From positions 1 to 64,000 of the forward strand of contig NZ_JABBND010000022.1 of NCBI RefSeq assembly GCF_012933465.1: a stretch of DNA of 64,000 nt. The letters are read 5' to 3'. The position numbers were made by a program, and so were the translations under genes. Positions 1 to 64,000 of the stretch are shown in pieces (the first letter of the stretch is position 1; every line of letters begins with the position of its first letter). The DNA is from Actinomycetospora sp. TBRC 11914 (lineage in GTDB: Bacteria; Actinomycetota; Actinomycetes; Mycobacteriales; Pseudonocardiaceae). Below the pieces are notes generated by a model. It saw only the letters and a program-made list of their open reading frames with translations, ran no database searches and was not told the DNA's origin.

Positions 1-81
1 AGCCCGTGGACCTGCCTGGCGTACCCCTGGCCACCGGAGCCCGCGACCACCGAGCGACCCGTCGGGTCGGGACCGGCGTGG

Positions 82-789
82 GTGTCGGTGCGAGCGGGCA
101 GACTGTCCGACGTGGAGCTCCTCGACGACTACACCGGACACGTCGACCCGGAGGGTCCCGCCGCGCGGCGGGACCTCGACGCCGTGACGATCACCAAGGT
201 CTCGGTCGGGCCGATGGACAACAACGCGTACGTGCTGGTCGACAAGGCCACCGGCCGCACGCTGCTCATCGACGCCGCGAACGAGGCCGACCGCCTGCTG
301 GACACCGTGGACACGGTGGGCTCGCGCGACCAGCTCAAGGACCTCGTCACCACCCACCAGCACTGGGACCACGTCCAGGCGCTGGACGAGGTCACGAAGG
401 CGGTCTCCCCCACCACCTACGCCCACCCGCTCGACGGGCCCGAGCTCCCGGTGGCGCCCGACCGCACGGTCGGCGACGACGACCAGGTCCGCTTCGGGGA
501 CTCGTTCGTCGAGGTCATCCACCTCGACGGGCACACCCCGGGCTCGATCGCGCTGTACTACAAGGACCCGCGGGGCACGGGCCACATCTTCACCGGTGAC
601 AGCCTCTTCCCGGGCGGCCACGGCAAGACGGCCACCCGCGAGCACCACGACGCGCTGATGGACGACCTGGAGCGCAAGGTGTTCGGCCGCTTCGACGACG
701 ACACCTGGGTCTACCCGGGCCACGGCGACGACACCACGCTCGGCACCGAGCGCCCGAGCCTGCCGGAGTGGCGCGAGCGCGGCTGGTAG
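82..789 (+). CDS. MBL-fold metallo-hydrolase (glyoxalase II-like)
   Basis: The 235-residue protein carries the metallo-beta-lactamase metal-binding signature THQHWDH at residues 91-97 (H92, H94, D96, H97). Further ligands are a histidine in the HLDGHTPGS segment (H151), an aspartate in FTGDSLF (D173) and H214 in YPGHG. These are the ligands of a binuclear metal site in glyoxalase II-type thioesterases and related cytosolic hydrolases. There is no signal peptide. The GTG at 82 gives a tail of about 10 residues; a second in-frame GTG at 112 (VELLDDYTGH) is an equally good start. It converges on the EAL gene with only 15 bp between the stops. The substrate cannot be told from the sequence. The fold is certain; the exact start is not. 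Confidence 0.85.
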   Translation: MSVRAGRLSDVELLDDYTGHVDPEGPAARRDLDAVTITKVSVGPMDNNAYVLVDKATGRTLLIDAANEADRLLDTVDTVGSRDQLKDLVTTHQHWDHVQALDEVTKAVSPTTYAHPLDGPELPVAPDRTVGDDDQVRFGDSFVEVIHLDGHTPGSIALYYKDPRGTGHIFTGDSLFPGGHGKTATREHHDALMDDLERKVFGRFDDDTWVYPGHGDDTTLGTERPSLPEWRERGW

Positions 790-804
790 GACCCGGGAGC
801 CCGC

Positions 805-2106
805 TCAGGTGCCCGGCATCTCCGCCCCGGGCGCCGGCACGGTCCGGCTCATCAGCGAGCGCGCGACCTCGAGCACCAGGTCGCGCTCGTGCACCACGGT
901 GTACTCCATCTCGCCGGTGCCGCAGGGCCGAGCCACGAGCGCGGCCGCGACGTGCGGCCCCACGACGGCCACGTCCCACTCGCCGCGCAGCGGGTCGGCC
1001 TCGCCGAGGGTCGCCCCGCGCACGCCGGGCGGCAGCGCCGTGGTGGCGCCGAGCAGCGTCACGAGGGCCGAGTGCTCGGCGACCGCGGCGAAGCGCCGTG
1101 CGCGCTCCCCGCAGGGCGCACCGTCGGGACCCACCGTGGCCAGCAGTACCGTCGGGCCCTCGGCGCTCTGGGCCCGCTGCTCGAGCACGTCGGCCGCGAC
1201 CCGCACCTCGTCCACGGGCCCGCGGCGCAGCGGACGGGCCCGGGCCACGGCGGCCAGCGGGCTCACGCGGGTCGGGCCCTCGGGCGCCCGGGCCCGCGGG
1301 GCGCCGGGCCCGGCGGGCGGCGGCGTCCCGGCGGCGGGCTCGAGCGCGGCCGGGCGGCCGAAGCGGTAGCCCTGGCCGAGCGTCGCCCCGAGGGCCCGGG
1401 CGGTGCGCTCGTGCTCGGCGGTCTCGATGCCCTCGGCGAGCACGACCGCGTCGTTCCGCTCGGCGTAGGCGCCCACCGCCGCCGCGACGCGGGCGGCGTC
1501 CTCGTCGAGGGGCCCCTGGACCAGGCGCTGGTCGAGCTTGACCACCTCGGGCCGCAGGAACGGCATGAGCGCGAGGGAGTCCGGGTGGCTCCCGACGTCG
1601 TCGAGCGCCACCGCGATGCCGACGTGGCGCAGGCGGGTCGCGAACCACTGCAGCCGGGCCGGGTCGCCGGTCAGGGCGCGCTCGGTGAACTCCAGGACGA
1701 TCCGGCCGCCGCGCTCCAGGAACGTCACCGCCGCGGGAGGGGGCGGCCCGAGGGGGATGCCGTCCGGCTCGATGTTGAGGAAGAGGGCCGACGGTCCGGC
1801 GGCTCCGGCCTCCAGCGCCGTCGCGAGCGCGAGCTGGCGGCAGTGCTCGTCGAGCTCGGCGAGCCGGCCCTGGCCGCGGGCGTGACGGAACAACCTCTCC
1901 GGGCAGCGCCACGCGCCCGCCGGGCCCCGCGTGAGGCCCTCGTGGGCGACGACGGCACCCGACGTGAGGTCGACGATCGGCTGGAACACCGTCTGCAACC
2001 GAGACAGGTCGGGCTCGGTGTCGACCACGCGCAGCGCGTCGGCCACGTACCACCTCGATCCGCTCCGGGGCGCTCCCGCGGCGCCCCGCCGCACAACCTT
2101 CAGCAC
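805..2106 (-). CDS. EAL-DICT protein, probable c-di-GMP phosphodiesterase (copy 1)
   Basis: The N-terminal two thirds is an EAL domain (about residues 35-260) with the usual catalytic set: E56 in EGLTR (the EAL motif reads EGL), N111 in FLNIEPD, E139/E142 in LEFTER, the D169-D170 pair in LDDVGS, K190 in VKLD, E225 in LAEGIET and Q245 in LGQGYRFG. Hydrolysis of c-di-GMP to pGpG is therefore likely. The C-terminal part (about 290-425) looks like a DICT sensory domain, a module found with EAL and GGDEF proteins in actinobacteria; this is recalled family knowledge. A Pro/Ala-rich linker joins the two. There is no membrane segment. It lies 29 bp from a paralogue in the same orientation (2136-3491), so the pair is a tandem duplication and probably one transcript. 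Confidence 0.85.
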   Translation of the reverse strand: MLKVVRRGAAGAPRSGSRWYVADALRVVDTEPDLSRLQTVFQPIVDLTSGAVVAHEGLTRGPAGAWRCPERLFRHARGQGRLAELDEHCRQLALATALEAGAAGPSALFLNIEPDGIPLGPPPPAAVTFLERGGRIVLEFTERALTGDPARLQWFATRLRHVGIAVALDDVGSHPDSLALMPFLRPEVVKLDQRLVQGPLDEDAARVAAAVGAYAERNDAVVLAEGIETAEHERTARALGATLGQGYRFGRPAALEPAAGTPPPAGPGAPRARAPEGPTRVSPLAAVARARPLRRGPVDEVRVAADVLEQRAQSAEGPTVLLATVGPDGAPCGERARRFAAVAEHSALVTLLGATTALPPGVRGATLGEADPLRGEWDVAVVGPHVAAALVARPCGTGEMEYTVVHERDLVLEVARSLMSRTVPAPGAEMPGT

Positions 2107-2135
2107 ACGGAGCGTACCTGGGTGGACCGAACGAG

Positions 2136-3491
2136 CTAGGCGTCGGGCACCGACGCCACCCCCACGGACGACACCAGTGGCACCCCCACCTGCTCAGCGT
2201 CGTCGTGCGGGTCGGGGTGGTCGGCGTCGACGGGCACGGTCCGCGCGAGCAGCGAGCGCGCGACGTCCAGGACCAGCGCGCGGTCGTGGGTGAGCACGTA
2301 GTCGAAGGAGCGGTCGAGGTCGGAGGAGGCGCTCGGTGTGGCGGGGTCGAGGTCGCGGGAGACGAGGGCCGCGGCGAAGTGCGGGCCGACGACCGCCACG
2401 ATCCACTCCTGGCGCACCGGGTCGTCGGGGGCGAGGTCGGCCCCGCGCACGCCGGGCTCGGGCTCGGCGGCCATCCCCGCCCCGAGGACACCGACGTAGG
2501 CGGCGCTGCGGGCGAGCTCGCGGTAGCGCGCGCGGGTGGCGCGGGTGAAGTGTGGAGCACGCTCGAAGGCCGCGACGACGACGGCGAGCTCCCCCATCTC
2601 GGCGGCCTGCCGTTCGAGGAAGCGGCTCATCGACAGCAGCAGCGGCGACGTCGCGCGGCGCGGGGTGCGGGCCCGGGCCACCGTCGCGAAGGGACTGGCC
2701 CGCGGGACCGGCGGGACGGGCCGCTGCCAGGCCGGCGCGCGCCGGGGCGACGGGAGACCGGGCAGGATCTCGGCGGCGCGCCCCCCGGCGCCGAACCACC
2801 AGCCCTGGCCGAGCGTCGCGCCCAGGCTGCGCGCGGTCGCGAAGTGGTCGGGGTTCTCGACGCCCTCGGCCAGGACCAGGGCGCCACTCTGCTCGGCGTA
2901 GGCCGCGACCGCCGACATGATCTCGGCGACCTCGGGTCCCGGCCGCGCCTGCACGAGGCGCAGGTCGAGCTTGACCACCTCGGGCCGCAGGAACGGCATG
3001 AGGGCGAGCGAGGCCGGGTGCGCCCCGACGTCGTCGAGGGCGATGTGGAAGCCGTGGGCGCGGACCTGGTCGGCGAAGGCGAACAGCCGGGCGGGGTCGG
3101 CCGTGAGGTCACGCTCGGTGAACTCGGCCACGACGTGCACGCCGCGCTCGGCGAGGTCCCCCGAGGCCGTGAACGGCACGAGACGGGTGGCGACGGTCAG
3201 CGGTTCGACGTTGACGAACAGGGCCAGCGGCCCGGCGAGGCCCGCGTCGTAGGCGTCCTGGACGGCGCGGCCCCGGCACAGCGAGTCGAGCTCCGCGAGC
3301 CGCCCGGCCGCCCGGGCCGCCGCGAAGAGCGCGTCCGGCCGCTCGAGCGGCCCGCCCAGCGGACCCCGGGCGAGCGCCTCGAGGCCGACCACGTCGCCCG
3401 TGTCGAGGTCGACGATCGGCTGGTAGACCGGGTCGACGGCGCGTTCGCGCAACAGCGCGTCGAGGCGGTCGCGCGCGATCTCGTCGGACAC
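2136..3491 (-). CDS. EAL-DICT protein, probable c-di-GMP phosphodiesterase (copy 2)
   Basis: This is a paralogue of the neighbouring gene, 451 residues. The EAL domain keeps its active-site residues: E38 in LEALAR, N94 in LFVNVEP, E123/E126 in AEFTER, D153-D154 in LDDVG, K174 in VKLD, E209 in LAEGVE and Q229 in LGQGWWFG. The C-terminal third (about 290-430) matches the DICT-like half of copy 1, including the segments IVAVVGPHFAAALV and LVLDVARSLLARTVPV. It lacks the N-terminal extension of copy 1. No GGDEF domain is present in either gene, so the pair should only degrade c-di-GMP. It ends with a short tail rich in His and Asp. It is the upstream gene of the pair and so carries the likely shared promoter, in the roughly 150 bp before it. 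Confidence 0.85.
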   Translation of the reverse strand: MSDEIARDRLDALLRERAVDPVYQPIVDLDTGDVVGLEALARGPLGGPLERPDALFAAARAAGRLAELDSLCRGRAVQDAYDAGLAGPLALFVNVEPLTVATRLVPFTASGDLAERGVHVVAEFTERDLTADPARLFAFADQVRAHGFHIALDDVGAHPASLALMPFLRPEVVKLDLRLVQARPGPEVAEIMSAVAAYAEQSGALVLAEGVENPDHFATARSLGATLGQGWWFGAGGRAAEILPGLPSPRRAPAWQRPVPPVPRASPFATVARARTPRRATSPLLLSMSRFLERQAAEMGELAVVVAAFERAPHFTRATRARYRELARSAAYVGVLGAGMAAEPEPGVRGADLAPDDPVRQEWIVAVVGPHFAAALVSRDLDPATPSASSDLDRSFDYVLTHDRALVLDVARSLLARTVPVDADHPDPHDDAEQVGVPLVSSVGVASVPDA

Positions 3492-3640
3492 GGACGCTCC
3501 TTCCGACGGCGCGTCACCGGCAAAGGTACCCGACTCCCCCGCAAGGAGGGCATCGGCGCCGGATCGGACCCGCGACGCATACCGTGCGTGAGCGCCGATA
3601 CCGGTGCTGCGTCCCCGGGAGAAGGGGCAGACTGGCCGCG

Positions 3641-4039
3641 ATGGACTCCACCCGCGTCGACCGCTGGCTGTGGGCGGTGCGCCTGTCGAAGACCCGCGCG
3701 GACGCCGCGACCGCGTGCCGCGGCGGTCACGTGCGGGTCAACGACAAGCCCGCGAAACCGTCGACGGCGGTGCGTCCCGGCGACACCGTGCGCACGCGCC
3801 TCTACGACATCCCCCGGGTCGTCGAGGTCGGGCGCGTCATCGAGAAGCGCGTGGGCGCCCCCGAGGCCGTGACCTGCTACGTCGACCACACCCCTCCCCC
3901 GCCGCCGAAGGAGACCGTCGCCCCGGTGGCGACGCGCGAGCGCGGCGCCGGCCGCCCGACCAAGCGCGACCGGCGCCGGATGGAGGCCTTCGAGCGGGCC
4001 TCCCTCGTCCACGCCGTGGACCACGAGCTCGAGGACTGA
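3641..4039 (+). CDS. S4-domain RNA-binding protein, Hsp15-like
   Basis: The 132-residue basic protein begins with MDSTRVDRWLWAVRLSKTRA, the hallmark start of the Hsp15/RqcH-associated S4 family, followed by an S4 fold (HVRVNDKPAKPSTAVRPGDTV). In the family, Hsp15 binds 50S subunits carrying stalled nascent chains; that role is recalled, not shown here. The C-terminal tail is Arg/Lys-rich (RPTKRDRRRMEAF). The ATG at 3641 is preferred over an upstream start at 3584 because the family signature begins exactly there; a purine-rich stretch precedes it at about 3619-3626. It converges on the GH12 gene with a 4-bp gap. Confidence 0.85.
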   Translation: MDSTRVDRWLWAVRLSKTRADAATACRGGHVRVNDKPAKPSTAVRPGDTVRTRLYDIPRVVEVGRVIEKRVGAPEAVTCYVDHTPPPPPKETVAPVATRERGAGRPTKRDRRRMEAFERASLVHAVDHELED

Positions 4040-4043
4040 CGCG

Positions 4044-4964
4044 CTACTGGCCGTTCCGCGTCACCGAGAAGTTCGTCGTGGCCAGCCCGGTCCCGCCGAT
4101 CCACGGCTCGAACCCGGCCTGCACGCTCGTCATGTACCAGCCCGGCTTCGCCACCCCCCGCTTCGTCGCGTCGGTGACGAAGGTCGGGATCGACAGGTTG
4201 GTGACGCTGTTCGTGGCCTGCTTGCGGACGTAGGAGATCGTCGTGACGTCGGCCTTGCCCTGCCACACCTCGTAGGGCACGCCGTCGAGCGTGGTCTCGC
4301 CGACCTTCTTGCCGATCGGGTTGACGCGGTCGGTGTGCTTGAGCCAGATCATCAGCTCGAGGCCGGTGGGGCGGCCGGTCTTGCGCGCGGTCGGGTCGAG
4401 CCAGATGTCGTAGGAGACGTTGTAGTCGCCCTTGGCCGGCGTCGTGGTCGCCCAGGTCGTCCGCAGGTCGCCGAGGTCGGAGATGGGCCGCGGGAACGGG
4501 GTGCCCTTGGTGCAGTTGCCGTAATTGCAGCCGAAGACGATCGAGGGGTACGACGCGGGCCCGCTGGACTTGTTGTGGTTGGCCTCCACGCGGAAGCCGG
4601 TGTCGAACGCGATGACGCACTGCGACGTGCTCGCGCCCCAGAGGTCGTTCTGCACCTCGTAGCGCCCGTTCGCCACCGGGGTCGACCCGAACTTGTCGCA
4701 GACCTTCTTCTCGTTCGGCTCCCGCGGGGTGGAGTGGGTGCTCGTCGTCGTGGCCACCGCCGCCGGTACGGGGGCGCCCGTGGCCCCCTGCGGCACGACA
4801 GTGGTGATCACGACGAGCGCGACGAGGCCGAGCCCGCCGACGAGGGCCCGCAGTGCCTCGGACCGCCGGCGCGGGACCACGTCACAGCGCCGGTGACGCC
4901 CGACCCGTCGTCGAGCACGCAGCCGTCCTGCGCCATCGTTCGTCGTCGACCACCGACCGTTCAT
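4044..4964 (-). CDS. Secreted or membrane-anchored GH12 glycosidase (copy 1)
   Basis: The 306-residue protein has an Arg-rich N-terminus, a hydrophobic segment at about residues 38-56 (signal or anchor) and a Thr-rich linker. The catalytic domain from about residue 86 has glycoside hydrolase family 12 hallmarks: QNDLWGAS, SYDIWLDP, the nucleophile region ELMIW (E203) and the acid/base region GFEPWIGGTGL (E286). Both glutamates are present, so it should be active. GH12 enzymes cleave beta-1,4-glucans (cellulose, xyloglucan, mixed-linkage glucan). Two cysteine pairs could form disulphides (C89/C116 and C146/C151). The start is uncertain; later starts would shorten the cytoplasmic tail. It has a paralogue 134 bp upstream. 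Confidence 0.85.
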   Translation of the reverse strand: MNGRWSTTNDGAGRLRARRRVGRHRRCDVVPRRRSEALRALVGGLGLVALVVITTVVPQGATGAPVPAAVATTTSTHSTPREPNEKKVCDKFGSTPVANGRYEVQNDLWGASTSQCVIAFDTGFRVEANHNKSSGPASYPSIVFGCNYGNCTKGTPFPRPISDLGDLRTTWATTTPAKGDYNVSYDIWLDPTARKTGRPTGLELMIWLKHTDRVNPIGKKVGETTLDGVPYEVWQGKADVTTISYVRKQATNSVTNLSIPTFVTDATKRGVAKPGWYMTSVQAGFEPWIGGTGLATTNFSVTRNGQ

Positions 4965-5098
4965 CCCGCGCGTCCTCCCCGTTGGACCGTTCAGCGCGCC
5001 GGAACGTACGTTCGGCGCAGCTCGCCACGCCAGGTGAGGTCAGCCGTTCGAGCACACGGGGACGCGGATGCCACCCACACGGGTGGCGCGTCGGGGAG

Positions 5099-6022
5099 CT
5101 ACACGCCGTTGCGCGTCGCGTTGAAGGCGTCGGTCGACAGGCCGCTGCCGCCGACCCAGGGCTCGAAGCCGGCCTGCAGGTTGGTGAGGTACCACTGCGG
5201 CTGCACGACGCCCTGCCGCGTGGCGTCGCGCACGAAGTCGGTGATCGGCAGGTCGAGGACCTGGCGCACCGACTGCTGGCGCACGTAGGAGATCACCGGG
5301 ACGCCGTTGTTCTGGCCCTCGTAGACGTCCCAGGCGGTCCCGGCGAGGTTCGTCGTCCCGGCCTTCTGCCCGATGGGGTCGATCCCGCCGACCCGCGCCA
5401 TCCAGATCATCAGCTCGGCGCCGGTGTTGTCGCCGTCGCGGCGGGGTGTCGGGTCGAGCCAGATGTCGTAGGAGGCGTTGTAGCGGCCGCTGTCGGGGCT
5501 GGAGATCGACCAGCTCGAGCGCACGTCACCGAGGTCGGAGAGCGGCCGCGGGAACGGGGTGCCCCTGGTGCAGGTGCCGTGGTTGCAGCCCCAGACGATC
5601 GACGGGTACGCGGCGGGCCCGTCGTTCTTGTCGTGGTTCGCCTGCACGCTGAAGCCGGTGTCGAACGCCGTCGTGCACTGCGGGGTGGAGGCGCCCCAGG
5701 CGTCGTTCTGGACCTCGAATCGCCCGCCGGCGACGGGGACGGACCCGAATTTCGCGCACACCTGCGGGCCGACCCGGCTGCCGATCGGCGAGAGCGGCGC
5801 GAGCAGCTGGGGCACGAGCGGCACCGCGGCGGGCGCCGACGCCGGCGCCGGCGCGGCCTGCGGCAGCGGCGCCGACCCGGCCACGTTCTGCTCGGTGGCC
5901 GCGTGGTTCACCGTGATCGGTGGGACGCCGGGTTCCTGGACGCCGCAGGCGGTGCCCAGCAGGGCCAGCACGGCGACGACGGCGGCGAGGAGGACGCGCG
6001 GTGCACGCGTGGGTTCGCCCAC
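5099..6022 (-). CDS. GH12 glycosidase lipoprotein (copy 2)
   Basis: The 307-residue protein opens with a lipoprotein signal peptide: hydrophobic LLAAVVAVLALLGTAC with lipobox LGTAC and lipidated C26. An Ala/Pro linker (about 48-76) precedes a GH12 catalytic domain aligned without gaps over most of its length to the neighbouring copy. Key residues are QNDAWGAS, SYDIWLDP, nucleophile E203 in ELMIW and acid/base E287 in GFEPWVGGSGL. Tandem placement shows duplication of the catalytic domain with divergence of the export signal: this copy should be tethered to the membrane, the other exported by a different signal. Beta-glucan is the family substrate; the precise polymer is unknown. Its 5' end faces the FAD oxidoreductase stop 10 bp away on the same strand. 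Confidence 0.87.
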   Translation of the reverse strand: MGEPTRAPRVLLAAVVAVLALLGTACGVQEPGVPPITVNHAATEQNVAGSAPLPQAAPAPASAPAAVPLVPQLLAPLSPIGSRVGPQVCAKFGSVPVAGGRFEVQNDAWGASTPQCTTAFDTGFSVQANHDKNDGPAAYPSIVWGCNHGTCTRGTPFPRPLSDLGDVRSSWSISSPDSGRYNASYDIWLDPTPRRDGDNTGAELMIWMARVGGIDPIGQKAGTTNLAGTAWDVYEGQNNGVPVISYVRQQSVRQVLDLPITDFVRDATRQGVVQPQWYLTNLQAGFEPWVGGSGLSTDAFNATRNGV

Positions 6023-6032
6023 GCGGGTGAGG

Positions 6033-7151
6033 CTAGAGGATGCGCCGAACGCTGTAGTGGTCGGCCTCGACCCCGTGTCGCCGCAGGTCGGCGGGCACGT
6101 CCTCGCCGAGGACGACGGCCCGGGCGAGCGCGGCGGCGGCCGGCGCGGTCTCGATCCCCGACCCGCCCTGGCCCGCGAACACCGCCAGACCCGGCAGGCG
6201 CTCCCCGACCGCGAGGACGCGACTCGGCGCGAACGTCCGCTGGCCGGCCCAGCTGGTGACCACCGAGCGCAGGCCGAGCGTGGTCACCGCGTTGACCCGC
6301 TCGAGGGCGAGCGCGACGTCGAGCTCGTCTGGCCGCGCGTCGCCGGGCTCCTGGGGCGTCTCCTCCGACGGCGACACGAGCAGGTGCTGCCCCTCGGGCT
6401 TGGCGTACCAGTGGTCGGCGGCGGACACGGCGAAGGGGTCGTCGGGGTGCACCGGGGCACCGTCCGGGATCCGGACGATCGCGATCGTGCGCCGGTAGGC
6501 GGTGAGCCCGAGCGGGGTCGCTCCGGCGAGGGCGAGGACCCGGTCGGTCCAGGCACCGGCGGCGAGCACGACACGGTCGGTGTCGACCGACTCGCCGTCG
6601 TCGGTGGTGACCCGCCACCCGGGGCCGCGCGGCGCCAGCCCGACGACGCGCGCGCCGGACCGGATCTCGCCGCCCAGCGCCCGGAACCGCTGCCGGTAGT
6701 GCTGGTGCAGCCCGATCGGGTCGGCGTCGCAGGCGTCCTCGACGACCGCGGCGGCCCGCACCGCGTCCGGGCGCAGCGCGGGCCAGCGCCGCACGGCCTC
6801 GTCGGGGTCCACCGCGACGACCGGGGCGAGCGGGAGGATCTCGTCGCGCAGGACCCGCTCCTCCTCGGCGGTGCTCGCCACGTGCAGGACCGGGCGCGGG
6901 CGCAGGAACCCGTGCCCGGCCTCGTCGGCGAGCGCGTCGAACCGCTCCCACGACGCCGCCGTGAGCGCCCGCGTCGGGGCCGGGCCGTGGCCGGGGATGT
7001 AGCTCGCCGCCGACCGGCCGGTGGTGTGGCGCGCGAGCTCCCGCTCGGCCTCGATCAGGACCGGCCGCTCGACGCCGGCCGCGGCCAGCTCGGCCGCGAC
7101 CGACATCCCCGCGATGCCGCCCCCGACGACGACCACGCCCCGGCCGCTCAC
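6033..7151 (-). CDS. FAD-dependent amino-acid oxidase/dehydrogenase (DAO family, DauA-like)
   Basis: The 372-residue flavoprotein has an N-terminal dinucleotide-binding site (VVVVGGGIAGMSVAAELA) and the DAO-family segment TGRSAASYIPGHG soon after it. The C-terminal FAD contact is GLAVFAGQGGSGIETAP. The RSAA signature and overall length resemble FAD-dependent D-arginine dehydrogenase (DauA) and glycine-oxidase-type enzymes, which oxidise amino acids to imino acids. The GTG start overlaps the nadC stop by 4 bp (GTGA), so it is translated as the last gene of nadABC. A role linked to NAD synthesis is possible only by context: L-aspartate oxidase in the same operon also makes an imino acid. The substrate is unassigned. 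Confidence 0.82.
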   Translation of the reverse strand: MSGRGVVVVGGGIAGMSVAAELAAAGVERPVLIEAERELARHTTGRSAASYIPGHGPAPTRALTAASWERFDALADEAGHGFLRPRPVLHVASTAEEERVLRDEILPLAPVVAVDPDEAVRRWPALRPDAVRAAAVVEDACDADPIGLHQHYRQRFRALGGEIRSGARVVGLAPRGPGWRVTTDDGESVDTDRVVLAAGAWTDRVLALAGATPLGLTAYRRTIAIVRIPDGAPVHPDDPFAVSAADHWYAKPEGQHLLVSPSEETPQEPGDARPDELDVALALERVNAVTTLGLRSVVTSWAGQRTFAPSRVLAVGERLPGLAVFAGQGGSGIETAPAAAALARAVVLGEDVPADLRRHGVEADHYSVRRIL

Positions 7152-8032
7152 GACGTCCGCAGGTCCAGGCCCAGGTCCAGCGCCGGCGCGGAGTGGGTCA
7201 GGCCCCCGACGGCGACGAAGTCCACGCCGGTCGCCCCGTAGGCGGCGGCGGTGTCCAGGGTGAGCCCGCCGGAGGCCTCGAGCCCGGTGGACGGAGCCAC
7301 GGCGTCCCGCCGCCGGACCGCCTCGGCGCACTCGGCCACCGGGAAGTTGTCCAGCAGCACGAGCTCCAGGTCGAGGGCCAGCGCCTCGTCGAGCTGGTCG
7401 AGCGAGTCCACCTCGAGCTCGCACGACAGCTCCGGGGCCGCCGCGCGGGCGGCCCGCACCGCGGCCGTCACCGACCCGGCGGCGGCGACGTGGTTGTCCT
7501 TGATCAGCAGGGCGTCGCCCAGCGACATCCGGTGGTTCACCCCGCCGCCGCAGCGCACCGCGTACTTCTGCAGCGCCCGCAGGCCGGGGACGGTCTTGCG
7601 GGTGTCCCGGATGCGGGTCGGGGTGCCGGCGACGGCGTCGACCCACGCGGACGTCGCGGTCGCCACCCCGGAGAGCTGGCAGAGCAGGTTGAGCGCGGTC
7701 CGCTCGGCGGTGAGCAGGGTCGCCAGCGGGGCCCGGACGGCGAGCGCGACGTCGCCCGGGCGCAGTCGGTCGCCGTCGGCGCGGGCGTCGAGGACCTCGA
7801 GGTCGTCGCCGCACACCCGCTCGAGCACCCGGACCGCCACCCCGACCCCGGCGAGGGTGCCGGCGGGGCGGGTCCGGAACTCGCCGACCGCGACCGACCC
7901 GGCCGGGACACAGGCCGCCGTCGTGCGGTCCGGTCCGTCGCGGAGGTCCTCGTCGAGGGCTCGCGCGACGACCGCGTCGATCTCCGCGGGGTCGAGCCCC
8001 ACCGGCAGCGCGACGGTGTTCACGCTGGTCAT
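7148..8032 (-). CDS. nadC: Nicotinate-nucleotide pyrophosphorylase (carboxylating)
   Basis: NadC converts quinolinate and PRPP to nicotinate mononucleotide, CO2 and pyrophosphate, the last step of de novo NAD precursor synthesis. The 294-residue protein shows the family sequence IRDTRKTVPGLRALQKYAVRCGGG, the catalytic segment MSLGDALLIKDNH, and C-terminal LEASGGL and DFVAVGGLTHSA. Its ATG start overlaps the nadB stop (ATGA) and its stop overlaps the following flavoprotein start (GTGA), so the four genes are translationally coupled. Length is normal for the family. Confidence 0.96.
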   Translation of the reverse strand: MTSVNTVALPVGLDPAEIDAVVARALDEDLRDGPDRTTAACVPAGSVAVGEFRTRPAGTLAGVGVAVRVLERVCGDDLEVLDARADGDRLRPGDVALAVRAPLATLLTAERTALNLLCQLSGVATATSAWVDAVAGTPTRIRDTRKTVPGLRALQKYAVRCGGGVNHRMSLGDALLIKDNHVAAAGSVTAAVRAARAAAPELSCELEVDSLDQLDEALALDLELVLLDNFPVAECAEAVRRRDAVAPSTGLEASGGLTLDTAAAYGATGVDFVAVGGLTHSAPALDLGLDLRTS

Positions 8033-9714
8033 GCGGCACCTCCGAGCACGTGGTCCATGGGGGTCGGGGTCGGTCGCCCGTCGACGAGCGCGACGGCGGT
8101 CGACGTGCCCTGCCAGCGGTCGTCCCGGTGCGGGTGATCGCGGCGCACGTGGCACCCGCGGGACTCGGTGCGCGACCCGGCGGCGGCGAGCAGCGCTCCC
8201 GCCGCGAGGGTGAGCGCGGCGTCCTCGACCGCGGCCCGGTCGGTGAGCGGGCGCTCGACGGTCACCGACTCCAGCGAGTCGGAGACCGCGGCCAGGCCGG
8301 CGGCGTCCCGCCCGATGGCGGCGCCCCGGCTCATGGCCGCCTGGAGCACGGCGCGGTCGGCGGCCTCCGCGACGAGGCGCGTGGGGGCGTCCGGCCGGAT
8401 GACGGGGCGGGGCCCGGCGAGCGCGGCGGCCACGTCGGCCCCGGCCCGGCGGCCCACCACGAGGCCCTCGAGCAGGCTGTTCGAGGCGAGCCGGTTGGCC
8501 CCGTGCAGCCCGGTGCGCGCCACCTCGCCGGCCGCCCACAGCCCGGGCACCCCGGTGCGGCCGCGGGTGTCGGTGACGACGCCGCCGCACGCGTAGTGCG
8601 CCGCGGGCCGGACGGGGATCGGGTCGCGGGCGACGTCGACCCCGATCGCGGCGCAGGAGGCGGTCACCGTCGGGAAGCGGCGCCGCACGTCGGCGACGCC
8701 GGTGGCGTCGAGCCACACGTGGTCGGCCCCGGTCGAGGCGAGCACGCCGGTGATCGCGCCGGCGACGACGTCGCGGGGGGCGAGGTCGCCGCGCGGGTCG
8801 ACGCCGGCCATGACCGGCCGGCCGGCGAGATCGAGGAGGCGGGCGCCCTCCCCGCGGAGCGCCTCGGTGACCAGGGGGGCGCGCCCCCGCAGTCCGGGGA
8901 CGCGCAGCGCCGTCGGGTGGAACTGCACGAACTCGACGTCGGCGAGCGCGGCGCCGGCGCGCAGCGCGAGCGCCCAGCCGTCGGCGGTGGCCACCGCGGG
9001 GTTGGTCGTCGTCTCGTACAGCCCGCCGACCCCGCCGGTGGCGAGCACGACGGCGGGTGCGACGACGACGCCCGCCCGGCCCGCGTCGTCCACGACGTCG
9101 AGCCCGCTGACCGGGCCGGTCGTCGGGCCGTACTGGCGGCGGACCGCGACCGCGGTGTGGCCGGCGAGCACCGCCACCTCGCCGGGCAGGGCGGCGAGCA
9201 GGGCGCGCTCGACCTCGGCGCCGGTCGCGTCGCCGCCCGCGTGGATGACGCGGGTGGTGCCGTGCCCGCCCTCGCGGGTGCGGGCGAGGCGGGGTCCAGG
9301 GGCGTCGGGACCCGGGAGGAGATCGGAACCCGGGAGGGAGTCGAACACAGCGCCGCGGGACCGCAGCGCGGCGACCGCGTCGGGCCCGCCGCCGAGGATC
9401 TCCCGCGTGGCGTCCTCGTCGACCAGCCCGCCGCCCGCACCCAGCGTGTCGGCGACGTGGGCCGCGACGCTGTCGCCGGCGACGTCACCGAGGACCACGG
9501 CGATGCCGCCCTGCGCCCAGCGCGTGGAGCCCTCGTCGGGGGCGTCCTTGGTCACGACGACGACCCGCAGCCCCCGCCGCGACGCCTCGGTCGCGGCCGA
9601 GAGCCCGGCGACCCCGGAGCCGACGACGACGAGGTCGGCCGCGGCGGCCCACGCCGACGCCCCGGCTCCCCGGTCGGTGTGCTCCCCCGACCGCTGCGCG
9701 TCCGTCGGAGTCAC
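8029..9714 (-). CDS. nadB: L-aspartate oxidase
   Basis: NadB oxidises L-aspartate to iminoaspartate with FAD, feeding NadA. The 561-residue protein carries the FAD site [20 protein letters not shown] near residue 25, the segment [13 protein letters not shown], the succinate-dehydrogenase-like substrate region FVQFHPTAL, and the C-terminal FAD contacts [23 protein letters not shown]. It starts at a GTG that overlaps the nadA stop by 4 bp. The N-terminus has about 20 extra hydrophilic residues before the FAD motif. It forms one operon with nadA and nadC. Confidence 0.96.
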
Positions 9715-10751
9715 TCCCCACCCCCGGGCCGCCCGATCTCGATCATCCGCTCGACCGAGGCGCGGGCCCTGGCCGCGGTGGCGGCGTCCACGTGCACCTC
9801 GTCGCGACCCTCGCGCAGCGCGCGGGTCAGCGCCCCGGGGGTGATCGTCTTCATGTAGCCGCAGGCGGCGCGGTCGTTGACCGCGCGGAAGTCGACCGCC
9901 GGGTTGGCCCGGCGCAGCTGGTGGAGCATGCCCACCTCGGTGGCCACGAGGACCGACCGCTTGGTCGTGTTCTTGGCGGCGTCGAGCATGCCGCCGGTCG
10001 AGAGGATGTGGACCTGCTCGGCGGGCACCGCGCCCGCCCCGGCCAGGTAGAGCGCGCTGGTCGCGCAGCCGCACTCGGGGTGGACGAACAGGTCGGCCTC
10101 GGGGTCGGCCTGCGCGCGGGCGGTGAGCTCGGCGCCGTTGATCCCGGCGTGCACGTGGCACTCCCCCGCCCACACGTGCAGGTTCTCCCGCCCCGTCTCG
10201 CGCCGGACGTGGGCGCCGAGGAACTGGTCGGGCAGGAAGAGCACCTCCCGGTCCGCCGGGATGCTCGCCACCACCTCGACGGCGTTCGACGACGTGCAGC
10301 ACACGTCGGTCTCGGCCTTCACGGCCGCCGTCGTGTTCACGTAGCTGACGACGACCGCCCCCGGGTGCTCGGCCTTCCACGCGCGGAGCTCATCGGCGGT
10401 GATCGAGTCGGCCAGGGAACAGCCGGCGCGGGCGTCCGGGATCAGGACCGTCTTGCCCGGCGCGAGGATCTTCGCGGTCTCGGCCATGAAGTGGACGCCG
10501 CAGAAGACGATCGTGCTCGCGTCGCTGGCGGCGGCCACGCGGGAGAGCGCGAGGGAGTCGCCGGTGTGGTCGGCGACGTCCTGGATCTCGGGGCGCTGGT
10601 AGTTGTGCGCGAGCACCACGGCGTCGCGCTCCCGCGCGAGGCGACGGACCTCGGCGGCCCACTGCTCGACGACCTCGTCCGGGGCCTCGCCCAGCGACCG
10701 CGGCTCGACGAGGTCGGTCGGGGGCTGGTGCGCGTCGACGGTGACGGTCAT
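9711..10751 (-). CDS. nadA: Quinolinate synthase A
   Basis: NadA condenses iminoaspartate and dihydroxyacetone phosphate to quinolinate using a [4Fe-4S] cluster. The 346-residue protein has [21 protein letters not shown] at the start and conserved cysteines in FCGVHFMAE (C84), HPECGC (C227, C229) and [10 protein letters not shown] (C297), the usual cluster region. The ATG at 10751 is preceded by the ribosome-binding site GGGAGG at 10759-10764 with 7-bp spacing. It is first in the nadA-nadB-nadC operon. A dyad lies 66-88 bp upstream, between it and the divergent nrtR gene, and is the best candidate operator. Confidence 0.96.
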
Positions 10752-10758
10752 GCGGTGT

Positions 10759-10764
10759 CCTCCC
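10759..10764 (-). promoter_or_regulatory. Ribosome-binding site of nadA
   Basis: GGGAGG on the minus strand, 7 bp before the nadA ATG. It fixes the start of the nadABC operon at 10751. Confidence 0.7.
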
Positions 10765-10816
10765 CGGGGACGCCCCGCCCGTGGTGTGGACGCGGGTCCC
10801 GGTGCAGTCGTGCGAG

Positions 10817-10839
10817 GTTTTCGCCTTCTGGTCGAAAAC
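10817..10839. promoter_or_regulatory. Candidate NrtR operator: GTTTTCG-N9-CGAAAAC dyad
   Basis: A perfect 7-bp inverted repeat, GTTTTCG at 10817-10823 and CGAAAAC at 10833-10839, is separated by 9 bp. It lies in the 222-bp space between divergent nadA and nrtR and is conspicuously A/T-rich for this DNA. NrtR proteins are known to bind dyads upstream of NAD-synthesis genes and their own gene. Assignment to NrtR is inference from position; the dyad itself is read directly. Confidence 0.6.
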
Positions 10840-10973
10840 GTGGGCGACAGTACGCCGCGACCACGGGCGGTGCCACCCTCCTTCTCGCCGGGTATGACCG
10901 AGGACACGCCCGGCCGCGCGGGCGCCGGCGCGTGGACACGCAGCGCTACCGTGGCCGTCGTGGGAGGTGGCAG

Positions 10974-11705
10974 GTGGAGGCCGAGGGCCTGATCGCGCAC
11001 GACGTGCTGGCGGTCGTCCTGCGCATCGACGGGCGGGACACGCAGCGGAGCGGAGCTGGACCCATCGATACCGTGCCCTCGGTCCTGCTCTGGCAGCGGG
11101 CGCGCGAGCCGCACCTCGGGCGGTGGGCGCTGCCGGGCGGCCGGCTCGGCGCCACCGAGGACGTCGAGGCGTCTGTGCGGCGCCATCTCGCCGAGAAGGT
11201 CGACCTCGCCGAGGTCGCCCACGTCGAGCAGCTGTCGGTGTTCTCGGACCCGCACCGCGGGCCGGCGCCCCGCCGGGTCGCCACCGCGTTCCTCGGGCTG
11301 GTGCCCACCGACGCCGACCCGGCGATCCCCGGCGACACCGCGTGGCACCCGGTCGACGCGCTCCCCCGGACCGCGTTCGACCACGGCGAGATCACCCGCG
11401 TCGGCCTCGACCGGCTCCGGGCCAAGCTCTCCTACACCAACATCGGCTTCGCGCTCGCGCCCGACGTCTTCTCGATCTCCGAGCTGCGCCGCCTCTACGC
11501 GGCGGCCCTCGGGCACCACGTCTCGGCGACCAACCTGCAGCGGGTGCTCACCCGCCGCGGCGTCCTCGTCCCCACCGGCAGCACGGCCGCGCCCGGTCCC
11601 GCGGGCGGCCGGCCGGCGGCGCTGTTCCGGTTCTCGGAGCACGCCCTCCGCGTGACCGACCCCTTCGCCGCGCTGCGGCCGCCGTCGGGGGCCGGGGCGG
11701 TCTGA
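10974..11705 (+). CDS. nrtR: NrtR-type Nudix transcriptional regulator of NAD synthesis
   Basis: The 243-residue protein has an N-terminal Nudix-like domain and a C-terminal winged-helix region (about 155-235; [31 protein letters not shown] is the typical NrtR helix pair). The Nudix box is degenerate: after [15 protein letters not shown] it reads HLAEK where an active enzyme has REUXEE. This fits regulators that sense ADP-ribose without hydrolysing it. It is divergent from nadABC, with a dyad between. The GTG at 10974 was chosen because GGGAGG lies 7 bp before it. An insertion-like stretch at residues 21-32 ([13 protein letters not shown]) is encoded by a short repeat that also occurs twice in murC. 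Confidence 0.88.
11035..11069 (+). repeat. Short in-frame repeat shared with the murC N-terminus
   Basis: This stretch, containing CGCAGCGGAGCGGAGCT then GACC-CATCGA, closely matches each of the two 36-bp repeat units in murC (57388-57459, minus strand), which read CGCAGCGAAGCGGAGCT then CGACCATCGA. It is in frame within nrtR. The match is by eye. Confidence 0.6.
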
Positions 11706-11768
11706 CGCGGGGCACACCGTTCTCGTCCATCCGGCGATCGAGAGCCGCAGACCGTAGCGTGTGTCGCC

Positions 11769-12560
11769 GTGGACAGGGGCGAGCGAAGCGACGGGGGGCG
11801 TGTCGAGACGCTGCCCCTCTTCCCGCTGGGCACGGTGCTGATGCCCGGGGCGCCGCTCCCGCTGCACATCTTCGAGCCCCGCTACCGGCAGCTGACCATC
11901 GACCTCGTCACGGGCGCCGTGTCCGGCAAGCAGTTCGGGGTGGTCGCGGTCCGCGAGGGCTGGGGTCCCGACGACGGGCCGGAGGGGCTGCACGAGGTCG
12001 GCTGCACGGCCGAGCTGCGCGAGGTCCGGCGGCTGCCGGACGGTCGCTTCGACGTCCTCACCGTCGGGGACCGCCGGTTCCGGCTGCTCGACGTCGACGA
12101 CACGACGGCCCCCTACCTCGTCGCCAACGTCGAGTGGGTGCCCGACATCGAGGGCGACGACCCCGCCGAGCTCGAGCCCCTCGAGCGCGCCGCCCGCGCC
12201 GCGCACCGCCGCTACTGCACGACGGCGCGCACCTACCGGCGCCGCGCGGACGCCGAGGCCGGCGGGGCCACCGACCTCGAGGCCGACGCGGAGGTCGCGG
12301 CCGTCGAGGAGCCCGAGGAGGAGGCGCCGCCGGCCGGCGGGGAGCACGAGCCCGCCGCGGCGGCCGTCCTGGCCCACCTGCTCGCGGCCGACTGCCTGCT
12401 GCCCCTGGGCGACCGTCAGGAGATCCTCGAGCAGACCTGCCCGAAGAAGCGCCTGGAGCTCGTCTCGCACGCGATGGCCCGCGAGGCCGAGCTGCTCGGG
12501 CGGCTGCACGCGGTGTGGGCGCCGACGGCGAAGTTCGCGGTGCCCTCCAGCGACAACTAG
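11769..12560 (+). CDS. LON N-terminal-domain (substrate-binding) protein
   Basis: The 263-residue protein matches the stand-alone LON substrate-binding domain family: [28 protein letters not shown] near the start, then FGVVAVREG and a strand-rich core. It has neither an AAA+ module nor the Ser-Lys protease dyad of Lon, so it is not a protease. An acidic insertion (about 165-195, Glu/Ala-rich) interrupts the C-terminal helical part. It starts at GTG 11769; the first residues (RGERSDGG) are encoded by a 20-bp sequence that recurs at the end of the 26445-27506 gene. Its 3' end overlaps the convergent DUF2567 gene by 4 bp. Cellular role unknown. Confidence 0.85.
11776..11795 (+). repeat. 20-bp repeat, copy A
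   Basis: GGGGCGAGCGAAGCGACGGG at the 5' end of the LON-like gene. It is identical except for one base to 27459-27478, inside the 3' end of a luciferase-like monooxygenase gene. Both copies are in coding sequence. Confidence 0.65.
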
Positions 12561-13180
12561 GGCTCGCGCCCCAGATCGTCGGCGCCGACCGTGATCGCGC
12601 ACAGCAGGTAGGCGAGCACCGCGCCGATCCCGGCGCCCAGCACCGTCCACCAGGAGCCGATCTCGGCGGGCAGCGTCACCAGCGTGGCCGGGATCGGGGG
12701 GCCGCCGGTGCCGCTCGCGCTGACCTCGGCGCGGTCGAGCAGGACGCCGATCGCCTGCCGGTCGGTCAGCGGGCCGGCGAGCCAGGTCCCGACGCGCGCC
12801 GCCACCCAGGCGGCGGCCGTCGACGCCACCGCGACGCCGACCAGCACCACCGGCCCGCGCCGGGTCCGGATCCGCCACGCCAGGGCCCCGACGACGACGC
12901 CGTACGCGGTCACGAGCAGGAAGAAGACGGCGGTCGCGTCGAAGACGTGGTCGGACTCGGCCGCGAGCTGGGCGCTCGCACCGGTCGCCGTCGTCACCGT
13001 GGCCTGGCCCGGGGCGACGAGCGCCCACAGCAGGCCGAGCAGCAGGCCGCCGACGAGCACCGCGACCACGATCCGCAGCGCCGGACGCAGGTCGCCGACG
13101 AGCTCGCGGCGGGTCAGCACCCCGTCGGGGGTCTCGGCCACGAACTCGTCGGCGGGGAACTGCTCGGCGCCCACGGTCAC
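12557..13180 (-). CDS. DUF2567 membrane protein
   Basis: The 207-residue protein has about four membrane segments: residues 36-57 ([20 protein letters not shown]), 82-102, 108-132 and 172-196. A periplasmic loop lies between the last two. It resembles the mycobacterial DUF2567 family (Rv1591-type), which sits in the same bioB-bsaP neighbourhood; the synteny is recalled. It starts with GTG. No function is known. Its stop overlaps the convergent LON-domain gene by 4 bp. It lies just downstream of bsaP on the same strand and probably belongs to the bioB transcript. Confidence 0.8.
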
Positions 13181-13205
13181 CGCTGGGTCCTCACGGCTGG
13201 GTCCC

Positions 13206-13421
13206 TCACCGCTGGGCCCGGCTCGCGCTGGTCGTCTCGCCGTGGCGGCTGCACCGTGCGGTCCAGCCCATAGGGTCGACCTGCACGACCATCCGGCGGG
13301 CGCACTCCGGGCAGTAGCGCGGCGGGTCGATCAGGGACAGCCGCGCCCGGCACCGGTCGTGGTCGCCGGTGGCGGCCTCGCCGCCGCAGAAGGAGCAGTA
13401 CGTGCTCACGGTCGCCGTCAC
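13206..13421 (-). CDS. bsaP: Biotin synthase auxiliary protein
   Basis: This 71-residue Cys-rich protein lies 10 bp downstream of bioB. Cysteines at 9, 12, 24, 37, 40 and 57 form two CxxC pairs (CSFC, CPEC) plus CRARL and CSRHGET, the pattern of Rv1590/BsaP. From published work as I recall it, BsaP helps mycobacterial-type BioB turn over, probably through an iron-sulphur cluster. The small size, immediate bioB linkage and Cys pattern support the assignment. The start is GTG 13421; a second GTG four codons later (VSTYCSFC) is possible. Confidence 0.85.
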
Positions 13422-13431
13422 AGGATCGTCG

Positions 13432-14472
13432 TCAGAGGGTGTCGTTGAGGGCCTTGATCGGCATCTTGAGCGAGTCCAGCATCTCCAGGTCCTGCTCGGC
13501 CGGCCGCCCCAGGTTCGTCAGGTAGTTCCCGACGATGATCGCGTTGACCCCGCCCAGCATCCCCTGCTCCGCGCCGAGGTCGCCGAGCGTCAGCTCCCGA
13601 CCGCCCGCGAAGCGCAGCACCGTCCTCGGCATCGCCAGCCGGAACGCCGCGATCGTCATCAGCGCGTCCGGTCCCTGCGGCACGTCGAGGTGCGCGAACG
13701 GGGTTCCGGGGTTGGGGATCAGGAAGTTCATCGGCACCTCGTCGGGCTCGAGCTCGGCGAGCTGCACCGCGAACTCGGCGCGCTGCTCGAGGGTCTCCCC
13801 CATCCCGACGATGCCCCCGCAGCAGACCTCCATGCCCGCGGCCCGCACCATCTGCAGCGTCTCCCAGCGCTCCTCCCAGGTGTGGGTCGTGACCACCTCC
13901 GGGAAGTGGCTGCGCGCGGTCTCCAGGTTGTGGTTGTAGCGGTGCACGCCCATCGCGGCGAGCTCGTCGACCTGGGCCTGGGTCAACATCCCCAGCGAGC
14001 AGGCCACGTTGATGTCGACCTCGGCGCGGATCGCCGCGACCCCGGCCCGGATCTGCTCCATGAGCTTCTCGTCGGGGCCGCGGACGGCGGCGACGATGCA
14101 GAACTCGGTCGCGCCGGTCTTCGCCGTCTGCTTCGCCGCCTCGACCAGGCGGTCCTTGTCGAGCCACGCCGCGCGCACCGGGGAGTCGAACAGGCCCGAC
14201 TGGCTGCAGAAGTGGCAGTCCTCCGGGCACCCGCCGGTCTTGAGGCTCACGATGCCCTCGACCTCGACGTCCGGACCGCACCAGCGCATCCGCACCTCGT
14301 GGGCCAGCGCCAGCGCCTCGGTCAGGCGCTCGCCGGGCAACCGCAGCACCTCGAGCACCTGCGCCTCGGACAGCCCCTCGCCGCGCTCCAGGACCTGCTC
14401 CCGGGCGACCGCGAGGATGTCCCCGCCGGTGCCCTGCCCGGTCTGCCTGGCGGTGCCGGTGCTCGCCGTCAC
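13432..14472 (-). CDS. bioB: Biotin synthase
   Basis: BioB is the radical SAM enzyme that inserts sulphur into dethiobiotin to make biotin. The 346-residue protein has the CxxxCxxC cluster motif at C82, C86 and C89 ([12 protein letters not shown]), [19 protein letters not shown] and the C-terminal [13 protein letters not shown]. The GTG at 14472 is preceded by AAGGAG at 14479-14484 with 6-bp spacing, which decides the start against an upstream extension. It is followed by bsaP and a DUF2567 gene, and preceded by bioD 58 bp away. Confidence 0.96.
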
Positions 14473-14478
14473 GCGTCG

Positions 14479-14484
14479 CTCCTT
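14479..14484 (-). promoter_or_regulatory. Ribosome-binding site deciding the bioB start
   Basis: AAGGAG on the minus strand, 6 bp before GTG 14472. No comparable site precedes the longer reading frame starting at 14580. Confidence 0.7.
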
Positions 14485-14530
14485 GAACGTCGGGGACTGA
14501 TCGCGCGCGAGTCTGCCCCACGGTTGTCGG

Positions 14531-15226
14531 TCACGGGAGGGGCGGGACCCACTGGCCGCCCAGGACGGGATGCAGGCCACACCTCGACGCCGTGAGGAAC
14601 CGTTCGGGGTCGGCGCCGCCCAGCCCGGCCGGCAGGACGCCGAGCAGGGGTGCGCCGGTCACCGTCGGGAGATCGGCGAGGTTGGTGCGCTCGGCGAGGT
14701 CGGGGGCGTCGGGGTAGGCGCCGACGACGGTGCCGGCGCAGGTGAGGCCGCGCCGGGCCAGGGCCTCGGCCGTCAGGGCGGCGGTGTTCAGCACGCCGAG
14801 CCCGGCGCTGGCGACGACGAGGACCGGGGCACCGAGCGCGGCGGCGACGTCGGCGAGGGTCTCCCCGTCGTCGTTGATCCGGACGAGCAGCCCGCCGGCG
14901 CCCTCGACGAGGAGGAGGTCGGCCCCGTCGCGCGCGATGTCGGCGACCGCGTCGGTGACGGCGGCGACGCGGAGGGGCGGCAGCCCGCTGCGGCGGGCCG
15001 CGGTCGCGGGGGCCAGGGGCTCGGGGTAGCGGGCGAGCTCGCGGGTGACGACCGAGGGGCCGACGAGGCGGGTGACGTCGGCGAGGTCGCCGGGGGCGCC
15101 GGGCTCGATCCCGGTCTGGGCCGGCTTGAGGACGACGACGCGGTCCCCCGCCGCCGCGGCCACCGCGGCCAGGGCCGCCGTCACCACCGTCTTCCCGACC
15201 CCGGTCCCGGTGCCCGTGACGATCAT
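14531..15226 (-). CDS. bioD: Dethiobiotin synthetase
   Basis: BioD closes the ureido ring of dethiobiotin from 7,8-diaminopelargonate, CO2/bicarbonate and ATP. The 231-residue protein starts [19 protein letters not shown], with P-loop GTGTGVGKT at residues 4-12. It carries LKPAQTG (substrate lysine) and the [12 protein letters not shown] switch region. ATG 15226 is used here; a GTG 9 bp upstream (15235) is a real alternative and has TAGGCT (TAnnnT) at 15244-15249 in leaderless position. It is transcribed toward bioB. Confidence 0.94.
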
Positions 15227-15235
15227 GGTCCGCAC

Positions 15236-15513
15236 GGGCCCGGAGCCTAGTGACCTCGTGGCGCGCGGTCGGCGGCCCGGACCGACGCGCCCCGCACACA
15301 CTCCGCCCGGGGCAGCGGACGAATCCACGGACACCTGCGCGTCACGCACACATCCCGGGGTCCGGCCCACGGGGCTCGGTGTGCGGCGCGCGCAGGTCCC
15401 CCAGAACCGGTCACGCCGATCGTCGGAGTGTGTGCGGCGCGCGCAGGTCCCCGACGTCGGAGAGCGGGCCAGGGTGCCTGCCTCCCCGGACACCACCGGC
15501 GACCCGGGATGGG
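15236..15513. repeat. Intergenic region with degenerate GTGTGYGGCGCGC repeats
   Basis: The gap between bioD and the zinc-ribbon gene holds two near-perfect direct copies of TGTGCGGCGCGCGCAGGTCC, at 15380-15399 and 15431-15450 (51 bp apart). Two degenerate inverted copies lie at about 15285-15303 and 15331-15351. No gene is apparent. The unit may belong to a dispersed intergenic repeat family; only these copies are visible here. Confidence 0.6.
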
Positions 15514-15717
15514 TCAGAGCCAATGGCGGACGCGCACCGCGCTCGGGTCCGGGGCCGGGCGCTCGGCGGCCTCGACGTCGGGTCGCGCGGTGCCGTCGAC
15601 GTCGTGGACCGCGCCGCAGCACGGGCAGCGCAGGTAGTCCGCACCCTCGGTCAGCGGTCGGCGACAGCGTCCGCAGTGCCAGAGCCGGAAGGCCGACCGG
15701 CTGTCCGTCACGGTCAC
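15514..15717 (-). CDS. Small zinc-ribbon protein in the biotin cluster
   Basis: A 67-residue frame between bioF and bioD has two cysteine pairs (CGRC near residue 15 and CPCC near residue 31) 16 residues apart: LWHCGRCRRPLTEG and YLRCPCCGAVHDVDG. This is a typical one-zinc ribbon. The rest is charged and Pro-rich, ending RVRHWL. The start is GTG. Position and orientation fit co-transcription with bioF and bioD (58 bp after bioF). No family was recognised. A real gene is favoured by the paired CxxC motifs, but a chance frame cannot be excluded. Confidence 0.55.
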   Translation of the reverse strand: MTVTDSRSAFRLWHCGRCRRPLTEGADYLRCPCCGAVHDVDGTARPDVEAAERPAPDPSAVRVRHWL

Positions 15718-15775
15718 GCCGTCCTCCGTTCGGGATCGATTCCGTGAAGTCGCAACCAGTCTGCCACCGCCGGGA

Positions 15776-16954
15776 TCACCGGCTGAGCACGGTCCCCCGC
15801 ACCCCGGGGAGCACCTCGGCCAGGACGCGGTCGACCAGCGCGAGGTCGGCGGTGGAGAGGTCCGCGCGAGCCGTCAGCCGCAGCCGCGACGTCCCCTCGG
15901 GGACCGACGGCGGCCGGAAGCACCCGGCCCGCAGGCCCGCCGTCGCGCAGGCGTCCCGCGCTGCGGTCGCGAGTTCAGGCTCCCCGAGCACGACGGGCAC
16001 CATCGCGGCCGTCGGCGCGGCGACCCCCGCCCACGGCGCGGCCGACCGGGCCGACGACGCCACCGCGACCGCGGCCGCGTGCAGCGCCGCCACGCGCTCG
16101 GGCTCCTCGCGCAGCACGTGCAGCGCCGCCAGCGCCGCACCGGCCGCGGCGGGCGCCAGCCCGGTGTCGAAGATGAACGAGCGCGCGGCGTCGACGAGGT
16201 GGGCGACCACGTCCGCGTCGCCCAGCACCACCCCGCCCTGCGAGCCCAGCGACTTCGACAGGGTCGCGGTGACGACGACACCCCGCTCCCCCGCCAGCCC
16301 GACCTCGGCCACGAGACCGGCGCCGGGCGCCGACGCCGGCCCCCGCACCCCGAGCCCGTGGGCGTCGTCGACCAGCAGCACCGCCCCGCGCGCCCGGCAC
16401 ACCGCGGCGAGCTCGCGCAGCGGCGCCAGGCCCCCGTCCACGGAGTCGACGCCGTCGGTCACCACCAGCCGCCGGGTCTCCGGGGCGGCCGCGAGCACCG
16501 CGTCGACGTCCGCCGGCACCGAGCACCGCGACACCACGACGCGGGCCCGGGAGAGCCGGGCCGCGTCCACCAGCGAGGCGTGCGCCGCGACGTCGGAGAC
16601 GACGAGCGCGCCCCGTCCCGACAGCGCCGTGACCGCGCCGAGGTTGGCCGTGTAGCCGGAGGAGAACACCAGCCCCGCCTCGGCCCCGCCGAACGCCGCC
16701 AGCGCCTCCTCGAGCTCGGCGTGCAGGCGCGTCGACCCGGTGACCAGCCGCGATCCCGTCGACCCGGCGCCCCAGGTCCGGGTCGCCGCCACGGCCCCCT
16801 CGACGACGCGGGGGTCGCGGGCCAGGCCGAGGTAGTCGTTGGAGGCGAGGTCGACGAGCGGCTCGACGACCTCGCGCGGCGACAGCGTCCGGCGCAGGCC
16901 CGCCGCCCGGCGGGCCCGCGCCGTCTCGTCCAGCCACGCCAGCGGGTCGGTCAC
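15776..16954 (-). CDS. bioF: 8-amino-7-oxononanoate synthase
   Basis: BioF joins pimeloyl-ACP/CoA and L-alanine, releasing CO2, in the first committed step of biotin ring assembly. The 392-residue PLP enzyme has LASNDYLGLARD, FSSGYTANLGAV, the cofactor aspartate region LLVDDAHGLGV and the Schiff-base lysine K234 in TLSKSLGSQGG. Its GTG start overlaps the stop of the SulP-carbonic anhydrase gene by 4 bp, so their translation is coupled. Confidence 0.95.
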   Translation of the reverse strand: MTDPLAWLDETARARRAAGLRRTLSPREVVEPLVDLASNDYLGLARDPRVVEGAVAATRTWGAGSTGSRLVTGSTRLHAELEEALAAFGGAEAGLVFSSGYTANLGAVTALSGRGALVVSDVAAHASLVDAARLSRARVVVSRCSVPADVDAVLAAAPETRRLVVTDGVDSVDGGLAPLRELAAVCRARGAVLLVDDAHGLGVRGPASAPGAGLVAEVGLAGERGVVVTATLSKSLGSQGGVVLGDADVVAHLVDAARSFIFDTGLAPAAAGAALAALHVLREEPERVAALHAAAVAVASSARSAAPWAGVAAPTAAMVPVVLGEPELATAARDACATAGLRAGCFRPPSVPEGTSRLRLTARADLSTADLALVDRVLAEVLPGVRGTVLSR

Positions 16955-19329
16955 GCCGACACCCTAGGCAGGGCTCCTCCCAGCCGCTCCGTCGACGCGG
17001 GGACGAACCGGTCACCCTCGAGCACCGACATGCGCGCGGTCGGGATGTCGAAGAAGAGCCCGACGAGCCGCACCCGCCCCTCGGCGAGGGCCGCCGCGAC
17101 GTCCGGGTGCCGGGCCAGCCGGTCGAGCTGGACGGCCACGTTGACCATGGCCAGCCCGTCGACCTCGTCCAGACCCTCCCGGCGCGCCTGCTCACCCACG
17201 GGATGGCCGGCCCGGAAGCGCGCCAGGCTCTCCGAGGCACCGCCGAGCCACCGCCCGAGGGCGCCCCCTGCCCCGTCGCCCGGGAACCCCGTTCCCGACG
17301 GCCCCGCTCCGCGCAGCACCGCCTGGACGGCGCCGCACCCGGAGTGGCCGCACACCACGAGGGTCGGCACGTGCAGCGCCTCGAGGGCGTACTCGACGGT
17401 CGCCCCCACCGAGTCGTCGCCCGTGCCGCCCAGGGGCGCGAGGTTGCCGACGTTGCGGACGGTGAACAGGTCGCCCGGTCCGGACGAGGTGATGACGTTC
17501 GGGACGACGCGGGAGTCGCTGCACGTCAGGAACCACGCGTGCGGCGCCTGACCGTCGGCCAGGTCGGAGAGGTACGGCGCGACGAGGCCCGCGGCGCGGC
17601 GGTGGTACTCGCGGAGCCCGGCGAGGATCGGGTCCGGGGTGCCGCACCCGTCGTCGCACGGGTCGGTCACCGCGTGGCCGTGGCCGCGGCCGTCGTCGTC
17701 GTCGTGGGAGGCCTGCCAGGTCGACCACGGCGCGAGGAAGCGCGGCACCGGCCCCGGACGCCGGGAGCCGGGGCCGCCCGCCGTGGCGTCCCGCCGCGCG
17801 ACGAGGCCCATCGTCCCGACCTCGTCGACGCGCACCGAGCCGCCCGCGACCCAGCGGCGTGCCACCCACTCCGAGAGGTGGTCGTAGGCCGCGTGGTCGA
17901 GGTAGTCGGTGACGAGGTCGACGACGACGTCGGCGTCCGCGGGGACCTGCGCGAGCCGGCGCGCGAGCCGCGGGACCGACGGGAAGCACAGCGCGCCCTC
18001 GACGACGACGTGCCACGGCCCGCCGTCGACCGGCTCCGCCACCTCGATCGACGCCCACACCACGCGCCGCAGCACCAGCAGCAGGGCGAGCCCGAGCCCG
18101 AGCAGCACGCCGGTGAGCAGGTCGACAAGCACGACGCCGAGGATCGTCACCACGTAGACCGGCAGCTCGCCGTGGCGGTGCAGCTCGCGCATGTGCCCGA
18201 CGTTCACCAGCTTCGCGCCGATGTGCACGAGCAGACCCGCGAGCACCGCCATCGGGATCTGCTCGACGAGGCCGAGCAGCGCCACCGAGAAGACGACGAT
18301 CCACAGGCCGTGCAGCACCGCCGAGACCCGCGAGCGCGCGCCGGCGGCGGCGTTGGTCGAGCTCCGGACGATGACCCCGGTGATCGGCAGCCCGCCGAGC
18401 AGCCCGGAGACGGTGTTGCCCGCGCCCTGGCCGAGGAGCTCGCGATCGAGGTCGGAGGTGGTGCCGGGACGGAGCTTGTCGACGGCGACGGCCGAGAGCA
18501 GCGACTCGATCGAGGCGATGACCGCGACGGTGAGCACGCCGACGACCACCCCGCCGAGGTCGGAGTCGGGCAGCACCGGCAGCGCGATCGCGTCGAGGAC
18601 CGACCCGCCGACCTCCACCCGCTCCACCGGCAGCGCCAGCACCCCGGCCGCCACGGTGAGCAGCGTGACCGCGAGCAGCGGCGCGGGGACGCTGCGGACC
18701 CAGGCGGGCACCGAGTGCGGCAGCCGCGGCCAGGCGAGCAGGATCGCGACGACGGCGAGGCCGAGCGCGGCCGCCGGACCGTGCACCGCGAGCAGCTGGC
18801 CGGGCAGGGCGAGCACGTTGGCGATCGCGTCGTCCTGCTGCTCGCCGCCGAGGACGACGTGCAACTGCCCGAGCACGATCGTCACGCCGATCCCGGCCAG
18901 CATCCCGTGCACGACGGCGGGCGAGATCGCCAGCGCGGCCCGTCCGGCCCGGGAGAGCCCGAAGAGGATCTGCAGGACGCCGGCGGCGACGGTGATCGCG
19001 CACGTCACGCCCCAGCCGAAGCGGGTGACGAGGTCGGCGACGATCACCGTGAGCCCGGCCGCCGGCCCGCTGACCTGCAGCGGCGATCCACCGAGGGCCC
19101 CGGCGACGAGGCCGCCGACCGCGGCCGCGATGAGCCCGGCGGTGAGCGGGGCGTTCGAGGCGACGGCGATGCCGAGCGAGAGCGGCACCGCGACGAGGAA
19201 GACGACGAGCGAGGCGGGCAGGTCGTAGCGGAGGTTCGCGCGGAGCGCTGAGGGGCGGAAGTCGGGCAGCCGGAAGTCGGGCAGGCGGAAGTCGGGCAGG
19301 CGGAGATCGGGCAGGCGGGGAGCGCTCAT
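16951..19329 (-). CDS. SulP-type anion (bicarbonate/sulfate) transporter fused to beta-carbonic anhydrase
   Basis: This 792-residue fusion has a SulP membrane domain (about residues 25-420, ten or more hydrophobic segments, beginning NLRYDLPASLVVFLVAVPLSLGIAVASNAPL), a STAS-like region (about 440-530) and a C-terminal beta-carbonic anhydrase domain from about 590. Zinc-site residues are the Cys-Asp pair in CSDSR and the His and Cys in VVCGHSGCGAV. The domain order matches the mycobacterial Rv3273-type protein (recalled). It should move bicarbonate or sulfate and interconvert CO2 and bicarbonate at the inner face. It sits between bioA and bioF and overlaps the bioF start by 4 bp. The N-terminus holds a fourfold LPDxR repeat. 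Confidence 0.93.
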   Translation of the reverse strand: MSAPRLPDLRLPDFRLPDFRLPDFRPSALRANLRYDLPASLVVFLVAVPLSLGIAVASNAPLTAGLIAAAVGGLVAGALGGSPLQVSGPAAGLTVIVADLVTRFGWGVTCAITVAAGVLQILFGLSRAGRAALAISPAVVHGMLAGIGVTIVLGQLHVVLGGEQQDDAIANVLALPGQLLAVHGPAAALGLAVVAILLAWPRLPHSVPAWVRSVPAPLLAVTLLTVAAGVLALPVERVEVGGSVLDAIALPVLPDSDLGGVVVGVLTVAVIASIESLLSAVAVDKLRPGTTSDLDRELLGQGAGNTVSGLLGGLPITGVIVRSSTNAAAGARSRVSAVLHGLWIVVFSVALLGLVEQIPMAVLAGLLVHIGAKLVNVGHMRELHRHGELPVYVVTILGVVLVDLLTGVLLGLGLALLLVLRRVVWASIEVAEPVDGGPWHVVVEGALCFPSVPRLARRLAQVPADADVVVDLVTDYLDHAAYDHLSEWVARRWVAGGSVRVDEVGTMGLVARRDATAGGPGSRRPGPVPRFLAPWSTWQASHDDDDGRGHGHAVTDPCDDGCGTPDPILAGLREYHRRAAGLVAPYLSDLADGQAPHAWFLTCSDSRVVPNVITSSGPGDLFTVRNVGNLAPLGGTGDDSVGATVEYALEALHVPTLVVCGHSGCGAVQAVLRGAGPSGTGFPGDGAGGALGRWLGGASESLARFRAGHPVGEQARREGLDEVDGLAMVNVAVQLDRLARHPDVAAALAEGRVRLVGLFFDIPTARMSVLEGDRFVPASTERLGGALPRVSA
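19256..19315 (-). repeat. 4 x 15-bp tandem repeat (LPDxR) at the SulP N-terminus
   Basis: Four tandem 15-bp units at 19256-19270, 19271-19285, 19286-19300 and 19301-19315 (plus-strand unit CGGAAGTCGGGCAGG) encode LPDLR-LPDFR-LPDFR-LPDFR in the cytoplasmic tail before the first membrane segment. Confidence 0.85.
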
Positions 19330-19617
19330 GGGCGTGGGGAGTCCTCGGGGTGGACGGCGGCGGAGACCTGGCCGGGAGCCAGGAACAGGACGAATCGGAC
19401 TGCCGCGAGTGTGCCGGATCTCGATCGTGCACAACCCTGTTCACCTGCCGTTGACGTGACTCCCGGTACCGGATTCCGCGGCCGGGCACGGCGGGGCCCG
19501 CGACGGGTGAGCCGGCGCCCGCCCGGTGATCACGCTGGGCCGAACGCCGCGCCCCGGGTGTGGTGACCCGACCCGCACTCCTGGGGCGATCGGGTGATTC
19601 GTCCGGTTCGGGCGGCG

Positions 19618-20910
19618 TCAGCCCGCCGCGGCCGCCGCGACGACGCCGCCGGCGATGCGGACCACGTCGTCGGGAGTGCTGACGAACGGCGGCATCGTGT
19701 AGACGAGGTCCCGGAACGGGCGCAGCCACACCCCTTCGGCCTCGGCGGCGGCCTGGGCGGCGGGGACGTCGACGTCGTGGTCGAGCTGGACGACGCCGAT
19801 CGCGCCGAGCACCCGGACGTCGCGCACCCCGGGGAGGTCCCGGGCGGGAGCGAGGCCGTCGCGCAGGAGACCGCCGATCCCGGCCACCTCGGCGCGCCAG
19901 TCCCGGCGCAGCAGCTCGTCGACGCTGGCGAGGGCGACCCGGGCCGCGAGGGGGTTGCCCATGAACGTCGGGCCGTGCATCAGCCCGCCGCCGCCGCGCT
20001 CGTCGCTGACCGCCGCCGCCACCGCGGGGGTGCACAGGGCCGCGGCCAGCGTGAGGTAGCCGCCGGTGAGCGCCTTCCCGACGCACAGCACGTCGGGCGC
20101 GATCCCCGCGTGGTCGGCGGCGAAGAGCTCACCGGTGCGCCCGAAGCCGGTGGCGATCTCGTCGAGCACGAGCACGAGGTCGTGGCGGTCGGCGATCTCC
20201 CGCAGGGCGCGCAGGTGACGGGGATCGTGGAAGCGCATGCCCCCGGCGCCCTGGACGACGGGCTCGACGATGATCCCGGCGAGCTCGTCGGCGTGGTCGG
20301 CCGCGACCGCGGCGAGGTGCTCGTCGTACGCGGCGGTGTACTCGGCCGGCGGGACGTCGGCGAACACCTGCTCGGGCAGGAAGCCCCGCCACAGGGCGTG
20401 CATCCCGCCGTCGGGGTCGCACACGCTCATCGCCGCGAACGTGTCCCCGTGGTAGCCGCCGCGCCAGGTCATCATCCGGGTCCGGCCCGGCCGGCCGTGG
20501 GCGCGCTGGTACTGCAGGCACATCTTCACTGCGACCTCGACCGAGACCGACCCGGAGTCGGCGAGGAAGACGTGGCGCAGCGGCTCGGGGGTGATCTCGA
20601 CGAGTCGCGTCGCGAGGGCGACCGCCGGGTGGTGGGTGAGGCCGCCGAACATCACGTGGGCCATCTCGTCGGTCGCGGTCCGCAGCGCCGCGTCGAGCGC
20701 GGGGTGGCGGTAGCCGTGCACCGCGGCCCACCACGAGCTCATGCCGTCGACGAGCTCGCGGCCGTCGTCGAGGGTCAGCCGCACCCCCGACGCCGAGGCC
20801 ACCACCAGCGGGTCGGTGCGGCCGGGCATCGGGCCGTAGGGGTGCCAGACGTGCTCGCGGTCCCGGACGCGCAGGTCGGCGGGTCGGGGCGGACCGGGAC
20901 GTGTCGACAC
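19618..20910 (-). CDS. bioA: Adenosylmethionine-8-amino-7-oxononanoate aminotransferase
   Basis: BioA transfers an amino group from SAM to KAPA to give 7,8-diaminopelargonate. The 430-residue class III aminotransferase starts near [11 protein letters not shown] and has [16 protein letters not shown] (the WW pair is typical of BioA), [27 protein letters not shown] and the PLP lysine K279 in [15 protein letters not shown]. The start is GTG 20910, only 17 bp from the start of the divergent PaaX-like gene, so the two promoters must overlap the coding starts. No clear ribosome-binding site is visible; a leaderless mRNA is possible. Confidence 0.94.
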
Positions 20911-20913
20911 GCC

Positions 20914-20919
20914 TACGAT
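20914..20919 (+). promoter_or_regulatory. Candidate -10 box for a leaderless paaX-like transcript
   Basis: TACGAT fits the TAnnnT -10 consensus. It ends 8 bp before ATG 20928, the spacing expected if transcription starts at or near the start codon. With only 17 bp between the divergent coding starts, a leaderless mRNA is the simplest arrangement. Confidence 0.4.
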
Positions 20920-20927
20920 CGTCGGCC

Positions 20928-21803
20928 ATGGCGGCGGGGGGCGTGACCAACGGGTCGGGCTCGGCACCGACCGGATCGGCGGAGGACGCCTTCTCCCGCC
21001 GCCGCGAGGTCGCGGCGACGAGCGCCCGGTCGCTGCTGCTGACCGTGCTCGGCGAGTTCGTCCTGCCCGCGGGCGAACCGGTGTGGACGCAGAACCTGCT
21101 CGACGCGCTCGGCGCGGTCGGGGTCGAGGAGAAGTCGGCGCGCCAGGCGCTCGCGCGGACCGCGGCCGACGACGTCGTCGTCTCCGAGCGGGCCGGACGA
21201 CGGGTGCGGTGGTCCCTGACGCCCTCCGGGCGCCGGCTGCTCTCCGAGGGCGCGGAGCGGATCTACGCCCACGGGACGCCGCGCCCGCCCTGGGACGGCC
21301 GCTGGCTGGTGCTCGTCGTCAGCGTCCCCGAGGCCCAGCGCGCCCTGCGCCACCAGCTGCGCACCCAGCTCGCGTGGGCCGGCCTCGGCTCCCCCGCCCC
21401 CGGGGTGTGGGTGTGCCCGGACGCGGCGCGGGTCGACGAGGCCCACCGGGCGCTGGCGGACGTCGGGCTCGACGAGGCGGCGCTCGTCGTCGTCGGCGGC
21501 ACCCACGGCGGCCTGTCCGACGCCGAGCTGGTCGCGCAGGCCTGGGACCTGCGCGACCTCGAGGCCCGCTACGCCGAGTTCGTCGACCGTTTCGCGGCCC
21601 TCGAGCCGGACCCCGCCGACCCGGCCGCCGTCCTCGGGGCGCAGGTCCGGCTGGTCGACGCCTGGCGGCGCTTCCCGTTCCTCGACCCGCAGCTCCCGGC
21701 CGAGCTGCTGCCCCCGGGCTGGGCCGGGGCGCGGGCGGCCGAGGTCTTCCACCGGCGCCACGAGCAGTGGTCGGCCGCGGCGGGGCGCGCCTTCGGGTCC
21801 TGA
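20928..21803 (+). CDS. PaaX-family transcriptional regulator
   Basis: The 291-residue protein has the three-part PaaX layout. An N-terminal winged helix (about 25-100) includes [46 protein letters not shown] central segment begins [27 protein letters not shown]. The C-terminal alpha-helical domain contains [24 protein letters not shown]. PaaX proteins repress phenylacetate catabolism by sensing an acyl-CoA; here no paa genes are nearby. The next gene is a luciferase-like oxidoreductase, and a perfect 18-bp palindrome lies between the two. ATG 20928 or GTG 20943 may be the start. Confidence 0.83.
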
Positions 21804-21822
21804 GGCGGGCGTCCCGACTTGC

Positions 21823-21840
21823 CTTCGAGCGCGCTCGAAG
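21823..21840. promoter_or_regulatory. Perfect 18-bp palindrome, candidate operator
   Basis: CTTCGAGCGCGCTCGAAG is a perfect palindrome 20 bp after the PaaX-like stop and 46 bp before the 21886 start. It overlaps a TTGCCT (-35-like) at 21819-21824. No T-run follows, so an operator is more likely than a terminator. Confidence 0.55.
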
Positions 21841-21854
21841 CGACACGATGGCCG

Positions 21855-21870
21855 GTGACGTACCCGTCAC
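21855..21870. promoter_or_regulatory. Inverted repeat GTGACG-N4-CGTCAC before the LLM gene
   Basis: Perfect 6-bp arms at 21855-21860 and 21865-21870, 15 bp before the start codon at 21886 and just ahead of the GAGGAG ribosome-binding site. It could be an operator or a small leader hairpin. Confidence 0.4.
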
Positions 21871-21885
21871 CCGCGAGGAGACCTC

Positions 21886-22761
21886 ATGGAGCTCGGCTTC
21901 CACGTCCCGATCTTCGACATCGACGGCGGCCCGGCCGCCATCGCGCCCGAGCTCGCCCGGGTGGGCACCGCCGTCGAGGCGTCCGGGGCGAGCTGGCTCT
22001 CGTTCATGGACCACTTCTTCCAGATCCAGCCCACCGGCCTGCCCGCCGAGTCGCACATGCTCGAGGGCTACACGACCCTGGGCTACCTGGCCGCCCACAC
22101 CTCCACCGTCGACCTCGGGCTGCTCGTCACCGGCGTGACCTACCGGCACCCCGGCCTGCTCGCCAAGATCGTGAGCACCCTCGACGTGCTCTCCGGCGGC
22201 CGCGCCGTGCTCGGCATCGGCGCCGCGTGGTACGAGCGCGAGCACCTCGGCCTCGGCGTGCCGTTCCCCCCGCTGAAGGAGCGCTTCGAGCGGCTCGAGG
22301 AGGCGCTGCAGATCGCCGGCCAGATGTGGGACCCGGAGAACGACGGGCCCTACGAGGGCAAGCACTACCAGCTGGCGGAGACGCTGAACTCGCCGCAGCC
22401 ACTGCACCGCCCGCGCGTGCTCATCGGCGGCGGCGGGGAGCGCAAGACGCTGCGGCTCGTCGCGCAGTACGGCGACGCCTGCAACCTCTTCGCCACCTCC
22501 CCCGACGACGTGGCCCACAAGATCGACGTGCTGCGCCGGCACTGCGACGACGTCGGGCGCGACATCGCCGACATCCGCGTGACGATCACGGCCAACAACC
22601 CGCGCCCGAACCCCGACGCGACGGACGAGTTCGTCCGCGCCATGGCCGACTACGCGAGGCACGGCGTTGCTCAGGTGATGGTCACCCCGACCACCGGCTC
22701 GCCCGCCGCGTGGATCGACGGGCTCGCGAAGGCGGTGCCGCAGCTCGCCGAGCTGGGCTAA
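21886..22761 (+). CDS. LLM-class flavin/F420-dependent oxidoreductase
   Basis: The 291-residue TIM-barrel protein belongs to the luciferase-like monooxygenase superfamily. It begins MELGFHVPIFDIDGG and has SWLSFMDHFFQI, LLVTGVTYRHPGLLAKIVSTLDVLSGGRAVLGIGAAW and RPRVLIGGGGERKTLRLVAQYGDACNLF, the signature of the F420-dependent branch. Family members use F420 or FMN; the cofactor is not proven here. ATG 21886 has GAGGAG upstream. It lies downstream of a PaaX-type regulator and two dyads. Its stop overlaps the convergent VOC gene. Confidence 0.85.
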   Translation: MELGFHVPIFDIDGGPAAIAPELARVGTAVEASGASWLSFMDHFFQIQPTGLPAESHMLEGYTTLGYLAAHTSTVDLGLLVTGVTYRHPGLLAKIVSTLDVLSGGRAVLGIGAAWYEREHLGLGVPFPPLKERFERLEEALQIAGQMWDPENDGPYEGKHYQLAETLNSPQPLHRPRVLIGGGGERKTLRLVAQYGDACNLFATSPDDVAHKIDVLRRHCDDVGRDIADIRVTITANNPRPNPDATDEFVRAMADYARHGVAQVMVTPTTGSPAAWIDGLAKAVPQLAELG

Positions 22762-23171
22762 CCCCGGGGCAGCCAGACCTCCCAGGCGATGCCGTCCGGG
22801 TCGGCGAACGACACGAACTCGGCGTAGCCCGCGTCGCGGACCGGCGAGTGCTCGACCCCCTGCGCCTCGAGGTGCGCGATCCACTCCTCGAGCGCGGGGT
22901 GGTCGGCCACGGTCACCGCGAGGTGGTCGAGGCCGGTGCGCTGCGGGTCGAACCGGTCGTTCGAGCGCTCGTACGGCTCGTGGATGCCCAGGACCAGGCC
23001 GGAGGCGGGGTGGCGCAGCAGCTGCCGCGGGTGCCGGGCCTCGGGCGGGCCCTCGCGGCGCTCGGTCGCCCGCTCGAACCCCAGGACCCGCTCGTAGAAC
23101 TCCACGCTGACCGCCATGTCGCGCACCACGAGCGCGACATGGGCGGTCTGCGTGAAGGTGGGTGGGGCCAC
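22758..23171 (-). CDS. VOC-family (glyoxalase/bleomycin-resistance fold) protein
   Basis: The 137-residue protein has the two beta-alpha-beta-beta-beta halves of the vicinal oxygen chelate fold. The first half starts TAHVALVVRDMAVSVEFYERVLGFE and the second TGLDHLAVTVADHPALEEW, ending FVSFADPDGIAWEVWLPRG. Candidate metal ligands are the histidines in AHVALV and DHLAV and the final glutamate in WEVW. The reaction is unknown. It starts at GTG just past the aldehyde dehydrogenase end. Its 3' end overlaps the convergent LLM gene by 4 bp. Confidence 0.85.
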   Translation of the reverse strand: MAPPTFTQTAHVALVVRDMAVSVEFYERVLGFERATERREGPPEARHPRQLLRHPASGLVLGIHEPYERSNDRFDPQRTGLDHLAVTVADHPALEEWIAHLEAQGVEHSPVRDAGYAEFVSFADPDGIAWEVWLPRG

Positions 23172-23185
23172 TACTGCATCTCACC

Positions 23186-23230
23186 CATCACTGCATCCAC
23201 CATCACTGCATCCACCATCACTGCATCCAC
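23186..23230 (-). repeat. 3 x 15-bp tandem repeat spanning the gabD1 stop codon
   Basis: Three perfect 15-bp units (plus strand CCATCACTGCATCCA) lie at 23186-23200, 23201-23215 and 23216-23230, with a degenerate partial copy before them. The unit contains the last codons and TGA of the aldehyde dehydrogenase, so the stop region has been duplicated downstream. Confidence 0.9.
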
Positions 23231-24594
23231 ACGGTCTTCGCGTTGACGAACGAGTGGGTGCCGAAGCTGGCGAGCTCGCGGCCGTAGCCGGAGTTCTTGG
23301 CCCCGCCGAAGGGGACCTCGGGCGTCGAGGCGGTGATCTTGTTGATGTAGATCATGCCGCTCTCGACCTCGTTCGCGAACCGCTCCGCCTCGCCCGCGTC
23401 CTGGGTCCAGGCGCTCCCGCCCAGGCCGAAGCTGGAGTCGTTGGCGATGGCGATGGCCTCGTCGATGTCCTTCGCCCGGAAGAACAGCGCCACCGGGCCG
23501 AACAGCTCCTCGTAGTACGCCGGGGCGCTCTTCGGGATGTCGGCGAGCACCGACGGCGGGTAGAAGTTGCCCTTGCCGCCCAGCGGCTTGCCGCCGGTGA
23601 GGAGCTTCGCGCCCGCGGCCACCGAGTCCTGGACCTGCTTGTCGAGCTCCTCGAGGCCCTGCGGTCCCGACATCGGCCCGAGGTCGGTGTCCTCGGCCAT
23701 CGGGTCGCCGACCTTCAGCGCCTCCATCTTCTCGACCAGGAGGCGCTGGAACTCGTCGGCGACCTGCTCGTGGACGATGATCCGCTTCGCGTTGATGCAC
23801 GACTGCCCGTTGTTCAGCGTGCGGGATGCGACGGCCGCATCGGCCGTGGCGTCCAGGTCGGCCGAGGGCATGACGATGAACGGGTCGCTGCCGCCGAGCT
23901 CGAGGACGCTGGTCTTGACGTTCTTCCCGGCGAGCCCGCCGACCTCACGCCCGGCCGGCTCGCTGCCGGTCAGCGTGACCGCACGCACGCGGTCGTCGTC
24001 GACCATGGACTCGATCATCGAGGAGCCGATGAGCAGCGTCTGGAACACGCCCTCGGGGAAGCCGGCGCGCACGAGCACGTCCTCGATCGCCAGCGCGACC
24101 TGCGGGACGTTCGAGGCGTGCTTGAGCAGCCCGGTGTTGCCGGCCATGAGCGCCGGGCACAGGAAGCGGAAGACCTGCCAGTAGGGGAAGTTCCACGGCA
24201 TGATCGCGAGGACCGGCCCCAGCGGCTGCCAGCGGGTGAAGACCTTCGCGTTCTCCGGGGCGTCCGCCGGGTCCCACGGGGTGTCGGCGAGGTGCTCGGG
24301 CGCGTGGTCGGCGTACCAGCGGCAGCCGAGGGCGCACTTCGCGACCTCCGCCTTCGCGGCGGCGAAGGTCTTCCCCATCTCGAGGGTCGCGAGCTCGGCC
24401 AGCCGGTCGGTCTCGGCGTCGAGGATGTCGGCGGCGGCGCGCATCCAGCCGGAGCGCTGCTCGAACGTCGTGTCGCGGTAGCTCTGGAACGTGTCCCAGG
24501 AGCGCTGGATCCTGTCCTCGAGCTCCTGCTGCGTGAGGGAATCGAACTCCCGGACCGTCTCCCCGGTGGCGGGGTTCGTCGTCGCGATGGCCAT
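23218..24594 (-). CDS. gabD1: Aldehyde dehydrogenase, succinate-semialdehyde type
   Basis: The 458-residue NAD(P)-dependent dehydrogenase has PWNFPYWQVFRFLCPALMAGN, the cofactor region, general-base E in VLELGGSDPF and catalytic cysteine in NNGQSCINAKR. The C-terminal part reads PEVPFGGAKNSGYGRELASFG. Length and N-terminus (MAIATTNPATGETVREFD) match the actinobacterial GabD1 group, which oxidises succinic semialdehyde; other short aldehydes are possible. The end of the gene lies in a 15-bp tandem repeat. The upstream amidohydrolase stop is 40 bp away on the same strand. Confidence 0.82.
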   Translation of the reverse strand: MAIATTNPATGETVREFDSLTQQELEDRIQRSWDTFQSYRDTTFEQRSGWMRAAADILDAETDRLAELATLEMGKTFAAAKAEVAKCALGCRWYADHAPEHLADTPWDPADAPENAKVFTRWQPLGPVLAIMPWNFPYWQVFRFLCPALMAGNTGLLKHASNVPQVALAIEDVLVRAGFPEGVFQTLLIGSSMIESMVDDDRVRAVTLTGSEPAGREVGGLAGKNVKTSVLELGGSDPFIVMPSADLDATADAAVASRTLNNGQSCINAKRIIVHEQVADEFQRLLVEKMEALKVGDPMAEDTDLGPMSGPQGLEELDKQVQDSVAAGAKLLTGGKPLGGKGNFYPPSVLADIPKSAPAYYEELFGPVALFFRAKDIDEAIAIANDSSFGLGGSAWTQDAGEAERFANEVESGMIYINKITASTPEVPFGGAKNSGYGRELASFGTHSFVNAKTVWMQ

Positions 24595-24634
24595 GGCACC
24601 GGTCTACCCCTTCGGCGCGCTCCTGCACACGGCT

Positions 24635-25468
24635 TCAGAGCCGCGGGAAGACCCGCGCCGCGTTGCCGCCGAGCACGGCGTCGGTGAGCTCCTCGGAGAG
24701 GCCGAGGTCGCGGATCGCGGCGATGTTGCGGGCGGGGGTGGCCGACGGCGAGTCGGTGCCGAAGATCGCCCGCCGCGCGATCCGGTCGAGCCCGAAGCTC
24801 GCGTAGTACGTGGGCAGCCGCTTCGGGGGCAGCCCGGCGAGGTCGAGCCAGACGTTCTCGCGGGTCAGCGCCAGCGAGGCGGCGGCGTCGTAGCTCCAGC
24901 CGCGGCCGCCGTGGGCGAGGACGACGGTGAGGTCGGGGAAGTCGCGCAGCACGTCGTCGATGAGCACGGGGTCGCCGTGGCGCGACGTGGCCCCGGGGAA
25001 GAACGACGGCCCGGTGTGCACGATCAGCGGGACGCCGCGCTCCACGCAGCGGGCGTAGGCCGGGTAGAGCTCCCGGTCGTTGGGCGCGATCCCGGCGTGC
25101 ACCGGGTGGACCTTGAGCGCGACCGCGCCGAGGTCGAGCTGGCGGTCGAGCTCCCGGGCCACCGGGTGGTGCACGTGCGGGTTGACGTTGGCGACGATCC
25201 GGAACCGCTGCGGGTCGTGCTCGACGATCGGCAGCACGTCCTCGACGGTCTGCCACCCGGTGGCCTTGGGGCTGTACTCGCAGAACATCAGGACCCGGTC
25301 GACGCCCTCCTCGGCGAAGTACCGGCTGACCGCCGCCGGGATCGGGGCGCCCTCGTCGTCGTAGAGCGCCGCCCAGCTCGCGGCGTCCCCGGCGGGCCCG
25401 ATCCACGTCTCCCACGGCACCTTCAGACGGGCCAGGTGGGCGACGTGGACGTGGGCGTCGACGATCAT
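24635..25468 (-). CDS. Amidohydrolase-2 family metal-dependent hydrolase/decarboxylase
   Basis: The 277-residue TIM-barrel protein starts MIVDAHVHVAHL (HxH metal motif). It has VALKVHPVHAGIAPN, the metal histidine in LIVHTGPSFFPGA, HGGRGWSYDAAASLA, and the terminal metal aspartate in IFGTDSPSATP. This set matches the ACMSD/resorcylate decarboxylase-like amidohydrolase group, which decarboxylates or hydrolyses (often aromatic) acids. No substrate can be read. It is encoded between an aldehyde dehydrogenase and a class II aldolase, all on the minus strand. The 76-bp leader contains a long inverted repeat. Confidence 0.83.
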   Translation of the reverse strand: MIVDAHVHVAHLARLKVPWETWIGPAGDAASWAALYDDEGAPIPAAVSRYFAEEGVDRVLMFCEYSPKATGWQTVEDVLPIVEHDPQRFRIVANVNPHVHHPVARELDRQLDLGAVALKVHPVHAGIAPNDRELYPAYARCVERGVPLIVHTGPSFFPGATSRHGDPVLIDDVLRDFPDLTVVLAHGGRGWSYDAAASLALTRENVWLDLAGLPPKRLPTYYASFGLDRIARRAIFGTDSPSATPARNIAAIRDLGLSEELTDAVLGGNAARVFPRL

Positions 25469-25489
25469 CAGCAGGTGGCCTCCGGCCTC

Positions 25490-25529
25490 GTGAGCACTAA
25501 TCGTCGTTATAGCAACACTTGGTGCTCAC
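25490..25529. promoter_or_regulatory. GTGAGCAC-N24-GTGCTCAC inverted repeat upstream of the amidohydrolase
   Basis: Perfect 8-bp arms at 25490-25497 and 25522-25529 flank an A/T-rich 24 bp that includes TATAAC (minus strand, 25506-25511), a good -10 candidate for the amidohydrolase transcript. The layout suits a repressor with two half-sites around the promoter. No regulator gene is adjacent. Confidence 0.5.
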
Positions 25530-25544
25530 GGGCGCGGAGCGCAC

Positions 25545-26390
25545 CTAGTCGAACAGGTCGGGGTCCGTGCGCACGATCTCGTCCCACAGCGGCTGGAAGG
25601 AGAACCAGCCGGCGTAGGCGTTGCCGGTCTGCTCCGCGGTGAACTTGGCGTTGGCGTGGTCGATCTGCGTCGGCGTCCCGGCGGCCTCCGCGAGCAGCTG
25701 CGCCTGGCAGTTGCGCTCGGTGTTGATGAACCACCACGCCGCCTCGGCCACCGTGTCGCCCACGGAGAAGATGCCGTGGTTCTGGTGGAAGACCATCTTG
25801 CGGCCGGTCAGCCCCGTGGCCAGCGCCCGCCCGACCTCGGGGTCGAGCACCACGGCACCGCGACCCTCGGTGACGACACCGTGGTTCTCGTAGAGCGCGC
25901 AGGCGTCCTGGGTGATGGGGTCGAGCGGGCGGGCGAGCGACGACCACGCCTTGCCGTAGACCGAGTGGGCGTGGGCGGCGGCGACCACGTCGGGGTGCGC
26001 GTGGTGCACCGCGGAGTGGATGACGAAGCCGGCCTGGTTGACCGGCCTGTTCCCGTGCACGACGTTGCCGTCGTGGTCGACCGCGATGAGGTCGGAGACC
26101 CGGATGTGCCGGAAGCTCATCCCGAACGGGTTGACCCAGAACATGTGCGGGTCCTCGGGGTCGCGCACCGTGATGTGGCCGGCGATGCCCTCCCCGAACC
26201 CGAACTTCCCGAAGATCCGGAACGCGCCGGCGAGCTGCTGCTTGCGGTGCAGGCGTTCCTCGGCGCTCGTCGCGAAGGTCGGCGGCTGCGGCATGACGAT
26301 GCCCTCCTGGGAGGGACGGTAGCCGGACATCGCCTCGGACCGGGACTCCTGCGTGGGTGCGACCATGTCCTCGACGGTGCGCCGCACCAC
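25545..26390 (-). CDS. Class II aldolase/adducin-family protein
   Basis: The 281-residue protein has the class II aldolase fold signatures: GFGEGIAGHITVRDPED, FWVNPFGMSFRHI, the zinc histidines in AAAHAHSVYGKAWSS and a third in HQNHGIFSVGDTVAEA. Family enzymes include fuculose-phosphate aldolase and 3-oxo-tetronate decarboxylases; here the active-site acid is not obvious, so the reaction is open. The start is unclear: GTG 26390, ATG 26366 and later ATGs are all possible and none has a good ribosome-binding site. It diverges from the LLM pair at 26445. Confidence 0.82.
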   Translation of the reverse strand: MVRRTVEDMVAPTQESRSEAMSGYRPSQEGIVMPQPPTFATSAEERLHRKQQLAGAFRIFGKFGFGEGIAGHITVRDPEDPHMFWVNPFGMSFRHIRVSDLIAVDHDGNVVHGNRPVNQAGFVIHSAVHHAHPDVVAAAHAHSVYGKAWSSLARPLDPITQDACALYENHGVVTEGRGAVVLDPEVGRALATGLTGRKMVFHQNHGIFSVGDTVAEAAWWFINTERNCQAQLLAEAAGTPTQIDHANAKFTAEQTGNAYAGWFSFQPLWDEIVRTDPDLFD

Positions 26391-26444
26391 ACGAGCAGGT
26401 CAAGGGGTCGGCACCGTCGCGGGCCCCGGAGGATGATCGAGGCC

Positions 26445-27506
26445 ATGCCCGCACCCGGCGTCCCGCTCGAGAAGCTCGGCTTCCTCACCATCGGCACGTT
26501 CGACGGGGACGACCCGCGGCCCGGCCACGAGCACCTGCTCGCGGAGATCGAGCTGGCCGAAGGGCTCGGGTTCGACAGCGTGTGGCTGCGCCACCGCCAC
26601 CTCCAGTACGGCGTCTCGTCGCCGGTGACGCTGCTCGCGGCGGCCTCGCAGCGCACCTCGCGGATCGAGTTCGGAACCGCCGTGACCCCGCTGGGCTGGG
26701 AGAACCCGCTGCGCTACGCCGAGGACCTCGGCACCCTCGACGTCCTGTCCGGCGGGCGGATGAACCCCGGCATCAGCGTCGGCCCGCCGATGCGGTGGGA
26801 CGACGTCAAGGACGCGCTCTACCCCGACACCGCCGACGTCGAGGACTTCTCCTACGAGCGCGTCGCCCGGCTGCACCGCCTGCTGCGCGGCGAGCCCGCC
26901 AGCACGTTCTCGGGCAGGGCGGGGATCGAGGAGTTCTCCGACCACGTCCAGCCGCACTCCCCCGGGCTCGCCGACCGCCTCTGGTACGGCGCGGCGAGCG
27001 AGGACTCGGCCCGCCGGGCCGGCGAGCACGGGCTCAACCTCCTGACGTCGAGCGTGGTGCGGGTCGCGCCGGACGAGGACCCGGACTTCGCCGCCATCCA
27101 GGCCCGCTCGATCCGCGCGTTCCGCGGCGCGCACCCGGCCGGGGAGGCCGCGCGGGTCTCGCAGGGCCTGGTCGTCATCCCCACCGACACCGCGACCGCC
27201 GAGCAGCGCGCGAAGTACGAGGCCTACGTCGAGGCCCGGAACCCGCGGACCGCCGAGCCGCAGGGCCCGGGCCGGCTGCTGTTCGCCCGGGACGTCCTGG
27301 GGACCTCCGACGAGATCGCCGAGGCGCTGTACGCGCACGCCGGGTTCCGGGAGTCCCGCGAGTGCGTGTTCGCGCTGCCGTTCTCGTTCGCCCACGACGA
27401 CTACGTCCAGATCCTCACCGACATGGCGACGAAGCTGGGTCCGGCGCTGGGATGGCGCGGGGCGAGCGGAGCGACGGGAGACGGAACCGCGCCGGCGGGG
27501 GCATGA
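26445..27506 (+). CDS. LLM-class oxidoreductase, tandem copy 1
   Basis: The 353-residue luciferase-like protein reads PLEKLGFLTIGTFDGDDPRPG, LGFDSVWLRHRHLQYG, RTSRIEFGTAVTPLGWENPLRYAEDLGTLDVLSGGRMNPGIS and SPGLADRLWYGAASEDSARRAGEHGLNLL. It is strongly similar over its full length to the next gene. FMN or F420 dependence is inferred from the family. ATG 26445 was chosen to match the start of the paralogue; GGAGG lies 12 bp upstream, and ATG 26433 is an alternative. The 3' end contains a 20-bp repeat shared with 11776-11795. Confidence 0.83.
   Translation: MPAPGVPLEKLGFLTIGTFDGDDPRPGHEHLLAEIELAEGLGFDSVWLRHRHLQYGVSSPVTLLAAASQRTSRIEFGTAVTPLGWENPLRYAEDLGTLDVLSGGRMNPGISVGPPMRWDDVKDALYPDTADVEDFSYERVARLHRLLRGEPASTFSGRAGIEEFSDHVQPHSPGLADRLWYGAASEDSARRAGEHGLNLLTSSVVRVAPDEDPDFAAIQARSIRAFRGAHPAGEAARVSQGLVVIPTDTATAEQRAKYEAYVEARNPRTAEPQGPGRLLFARDVLGTSDEIAEALYAHAGFRESRECVFALPFSFAHDDYVQILTDMATKLGPALGWRGASGATGDGTAPAGA
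27459..27478 (+). repeat. 20-bp repeat, copy B
   Basis: GGGGCGAGCGGAGCGACGGG inside the 3' end of the LLM gene, one base different from 11776-11795. It encodes part of the extra C-terminal tail that the tandem paralogue lacks. Confidence 0.65.
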
Positions 27507-27513
27507 TCGGCGC

Positions 27514-28575
27514 ATGCCACCTCCCGGTGTGCCCCTGGAACGGCAGGGGTTCCTGACCCTCGGCACCTACGACGGGGCCGACCCCGCACCCGGCCACGAG
27601 TACCTGCTCCGCGAGATCGTGCTGGGCGAGGAGCTCGGGTTCGACTCGGTGTGGCTGCGCCACCGCCACTTCCAGTCGGGCATCTCCTCGCCGGTGACGA
27701 TGCTGGCGGCAGCCTCGCAGCGCACCTCCCGGATCGAGTTCGGCACCGCGGTGACCCCGCTGGGCTGGGAGAACCCGCTCCGGTACGCCGAGGACCTCGG
27801 CACCCTCGACATCCTCTCCGGCGGCCGCATGAACCCGGGGATCTCGGTCGGGCCGCCGATCCACTGGGAGGACGTCAAGGGCGGGCTCTACCCGGACACG
27901 GCCGACGTCGAGGACCTCTCCTACGCGCGGGTGGAGCGCCTCCTGCGCATCCTGCGCGGGGAGCCGGCGAGCACCTTCTCCGGCGTCGACGGCATCGAGA
28001 GCTTCTCCGACTGGGTCCAGCCGCACTCCCCCGGGCTCGCCGACCGTGTCTGGTACGGCGGCGGCAGCCGTCGCTCGGTGCGCTGGGCCGGCGAGCAGGG
28101 CCTCGCGATGCTCACCAGCAACGTCATCCAGTCCGAGGGCCACGACCTCGGCGACGACGCCGCCCCGGTCTTCCAGGAGATCCAGCGCGAGCAGATCGCG
28201 CTGTTCCGGTCGGTGCACCCGCTGGGCGACGCGGCCCGGGTGTCGCAGGGCCTCGTCGTGATCCCCACCGACTCCGCCACCGCCGACCAGAAGGCGCGCT
28301 ACGCGGCCTACGTCGAGCACCGCACCCCGCGGACGGCCGTCGCCCACGGGCCGCGGCAGATGCTCTACGCCCGCGACCTCCTGGGGACCTCCGACCAGAT
28401 CGCGGAGGCCCTGTACGCGAACGCGGCGTTCCGCGAGGTGCGCGAGGTGGTGTGGGCACTCCCGTTCACCTTCGAGCACGACGACTACGTGCAGATCCTC
28501 ACCGACATGGCGACGAAGCTCGGGCCGGCGCTCGGGTGGAGTCCGCGGACGGCTCCGGTCGAGGCCGCCCGATGA
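27514..28575 (+). CDS. LLM-class oxidoreductase, tandem copy 2
   Basis: This 353-residue paralogue of the preceding gene starts 7 bp after it. Shared blocks include FGTAVTPLGWENPLRYAEDLG, LSGGRMNPGISVGPP, ARVSQGLVVIPTD and HDDYVQILTDMATKLGPALGW. The two differ mainly around residues 185-215. They may be two subunits or two enzymes with different substrates. The stop overlaps the start of the crotonase gene (ATGA), so the three genes form one operon. Confidence 0.84.
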   Translation: MPPPGVPLERQGFLTLGTYDGADPAPGHEYLLREIVLGEELGFDSVWLRHRHFQSGISSPVTMLAAASQRTSRIEFGTAVTPLGWENPLRYAEDLGTLDILSGGRMNPGISVGPPIHWEDVKGGLYPDTADVEDLSYARVERLLRILRGEPASTFSGVDGIESFSDWVQPHSPGLADRVWYGGGSRRSVRWAGEQGLAMLTSNVIQSEGHDLGDDAAPVFQEIQREQIALFRSVHPLGDAARVSQGLVVIPTDSATADQKARYAAYVEHRTPRTAVAHGPRQMLYARDLLGTSDQIAEALYANAAFREVREVVWALPFTFEHDDYVQILTDMATKLGPALGWSPRTAPVEAAR

Positions 28576-29335
28576 CCGTCCACGTGGCGCGCGACGGCGT
28601 CGTCACCACCGTCACCCTCGACCGCCCGGAGCGCCGCAACGCCGTCGACGGGCCGACCGCGCAGGCCCTCGCCGACGCCTTCCGCGCCTTCGACGCCGAC
28701 GACGAGGCCGCGGTGGCGGTCCTGCACGGGGCCGGCGGGGTCTTCTGCGCGGGTGCCGACCTCACCGCGCTCGCCACGGAGCGCCGCAACCGCACCGAGC
28801 CCGACGGCGACGGCCCGATGGGCCCGACGCGGATGCGGCTGTCCAAGCCGGTGATCGCCGCGGTCGCCGGGCACGCGGTGGCCGGCGGGCTGGAGCTCGC
28901 GTGCTGGTGCGACCTGCGGGTGGCCGACGAGACCGCCGTGTTCGGCGTGTTCTGCCGCCGGTGGGGCGTGCCGCTGATCGACGGCGGGACGGTGCGGCTG
29001 CCGGCGCTGATCGGGCGGAGCCGCGCCATGGACCTCGTCCTCACCGGACGCCCGGTCGACGCGGCCGAGGCGCTCGGGATGGGTCTGGCCAACCGGGTGG
29101 TGCCGGCCGGGGAGGCGCTCGCCGCCGCGCAGGCCCTGGCCCGCGAGCTGGCGGCGTTCCCCCAGGTCTGCCTGCGGTCCGACCGGGCCTCGGTGCTCGA
29201 CGCCGAGGGGCTCGACGAGCCCGCGGCCCTCGCCGCGGAGTTCGCGCACGGCCGGGCGGCGCTGGCCGCCGAGGCGCAGGCCGGCGCCGCCCGGTTCGCC
29301 GCCGGGGCGGGCCGGGGTGGTCGCTTCGAGGGGGC

Positions 29336-29339
<4 letters not shown>
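28572..29339 (+). CDS. Enoyl-CoA hydratase/isomerase (crotonase family)
   Basis: The 255-residue crotonase has the oxyanion-hole segments [14 protein letters not shown] and [24 protein letters not shown], and the acid/base region [25 protein letters not shown]. Later it reads [21 protein letters not shown]. Of the hydratase glutamate pair, the expected positions here show Asp (PLIDGG), so a hydratase, isomerase or hydrolase activity is possible. It is coupled by a 4-bp overlap to the LLM pair. Its stop overlaps the convergent dnaE stop. Confidence 0.85.
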
Positions 29340-32881
<3,542 letters not shown>

Positions 32882-33089
32882 GCCAGGGACCTCCCCGCAG
32901 GACGGCATCGGGACGCGGGCCACGCTACCTCTCGGGTCCGACAGCCTCGCCGCGCGCCGGGGCGGTGATCCGTCGGTGCTGCTCACCGCGCCGGGACGGC
33001 GTGTCGGTACCTCAACCGTGCTCGAGGCCGTCGCACCGGCCGCACGGACAGCACACCGAGCCGTCGCTCGATCCACCCCACCGTGTCCT

Positions 33090-33107
33090 CCCACCGTCGT
33101 CGGTGGG
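33090..33107 (-). terminator. Candidate terminator hairpin downstream of dapA
   Basis: CCCACCG-TCGT-CGGTGGG forms a perfect 7-bp GC-rich stem with a 4-nt loop, 37 bp past the dapA stop and about 200 bp before dnaE. There is no T-run, as is common in GC-rich actinobacteria. Confidence 0.45.
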
Positions 33108-33144
33108 CGGAGGGTGACAGGGGGGTCCGAGGGTCCCGGCCGGG

Positions 33145-33987
33145 CTACAGGACGCCGGCGCCCTGCAGCGCGGCCCGCACGACCTCGCGCTCGGCGTCGT
33201 CGACCTCGACCAGCGGCAGGCGCAGCCCCCCCACGGGACGGCCGACGAGCGCGAGCGCCGCCTTGACCGGGATGGGGTTGGTGGTGACGCCCATCGCGTC
33301 GAACACCGGCTTGAGCGAGGCCTCGATCTCGGCCCGGTTCTCCGGCTCGTCGACCATCCGGCGCATCTGCGGACCCACGACGTGGCTCGCGACGAGGATC
33401 CCGCCGCACCCGCCCATGTCGAGGACGGCGGCGAAGAGGTCGTCGTTGCCGGCGTAGATCCCGAGACCGTCGACCGGGGCGAGGTTCGCGTTGTTGGCCT
33501 GCTTGACGTAGTCGACCCGCTCGATCTGCGCGAGCTCGGCCAGCTGGTCGTTGGGCAGGTCCAGCGACACCCGCGAAGGGATGTTGTAGAGCACGATCGG
33601 CTTGTCGGTGGCCCGGCTGATCTCGGTGTAGTGCGCGTGGACCCCGCGGCGGTTCGGCCGGTTGTAGTACGGGGTCACCGAGAGGATCGCGTCCGCGCCC
33701 GCCGCGGTGGCGCGCTCGGTCATCTCGACGGCGTGGCGGGTGTCGTTCGAGCCGGTGGAGGCGACGATCGTGGTGCCGGCCGGACGCTCCGCGCAGGCCA
33801 GCTCGACGAGGCGCAGGTGCTCCTCGGTGGACAGGGTCGGCGACTCCCCCGTCGTCCCGCACACGACGATCCCGTCGGACCCGTGGGTGCACAGGTACCC
33901 CATGAGGTCGACGAAGGCCTTCTCGTCGACGGCCCCGCGGTCGTCGAAGGGGGTGACGATGGCGGTGAGGACGGTTCCGAGCGACAC
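33145..33987 (-). CDS. dapA: 4-hydroxy-tetrahydrodipicolinate synthase
   Basis: DapA condenses pyruvate and aspartate semialdehyde, the first step to diaminopimelate and lysine, and so supplies the peptidoglycan cross-linking residue. The 280-residue TIM barrel has [46 protein letters not shown] (catalytic tyrosine region) and the Schiff-base lysine in DYVKQANN. The GTG start at 33987 is chosen because the family sequence [13 protein letters not shown] follows directly. It is upstream of dnaE on the same strand and downstream of a 3 x 74 bp repeat array. Confidence 0.92.
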
Positions 33988-34066
33988 CCGGACAGGTTGC
34001 CCTGTCGGGGCCCGGTGCGTCGAGACCACCCCCGGCCACGAGGCGCGCGTCGTCGGCCAGGGACCG

Positions 34067-34288
34067 GCCACGAGCGAACGGCGCCGTCCCCGCACCGGGT
34101 GCCAGGAATGCGCCATTGCCTGCCGGGCCGGGGGCGCCCCGCCACGAGCGAGCGGCGCCGTCCCCGCACCGGGTGCCAGGAATGCGCCATTGCCTGCCGG
34201 GCCGGGGGCGCCCCGCCACGAGCGAGCGGCGCCGTCCTCGCACCGGATGCCAGCAATGCGCCATTGCTTGCCGGCCGGCAGGGGCGCC
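34067..34288. repeat. 3 x 74-bp tandem repeat upstream of dapA
   Basis: Three direct units start at 34067, 34141 and 34215. The first two are almost identical; the third has several changes. Each unit contains AATGCGCCATT, a small dyad (AATG-CGC-CATT). In unit 3 two changes extend it to AGCAATG-CGC-CATTGCT, a perfect 7-bp stem, while units 1 and 2 can pair with one bulged G. The array fills nearly the whole 304-bp gap (33988-34291) between the cupin stop and the dapA start. No gene is apparent in it. Confidence 0.9.
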
Positions 34289-34291
34289 GCC

Positions 34292-34675
34292 TCAGCGGGC
34301 CTCGGCGTCGGGGCCGTCGACGTTCACGGTGGGCGGGCCGTCGCCGGCGCGCGCGATCACGGCGGTGGACCGGTCCGCGCCCGGGTTGGACTCGCGGTGG
34401 ACCGTTCGGGCCGGCACGTGGATGAACTCGCCCCGGCCCGCGTCGGCCACCTCCGCCCCGCCGGCGCCGAACTCCAGCCGCATCGTGCCCTCGACGACGT
34501 ACAGGCTGGTCTCGTGGTCGCCGTGGTGGTGCCAGCCCGACGTCGCGCCGGGCTCGGTGTGCACCAGGCCCGCCCACAGGGACGGCGCCTCGAAGGCGAC
34601 CTGCCGGTGCATGCCCGGGGTGGGGTCGCCGTCGACCAGGTCGTCCTCCCGGACGACGCGCACGGGTTCGCTCAT
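34292..34675 (-). CDS. Small cupin-domain protein
   Basis: The 127-residue protein has both cupin motifs: GWHHHGDHETSLYVVEGTMRLEFG (metal histidines HHH, H and E) and GEFIHVPARTVHRESNPG (second-motif H). It is a single-domain cupin, possibly a metal-dependent dioxygenase, isomerase or sensor; the substrate is unknown. ATG 34675 has no clear ribosome-binding site and lies only 10 bp from the base of the mdh terminator-like hairpin, so a leaderless mRNA is possible. Confidence 0.85.
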   Translation of the reverse strand: MSEPVRVVREDDLVDGDPTPGMHRQVAFEAPSLWAGLVHTEPGATSGWHHHGDHETSLYVVEGTMRLEFGAGGAEVADAGRGEFIHVPARTVHRESNPGADRSTAVIARAGDGPPTVNVDGPDAEAR

Positions 34676-34685
34676 GCGGACAAGT

Positions 34686-34725
34686 GTGCGTGCGTTCCCG
34701 TGTCATGGCACGGGAACGCACGCAC
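34686..34725 (-). terminator. Perfect 17-bp hairpin after mdh
   Basis: Arms 34686-34702 and 34709-34725 are perfect complements (GTGCGTGCGTTCCCGTG and its reverse complement) around the 6-nt loop TCATGG. It begins 6 bp after the mdh stop codon on the minus strand. It has no U-tract, but the stem length and position make an intrinsic terminator the likely role. Confidence 0.75.
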
Positions 34726-34731
34726 GAGTCG

Positions 34732-35829
<1,098 letters not shown>

Positions 35830-37101
35830 TCAGTCGCCGACGACGAGCACGCTGCGCCGCTGCCCGATGTACCGGAACATCAGCGCGAGCGAGACCATGA
35901 TCCGGTTCCGGTTGCCCAGGAGCGCCAGGATGTGGACGAACATCCACGTCAGCCAGGCCAGGGTGCCGGTCAGCTTCGGCCCGTGCGCGATCTCGGCGAC
36001 CGCGGAGCGGCGGCCGATCGTCGCCATCGTGCCCTTGTCGAAGTACTTGAACGGCGTGGTCGGCCGGCCCTCGAGCAGCGCCAGGAGGTTCTTCGCAGCG
36101 TGCGCGCCGGTCTGGATCGCCGGCTGGGCGAGCTGCGGCAGCGGGTCGCCGTCGATGACCCCGATGTCGCCGGCGACGAAGACGTCCGGGTGCTCGGGCA
36201 CCCGCAGGTCGTGGCCGGTGACGATGCGCCCGCCGCGGCCCTGCGTGAGCCCCCACTTCTTGACGACGTCGTGCGCCGCGACCCCGGTGGCCCAGATCGT
36301 CATCTGGGCGGGCAGCTCCGAGCCGTCCTTGAGGACCACCCGGTCCTCCTTGACCTCCGCCACGGCGGTGCCCAGGCGCAGCTCGACGCCGCGGGCCCGC
36401 AGCTGCTCGGCCGCGTAGGCGCGCAGCTTGGGGTCGAAGGGGGCGAGGACCTTGTCGGTCATCTCGAGCAGGATGACCTTGACGTGGTCGGGGTCGAGCT
36501 CCGGGTAGCGGCTCGGGAGCATGGCGTTGCGCAGCTCGGCCAGGGTGCCCGCCATCTCGACGCCGGTGGCGCCGGCCCCGACGACGACCACCGAGGCACC
36601 GTCGGTCTCGCCGGTGGCGGAGATGTGGTCGAGGTAGCCCATCATGCGGTCGCGCACCGAGAGGGCCTCGGCGCGGGTGTAGATGGGGTAGGCGTGCTCC
36701 TTGGCCCCGGGGACACCGAAGTAGTTCGTGGTGACGCCGTTGGCCAGGACCAGGTAGTCGTAGGTCATCGCCGGGCCGACGTCGAAGGTCAGCTCCTTCG
36801 CCTCGGGGTCGATCTCGGTGACCACGCCCTTGCGGAAGTTCGCCCAGGTCCGGCCCTTGTCCGACACCGAGGCCACGAAGGAGCGCGCGCCGTAGGTGAT
36901 GTCGCCGGGGTTCAGCGCCCCCGTCGCGACCTGGTAGAGCAGCGGCTGGAACGTCGAGTAGCTGTGGCGGTCGACCAGGGTGACCCGGACGGGCGCCTTG
37001 CGCAGCGACCGCACCGCGGACAGACCCGCGAACCCCGCTCCCACGACGACGACGTGGGGACGGGTTTCCGTCTCCGCCCCCGCGGTTCCCGCGGCACTCA
37101 T
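35830..37101 (-). CDS. NAD(P)/FAD-dependent oxidoreductase, type II NADH dehydrogenase (NDH-2)-like
   Basis: The 423-residue flavoprotein has two dinucleotide sites, VVVVGAGFAGLSAVRSL at residue 17 onward and SVVVVGAGATGVEMAGTLAEL near 165. It also has the NDH-2 landmarks YSTFQPLLYQVATG, IWATGVAAHDVVKKWGL and VFVAGDIGVIDGDPLPQLAQPAIQTG. The C-terminus (FVHILALLGNRNRIMVSLALMFRY) is amphipathic/hydrophobic, as expected for a peripheral membrane enzyme passing electrons from NADH to menaquinone. ATG 37101 has GGGAGGAG upstream. Confidence 0.88.
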   Translation of the reverse strand: MSAAGTAGAETETRPHVVVVGAGFAGLSAVRSLRKAPVRVTLVDRHSYSTFQPLLYQVATGALNPGDITYGARSFVASVSDKGRTWANFRKGVVTEIDPEAKELTFDVGPAMTYDYLVLANGVTTNYFGVPGAKEHAYPIYTRAEALSVRDRMMGYLDHISATGETDGASVVVVGAGATGVEMAGTLAELRNAMLPSRYPELDPDHVKVILLEMTDKVLAPFDPKLRAYAAEQLRARGVELRLGTAVAEVKEDRVVLKDGSELPAQMTIWATGVAAHDVVKKWGLTQGRGGRIVTGHDLRVPEHPDVFVAGDIGVIDGDPLPQLAQPAIQTGAHAAKNLLALLEGRPTTPFKYFDKGTMATIGRRSAVAEIAHGPKLTGTLAWLTWMFVHILALLGNRNRIMVSLALMFRYIGQRRSVLVVGD

Positions 37102-37294
37102 CCGCCTGCTCCTCCCGTGGATGCGCCGACCCGTACGCCCGGTCCGGCCTGGACGGAATCGATCGAGTACGGCCCTGCGTGATTGCCTTGTGCTTACCCT
37201 CGATGGTCCTCCGCCACGCGCTCCCGTGGGGTGTCCGGACGGTGCCGTCCATGTCACGTCGTGTGACTCGTCACCGACCGCGGCACGGTGTGGA

Positions 37295-38047
37295 TCACCC
37301 GGGTACGCGCCCGTCGTCGGGGACCGGACCGACCACGGGCCCGTCCGGGCGCCCCGGGCCCTGCTCGGGTAGCAGCGGCGAGACGGCCAGCCGGGTCCGG
37401 CTCGTGCCGGGCGGCGCGACCTGCACCGCCCGCACCCCCGGCGCGGCCCGGAGCGCGGGGACGGCGGCGGGCGGGACCTGCACCACCGCCGCGACCAGGC
37501 ACGCGCAGCCGGGCCGGCCGAGCGCGGCCGCCTCCGCCCGGGCGACGGCCACCCGGCGGGCGTCCGCGGGCGAGGACGCGCCGTCCGTGCGCGCGGCGTC
37601 CGCGGCGGCCTCCCCTCCGGCCGTCGTGAGGGTGGCGGCCAGCGCGGCCGCCGGAGGTGCCGGCGGGGCCTGGACCTGGCGCAGCGCGGTCTGGACCCGC
37701 GGGAACGGCACGCGCACCACGGCCTGTAGCAGGGTCGTGCGCCCCAGCGCCGCGGCCGCGGCGTCGGCGGTCGACGAGGCGTCGAACTGCACCAGGGCCA
37801 GACGTGGCGACGGGTCGCCCGGCGCCGGGATCCCGAGCGTGCCCGCGAGGTAGGCGTCGACGTCCTGGCCGGCCGTGGGCCCGAGCCGCACCGCGTCGGT
37901 GGACCCGGCGTCGGGCGCGGGCGGGGAGAGCTGGCGGCCCGCGGCCCAGGCGGTGAGGAGCACGACGACGAGCAGCACTGCCACCGCGATCGCGTAGCGC
38001 GGCCAGCGGGGCGGCTCCCGGTCCTCCTCCGGGTCGGGCGTGCTCAG
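37295..38047 (-). CDS. Single-pass membrane protein with probable CTG start, coupled to the rluD-like gene
   Basis: The frame continues from the rluD-like stop for 250 residues and contains no ATG, GTG or TTG before its membrane segment. The only well-placed start is CTG at 38047 (CTG AGC ACG, giving [11 protein letters not shown]), which overlaps the upstream TGA by 4 bp (CTGA), like the GTGA/ATGA junctions elsewhere in the window. After a charged N-terminus comes one membrane segment ([20 protein letters not shown], about 18-37), then an Ala/Pro-rich extracytoplasmic domain with a CAC pair. No family was recognised. Confidence 0.6.
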
Positions 38048-38979
38048 GCCGCCGCCCGCAGGACGTCGAGGGCGTGCGCCAGGTCGGGTGGGGGCTCGCT
38101 GGTGAACTCCACCCAGCGGCCGTCGGCGGGGTGGTGCAGCCCGAGCTTGTGGGCGTGCAGCCACTGGCGGGTCAGGCCGAGCCGCTTCGAGAGCGTGGGG
38201 TCGGCGCCGTAGCCGGTGTCGCCGACGCACGGGTGGCGCAGGGCGGAGAAGTGCACCCGGATCTGGTGGGTGCGCCCCGTCTCGAGCTCCACCTCGAGCA
38301 GCGAGGCTGCCGGGAACGCCTCGAGCGTGCGGTAGTGGGTGACCGAGGGCTTGCCGTCGGTCATGACCGCGAAGCGCCACTCGTGGCGGGGGTGCCGGTC
38401 GATGGGGGCGTCGATCGTGCCCTCGCTGGGGTCCGGGTGGCCCTGCACGACGGCGAGGTAGGTCTTGGACACGGTGCGCTCGCGGAAGGCCTCCTTGAGC
38501 ACCGAGTAGGCCCGCTCGGACTTGGCGACGACCATGACGCCCGTGGTCCCGGCGTCGAGCCGGTGGACGATGCCCTGCCGCTCGGCGGCGCCGCTGGTGG
38601 CGATCGAGACGCCGAGCGCGGCGAGCCCGGCCACGACGGTCGGCCCGCTCCAGCCGGGGCTGGGGTGCACGGCGACGCCCACCGGCTTGTCGACCACGAC
38701 GATCTCGTCGTCCTCGTACAGCACGACGAGGCCCTCGACGGCCTCGGCGGTGACGATGTGCTCCGACGGCTCGCGCTCGGGCTCGGGGAGGTCGACCTCG
38801 AGCCAGCTGCCGGCGACGAGCCGGTCGGACTTGCCCGCCGGTGTCCCGTCGAGCCGGACGGCACCGTCCTCGGCGAGCGTGGCGACGACGGTGCGCGACA
38901 GCCCGAGCATGCGGGAGAGGCCGGCGTCGAGACGCATCCCGTCGAGGCCGTCGGGGACGGGCAGGGTCCGCAGGCTCAC
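38044..38979 (-). CDS. rluD: RluA/RluD-family 23S rRNA-type pseudouridine synthase
   Basis: The 311-residue protein has an N-terminal S4 domain ([26 protein letters not shown]) and a pseudouridine synthase domain with [15 protein letters not shown], the catalytic aspartate in [26 protein letters not shown] and [10 protein letters not shown]. RluD modifies helix 69 of 23S rRNA; the exact target here is inferred. The start overlaps the lspA stop (GTGA) and the stop overlaps a putative CTG start. The lspA-rluD pairing is common in bacteria. Confidence 0.9.
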
Positions 38980-39578
38980 CGGGCGTCACCGGCCTGCGGG
39001 GTCTCGCCGGCGCGCGGCGAGAGCCGGCCGTCGATCTCGACGCCCCACAGCGCGAGGACCACCAGCAGCGCGCCGCCGCAGCAGATCGCCGAGTCGGCCG
39101 CGTTGAACACCGGCCACCAGCCGACGGAGACGAAGTCGACGACGTGGCCCTCCAGCGGGCCCGGCCCGCGGAAGAAGCGGTCGGCGAGGTTGCCCAGGGC
39201 GCCGCCGAGCACCAGGCCGAGCGCGATCGCCCAGCCCGGCGAGCGCAGCCGCCGCGCGAACCGCGCGATCCCGACGACGACGGCGAGCGCGACCAGGGTG
39301 AGCACCCAGGTCATGCCGGTGGCCAGCGAGAACGCGGCGCCGGAGTTGCGGATCAGGTAGAGCGACACGGTGTCGCCGATCAGCGGGATGCGCTGGCCGT
39401 CGGTCATCGTCGCGACGACCACCGCCTTCGTCGCGATGTCGAGCGCCAGCACCACGACCGCGGTGACGACGAGCAGCGCGAGGCGCCGCCGGGGCTGCGG
39501 GGCGGGCGGGGGCTGCGGGTCGGGCCCGGACGGGTCGGCGGGGGCGGCCGGCTCGCCCTCCGGGGTCAGGCTCTGCAC
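38976..39578 (-). CDS. lspA: Lipoprotein signal peptidase
   Basis: LspA cleaves prolipoproteins before the lipidated cysteine. The 200-residue protein has four membrane segments and the aspartyl protease dyad in [14 protein letters not shown] and [18 protein letters not shown]. It also has [17 protein letters not shown] Pro-rich cytoplasmic tail of about 30 residues precedes the first membrane segment. Substrates in this window would include the GH12 lipoprotein at 5099-6022. It is coupled to the rluD-like gene by a 4-bp overlap. Confidence 0.94.
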
Positions 39579-39630
39579 CCCTCCATCCTCCTCCGCACGA
39601 CCGGTGCCGCGCCGTGAGGGGATGTCCGGG

Positions 39631-41217
39631 TCAGGGCGCCCCCTCCGCGAGCCCGGCGTAGGTGTCCCGCAGCTCCCGCTTCAGGATCTTGCCGCTGGGG
39701 TTCTTCGGCAGCTCGTCGACGAGGACGACGTACTTGGGCGTCTTGAACCCGGCCAGCCGCTCCCGGGCGTGGGCGACGAGCTCGTCCGGTCCGGCCGACG
39801 CCCCGTCGCGCAGCACCACCGCCGCCGCGACCGCCTCGATCCACTCGGGGTGCTTCACCCCGAACACGGCGACCTCGCTGACCGCCGGGTGCGAGTACAG
39901 CGCGTCCTCGACCTCCCGCCCGGCCACGTTCTCGCCGCCGGTGATGATGATGTCCTTCGTGCGGTCGACGATCGTGAGGTAGCCCTCGGCGTCCATGACC
40001 CCGAGGTCGCCGCTGTGGAACCACCCGTGGCGGAAGACCTCCGCGGTCGCCTCCGGCTTGCCCCAGTAGCCGCGCATCGCGTGCGGCGTGCGGTGCACGA
40101 TCTCGCCGACCTGCCCCACCGGGACCGGGCGGTCGTCGTCGTCGTGCAGGCGGGTCTCGACGTTCAGGCTCGCGCGCCCCGCGGTGCCGGCCTTCGCGAT
40201 CTGCTCGGAGGGGAACAGGACGGTGGCGTTCGGGGCCAGCTCGGTCTGGCCGTAGTAGTTGAAGAGGCGGACGCCGGGCAGGCGGGTGCCCAGTTCCTCG
40301 AGGACCGCGACCGGCATGATCGCCGCGCCGTAGTAGCCCTTGCGCAACGACGACAGGTCGTACCGGTCGAAGTCCGGGGAGCGCAGCAGCCGGATCCAGA
40401 CGGTCGGCGGGCAGAACATCTTGGTGATCCGCTCGGCCTCGACGGTGCGCAGGATCGTCTCCGGGTCGGCGGAGTCGACGACGACGCTGGTCGCCCCGAG
40501 GTAGACGTCGGGCGTGAGGAAGTCGTGCAGGGCCGCGCAGTGGTAGAGCGGCAGCGCGTGCAGCTCGACGTCGTCGCGGTGGTACTCGCCGTCGACGATG
40601 TCGCTGACGTACTGGGCGATGAGGTTGCGGCTGGTCATGATCGCGCCCTTGGGGGCGGACGTGGTGCCGCTGGTGTAGAGCAGCTGCACCGGGTCGTCGT
40701 CGTCGATCGCGACGTCCGGCTCGCGGGCGTCGTCGTGGGCGAGCAGCTGGTCGAACGAGGTCCAGCCCGGGCTGCGGCCGACGACCACCCCCAGCCCGAC
40801 GGCCACCTCGGCGGCCCCGAACGTCTCGACCAGCGCGTCCTCGACGATCGCCGCGGTCGCGCCGCTGTCGCGCAGCACGTAGCGGACCTCGGCGGCGACG
40901 AAGTTGAAGTTCACCGGGACCGAGATCGCCCCGAGCCGTGCGAGGGCGAAGTAGGCGACGACGAACGCGTAGGAGTTGTGGGAGAACATCGCGACCCGTT
41001 GGCGGCGCACCACCCCGCGTGCCGCGAGGGCGTTCGCCACGCGGTTGGTGTCGGCGTCGAGCTCGGCGAAGGTCCGGCGGGTGTCCCGGTGGACCACGGC
41101 GGTCCGGTCGGGGTACCTGATCGCCGTCCGGGCCAGCAGCGCGCCGATGCTCTGCCGCCGGGCGCGCGCGACGTCGGCCGTCAGGGGCGGGAGGTACCGA
41201 TCGAGGTCGTCGTCCAT
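39631..41217 (-). CDS. Acyl-CoA synthetase (AMP-forming)
   Basis: The 528-residue ANL-superfamily ligase has the P-loop-like motif LLYTSGTTSAPKGAIMTSRN, the A5 motif FNYYGQTELAPNATV, A7/A8 motifs GWFHSGDLGVMDAEGYLTIVDRTKDIIITGGENV, and the C-terminal catalytic lysine in PKNPSGKILKREL. It activates a carboxylic acid, probably a fatty or aromatic acid, to its CoA ester via the adenylate. ATG 41217 has GAGGAG upstream. No pathway partner is adjacent. Confidence 0.9.
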   Translation of the reverse strand: MDDDLDRYLPPLTADVARARRQSIGALLARTAIRYPDRTAVVHRDTRRTFAELDADTNRVANALAARGVVRRQRVAMFSHNSYAFVVAYFALARLGAISVPVNFNFVAAEVRYVLRDSGATAAIVEDALVETFGAAEVAVGLGVVVGRSPGWTSFDQLLAHDDAREPDVAIDDDDPVQLLYTSGTTSAPKGAIMTSRNLIAQYVSDIVDGEYHRDDVELHALPLYHCAALHDFLTPDVYLGATSVVVDSADPETILRTVEAERITKMFCPPTVWIRLLRSPDFDRYDLSSLRKGYYGAAIMPVAVLEELGTRLPGVRLFNYYGQTELAPNATVLFPSEQIAKAGTAGRASLNVETRLHDDDDRPVPVGQVGEIVHRTPHAMRGYWGKPEATAEVFRHGWFHSGDLGVMDAEGYLTIVDRTKDIIITGGENVAGREVEDALYSHPAVSEVAVFGVKHPEWIEAVAAAVVLRDGASAGPDELVAHARERLAGFKTPKYVVLVDELPKNPSGKILKRELRDTYAGLAEGAP

Positions 41218-41287
41218 GCGCTGCTCCTCACCGGGGTCGGCCGGATCATCCTCGGGCCCGGTGACCGCGGCGGGCAACGGTCGTGCC

Positions 41288-42799
41288 TCAGGTGCCCGGG
41301 GGCTCGCGCGGCCGCACCGGGGGCGTCCCGCCCTCGTCGCCCCGCCAGCGGGCGAGGCGGCCGGAGCGGTCGACGGCGCGCAGCCGCCGTTCCGCGGCGT
41401 CGCGGGCGGTCCCGGTCGCGACGACGAGGAGCTGGTCGCCCTCCTGGATGCGGGTCTCGCCCTGCGGGGTGAAGCTCGCGCCGTCCCGGACGACGAGCGA
41501 CAGCGTGGTGCCGCCGGGCAGGCGCAGCTCGCGCACGTAGACCCCGTGCATCTTCGAGCCCTGCGGCACCGTCATCTGCAGCAGGTCCGCCCGGACCGAC
41601 TCCAGGGGCGCGGCGTCGACCTCGATCTCGCGGACCGGCGGGGCGGCGAGGCCGAGCGCCCGGGCGACGACGGGCAGCGTCGTGCCCTGCACCAGGGTGA
41701 GCACGACGACGAGCACGAACACCGCGTCGACGAGCTCGCGCGCGCCCTGCAGGCCGGTGGTGAGCGGGACGAGGGCGAGCACGATCGGGACCGCCCCGCG
41801 CAGCCCCGCCCAGGACAGGAACGCCTGCTCCCGCCACGGCACGCGGAACCAGCTCGCGGCGGCGACCACCGACAGCGGGCGCGCCACCACGAGCAGCACC
41901 GCGGCGGCGATGACGGCCGGGACGACGGCGGCGAGCAGGCGGTCCGGGGAGACGTAGAGCCCGAGCAGCACGAACAGCCCGATCTGCGCGAGCCAGCCCA
42001 GTCCCTCGGCGAAGGACCGGGTGCTCTCGCGGTGCGGGAGGGTCGCGTTGCCCAGGACGAGGGCGGCGACGTAGCAGGCGAGCAGGCCCGAGGCGTGCAG
42101 CCACTGGACGAGGGCATAGGCCCCGACGCACACCGCGAGCGTGGCCAGCGGGTACAGCCCGGTCGCCGGGAGGGCGGCGCGGGAGAGACCGGCGGCGCCG
42201 AGCCGGCCGAGGACCGCGCCCAGGACGGCCCCGACGACCAGCTCGTACACGACGAGCAGCGGGTCGGCCCACGTGAAGTCCGCGGTGGAGGCGAGCAGGA
42301 CGACCGCGATGAAGACCGGGGCGTCGTTGAGACCCGACTCGAGCTCGAGCGCCCCGACGAGGCGCCCGCGCAGGCCCAGGCCGCGCAGCACGCTGAACAC
42401 CGCGGCCGCGTCGGTGGAGGAGAGCACCGCGCCCCACAGGAAGCCGACCCGCAGGTCCAGCCCGAGCAGCCAGTGCAGGGCGAGGCCGGTGGTGACGATG
42501 CTGACGACGACCGAGACCGTGGAGAGCGCGACGCCCAGACCGAGCGCGGGCCGGACGGTCGACCAGCGGGTGGACAGGCCGCCGTCGGCGAGGATGAGCA
42601 CGAGGGCGGCGAGCCCCAGCATCTGGGTGAGCTCGGCGTCGTCGAAGTGGATCCCCAGCCCGGCCTCGCCGAGGAGGACCCCGATGCCGAGGTAGAGCAG
42701 CAGCGACGGCAGCCCGACGCGGGTGGACAGCCGGACCGCGACCACCGAGAGCAGCACGACCCCGGATCCGATCCCCAGCAGCACCGGCAACCGGTCCAC
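41288..42799 (-). CDS. CPA1-type potassium/proton antiporter with TrkA-C domain
   Basis: The 503-residue protein has about 12-13 membrane segments (residues 5-390) and a cytoplasmic regulatory domain. The ion-binding core is SSTDAAAVFSVLRGLGLRGRLVGALELESGLNDAPVF, the ND signature of cation/proton antiporters. The C-terminus (about 400-480) resembles TrkA-C (GVYVRELRLPGGTTLSLVVRDGASFTPQGETRIQEGDQLLVVA), as in CvrA/NhaP2-type antiporters, where it may sense a nucleotide. Likely role: K+ or Na+ efflux and pH homeostasis. Confidence 0.88.
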   Translation of the reverse strand: MDRLPVLLGIGSGVVLLSVVAVRLSTRVGLPSLLLYLGIGVLLGEAGLGIHFDDAELTQMLGLAALVLILADGGLSTRWSTVRPALGLGVALSTVSVVVSIVTTGLALHWLLGLDLRVGFLWGAVLSSTDAAAVFSVLRGLGLRGRLVGALELESGLNDAPVFIAVVLLASTADFTWADPLLVVYELVVGAVLGAVLGRLGAAGLSRAALPATGLYPLATLAVCVGAYALVQWLHASGLLACYVAALVLGNATLPHRESTRSFAEGLGWLAQIGLFVLLGLYVSPDRLLAAVVPAVIAAAVLLVVARPLSVVAAASWFRVPWREQAFLSWAGLRGAVPIVLALVPLTTGLQGARELVDAVFVLVVVLTLVQGTTLPVVARALGLAAPPVREIEVDAAPLESVRADLLQMTVPQGSKMHGVYVRELRLPGGTTLSLVVRDGASFTPQGETRIQEGDQLLVVATGTARDAAERRLRAVDRSGRLARWRGDEGGTPPVRPREPPGT

Positions 42800-42882
42800 G
42801 CGCTCGCGACCCTCCTGTCCCCGCCACCGGAGGAGACGATCCTACCGGCGGGCGGTGGCCCGTCCCGGGTGGTGACGCCCGG

Positions 42883-43710
42883 TCAGGGGCGCCAGGTGAC
42901 GGTGACCCGCTCGCGGGGCGAGCCGGCCAGGCCCGGATCGGCCGCCAGGGCGTCGGCGACCTCCGGCACCCGCTCGGGCGGCAGGCAGAGCCGGCGCGCG
43001 ACGCGGACGGCCCGCGCCTGCGGGTCCTCGAGCGGGCGGGGTCCGGCGGTCCAGCGCTCGACCTGCGCCCCGACGCCGAGCTCGGTGAGGACGGCGAGCG
43101 CGTCGTCGGCCGTCGGTGGTGCCGGCCGCTCGAGGCCGTGGAAGCGCCGCCACAGCGGGTCGAGCCAGGCCTGCGGGTGCTCGGCGTGCAGCTCCAGCAC
43201 CACCCCGGTGGTGGCGGCGGCCGTGAGCCCGGCGGCGAAGCCCGCCAGGTCGGTGGTGTCGTACCCGACGTGGTGGCAGAGCACGAGCGGGGCGTCCCCG
43301 GTGTCCCCGGCCGCCTCCGGCCAGGTGCCGAGCACCGCCTGGTAGGGCACGCCGCGGTCGAGGCAGGCCGCCGCGAAGGCGGCCAGCATGTCCGACGCCG
43401 GGTCCACCCCGACGACGTGGTCGACCTCCCCCGCCAGCGCCAGCGACGCGGCGCCCGCCCCGCAGCCCACGTCGAGCGCCCGGCGGTCGGCGGGGGTCTC
43501 GGCGAGGAAGGCCAGCGCGGCGGTGCGTGACGGCGTGTCCGGCGGCTCGGTCGCCGCGCGGAACCGCTCGGGGTCCTGGCGGTACGGGCTCGCCGGGGCG
43601 TGGGCGAGGATCTCCTCCGGCACCCGGCGCGCGTCCATCATGGCCGTCCAGCGCGCGGCGGCCGTGTCCGTCCCGGTCGTCTCCACCCCGATCGTCTCCA
43701 TGGCCGCCAT
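42883..43710 (-). CDS. Class I SAM-dependent methyltransferase
   Basis: The 275-residue protein has the Rossmann methyltransferase motif I LDVGCGAGAASLALAG near residue 79, the acidic end of strand 2 in VVGVDPASDM, and a motif IV-like stretch LVLCHHVGYDTTDLAGF. The C-terminal part is specific and its substrate is unknown. The first residues (MAAMETIGVETTGTDTAAARW) are low in complexity; the second ATG (METIG, 43701) is an alternative start. Confidence 0.84.
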   Translation of the reverse strand: MAAMETIGVETTGTDTAAARWTAMMDARRVPEEILAHAPASPYRQDPERFRAATEPPDTPSRTAALAFLAETPADRRALDVGCGAGAASLALAGEVDHVVGVDPASDMLAAFAAACLDRGVPYQAVLGTWPEAAGDTGDAPLVLCHHVGYDTTDLAGFAAGLTAAATTGVVLELHAEHPQAWLDPLWRRFHGLERPAPPTADDALAVLTELGVGAQVERWTAGPRPLEDPQARAVRVARRLCLPPERVPEVADALAADPGLAGSPRERVTVTWRP

Positions 43711-43734
43711 CTGATCACGCCCGGCGGGCGCGGG

Positions 43735-45363
43735 TCAGCGTCGGCTGTCGGCGTGCTGCTCGGCGAGTGACCGGACCGGCTGGCACCACGAGCACCCGGC
43801 GAAGCCGAGCTCCAGGGCCTCCGACACCGGCAGCGGGATCACCTCGCGCCCGAACAGGTAGCCGCAGCGGCCCAGGTGGAAGTGCGGCTCCTCGTCGATG
43901 ACGAGCACCTCGTCCACGCGGGTGACGACGGCGTCGAGGGTCGCCTGGTCCGGGTTCTCGTCCTCGGGCTGCGGCGCCCGGGGCGGGGGTCCGCCCCGCG
44001 GCGGGCCCCCGTTGCCGACGGGGCCCCCGTTGCCGCCGGCCTGCTGAGGTCCGGCCTGCTGAGGTCCGGCCTGCTGGGGCCCGGCCTGGGTGGCGGGCTG
44101 CTCCGGGTGGCCGGTGCCGTCGGAGGTGTGGGGCGTCTCGGGCGGTCCGGACGGGGGCGTGCCCTGGCCGGAGTCGGACGGGGAGCTCCCCGTCCGGCCG
44201 TCGGCGCCGGCGTCGCCGCGCAGGCGGTCGAGGCTCTCGGCGGGCATCCGCGAGGTGGCGTCGTCCTCGTCGTCGTGGTCGCGGCGGCCCGCCGCCGCAC
44301 CGGCGGCCGCGGCCGCGCCCGCGGCGAGACCCGCACCGGCTGCCGTTCCCCGCCCGTCGTGCTCCTGGGGCGGGCGGCCCGGCGGCTGCGCACCCGGGCC
44401 CTGGCTCGTGGGCCCGGCCTGGGTGGGCCCGGCCTGGGTGGGCCCGGCCTGCGTCGGGCCTGCCTGGGTGGGCCCGGCCTGCGTCGGGCCGGCCTGGGTG
44501 AGGCCGGCCTGCGTGGTCGCGCCCGTCTGCTGCGTCGGGCCACCGGGCGGCGGGCCCTGCTGACCCTGCGGCCCCTGCGGCTGTCCGCCCTGGCGCGGAC
44601 CGCCCGGAGGCGGGCCGTAGGGCCGCCCGGGCGGGGCGAACGGACCGGCCGCGGGAGTGTTCGGGAGCGGGACCAGCCCGAGGAAGCGTGAGCCCTCCGG
44701 CGCGTTCGGCACGCGCGACGGGTCGTTCCCGATCCGGCCCGACGTCGTCGCGCGCAAGCCCGGCGGGATTCCGCGCGGGCGCATCGGGGGTGGCCCCATC
44801 GGGGGCCGGCCGGGCCCCTGCTGACCGGGCCCCTGCTGGCCGGGCCCCTGACCGGGACCGCCCGGACCGCCGAAGCCGCCGGCGCCCGCCGGGGCGCCGT
44901 TGCTCGACGGGCCGCCGTCCACCGGACCACCGGCGGACCCACCGGTGCCCGCCGGAGCGCCGTTGGCGGCCGGGCCGCCGTTCCCTGCCGGACCACCACC
45001 CGGCGCGCCTCCCGACGCGCCGGGGCCACCGGGCCCCGTGCCGCCGCCGGCGAAGGCCCGCGGGGCGCCCGGCTCGGGAGCACCGCTGCCCGGACCGACA
45101 CCGCCCGGGCCGGGACCGGCCTGGACCGGCTGGGGCTGCGACGCCCCGGGGGCGTGCTGCCAGCTGTCCTCCCCCGCCGCGGGCGTGCCCGCCGGAGCCG
45201 CCGCGGCGGCCCGGCGGCGGCGCACGAAGTCCGCGGCCAGCAGGACCGCCGCGACCGCACTCGCGACCACGGAACCCCAGGCCCACGCCGCCGTCGTCGT
45301 GACGACGGCGACGACGAGCAGCCCGAAGGCGATGACGACGCAGAGCAGGACGAGCAGAAGCAC
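43735..45363 (-). CDS. Pro/Gly/Gln-rich membrane protein downstream of wag31
   Basis: The 542-residue protein begins with two membrane segments (about 1-18 and 22-45) and a basic turn (RRRRAAAAAP). It then has about 400 residues of low complexity rich in Gly, Pro, Gln and Ala, including sevenfold TQAGP/L and fourfold QAGPQ repeats. The last 75 residues are different: VLVIDEEPHFHLGRCGYLFGREVIPLPVSEALELGFAGCSWCQPV. This looks like a small folded domain with a possible His/Cys metal site (HFH, C, CSWC). No family was recognised. The GTG start has GAGGGG upstream. It follows wag31 by 71 bp, so a link to polar growth is possible. Confidence 0.7.
   Translation of the reverse strand: MLLLVLLCVVIAFGLLVVAVVTTTAAWAWGSVVASAVAAVLLAADFVRRRRAAAAAPAGTPAAGEDSWQHAPGASQPQPVQAGPGPGGVGPGSGAPEPGAPRAFAGGGTGPGGPGASGGAPGGGPAGNGGPAANGAPAGTGGSAGGPVDGGPSSNGAPAGAGGFGGPGGPGQGPGQQGPGQQGPGRPPMGPPPMRPRGIPPGLRATTSGRIGNDPSRVPNAPEGSRFLGLVPLPNTPAAGPFAPPGRPYGPPPGGPRQGGQPQGPQGQQGPPPGGPTQQTGATTQAGLTQAGPTQAGPTQAGPTQAGPTQAGPTQAGPTSQGPGAQPPGRPPQEHDGRGTAAGAGLAAGAAAAAGAAAGRRDHDDEDDATSRMPAESLDRLRGDAGADGRTGSSPSDSGQGTPPSGPPETPHTSDGTGHPEQPATQAGPQQAGPQQAGPQQAGGNGGPVGNGGPPRGGPPPRAPQPEDENPDQATLDAVVTRVDEVLVIDEEPHFHLGRCGYLFGREVIPLPVSEALELGFAGCSWCQPVRSLAEQHADSRR
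44411..44515 (-). repeat. 15-bp tandem repeat encoding TQAGP
   Basis: Seven slightly variable 15-bp units in the low-complexity part of the wag31-linked membrane protein encode TQAGL-(TQAGP)6. The variation lies at third codon positions, so the array is under protein-level constraint or is old. Confidence 0.75.
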
Positions 45364-45434
45364 GGTCGACCCCTCACGTACCGCGCCGGGTCACCGGACG
45401 GAAGCCTTCCCCTGCCCCGACCGGATCGCCCGAC

Positions 45435-46382
45435 TCAGCTGCCGGCTTCGGCCCGGGAGCCGTAACCGCTGGTCGCGTATCCCCCGGAGCCGTTGCGGCT
45501 GCCGTCGGCCGGCGCGGCCGACCCACGGCCCTCCAGGTCCCGCAGCTGCGACTCCAGGTAGGTCTTGAGTCGCGTGCGGTACTCGCGCTCGAAGGTGCGC
45601 AGCTCGTCGATCTTCTTCTCGAGGCCGGTCTTCTGCTGCTCGATGAGGGTGATCGTCTCGTTGTGCTTGCGCTGCGCGTCCCGCTCGAGGGTCGACGCCT
45701 TGTCCCGCGCCTGCCGCTCGAGCGTCTCCGCGCGGGTCCGCGCGTCGTTCAGCATCGTCTCGGCCCGGCTGCGGGCCTCGTTGACCATGCTGTCGGCCTT
45801 CGTGCGGGCCTCCGAGAGGAGCTGCTCGGACTTCGTCCGCGCGTCGGACAGCATGCCGTCCGCCTCGGACTTCGCCTCGGCGGTGAGCCGGTCCGCCATC
45901 TCCTGTGCGAGTCCGAGGACCTTGGCGGCCTGGACGTGGTGGTCGCCGTTGCCGCCCATCGCCGCGGCGTCCCCGCCGTAGGGCGGCGGGACGATCCCCG
46001 AGGCCTGTTGGGTCTGCGGCGGCTGCTGCGGCACCGGCATGGGCTGCTGCACCGTGCGCGGGGCGTCCTCGACGGGACGCTGCTGCTGGTGCGGGGCGAC
46101 CATCGTGGTCTGGGCGGCCGACGGCGGCGGGGCCTGTGAGGCCGAGGACTGGGCCTGGGCGGCCTTCGTCCGGGCGTCGTCGAGGTCGGAGTGCGCGCTC
46201 GACAGCTGCTGCTCGAGCTGCTCGACCTGCTCGCGCAGGTCGTTGTTCTCCTCGATCAGACGCCCCAGCTCGGCCTCCACGAGGTCGAGGAAGGCATCGA
46301 CCTCGTCCTCGTTGTAGCCCCTTTTGCCGATCGGCGGCTTGCTGAACGCGACGTTGTGGACGTCGGCAGGGGTCAGCGGCAT
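45435..46382 (-). CDS. wag31: DivIVA/Wag31 polar growth protein
   Basis: Wag31 marks cell poles and directs peptidoglycan synthesis in actinobacteria. The 315-residue protein starts [36 protein letters not shown], the DivIVA membrane-binding domain. A first coiled coil (36-75), a Pro/Gln-rich linker (85-150) and a long second coiled coil (about 155-270) follow, with many regularly spaced Ala/Arg/Glu. The C-terminal tail is Gly/Ser-rich. GAGGAG lies before the ATG. A CGCAGAG-N6-CTCTGCG palindrome is in its promoter region. Confidence 0.96.
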
Positions 46383-46753
46383 CGGATCTCCTCAAGCACT
46401 CCTCGGCTGCGGAACCCCAGGTACCTCGGGCTCTTCGAGCTCCGCGACACGCAGAGTATGACCTCTGCGAGCAGGTGAACCATAGTGGACGGGTCCAGTG
46501 GTGCGCTGCTCACGACGCCCGATCGGTGACTCAGCGCCACGAAGGACCGGTCGACCACCCACACGCGTACCTCGCGACACGCCGGAGAGCGATCGGCCGG
46601 ACGGGGAGGAACCACTCACCGCCGCCCACGGGCGGTGACACCCGTACTTCTCCTTCTCCACGCCGCGTCCGCAGCTCGACCGGACGCTCACCGCGGCTGT
46701 TCGACCACCCACCGCAATCAGCCCCGAAGGTCTTGTCGGCTCTCAGATTCGGC
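46383..46753. other. wag31-sepF gap without yggT
   Basis: This 371-bp stretch holds the wag31 promoter region but no coding frame with the two-helix membrane pattern of YggT, which usually lies between sepF and wag31 in actinobacteria. Short frames here read as Arg/Gly/Ser-rich noise on both strands. Confidence 0.6.
46450..46469. promoter_or_regulatory. Palindrome over the likely wag31 promoter
   Basis: CGCAGAG at 46450-46456 and CTCTGCG at 46463-46469 are perfect arms around TATGAC. The minus-strand CATACT (46455-46460) inside it is a plausible -10 box for wag31, whose ATG is 73 bp downstream, so a bound protein would block or position polymerase. Confidence 0.4.
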
Positions 46754-47803
46754 TCAGGGAGCAGTGGAGAAGGACTTCTCGGCGAGCTTGCGGCGGTCGG
46801 ACGCGGAGACCTCGACGTTGGGCGGTGAGAGAAGGAACACGCGGTTGGTGACCTTCTCGATCGACCCCCGCAGCGCGAAGGCGAGACCGGCCGCGAAGTC
46901 GACGAGCCGCTTCGCCGCGGCGTCGTCCATCTCGGTGAGGTTCATGATCACCGGAATGCCGTCCCGGTAGCGCTCGCCGATCACCCGCGCCTCGTTGTAG
47001 CTGGTGGGCTGCAGCGTCGTGATCTCCGGGACGGCGGGGGTGTCGGGCACCGCTGCCACGTCCGCGGCGGGGCGCCGCGCCGGCTCCTCGAGGGCGAGGG
47101 CCGCCGCGCCCGACGCGCCGAGCGCCCCGGACAGCGAGGACCCCGAGGAGCCGGACCCGACCGACGTCAGCGTCCCCGAGCGGCTGCGCGAGGTGTGGTT
47201 GGGACCGGTGTTGTGCTCCCACGCGCGGCCCCTCGAGCGGACGGACACGTCGGCCTCCTCGTCGCGGTCGCCGGACCCGGTCCGGTCGTGGTCCGCCCCG
47301 GAACGGACCTCGGGCTCGGGGTCGCGGGGCTTGGGGGTGTGCGGGGTGCGGGCGGGCTCGCGGCGCTCGTGGGGGTCGAGCTCGAAGCGCCCGGAGTCGG
47401 CGCGGTCCGACCGGTCCGACCGGTCCGACCGGTCCGCGTCGTGGCGGTCGGCGTCGAACCGGTCGTACCGGGAGGACGCGTAGCGGTCCTCGTGGTCGTC
47501 GTCCCGGTCCGAGCGGTCGGAGCGGTCGGCCCCGTACCGGTCCGACCCGTAGCGACCCACGCCGTAGCGGTCGGACCCGTACCGGTCCGAGCCGTGGCGC
47601 GCGTCGTCGTAGCGGGACGCGGAGTGCGCGTCGCCGCCGTAGGTGTCGTAGCGGTCGAGGCGCGACCGGCGGGCGTAGCGGTCGTCGCGGCGGTCCTCGT
47701 CGTACCGGTCGGCGTCGGGGTAGTCGCCGTACCCGTCGTAGGAGTCCAGCTCGTCCGCGGGCACCATGCCGAAGTAGGCCTTCACGCGGTGCAGTGCGGT
47801 CAT
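46754..47803 (-). CDS. sepF: SepF cell-division protein with an expanded Asp/Arg repeat linker
   Basis: SepF anchors FtsZ to the membrane. The N-terminus [19 protein letters not shown] is the amphipathic membrane-targeting helix. The C-terminal 90 residues form the SepF domain: [72 protein letters not shown]. Between them lie about 200 residues of Asp/Arg/Ser/Tyr repeats ([20 protein letters not shown]) and a Gly/Ser stretch. At 349 residues it is much longer than the roughly 150-220 usual for actinobacteria. GGGAGAGGG precedes the ATG. Confidence 0.95.
47403..47438 (-). repeat. 4 x 9-bp tandem repeat in sepF (SDR units)
   Basis: Units CGGTCCGAC (plus strand) at 47403, 47412 and 47421, with a variant at 47430, encode [13 protein letters not shown] in the SepF linker. 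A second, looser array encoding DRYGS/GRYGS lies at about 47525-47595. Confidence 0.8.
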
Positions 47804-47904
47804 GGCAGCCCTCTCCCCTTCACGTCGACCGTCCGTGCGATGTCCACGGCACCCCGACGTACCGGGGAATTGCATCCGTGTCATTCACTCACACGGAACG
47901 CTAG

Positions 47905-48645
47905 CTACCGGGCGCCGAGGAGAGCCGTACCGACACGCACACACGTGGAACCGTGCTCGATCGCGGCCTCGAGATCCCCCGACATGCCTGCTGAGAGCGT
48001 CGTGGCACCGGGGTGCGCTGCGACGACCCGCCCCGCGAGCTCGGCAAACGTGGCGAAGGCCTCCGCGGGATCGGCGTGCTGCGGGGCCACGGTCATCACG
48101 CCGTCGAGTGAGAGGTGCTCGCTCTGTGCGACACGGTCCGCGAGGGCCGGGACATCGGCGATCGAGGCGCCGCCGCGGCCGGGGGCGTCGTCGAGACTCA
48201 CCTGGACCAGGACCGCGAGCGGCCCGGAGCGCTCCCCCGCGTCGCGGGCGTTCCCCGCCGCGCGGTCGAGGGCGTCGACGAGGCGCTCCGAGTCCACCGA
48301 GTCCACCGCGTGGGCCCAGCGCGCGAGGTGGCGGGCCTTGTTGCGCTGCAGCCGGCCGACGATCCGCCAGCGCACCGCGGCCCCGGGACGCAGCCGGGCG
48401 AGCTCGTCGGCCTTCGCCGCGCCCTCCTGCTCCTTGTTCTCCCCGAACTCGGCGAGCCCGAGGTCGACGAGGTGGGCGACGTCGGAGGCGGGCCAGGTCT
48501 TGGTGACCGCGAGCAGCGACACCTCGGCGGGATCGCGCCCGGCCGCGCGGGCGGCCGCGTCGATGCGGGCGCGGACCTCCTCGAGCGAGCGGGACAGGGC
48601 GGCCCGGCGATCCTCGGGGTCCCGGGGCACGTCGGCCGCGCTCAC
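47905..48645 (-). CDS. yggS: YggS-family PLP homeostasis protein
   Basis: The 246-residue PLP-binding protein has the Schiff-base lysine in SLLAVTKTWPASDVAHL, then FGENKEQEGAAKADEL, WRIVGRLQRNKARHL, LVQVSLDD and the phosphate-binding end LSAGMSGDLEAAIEHGSTCVRVGTALLG. YggS/PLPBP proteins manage the cell's free PLP pool and have no enzymatic activity. The GTG start overlaps the pgeF stop by 4 bp. The gene order pgeF-yggS-sepF after ftsZ is standard in actinobacteria. Confidence 0.93.
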   Translation of the reverse strand: MSAADVPRDPEDRRAALSRSLEEVRARIDAAARAAGRDPAEVSLLAVTKTWPASDVAHLVDLGLAEFGENKEQEGAAKADELARLRPGAAVRWRIVGRLQRNKARHLARWAHAVDSVDSERLVDALDRAAGNARDAGERSGPLAVLVQVSLDDAPGRGGASIADVPALADRVAQSEHLSLDGVMTVAPQHADPAEAFATFAELAGRVVAAHPGATTLSAGMSGDLEAAIEHGSTCVRVGTALLGAR

Positions 48646-49361
48646 CGCCGCCCGGCCGTGTCGTACTCCCACCACGTGACCCCGGCGAAGCGTCCGGTCG
48701 GCCGGGTGCGGCGGTGGCTGAAGAGCTGGTCGTCCTCGAGGGTGCACCGGGCGTCGGCGTCGATCTTGGGGACGCCCAGGCCCTCGAGCTGGACGACGAG
48801 TCCGGCGTGCAGGTCGAGCGACGGCGTCCCGACGCGGGTGGTGCCCGCGCTGCCGGGCAGCACGGCGTCGACCTCGTCGCGCATCTGGGCGGGGACCTCG
48901 TAGCACCGGCCACAGACGCTCGGGCCGAGCAGCACCTCGATCCGGTCGCGCTCGGCGCCGAGCCCCTCCATGACGCCGAGCGTGCGCGGCAGGACCCCGG
49001 CGGCCGCCCCGGTCCGCCCGGCGTGGGCGGCGGCGACCACCCCGGCCTCGGGGTCGGCGAGCAGCACCGGGACGCAGTCCGCGACGACGACGGCGAGCGC
49101 CTGGCGCGGCCGGTCGGTCACCAGGGCGTCGGCCGTGGGGACCTCCTGCTGGGGGCCCTCGACGACGGCGACGTCGGTCCCGTGCACCTGGTTCATCCAC
49201 GCCACCCGGGACGGGTCGAGCCCGATCCCGCGCGCGAGGCGGTCGCGGTTGGCGGCGACAGCCGCGGGCTCGTCGCCCACGTGGTCACCCAGGTTGAACG
49301 AGTCGTACGGGGGCCGCGACCGGCCGCCCGCACGAGTGGTCAGCACACGACGGACCCGCAC
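48642..49361 (-). CDS. pgeF: Peptidoglycan editing factor (YfiH/laccase-domain protein)
   Basis: The 239-residue protein has the YfiH motifs MNQVHGTDVAVVEG, VVVADCVPVLLADPEAGVVAAAHAGRTGAAAGVL and LGPSVCGRCYEVP, holding the zinc-binding His and Cys residues. PgeF hydrolyses a misplaced L-Ser from the muropeptide precursor in E. coli (recalled); older annotations call it polyphenol oxidase. It lies 21 bp after ftsZ and is coupled to yggS. Confidence 0.92.
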   Translation of the reverse strand: MRVRRVLTTRAGGRSRPPYDSFNLGDHVGDEPAAVAANRDRLARGIGLDPSRVAWMNQVHGTDVAVVEGPQQEVPTADALVTDRPRQALAVVVADCVPVLLADPEAGVVAAAHAGRTGAAAGVLPRTLGVMEGLGAERDRIEVLLGPSVCGRCYEVPAQMRDEVDAVLPGSAGTTRVGTPSLDLHAGLVVQLEGLGVPKIDADARCTLEDDQLFSHRRTRPTGRFAGVTWWEYDTAGRR

Positions 49362-49382
49362 GCCACCATCATCCAGGCCCGC

Positions 49383-50672
49383 TCAGCGCATGAAGGAGGG
49401 GACGTCGACGTCGTCCTCGTCGCCCCGGGTCCTGGCGGCCGGGGCCGTCGTCGTGCCCTCGGACCCGGCGTCGGGGGCCGAGGTGTCCGACGGACCCTCC
49501 GACGCGGGCGCCGACGCGGCCGCCTCCTCCCGCGAGACGGCGGGCGTGGTCGGCATCGTCGGGGCGGCGGCCACCGCCGGCGGGATCGCCGGCTCCGGCG
49601 CCCGCGGGGGCTGGCGGACCTGGCCCGCCTGCGCCGAGGCGGTGGCCGAGGACGGCCGGCCCGGACCGCCGGGGCCCGCGGAGCCCCCGCCGAGCATCTC
49701 GCCCGGGAGCTTCTTGTGCGTGGGCGAGCCCGAGTCGAAGCCCGCCGCGATGACGGTGACACGGACCTCGTCGCCGAGGGAGTCGTCGATGACCGTCCCG
49801 AAGATGATGTTCGCGTCGGGGTGGGCGGCCTCCTGGACCAGCGAGGCGGCCTCGTTGATCTCGAACAGCCCGAGGTCGGAGCCGCCGGCGATCGAGAGCA
49901 GCACGCCGTACGCGCCGTCCATCGACGCCTCGAGCAGCGGCGAGTTGATGGCCTTGCCCGCCGCCTCGACGCTGCGGCCGTCACCGCGCGCGGAGCCGAT
50001 GCCCATCAGCGCGCTGCCCGCCCCGGACATGACGCTCTTGACGTCGGCGAAGTCCAGGTTGATCAGACCGGGCGTGGTGATCAGATCGGTGATGCCCTGG
50101 ACACCGGAGAGGAGCACCTCGTCGGCCGACCGGAAGGCGTCCATCAGCGAGAGCGACACGTCGCCGAGCTGCAGCAGCCGGTCGTTCGGGATGACGATGA
50201 GCGTGTCGCACTCGTTGCGCAGCTCGGTGATGCCGTTCTCGGCCTGGGTGGCGCGTCGCTTGCCCTCGAAGGAGAAGGGCCGGGTGACGACGCCGATCGT
50301 CAGCGCGCCGAGCTTGCGGGCGATGCTCGCGACGACCGGCGCACCGCCGGTGCCGGTGCCGCCGCCCTCGCCCGCCGTCACGAAGACCATGTCGGCCCCC
50401 TTGAGGACCTCCTCGATCTCCTCGGCGTGGTCCTCGGCCGCACGGCGGCCCACGTCGGGGGCCGCGCCGGCGCCGAGCCCGCGGGTGAGCTCGCGGCCGA
50501 CGTCGAGCTTGACGTCGGCGTCGGACATCAGCAGGGCCTGGGCGTCGGTGTTCACCGCGATGAACTCGACGCCCTTCAGACCGACCTCGATCATGCGGTT
50601 GACGGCGTTGACGCCGCCGCCACCGATGCCGACGACCTTGATCACGGCCAGGTAGTTGTGCGGGGGCGTCAT
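49383..50672 (-). CDS. ftsZ: Cell division GTPase FtsZ
   Basis: FtsZ polymerises into the Z ring. The 429-residue protein has the start [27 protein letters not shown], the tubulin signature [18 protein letters not shown], the T7 loop region [24 protein letters not shown] and a roughly 110-residue Pro/Ala/Ser linker. It ends in the conserved peptide [10 protein letters not shown] that binds partners such as SepF and FtsW. ATG 50672 is preceded by AAGG. It has a long 5' region (491 bp) and is separated from ftsQ by an insertion of two exported-protein genes. Confidence 0.97.
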
Positions 50673-51163
50673 GGAACCGCCTTTCACCACGGGAGCGCTC
50701 GGGAGCGACACCGGCCCGACACGCGCACGAACCCTCAACCTTCGACCTCGAGTGGAGGTCTATGCTTCGGGGCCGCCCCGCCGGCGTCGGGCGCGACCGT
50801 AGGCAGCCGACGCGCGCCTTTTCCAGCAGGCGCGCCGGGCGTGTCACGGTCGGCCTCACCCGTTCGCCGAACTCTCGATCCCAGGTCGAGAGTTCGGGGC
50901 CTTCGTCCTGGCGCGAGGGGAACCCTCGTGCGACTAGATCGACCGAATGCTCCCCTCGCGGGCGCGGCGGTCGTGCGGCAGAGGGATGCTCGGGTCTCGG
51001 AGACGCAGGGCGCCTCGCCGCGAGGGGCACAGGACGCAGGTCCAGCCGCCGCTCGGGCTGCCCCACGTACCCCTGATCACGGAGGCAGTCCGGCGCCTGC
51101 CCGCCGAAGGGCCCTCGCCCGGGTGTCCGGGCGATGGGCCCCTCGGTCGGGGACGGCCTCGGG
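50673..51163. other. ftsZ leader region with inverted repeats
   Basis: This 491-bp gap has no convincing gene. Near ftsZ it contains GACCTC-N5-GAGGTC (50744-50760) within an otherwise A/T-richer stretch. Further up is a perfect 12-bp hairpin with a 7-nt loop (50867-50878 and 50886-50897). Two GACAC boxes (50707 and 50719 region) resemble WhiA-type sites, but this is weak. Confidence 0.5.
50867..50897 (-). terminator. Perfect 12-bp hairpin between the lyase-like gene and ftsZ
   Basis: CCGAACTCTCGA at 50867-50878 pairs exactly with TCGAGAGTTCGG at 50886-50897 around a 7-nt loop. It lies about 270 bp after the stop of the lyase-like gene and about 195 bp before ftsZ. It could end the upstream transcript or act in the ftsZ leader. 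Confidence 0.45.
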
Positions 51164-52852
51164 TCAGCCGGCCACGGAGGCGTAGGAGTCGCCGAGGCGG
51201 GCGTCGGAGAGCTCGTAGGTCGCGGTCTGCCCGATGCTCGTGTCGCGGTAGAGCCCGAGCTTCCAATAGCTGTAGTCGCCGGAGTAGAGCGTGCCGGCCG
51301 GCGGGTGGAAGCCGGTGACCTTCTGCTGGCCGTCCACCCACGCGTCGACGAGCCCGACGGAGCTCTTGGACGAGAACTTCACGTGCAGCACGAGCGTCGT
51401 GACCTTCCCGACGACGGCGGGCGCGATCGTCTTGTCGAAGTTCTTCGACCCGCCCGGCGCGTCGGCGCCGCCGGAGAGGATGAAGTTCCCCTTCCCGATC
51501 CGCAGTTCCAGCGGCGGGCTCCCCTCGCCCTCGTTCTTGAACTGCGTGATGAGCTGCCAGGTGTTCGTGTCGATCGGGAAGTCGGGCGCGAGCCGCACGG
51601 TCATGCGGATGTAGCGGTCCTGGCCCTCGGTGAAGTTGTCGACGTTCGGCTCGATCTCGGCGCGCTTGGCCCCGCCCGGCATCGTGAACTTCAGGGCCTT
51701 CTGCCCCGGCAGGTCGGTGGCCGGGACGACCGTGGGCTGCTTGGCGCCCACGAAGTTCCACGGCGTGTCCTTGAACATGCCGAGGGCCTGCCCGGTGATG
51801 TCGGAGTCCCACAGGGCCTTGGGCGCGGCCGCGGCCGGCGCGGCGGGCTTCGTCGTGCTGGGCTTCGTCGCGCCGGGCTTCGTCGTGCCGGGCTTCGTCG
51901 TCGAGGGCTTCGTCGTGCCGGTGCCGGCGTCCGGCGACGTCGTCGGGACCGTGGTCACCGTCGTCGACGGGGAGCCCTCCTCGGGCGCGGACAGGATCGA
52001 GAGCCCCCCGACGCCGGGCACGGCCACCTGTGCGGCCGGGGTGTGCGACGGCGAGGGCGCCGCCGCGGTCGACTGGGGCGGCGTCGGGGCCGGCGGCGGC
52101 GCCGCGGTCGTGCTCGGTGCGACCGGCGCCGTGGCCGGGGACGGCGCGGTGGAGGTGCTCGAGGTCGTCAGCCACAGCCGCTGGACCGCCGGGCTCACCG
52201 CCCCCGACCCGCCGGTCAGCACGATCCGGGCCTGGACCTGGGTGGTCGTGGCCGGCAGGACGGTGCGGGCCCCGCCCTTCGTCGGGATCCAGCGGCTCCA
52301 CGCGCCCGTCGGGAGGATGCCGCGGACGTCGACGCGGGCCGAGGTGCCGGGCGGGAGGTCGGCAGTGAGGTCGGCGGTGATCGCGTTCGCGGGGGCCGCG
52401 GGCCGCCGCGGGGCGAGGACCATGACGCCCTCGGAGCGCTTCCGCTCGGTGGACGGGGTCACGAGGCGGACCGCGCCGTCGGCGAGGCGCACGTTGACGT
52501 CGTCGCCGCCGGAGACCGACAGCTCGGCGCCCCAGCTCTCGCCGGTGGGCACGGCGGTGGCCGACGCGGCGAGCCCGACGATGCCCGCCAGGAGCACGCC
52601 GGCCCCCGCGAGCAGCGCGGCCCGCCGCCGGCGGCGGGCGCGGCGGGGGTCCGGCGGCGGCAGCGGGCGTGCCCCGGCGCCGGCGTGGGGCGAGAGCGGG
52701 CGCGGCGCGAGCGGCTCGTGGCGGGCCGGCCCCCGGCGGCCCGAATCCCGGCGGCTCGGAGTGGCCGTCACGGTGGCCCGCGCGGCGGCGGTCACCTCGA
52801 CGGTGGGGGTCTCGGAGAACAGGTCGTCGACGAGGTCAGCAGGACGCGACAC
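51164..52852 (-). CDS. Membrane-anchored protein with a polysaccharide lyase-like C-terminal domain
   Basis: The 562-residue protein has a cytoplasmic tail, one membrane segment (about 79-100) and a beta-rich domain (about 105-235; SWGAELSVSGGDDVNVRLADGAVRL) shared with the next gene upstream. Next come Thr/Pro/Ser linkers with TTKP repeats, then a C-terminal domain (about 350-562) with AEIEPNVDNFTEGQDRYIRM, TWQLITQFKNEGEGSPPLELRIGKG and DYSYWKLGLYR. The last resembles heparinase-I-type polysaccharide lyases (PF14099-like), by eye. GTG 52852 is chosen for the GGAGG 6 bp upstream. It overlaps the upstream gene by 17 bp, implying coupling. Confidence 0.75.
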   Translation of the reverse strand: MSRPADLVDDLFSETPTVEVTAAARATVTATPSRRDSGRRGPARHEPLAPRPLSPHAGAGARPLPPPDPRRARRRRRAALLAGAGVLLAGIVGLAASATAVPTGESWGAELSVSGGDDVNVRLADGAVRLVTPSTERKRSEGVMVLAPRRPAAPANAITADLTADLPPGTSARVDVRGILPTGAWSRWIPTKGGARTVLPATTTQVQARIVLTGGSGAVSPAVQRLWLTTSSTSTAPSPATAPVAPSTTAAPPPAPTPPQSTAAAPSPSHTPAAQVAVPGVGGLSILSAPEEGSPSTTVTTVPTTSPDAGTGTTKPSTTKPGTTKPGATKPSTTKPAAPAAAAPKALWDSDITGQALGMFKDTPWNFVGAKQPTVVPATDLPGQKALKFTMPGGAKRAEIEPNVDNFTEGQDRYIRMTVRLAPDFPIDTNTWQLITQFKNEGEGSPPLELRIGKGNFILSGGADAPGGSKNFDKTIAPAVVGKVTTLVLHVKFSSKSSVGLVDAWVDGQQKVTGFHPPAGTLYSGDYSYWKLGLYRDTSIGQTATYELSDARLGDSYASVAG

Positions 52853-54176
52853 GGGGAGCCTCCACACCGGCGGCGGGGACGTACTGGGCCGGGCCGATCC
52901 GCAGCCAGCTGCTGCTCGTGCCCTGGGTGCCGGAGCGCAGCTGCCCGGCGGCGGTGCACTGGACGGCCACGCGCGCCCCGCCCGCGACGGCGCCCACGGC
53001 CGACGAGGCGTCGCTGGGGGCGGACCGGACGACGAGGGTGGGCGCGCCGGTGGGCTTCGCCAGGCCGGACGGGCCGGTGGCGGTCCAGAGGTAGGTGACG
53101 GTGACCCAGCTGTTGTCCTTCAGCGCGAGGTCGTCGTAGAAGGTGCCGTCGGCGAGGTCGATCCCGGCCGGGTTGGCCACGGTGCGGCCGAAGCCGTCCT
53201 TGCCGCCGTTGTAGCGCGACTGGAACGCGGCCTGGGCCTGGGGGGTGCCCTGCGGGAGGTCCTTCCAGGTCTGGCGGGTGGCGGCGGGGTTCCAGTAGTC
53301 GTCGGTGGTGTTCCACGGCCCGACGTCCCACACCGGCGACCAGGCGCAGCGGCCGTTCGGGGCGCAGACCTTGACGGTGTAGTCGCCGGTGTCCCGGGGC
53401 GAGAGGCCGCGGCGCGAGGGCAGCGCGACGAAGTGGTCCCGGTTGACGATCACGTGGCCGTTGGCGGTGGTGCCGCCCACCAGGCCCTCGCGCGTGGCGA
53501 ACACGCGGCTGCTCACCGCGGGGGTCGCCAGCGGGGCCGGGGCGGCGGTCCCGGGCGCGGCGGGGATGGGCAGCGTCGTCGGCGCGGCGGGGACGGCCGC
53601 GCGGGTGCGGTCGGCGGAGAGCCACAGGCGCTGCAGCGCCGGGCCGGCGCCGTGGTCGCCCGCGACGAGGGTGGCGCGGACCTGGACCTGGGTGGTCGCC
53701 TCGGGCAGCACGGCCGGGCCGCCGGGGGCCGCGGTGACCCAGCCGCTCCACGTCCCGTCGGACCGCAGCCCGCGGACGTCGACGGTCACCTGGGCGCCGG
53801 GCGGGACGTCGGCGGTGACGTCGGCGCTGACCCGGTCCACCGGGCTCGGCATCCGCCGCGGGGCCAGGAGCAGCTCGCCCTCGGCCAGTGGCGAGCGGGC
53901 GCTCTGGGCGCGCACGGTGGCACCGGCGAGGCGGACGGCCCCGCCGGCGGCCACGACGTTCGCGTCGTCGCCCCCCTCGACGGCGAGCTCGGCGATCCAC
54001 GTGTCCCCCGGCACCGCCGCGCGCGCCGGGGCGGCCGCGGCCGGGGACAGCAGCGCGAGCACCGCGAGTCCCGCGGCGAGCGCCGCCCCGAGAGCGGTCC
54101 GGGTCGTCCCCCCGCCACGCGGTGGCCGGCCCGCGAGCCCACGGTCGCGGCCCGCCCGCGCGGTCGTCTCGGTCAT
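52836..54176 (-). CDS. Secreted protein with shared beta-domain, unknown core and SH3-like end
   Basis: The 446-residue protein has a signal peptide (hydrophobic ALGAALAAGLAVLALL, cleavage likely near AAPARAA). The domain at about 58-190 (TWIAELAVEGGDDANVVAAGGAVRL, VRGLRSDGTWSGWV, PALQRLWLSADR) is paralogous to that of the neighbouring gene. The core at about 215-345 contains DHFVALPSRRGLSP, VCAPNGRCAWSPVWDVGPWNT and RYNGGKDGFGRTVANPAGIDLADGTFYDDL; the function of this segment is unknown to me. The end (about 360-446) looks like a bacterial SH3 domain, suggesting wall binding. GGAGGAGAGGACG precedes the ATG. Confidence 0.75.
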   Translation of the reverse strand: MTETTARAGRDRGLAGRPPRGGGTTRTALGAALAAGLAVLALLSPAAAAPARAAVPGDTWIAELAVEGGDDANVVAAGGAVRLAGATVRAQSARSPLAEGELLLAPRRMPSPVDRVSADVTADVPPGAQVTVDVRGLRSDGTWSGWVTAAPGGPAVLPEATTQVQVRATLVAGDHGAGPALQRLWLSADRTRAAVPAAPTTLPIPAAPGTAAPAPLATPAVSSRVFATREGLVGGTTANGHVIVNRDHFVALPSRRGLSPRDTGDYTVKVCAPNGRCAWSPVWDVGPWNTTDDYWNPAATRQTWKDLPQGTPQAQAAFQSRYNGGKDGFGRTVANPAGIDLADGTFYDDLALKDNSWVTVTYLWTATGPSGLAKPTGAPTLVVRSAPSDASSAVGAVAGGARVAVQCTAAGQLRSGTQGTSSSWLRIGPAQYVPAAGVEAPRVASC

Positions 54177-54610
54177 CGTCCTCTCCTCCGCCGTCCCCGG
54201 GTCCGGCGCGACCCCGAACGCCGCGCGCCCCGGACCTGGGACGCCGCAGAGTTGACGCTCCGTGACACAGCTGGGTCAAGAGCGACAGGAGGTGTGCGCG
54301 TGAGTGATAGCCAGCCGGGTGACACCCGTCGTCGCAGGTCGGAGCACCCTCGACGTCGCCCGTCCGGGTCGGGGGAAGATCCCGTCCGGGTGGCTCGGCG
54401 GGCGCGGAGCACGCTCCGCGACGGGCTCGGTCACGGAGAATGGTGACGATGCGTGACCAGAACGGGGAGGGCGGCCCCGGCCCCGTCGCGGCGTGCGCCC
54501 GCCACCCCCTCTCACGTGTCCTTCACCTCAGCACCGGCCGGCCGGACGGTACGGAGCGACCGGTGACGGGGTAGCCCGCGAGCCCCGACCCCGACGACGA
54601 GGAGGGCCGC
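54177..54610. other. Divergent promoter region between 52836-54176 and 54611-54925
   Basis: This 434-bp stretch holds no convincing gene. A TTGACC (minus strand, near 54272-54277) could be a -35 element for the secreted-protein pair, but no good -10 follows at normal spacing. No strong dyad was seen. Confidence 0.4.
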
Positions 54611-54925
54611 ATGACCCCGATCCCCGACTTCGACCACCTCCCGCTGCCCGCGGTGGCCCAGCGCATCCGGTCGCTGGACCTCGCCGGGCTCGACGAGCTG
54701 ATCGAGCACGAGCAGGCCCACGGCGACCGCCTGCCGGTCCTCGAGGTGCTGCGCACCCGGCGTCAGGAGCTCGAGGACGGCGCCACGCCCTCCGGCGGCG
54801 ACCAGGACGACGTGCACCCCGAGACCGGCGGGACGGCGCACGGCTCGCCCGTCGACCCGTCCGGGGCCGCCGAGTCCGGCCCGCCGGACCGCCACGGGCT
54901 GCGCCAGGTCACCTGGGGCGGCTGA
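54611..54925 (+). CDS. Small conserved hypothetical protein (DUF8129-like)
   Basis: The 104-residue acidic protein begins MTPIPDFDHLPLPAVAQRIRSLDLAGLDELIEHEQAHGDRLPVLEVLRTRRQEL, a helical segment resembling a small actinobacterial domain seen with IPDYD-xL starts (DUF8129-type, recalled). The rest is Gly/Asp/Pro-rich. GAGGAGGGCCGC precedes the ATG. It is the only plus-strand gene inside the division cluster. Function unknown. Confidence 0.72.
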   Translation: MTPIPDFDHLPLPAVAQRIRSLDLAGLDELIEHEQAHGDRLPVLEVLRTRRQELEDGATPSGGDQDDVHPETGGTAHGSPVDPSGAAESGPPDRHGLRQVTWGG

Positions 54926-54947
54926 GGCCCCGCCGGGACACACCGCC

Positions 54948-54981
54948 CAGGACACACGCCGCTCAGGACACACGCCGCTCA
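54948..54981 (-). repeat. 2 x 16-bp tandem repeat spanning the ftsQ stop
   Basis: CAGGACACACGCCGCT occurs at 54948-54963 and 54964-54979, and a third partial copy (CAGGACACC) follows at 54980. The ftsQ TGA (54979-54981) lies at the junction, so the stop region was duplicated downstream of the gene, as at gabD1. Confidence 0.85.
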
Positions 54982-55836
54982 GGACACCACGGGCAGGTCC
55001 GGGGTCGAGACGTCGTAGGTCGACCCGGGCCGGCCCAGCAGCGGACCGAGGACGGCGGCCTTGCGCGCGTCGTCCGCGTCCGCGCCCCAGCGCACGGTCC
55101 GGCCGCCGTCGAGGGTGAAGGACACGTCGTAGGGGCTCGCGGCGCGCAGCTCGAGCACCTTGCTCCGCAGGTCGGCCGGCAGCGCGGCGAGCACGCGGAC
55201 CGCGGCCACCGTCGTCGGGTCCGACGGTGACGGCGCGAGGCCCGGCCCCAGGACGAGCCGCGGGATCCCCGTCGGCGGGGCGGGCATCGTGCGGTAGGCG
55301 AACCCGGTGGCGTCCACGAGCGCCACCCCGGTCCCCATCGGCACCGCGGCCACGGGCTCCCGCTCGGTGACCGTCACCGTCACGGTGTGCGGCAGCGACC
55401 GGCGCACGTCCACCGTCGCGACCCGCGGGATCGTCTGGACCCGCGCGTCCAGCGCCGACGTGTCGAGCCAGAGCAGCGAGGTGTCCGGGGCCACCCGCGT
55501 GGCGTCGCGCACCGCCGGCAGCGTCTCGGGCGAGGTGCCGGCGATCTCGACGTCGGTCACGTCGAACACCGACGAGAAGCCGAGGAGCCAGACGAGCCCG
55601 GCCACCACGCCCGCCGTCACCACCCCGGCGATCCCGCGGCGCAGGACCGTCCGACGGCGGGCGGCGCGGGCCTCGAGGGCCGCGTGGTCGCGGGGACCGC
55701 GGTCGCGCGGCGGACGGTTCGACGGCCGCCGACGGGCCCGCTCCGCACCGCGTCGCTCGGTGGCGCCCCGGGAACCGCGCCCGGCCGTGCCGCGCGTGCT
55801 CCGCGACGCCCCGCCCTGACCGGAGCGCTCCGGCAC
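54979..55836 (-). CDS. ftsQ: Cell division protein FtsQ
   Basis: FtsQ (DivIB) links early and late division proteins. The 285-residue bitopic protein has an Arg/Gly-rich cytoplasmic tail (1-66), one membrane segment (about 67-87; RRGIAGVVTAGVVAGLVWLLGF), a POTRA domain (SSVFDVTDVEIAGTSPETLPAVRDATRV, IPRVATVDVRRSLPHTVTVTVTEREPVA) and the FtsQ beta-domain (LVDATGFAYRTM to DVSFTLDGGRTVRWG). It follows murC by 71 bp. The tail length and composition are typical of actinobacteria. Confidence 0.94.
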   Translation of the reverse strand: MPERSGQGGASRSTRGTAGRGSRGATERRGAERARRRPSNRPPRDRGPRDHAALEARAARRRTVLRRGIAGVVTAGVVAGLVWLLGFSSVFDVTDVEIAGTSPETLPAVRDATRVAPDTSLLWLDTSALDARVQTIPRVATVDVRRSLPHTVTVTVTEREPVAAVPMGTGVALVDATGFAYRTMPAPPTGIPRLVLGPGLAPSPSDPTTVAAVRVLAALPADLRSKVLELRAASPYDVSFTLDGGRTVRWGADADDARKAAVLGPLLGRPGSTYDVSTPDLPVVS

Positions 55837-55907
55837 CTCCCGACCGCCGCGTCGGGACCCGGACGCCGACCCCGTCGGGGAACGACGCGGAGTGGCGGGC
55901 AGGCCGC

Positions 55908-57509
55908 TCAGCTCCCCGAGCGGCCGGCGCCGACGGCGTCGGGCCGGGCGGGGGCCTCGCGGCGCTCGAGCTCGGCGAGCACCTCGGGGCCGAGCACCGT
56001 GACGTCCCCGGCACCCATGGTGATCACCAGGTCGCCGGGCCGGGCGAGGTCGGCGAGCAGGCTCGGCACCGAGGCCCAGGAGGGCTCGTAGTGCACGTGG
56101 TCGGGCGGCAGGTCGATCCGGTCCGCGATGAGCTTCCCGTTGACGCCGGGCTCGGGCTGCTCGCGGGCGCCGTAGACGTCGAGCACGACGACCTCGTCGG
56201 CCAGCGAGAGCGCCTCACCGAACTGCGCGGCGAAGTCGCGGGTGCGGGAGTAGAGGTGCGGCTGGAAGGCCACCAGCAGCCGGCCCCGCTCCCCCAGCAC
56301 CGGCCGGGCCGCGCGCAGCTGCGCGGCGACCTTGGTGGGGGCGTGGGCGTAGTCGTCGTACACCCGCACCCCGGCGGCCTGGCCCCGCAGCTCGAACCGG
56401 CGGCGGACCCCGGTGAACGACGAGAGCCCGGCGAGCAGCCGCGACAGCGGCGCGCCGAGGTCGAGGCCGGCGAGCAGCGCGGCGCACGCGTTGAGCGCCT
56501 GGTGCTCCCCCGCGACCCCCAGCCGCACGTGGTGCTCGGAAGCCCCCACCCGCAGGTGCACCAGCCCGGTGGAGGCCTCGGCGCGGTAGTCGAGCACCTG
56601 GACGTCGTCGGGACCGGTCGCGGCCCGGCCGTAGCGGCGGACGCGGATCCCGGCGGCCTCGGCGCGGTCGCCCAGCGCCGCGGAGCCCGCGTCGTCCGCG
56701 CACACGACGAGGCACCCACCCGGCTCGATGCGCGCGGCGAACGCGTCGAACACCGCCACGTAGGCCTCGACGGTGCCGTGGTGGTCGAGGTGGTCCGGCT
56801 CGACGTTCGTGACGATCGCGACCGCCGGCGAGTAGGCGAGGAACGAGCCGTCGCTCTCGTCGGCCTCGGCGACGAAGACGTCCCCGTGGCCGTGGTGGGC
56901 GCTGGAGCCGGACGCGAGGAGGTCACCGCCGATCATGAACGACGGGTCGGCGCCGCACGCCTGCAGCGCGACGACCAGCATCGACGTCGTCGAGGTCTTC
57001 CCGGCGCTGCCCGAGACGCAGGCGGCGCGGTGGTCGGCCATCAGCTCGGCGAGCACGGCCGAGCGGTGCAGCACCGGGATGCCGCGGGCGGCCGCCTCGA
57101 GCAGCTCCGGGTTGTCCGGGTCGGCCTGGTGGACGGCCTTGGTGGTGACGAGCGCGGTGGGGCCGCCCGGGAGCAGGTCGAGGTTGGACGCGTCGTGCCC
57201 GACGGCGACCTCCGCGCCGAGCGTGCGCAGCGCGAGCACCGCGCGGGAGTCCTTGGCGTCGGAGCCGGACACCATCGCGCCCCGGGCGAGCAGGATGCGC
57301 GCGATCCCGCTCATCGCCGCGCCGCCGGCGCCGATGAAGTGCACCCGCGACAGCAGCCGCGGCAGCTCCGGGATCACCGCCTGCTCACCGGGCTCGATGG
57401 TCGAGCTCCGCTTCGCTGCGTCTCCGGGCTCGATGGTCGAGCTCCGCTTCGCTGCGTCTCCGGGCTGGCTCCCCGCCCGCTGCTCCTCCTGCTGTTCCTG
57501 CTCGCTCAC
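55908..57509 (-). CDS. murC: UDP-N-acetylmuramate-L-alanine ligase
   Basis: MurC adds L-Ala to UDP-MurNAc. The 533-residue ligase has [33 protein letters not shown], the ATP-binding region [39 protein letters not shown] and [16 protein letters not shown]. The P-loop reads GSAGKTS, whereas MurC normally has GTHGKTT; the GKT core is kept. The N-terminus carries an extra stretch of about 40 residues with a 12-residue repeat ([12 protein letters not shown] twice) from a 36-bp DNA repeat. The GTG start overlaps the murG stop (GTGA). Confidence 0.95.
57388..57459 (-). repeat. 2 x 36-bp tandem repeat in the murC N-terminus
   Basis: Identical 36-bp units at 57388-57423 and 57424-57459, with a partial third start at 57460, encode [12 protein letters not shown] twice. 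The core (minus strand CGCAGCGAAGCGGAGCTCG) is nearly the same as the nrtR insertion at 11035-11069. Confidence 0.9.
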
Positions 57510-58675
57510 CGCTCGTTCCCCTCGTGCCGCACCACGTCCCCCATGGTGCCCCCCGCCTCGCCGGCGCCGTCCACCACGTCCAGCACCATGCGCGCCAGTG
57601 TCTCGTCCGCGTCGGCGTGGCCGGTCCGGCGGGCCGCCGCGCTCATCGCCGAGAGCCGCTCGCCGCTGGTGAGCAGCGGCACGACGAGCTCGACGACCTT
57701 CCCGGGCGTGAGGTCGGCGTCGTCCACGAGCTCCCCGCCGCCGTGCTCGACCACCGGCAGCGCGTTGAGCCGCTGCTCGCCGTTGCCGTGCGGCAGCGGC
57801 ACGTACACCGCGGGCAGCCCGACCGCGGACACCTCGGCGACCGTCATCGCCCCGGCCCGGCAGATCGCGACGTCGGCGGCGGCGTAGGCGAGGTCCATCC
57901 GCTCCAGGTAGGGCACCGTCACGTACGGCGGCGCGCCGGGCACCGATTCGACCTCGACGGTGTTCTTGGGCCCGTGCGCGTGCAGCACCCCGATCCCGGC
58001 CCGGCCGAGCTCGCCCGCCGCCCCGGCCACCGCCTCGTTCAGCGAGCGCGCGCCCTGGGAGCCGCCGAAGACCAGCACCGTCGGGGCGTGCGGGTCGAGG
58101 CCGAAGTGGGCGCGGGCCTTGGCCCGCAGCGCGCCCCGGTCCAGCGTCGTGATCGCGCGGCGCAGCGGCATCCCGATCACCGGGCCGTCCAGGCCGCTGC
58201 CCGGCACCGCGGCGGCGACCGCGGCCGCGTGGCGCGCGCCGACCTTGTTCGCGAGCCCGGCGCTGGCGTTGGCCTCGTGCACCACCACCGGTAGCCGGGT
58301 CCCCGGCAGCCACGTGGCGAGGTAGGCGGGCAGCGCGACGTAGCCGCCGAACCCGACGACGACGTCCGCGTCGACCCGGCGCAGCACCTGCCGGGTCCGC
58401 CGGACCGAGCGCAGCACCCGCCACGGGAGCGCCGCGAGGTCCTTCGACGGCTTGCGGGGCAGCGGCACCGGCGGCACGAGCTCGAGCGCGTAGCCCCGCT
58501 TCGGCACGAGCGTCGTCTCCAGCCCGCGCTCGGTGCCCAGGGCGGTCACCCGCGCGTCGGGCCGGAGCCGGCGGACCGCGTCGGCCAGCGCGAGCGCCGG
58601 CTCGATGTGGCCCGCCGTGCCGCCGCCGGCGACGACGACGGACAGCGGTTGGGTGGCGCGGGGCCGGTCGGGCAC
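57506..58675 (-). CDS. murG: MurG, lipid I to lipid II N-acetylglucosaminyltransferase
   Basis: MurG transfers GlcNAc to lipid I on the inner membrane face. The 389-residue GT28 enzyme has [26 protein letters not shown], the N-domain G-loop [33 protein letters not shown], and the C-domain [17 protein letters not shown] and [38 protein letters not shown] 58675 has AGGAGG upstream. It lies 20 bp after ftsW and overlaps murC by 4 bp. Confidence 0.96.
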
Positions 58676-58695
58676 GCGGTGCCTCCTCGGTCGGG

Positions 58696-59943
58696 TCAGG
58701 CGGTGCGGGCGCGGGCCCGCACGGGTTCGGGTGGTGGCAGGCGCAGGGCCCGCGCGAGGCGGCCCTGGCCCTGGGTGCGCAGCACCGCCGCCGCGTCGGA
58801 CTCGTGCCGGGCGAAGTTCGCCAGCAGGCCGCCGGAGAACAGCGCGAGCGCGAGCGAGGTGCCCCCGGAGGACACCAGGGGCAGCGGGATGCCCGTCACG
58901 GGGAGCAGGCCCACGACGTAGCCGATGTTGATCGCCGCCTGCACGACGAGCCACACCGTGAGGGTCCCCGCGACGACGCGGATCCACGGGTCGACCGAGC
59001 GCGCGGCGATGCGCAGCCCGGTGTAGGCCAGCGTCACGAACAGCGCGATCACCGCGGCCGCGCCGAGGAAGCCGAGCTCCTCGCCGATGATCGCGAAGAT
59101 GAAGTCGTTGTCCGCGTTGGGCAGGTAGCTCCACTTCGAGCGGCCCTGCCCGAGACCCTGCCCGAACAGCCCGCCGTCGGCGAGGGAGTACAGCGCCTGG
59201 CGGGCCTGGTAGGCGGGCCCGAGCGGGTCGGCGCCCGACGGGTCGAGGAACGCCGCGATCCGGCTCTGCCGGTAGGAGGCGACCACGCCGAGCACCACGG
59301 CCCCGATGACGCCCGCCGTCGCCAGCAGCGCGAGCAGCCCGAGCGGGGCGCACGCGAACCACAGCAGGCCCGCGACGACGACGGCGAGCGAGATCGTCGT
59401 GCCCAGGTCGGGCTGCGCGACGACGAGGGTGAGGATCAGCAGCGCGACCGGGACCACCGGCAGCAGCGCCTGGCGCCAGCGCCGGGGCGCGGGCCGGTGG
59501 CGCACCAGCACGTGCGCACCCCACAGCGCGAGCGCGACCTTGGTGATCTCCGAGGGCTGCAGCGACACCCCGGCGACGCGGAACCAGGACCGCGAACCGT
59601 TGACCTCCGCGCCGAGCCCCGGCACGAGGACCAGGACGAGCAGCACGAGGCAGCCGGCGAGCAGCCACGGGCTGGCCGCCCGCCAGCGCCGCGGCGGCAC
59701 CCGCAGACCGAGCCAGAACAGCACCGCGCCGAGCGCCGCGAACAGCAGCTGGCGGAAGAACACCCCGTACGACGAGCCACCGGCCGCGTAGGCGTTGACC
59801 GACGACGCCGAGAGCACCATCACCAGGCCCAGCGCGGTGAGCAGCCCGAACACCGCGAGCACCAGGTGCAGCGAGGTCAGCGGCCGGGACAGCCACTGCT
59901 GCAGCGTCGCGCCGACCGCCCGCACCCGTGGCGGGGCGGTCAT
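58696..59943 (-). CDS. ftsW: SEDS-family peptidoglycan polymerase FtsW
   Basis: FtsW polymerises lipid II at the division site. The 415-residue protein has ten or so membrane segments and SEDS motifs [73 protein letters not shown] and [31 protein letters not shown]. The position after murD in the dcw cluster makes FtsW more likely than RodA. The start overlaps the murD stop (ATGA). The C-terminal tail is basic. Confidence 0.95.
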
Positions 59944-61397
59944 GCCGGGGCGCCGGGGTCGGAGGCGGGCTCGGGGAGCCCCGCCACCCGCTGCGCGGCG
60001 GCCGCGAACGCGTCCCCCCGCGCGGCGTAGTCGCGGAACATGTCCATCGACGCCGCCGCCGGCGCCAGCAGCACCACGTCGCCGGGGCGGGCCATCGACG
60101 CGGCCGCGGCCGCCGCACGACCCATGGGATCCGGATCCATCGGGCCATCGTCACCCGCGCCGACGTCGACGACGGGCACCTCCGGGGCGTGTCGGGCCAG
60201 GGCGTCGAGGATCGCGCCCCGGTCGACCCCGAGCACCACCACCCCCGCCAGCCGGCCCCGGTGGGCGATCACCAGGTCGTCGACGTGGGCGCCCTTGAGG
60301 ATGCCGCCCGCGAGCCACACCACGCGGTCGTGCGCGGCCAGCGACGCGGCGGCGGCGTGGGGGTTGGTCGCCTTGGAGTCGTCGAGCCAGCGCACGCCGT
60401 TCGCCTCGGCGACGACGGCGCCGCGGTGTGCGCCCGGCGCGTAGGCCCGCAGGCCCGCCGCGACGGCCGCGGCCGGCACGCCGTGCGCCCGGGCGAGGGC
60501 GGCCGCGGCGAGCGCGTTGGCCTCCCCCGGCGGCCCGGCCGGGGCCACGTCGCCGAGGGTGGCGAGCACGGTGCCGCGCCGGTCGCCCTCGTCGGGGAAG
60601 GCCCGGTCGAGCAGGAGCCCCTCGTCGCGGCGCAGCCCCACCTCCCCCGGGCTCGGCTCGCCGCGGGTGAACCCGACGCGGCGCGGGGCGGGCGCGTCGC
60701 GCAGCAGGCCGGCGGCGCGCTCGTCGTCGAGACCCGCGATCGCGATCTCGCCCCGCAGCACCCGCGCCTTCGCCGCGGCGTAGGCGGCCATCGACCCGTG
60801 CCAGTCGAGGTGGTCGTCCGCGACGTTGAGCACCGCGCCCGCGTGGGGCGCCACCGAGGGCGACCACTCCAGCTGGAAGCTGGAGAGCTCGACGGCGAGC
60901 ACCCGGTGCCCGGCCCGCAGCGCGTCGACGATCGGGAGCCCGATGTTCCCGCAGGCCACCGCGTCCTCGCCGGCGGCGAGCAGGATCGCCTCGAGCATGC
61001 CCGTCGTCGTGGTCTTGCCGTTGGTGCCGGTGACGGCGAGCCAGCGCGGGGGCCCGTCGGGGCAGACCGCGGGGTCGTGCCCCAGCCGCCACGCCAGCTC
61101 GGGCTCGCCGATCATCTCGACGCCGGCCGCCAGCGCGGCCCGCGCGAGCGGCGAGTCGGGCCGGAAGCCGGGGCTGGTGACGACGAGGCCGGTGCCCTCG
61201 GGCAGCGAGGCGAGGTCGGTGGTCAGCGCGGTCTTGCGGTCGGCGAGCGACGCGAGCTGCTCCGGGTCGGCGTCGGCGATGGTCACCGTCGCGCCGAGCT
61301 CGAGCAGGACGTCGACCACCGAGGCGCCGGTGCGCCGCGCGCCGGCGACCAGCACGTGGGTGCCGGTCCAGGCCGTGGGGTGCGCTGTGCCGTCCAT
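59940..61397 (-). CDS. murD: UDP-N-acetylmuramoylalanine-D-glutamate ligase
   Basis: MurD adds D-Glu to UDP-MurNAc-L-Ala. The 485-residue ligase has [21 protein letters not shown], the P-loop [40 protein letters not shown] and the C-terminal-domain sequences [17 protein letters not shown] and [23 protein letters not shown]. It starts 3 bp after the mraY stop. Length is a little above average because of Ala-rich loops. Confidence 0.96.
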
Positions 61398-61400
61398 GCC

Positions 61401-62468
61401 TCAGCCGCCCGACGCGGCGAGCCACTCGCTGTAGAACAGGCCGAGGCCCAGCGCGCAGCAGATGGCCGCGAGCAGCCAGAAGCGGATGATGACGGTCGTC
61501 TCCGCCCAGCCGGCGAGCTCGAAGTGGTGGTGGAAGGGCGCCATCCGGAACAGCCGCCGTCGGGTGGTCCGGAACACCGCGACCTGCAGCACGACCGAGA
61601 GCGCCTCGACGACGAACACCCCGCCGAGCACGACGAGCAGCAGCTCGGTGCGGGTGACCATCGCGAGCCCGGCGAACAGGCCGCCGAGGGCGAGCGAGCC
61701 GGTGTCGCCCATGAAGATGCGGGCGGGCGCGGCGTTCCACCACAGGAACCCGATGCAGGCGCCCATGCCCGCGGCCGCGACGAGGGTGATGTCGAGGGGG
61801 TCGCGGACCTGGTAGCAGCCGGCCGCGATGCTGGTCGCGCAGGAGTTGCGGAACTGCCAGAACGAGACGATCAGGTAGGTCGCGAGCACCATCGCCGAGA
61901 TGCCCGCGGCGAGCCCGTCGAGCCCGTCGGTGAGGTTCACCGCGTTCGAGGCCGCGGTGACGATGAGGTAGCAGAACAGGATGAACCCGATGCTGCCGAA
62001 GCCGACGACGGCGATGTCGCGGACGAACGAGAGGTTCGTCGACGCCGGCGTGAGGCCCTGCGAGTCGGCGAACTGCAGCGCGAGCGCCGCGAAGATCACC
62101 GCGGTGACCAGCTGGCCGATCAGCTTCGCGGTCTTGTTGAGCCCCAGGTTGCGCTGCCGCCGGATCTTGATGAAGTCGTCGAGGAACCCGACGATGCCCA
62201 GCGAGGTCATGAGCAGCAGCACCAGCAGCCCGGAGACCGAGATCGACACGTCGACCGCGAGGTGCGAGACGAGGTAGCCGATCCAGATCGCGGCGAGGAT
62301 CGCGACCCCGCCCATCGTCGGGGTGCCGCGCTTGCCCTGGTGGCTCTGCGGGCCCTCCTCGCGGATCTCCTGGCCGAAGCCCTGCTTGATGAACAGCCGG
62401 ATCACGTACGGCGTCAGCAGGATCGACACCGCGAGCGCGATCCCGGCCGCGACGAGGACGCCCTTCAC
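61401..62468 (-). CDS. mraY: Phospho-N-acetylmuramoyl-pentapeptide transferase
   Basis: MraY makes lipid I from UDP-MurNAc-pentapeptide and undecaprenyl phosphate. The 355-residue membrane enzyme (ten predicted segments) has [40 protein letters not shown] (catalytic Asp pair), [15 protein letters not shown] (Asp), [13 protein letters not shown] and [16 protein letters not shown]. It overlaps the murF stop by 4 bp. Confidence 0.97.
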
Positions 62469-63922
62469 GACGCGCCACCCCCCGCGAGGAGCGCCTCGGC
62501 CACCGTCTCCAGCCCGGCCGAGCGGCTGGCCTTGACCAGCACGACGTCGCCGGGGCCGGCGTGGACCGCCGCGACCGCGGCGGCGGCGTCGGGGACGAGG
62601 TCGGAGGCGAGCCCGGCGTCGCGGGCCGCCTCGTGCACCCCGCGCGCGCCCTCGCCGACGACGACGAGCCGGTGCAGGCCCGTGCTCGCCGCCAGGCGGC
62701 CGAGCTCGGCGTGCGCCGCCTCGGCGTCGGGGCCGAGCTCGGCCATCATCCCGAGGACGGCCGTGTGGCGTCCCTCCATGGCCGCGAGGGTGGCGAGGGC
62801 GGCGCGCATCGACTCCGGGTTCGCGTTGTAGGCGTCGTTGAGGACCGTGAGGCCGTCCGCGCGCTCGCCGACCTCCATGCGCCAGCGGCTGCGCGGCTCG
62901 GCCTGGCCGAGGGCCTCGGCGACCTGCGCGACCGACAGGCCGGTGGTCTCCAGGGCGATGGCCGCGGCCACCAGGGCGTTGTCGACCTGGTGGCTGCCGC
63001 GCAGGCGCAGGGCCACGTCGGCCTCGCCGCGCGCCGTGACGAGCCGGAACCGGGCGCGGCCGTCGCCGCCGAGGGACTCGTCGACGGCGCGGACGTGGGC
63101 CGCCGGCGCCCGGCCGGCGTGCACGACGCGGGCCGCGGTCCGGTCGGCCATGGCGGCGACCACCGGGTCGTCGGCGCCGAGCACGGCGACCCCGCCCCGG
63201 CCGGCCGGTGGGAGCGCCTCGACCAGCTCGCCCTTGGCGGCCGCGATCGCCTCCCGGGACCCGAACTCGCCCAGGTGCGCGGACCCGACGTTGAGCACAG
63301 CCCCGACCCGGGGCGGCGCCACGCGGCAGAGCGCGGCGATGTGGCCGGGCCCGCGCGCGGAGAGCTCGCAGACCAGGTGGCGGGTCGCGGCGTCGGCGCG
63401 CAGCGCCGTCCAGGGGTGGCCGAGCTCGTTGTTGAAGCTGCCGGGCGGGGCGACCGTGGGCCCGTCGCGCTCGAGCAGCGCGGCGACGAGGTCCTTGGTC
63501 GAGGTCTTGCCCGACGAGCCGGTGATGCCGACGACCGACAGCCCGGTCCGCGCGACCAGGGTGTCCACCACGTGGCGGGCGAGCGCCTGCAGCGCGGCCA
63601 GCACGGCGGCGCCGGAGCCGTCGTGGTCGGCCTCGAGCACGTAGGAGCCGCGGGCGCCCTCGGGGGTCGCGGCCGTCGGCACGAGCACCGCGGGGGCCTC
63701 GACCTCGCGGGCGGCCAGCACCCCGGCCGCGCCCTGGGCGGCCGCGGCGGCGGCGAAGCCGTGGCCGTCCGCCCGTTCGCCGGGCAGCGCGACGAAGAGC
63801 CCGCCGGGACCGACGGCACGGCTGTCGAACTCGACCGTGCCGGTGATGCGCTCGTCCCCGGTCGCCCGGTGCAGCCGCCCGCCGACGAGGCGGGCCAGCT
63901 CGGCGAGGGTCAGATCGATCAC
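62465..63922 (-). CDS. murF: UDP-MurNAc-tripeptide-D-alanyl-D-alanine ligase
   Basis: MurF adds D-Ala-D-Ala to complete the pentapeptide precursor. The 485-residue ligase has [25 protein letters not shown], the P-loop [36 protein letters not shown], the acidic region [15 protein letters not shown] and [16 protein letters not shown]. The GTG start overlaps the murE stop (GTGA). It heads a run of tightly coupled mur/fts genes. Confidence 0.96.
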
Positions 63923-64000
63923 GCAGGGTCCTCTCGCGGGGCGCGGTCGTGCAGGGCGGCGGTGAGCTCCTCGACGTCGGAGAAGGGCAGCACCTCGGCG
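63919..64000 (-). CDS. murE: UDP-MurNAc-tripeptide synthetase, C-terminal end only
   Basis: The last 26 codons of a minus-strand frame that continues beyond the window read [20 protein letters not shown] then PREDPA and stop. They overlap the murF GTG by 4 bp. The residues fit the C-terminus of MurE, and position before murF in the dcw cluster makes this the expected gene. The assignment rests mostly on context. Confidence 0.75.

Follow-up and report, generated by a model that had tools for sequence, protein, structure and literature searches.

The biotin locus of Actinomycetospora sp. TBRC 11914 contains, between bioA and bioF, a gene for a SulP-type membrane protein fused to a beta-carbonic anhydrase (SulPCA), and a linkage of this gene to biotin genes extends across 12 genera of one family, the Pseudonocardiaceae. 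This linkage is real and old, and it survives much rearrangement as well as gain and loss of genes. As to its meaning, we lean, with modest confidence, towards SulPCA being a transporter of inorganic carbon for general use, which has a tethered carbonic anhydrase and its own regulation and resides in a biotin/NAD neighbourhood. The type of protein was already known; here it is found within the biotin cluster of many relatives. In the literature searched, no paper on SulP or carbonic anhydrase in a biotin locus was found, which is not proof of absence.

In the following, the window denotes the whole stretch of 64,000 nucleotides analysed from the host genome of 6.5 Mb. Further loci, genera and genomes are given by L, g and G numbers where they have to be told apart.

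Biotin locus of Actinomycetospora sp. TBRC 11914

Open reading frames (ORFs) and profile searches of the window revealed the order bioA, SulPCA, bioF, bioD, bioB on the minus strand (Table 1). Thereby, coordinates and Pfam matches confirmed what a sequence-only reading of this DNA had described, namely a SulP–beta-carbonic anhydrase fusion between bioA and bioF on the same strand, overlapping bioF by 4 bp. The genes bioD and bioB on that strand and the divergent regulator gene go beyond this reading. For SulPCA, an alternative in-frame start codon (TTG) is present at 19434. The bioF match remained below the NCBIfam equivalog cut-off and the gene was therefore named by homology and synteny.

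Table 1. Features of the biotin locus and its surroundings in the window.
Feature	Position	Strand	Basis
DUF2567 gene, downstream of the bsaP candidate	12557-13180	-	family search
bsaP candidate (biotin synthase auxiliary protein-like, 71 aa, C-x2-C-x16-C)	13206-13421	-	cysteine spacing as in Rv1590
bioB	13432-14469	-	TIGR00433, 360.6 bits, cut-off of 225 passed
bioD	14531-15229	-	TIGR00347, 100.5 bits, cut-off of 83.3 passed
bioF (8-amino-7-oxononanoate synthase)	15776-16954	-	TIGR00858, E 3.8e-108, 361.5 bits, below cut-off of 426.45
SulPCA (SulP–STAS-like–beta-carbonic anhydrase fusion, 792 aa)	16951-19329 from ATG	-	Pfam, AlphaFold model, structural matches, zinc-site motifs
Leaderless-type -10 box (TAGGGT) within the 3' end of SulPCA, 6 nt upstream of the bioF start codon GTG	16961-16966	-	sequence inspection
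Conserved block, candidate SulPCA promoter/operator	~19439-19472	-	alignment of 12 species
bioA	19618-20910	-	TIGR00508, 527.6 bits, cut-off of 405 passed
PaaX-family regulator, divergent from bioA	20928-21803	+	Pfam, neighbourhood comparison

The mycobacterial protein Rv1591 is presumably a DUF2567 protein, like the product of the gene downstream of the bsaP candidate. For the candidate itself, no curated family matched above its cut-off; its cysteine spacing corresponds to that of Rv1590 as given in an excerpt of PMC11099021, and the same excerpt contains the mycobacterial gene order bioB-bsaP-rv1591. As in the actinobacterial biotin locus, to the extent that this excerpt covers it, bioA, bioF, bioD, bioB, the bsaP candidate and the DUF2567 gene lie on one strand here. 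Unlike in that locus, SulPCA follows bioA, and the clusters of nine other genera lack bioF.

The product of the divergent paaX gene is a candidate local regulator. In Actinomycetospora and in most of the Pseudonocardia-type loci examined, a PaaX regulator gene likewise has bioA as its divergent neighbour, or SulP in loci that have lost bioA.

Domain structure and putative substrate of SulPCA

The single ORF of 792 aa matched the Pfam families Sulfate_transp (PF00916; 8.4e-72) and Pro_CA (PF00484; 3e-36), with the SulP part at residues ~33-425, a STAS-like part at ~427-503 and the beta-carbonic anhydrase at ~599-766. The zinc-binding and catalytic motifs of the latter are intact, i.e. CSDSR at residue 603 (C-x-D-x-R) and HSGC at residue 662 (H-x2-C). 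The membrane domain has the SLC26/SulP fold, and the AlphaFold model gave structural matches to BicA and to full-length SLC26 chains. Also, the best PDB sequence match was BicA, the cyanobacterial SulP bicarbonate transporter (PDB 6ki1), in comparison with which SulPCA carries an additional carbonic anhydrase. The NCBIfam models for DauA, sulP and BicA all matched SulPCA, each below its cut-off (BicA with 142.2 bits vs a cut-off of 880 bits).

SulP–beta-carbonic anhydrase fusions were reportedly treated by Felce and Saier in 2004. For Rv3273 (mtCA3) of M. tuberculosis, an excerpt of PMC6834203 gives an N-terminal sulfate-transporter-type domain and a C-terminal beta-carbonic anhydrase, so that Rv3273 and SulPCA are alike in combining both parts in one chain of ~760-790 aa. 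The Mycobacterium/Rhodococcus relatives (L014-L020, L024) differ from the SulPCA located between bioA and bioF in that their stored flanks are without biotin genes. Judged by domains and fold, SulPCA is most likely an inorganic-carbon transporter of Rv3273 architecture, whose SulP part would import bicarbonate; we infer that the tethered carbonic anhydrase would equilibrate bicarbonate with CO2 at the inner face of the membrane. Three further beta-carbonic anhydrase matches are present in the host genome.

A carbonic anhydrase with zinc-site residues is fused to SulP in most members examined. In L083, its motif reads CADSG instead of CxDxR, and the enzyme may therefore be inactive. In L013 (A. 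cinnamomea, 7001-9225), SulP and carbonic anhydrase are found in different frames, so that this copy is either a split fusion or frameshifted. Separate matches had also pointed to split genes in several Pseudonocardia genomes. This was rejected, since L063, L074 and L075, which were checked, have one frame with one stop and are therefore fusions.

Distribution of the linkage

The order paaX / bioA–SulPCA–bioF–bioD–bioB was present in 12/12 Actinomycetospora loci (window, L002-L011 and L013), so that the neighbourhood is not due to chance. With its occurrence beside bioF or bioA in 12 genera, the arrangement is therefore not unique to this genome; uniqueness had been named in the sequence-only reading as evidence against its proposal. 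Two layouts were observed. In layout 1, the genes are arranged as bioA–SulPCA–bioF–bioD(–bioB), which was found in g1 (Actinomycetospora), g5 (Pseudonocardia) and g3; in g3, the cluster comprises bioA–SulPCA–bioF–bioD, and bioB is located 81 kb away in the single genome with both on one contig. Layout 2, bioA–SulPCA–bioD–bioB with bioF absent from the cluster, was seen in 10 examined loci from nine genera. In eight genera, only 19-50 bp separate SulPCA from the bioD that follows it, and in a ninth this distance is 2.57 kb. In the g16 locus L111 (7464-12086), two SulPCA genes are arranged in tandem between bioA and bioD.

To cover the family, 200 genomes were sampled, in which the position of SulPCA was compared with that of bioF and then with that of bioB. 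Among the matches listed, 110 genomes hold both SulPCA and bioB, 30 bioB alone and 21 SulPCA alone. In 40 of the 110, representing 11 genera (g1, g5, g9, g10, g15, g16, g21, g25, g27, g42, g44), SulPCA precedes bioB on the same strand by at most 10 kb. The distance is 10-100 kb in 35 genomes, including one g3 genome with SulPCA beside bioF and bioD, and >100 kb in 9, and in 26 the genes are on different contigs. It was considered whether only Actinomycetospora, Pseudonocardia and g3 have the linkage, SulPCA being 75-330 kb away in the remaining genera; this was rejected, as wider flanks show nine more genera. The narrow view arose because bioF alone was used, which is the gene located away; the 75-330 kb distances and the associated count of 25/35 concern bioF only and mix SulPCA subfamilies.

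Beyond these 12 genera, the SulPCA flanks fetched for 18 further genera of the family, with one to three loci per genus, and for five loci of a second family contained no bio gene. Nor was one found near SulP in any of 40 further loci of the class, where some flanks end at contig ends. In the class sample, 36 genomes besides that of the window hold both SulP and bioF. In one of them, genome G346 (L100), a SulP gene without carbonic anhydrase is convergent to bioD–bioF. This was not accepted as real linkage: of the 40 genomes of its family with both genes among the matches listed, no other has them within 10 kb, and the case was therefore treated as chance. In the fetched loci, nadA is about as faithful a neighbour of SulPCA as the bio genes. 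Because nadA belongs to NAD synthesis and not to biotin synthesis, a shared function can hardly be deduced from linkage by itself.

Origin of the arrangement

In a tree of 52 SulP domains, ten copies located elsewhere in the genome form a separate deep subfamily (support 100/100); the linkage is therefore tighter within the subfamily of the slot copies than the family-wide count suggests. The copies in the slot between bioA and the next bio gene share the other half of the tree with elsewhere copies from g17, g19, g23, g32, g33, g41, g45, mycobacteria and rhodococci. A clade of slot copies alone was rejected (p-AU 1.7e-9), because a g32 copy outside the slot (L125) nests among them. One clade of slot copies together with this escaped copy, a grouping picked after the tree had been seen, was not rejected (p-AU 0.086). 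Repeated arrival in the same slot, if true, would favour a functional link.

Intergenic regions and predicted promoters

The overlap of SulPCA and bioF consists of GTGA, i.e. the GTG start codon of bioF over the TGA stop codon of SulPCA. Among the 12 Actinomycetospora loci it is unique to the host genome; in the other 11, the genes are separated by +21 to +123 bp (8 loci) or +1161 to +1219 bp (3 loci). A 4-bp overlap in one genome can be peculiar to that genome and is by itself no proof of conserved co-translation. ORFs in the SulP-to-bioF gap were read in 8 loci. Two of the three long Actinomycetospora gaps (L006, L009) contain an opposite-strand gene for an F420-type LLM (luciferase-like) oxidoreductase, identified in L006 by family search and in L009 by like sequence. 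The gap of Pseudonocardia L072 and L073 holds an opposite-strand methyltransferase gene (L072 by family search, L073 by like sequence), and that of L067 and L076 a same-strand gene with a WCGPC motif, which we take to indicate a thioredoxin-like protein. In L065/L066/L079, SulP and bioF are 2.6 kb apart.

Upstream of SulPCA, a gap of 288 bp (19330-19617, minus strand) separates the gene from bioA without any overlap, and most loci have a gap of 0.2-0.5 kb at this site. The conserved block located there is common to the window and the five nearest relatives and absent from the other six; in the host genome, it has 1 exact match and 2 matches at 2 mismatches. The upstream gap and the block suggest that SulPCA probably has a leadered promoter of its own, located in the 0.2-0.5 kb that follow bioA.

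For the gene following SulPCA, -10 boxes of the TANNNT type were inspected. According to an excerpt of PMC3898074, TANNNT is centred 7-12 bp upstream of 73% of the M. tuberculosis primary start sites. Such a box, which has the form of a leaderless promoter of actinobacteria, is present 6-8 nt before the bioF start in 12/12 Actinomycetospora loci; bioD of the window has a TAGGCT box 8 nt before a GTG that lies two codons upstream of its start in Table 1. In a census of 52 loci, which are non-independent (several per genus) and were scored with 1-2 candidate starts per gene, raising the chance rate somewhat, the bio gene next after SulP carries the box in 50 loci (bioF 12/12 and 21/23; bioD 17/17), the two without it being g3 loci (L094, L095). 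In the same loci, no box was found for bioB (0/42), SulP (0/52) or nadA (0/32; the single Actinomycetospora nadA had no candidate start). As background, 38 of the 5107 ATG/GTG triplets of Actinomycetospora loci carry it. In loci whose slot contains no SulP, the box is kept at bioF in 7/7 loci and at bioD in 7/7 loci after bioA and 0/7 after bioF; this group is defined by the slot, and the genome of L199 (G036) has SulP elsewhere. The predicted promoter of the downstream gene is therefore independent of SulPCA, and the bio gene after SulPCA would start from its own leaderless promoter.

Scans for terminator-like and sigma-70 sites, which are weak in GC-rich actinomycetes, found none, and read-through from SulPCA into bioF is possible. 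Of the separate promoter and terminator between SulPCA and bioF that, together with a missing co-transcript, had been named as evidence against the proposed link, the promoter part was thus recovered as a predicted box in all 12 Actinomycetospora loci, and a terminator-like site was not detected by scan. Co-translation as a conserved trait was not supported, with the overlap in 1/12 of these loci and a leaderless-type box of bioF itself in 12/12.

Co-occurrence and loss of SulP and biotin genes

Of 62 Pseudonocardia-type genomes, 44 have bioF and 18 lack it; SulP occurs in 33/44 of the former vs 12/18 of the latter (Fisher p=0.54), and among those at least 95% complete in 29/37 vs 9/13 (p=0.71). 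The 33 genomes with both genes have them within ~1.2 kb in 27 cases, at 2.6-5.2 kb in 4 and on other contigs in 2. For the 200 family genomes, a strong SulP match was found in 120/140 with bioB vs 23/60 without (p=6e-11 before ancestry correction), and any SulP match in 122/140 vs 55/60 (p=0.47). Among the matches listed, 37 genomes have neither bioB nor a strong SulP match, and 31 of them come from seven genera (g6, g13, g14, g26, g36, g39, g46); ancestry may therefore explain the association.

Gene content varies in several ways. SulPCA without bio genes stands beside paaX and nadA in L080, L083 and L084, and likewise, without carbonic anhydrase, in L086; five g34 loci have SulPCA–nadA without bio genes. 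Partial losses comprise L081 and L082, where bioA and SulPCA are present and bioFDB missing, and SulPCA–bioD without bioA and bioB, which was found in one g15 locus and in 6/6 fetched bioB-less g27 loci (6 of the 8 bioB-less genomes listed for g27 were fetched). Bio genes without SulP occur in L088-L093, L098 and L099, and bioA–bioD–bioB without SulPCA in the slot in L194, L195 and L197-L201. In 6 loci (L068-L073), SulP lacks the carbonic anhydrase and is still located before bioF. On a PaaX tree of 41 hand-chosen loci (2/43, L085 and L087, were dropped for having no PaaX), 5 changes were counted for bioF and 6 for SulP. Supported branches provided 3 independent contrasts, a number too small to test for significance, and SulP followed bioF in 0/3.

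Competing explanations

The sequence-only reading had proposed a dedicated carbon supply for biotin, in which SulPCA feeds CO2/bicarbonate to BioD and handles the CO2 from BioF. The short distance to bioD, the CO2-using enzyme, in eight genera and the overlap with bioF in this genome agree with this proposal, and yet we regard it as very unlikely. For each biotin made, a single CO2 is given off at the BioF step and a single CO2 consumed at the BioD step, and biotin is needed in tiny amounts only; release and uptake thus balance one to one at a tiny flux. SulP is kept without bioF, bioD and bioB in the fetched 17-19 kb of L080, L083, L084, L086 and the five g34 loci, and bioB is unmatched genome-wide, among the matches listed, in those of them covered by the bioB search. 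Also, bio genes are found in genomes without a SulP match among those listed (L088-L093, L098, L099, L194, L195, L197, L198, L200, L201), SulP remains before bioF after loss of the carbonic anhydrase, and within Pseudonocardia the presence of SulP shows no association with that of bioF. It is likewise improbable that SulP carries another biotin-relevant anion, such as a pimelate-type dicarboxylate precursor or sulfate as sulfur source, with the carbonic anhydrase being secondary; the fused enzyme with its zinc-site residues in most members, BicA as best PDB sequence match and the retention of SulP in loci without bio genes all speak against it. The interpretation given in the sequence-only reading is supported in part, in that the linkage is real, old and common to 12 genera. 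The strong SulP–bioB association, which is confounded by clade, and the position 19-50 bp before bioD are also in its favour.

A looser link could be a carboxylation module, which we consider a tentative possibility. The locus would tie biotin to its co-substrate bicarbonate, so that acetyl-, propionyl- and pyruvate carboxylases receive both in a joint adjustment from one locus; this might, with the same reservation, work by the local regulator or by shared context, without co-translation. The transporter would perhaps be kept in biotin-losing lineages since carboxylases need bicarbonate. The same slot in 12 genera, the g16 tandem, the co-occurrence of strong SulP with bioB, the SulP genes still in the slot after carbonic anhydrase loss and the assignment of many elsewhere copies to another SulPCA subfamily are in line with a module. 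Against it stand the missing SulP–bioF association inside Pseudonocardia, the 0/3 contrasts (too few for a test), the lack of association between any SulP match and bioB family-wide, the SulPCA–bioB distances of 10-100 kb in 35 and >100 kb in 9 of the 110 genomes among the matches listed, and the block upstream of SulPCA, which is no genome-wide motif. If true, the module would be a simple case in which a cofactor and the substrate activated by it are paired by the cell, and it would show where regulation by inorganic carbon could be sought in actinomycetes. Our preference, held with some reserve, is the general transporter. SulPCA occupies the slot between bioA and the next gene of bioA–(bioF)–bioD–bioB...nadA in a large group of Pseudonocardiaceae and would serve carboxylation generally, not BioD or BioF specifically. 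Domains and fold, the boxes of the following genes, the intervening genes, the dissociation in both directions, the missing association inside Pseudonocardia, the fidelity of nadA and the three further beta-carbonic anhydrase matches of the host genome count for it. The old linkage, its constant slot in 12 genera, the g16 tandem and the strong SulP matches with bioB count against it, as do the separate subfamily of elsewhere copies, the substrate models below cut-off, the status of the leaderless promoters as predictions and the two g3 loci without box. Even as a long-lived neighbour, the locus would be a natural experiment, in which bio genes, transporter and carbonic anhydrase were each lost separately in relatives.

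Further features of the bioF–bioD region

Directly 3' of bioF, a 68-aa Cys-rich ORF (15509-15712, minus strand) with two CxxC pairs was observed, likewise in L002 and L003; it had no Pfam or NCBIfam match. This ORF was considered as bsaP and dropped, as the ORF at 13206-13421 fits better. The bioF–bioD interval 15270-15459 contains short repeats, namely three inverted pairs and a 23-bp exact direct repeat whose copies at 15379 and 15430 are spaced by 51 bp.
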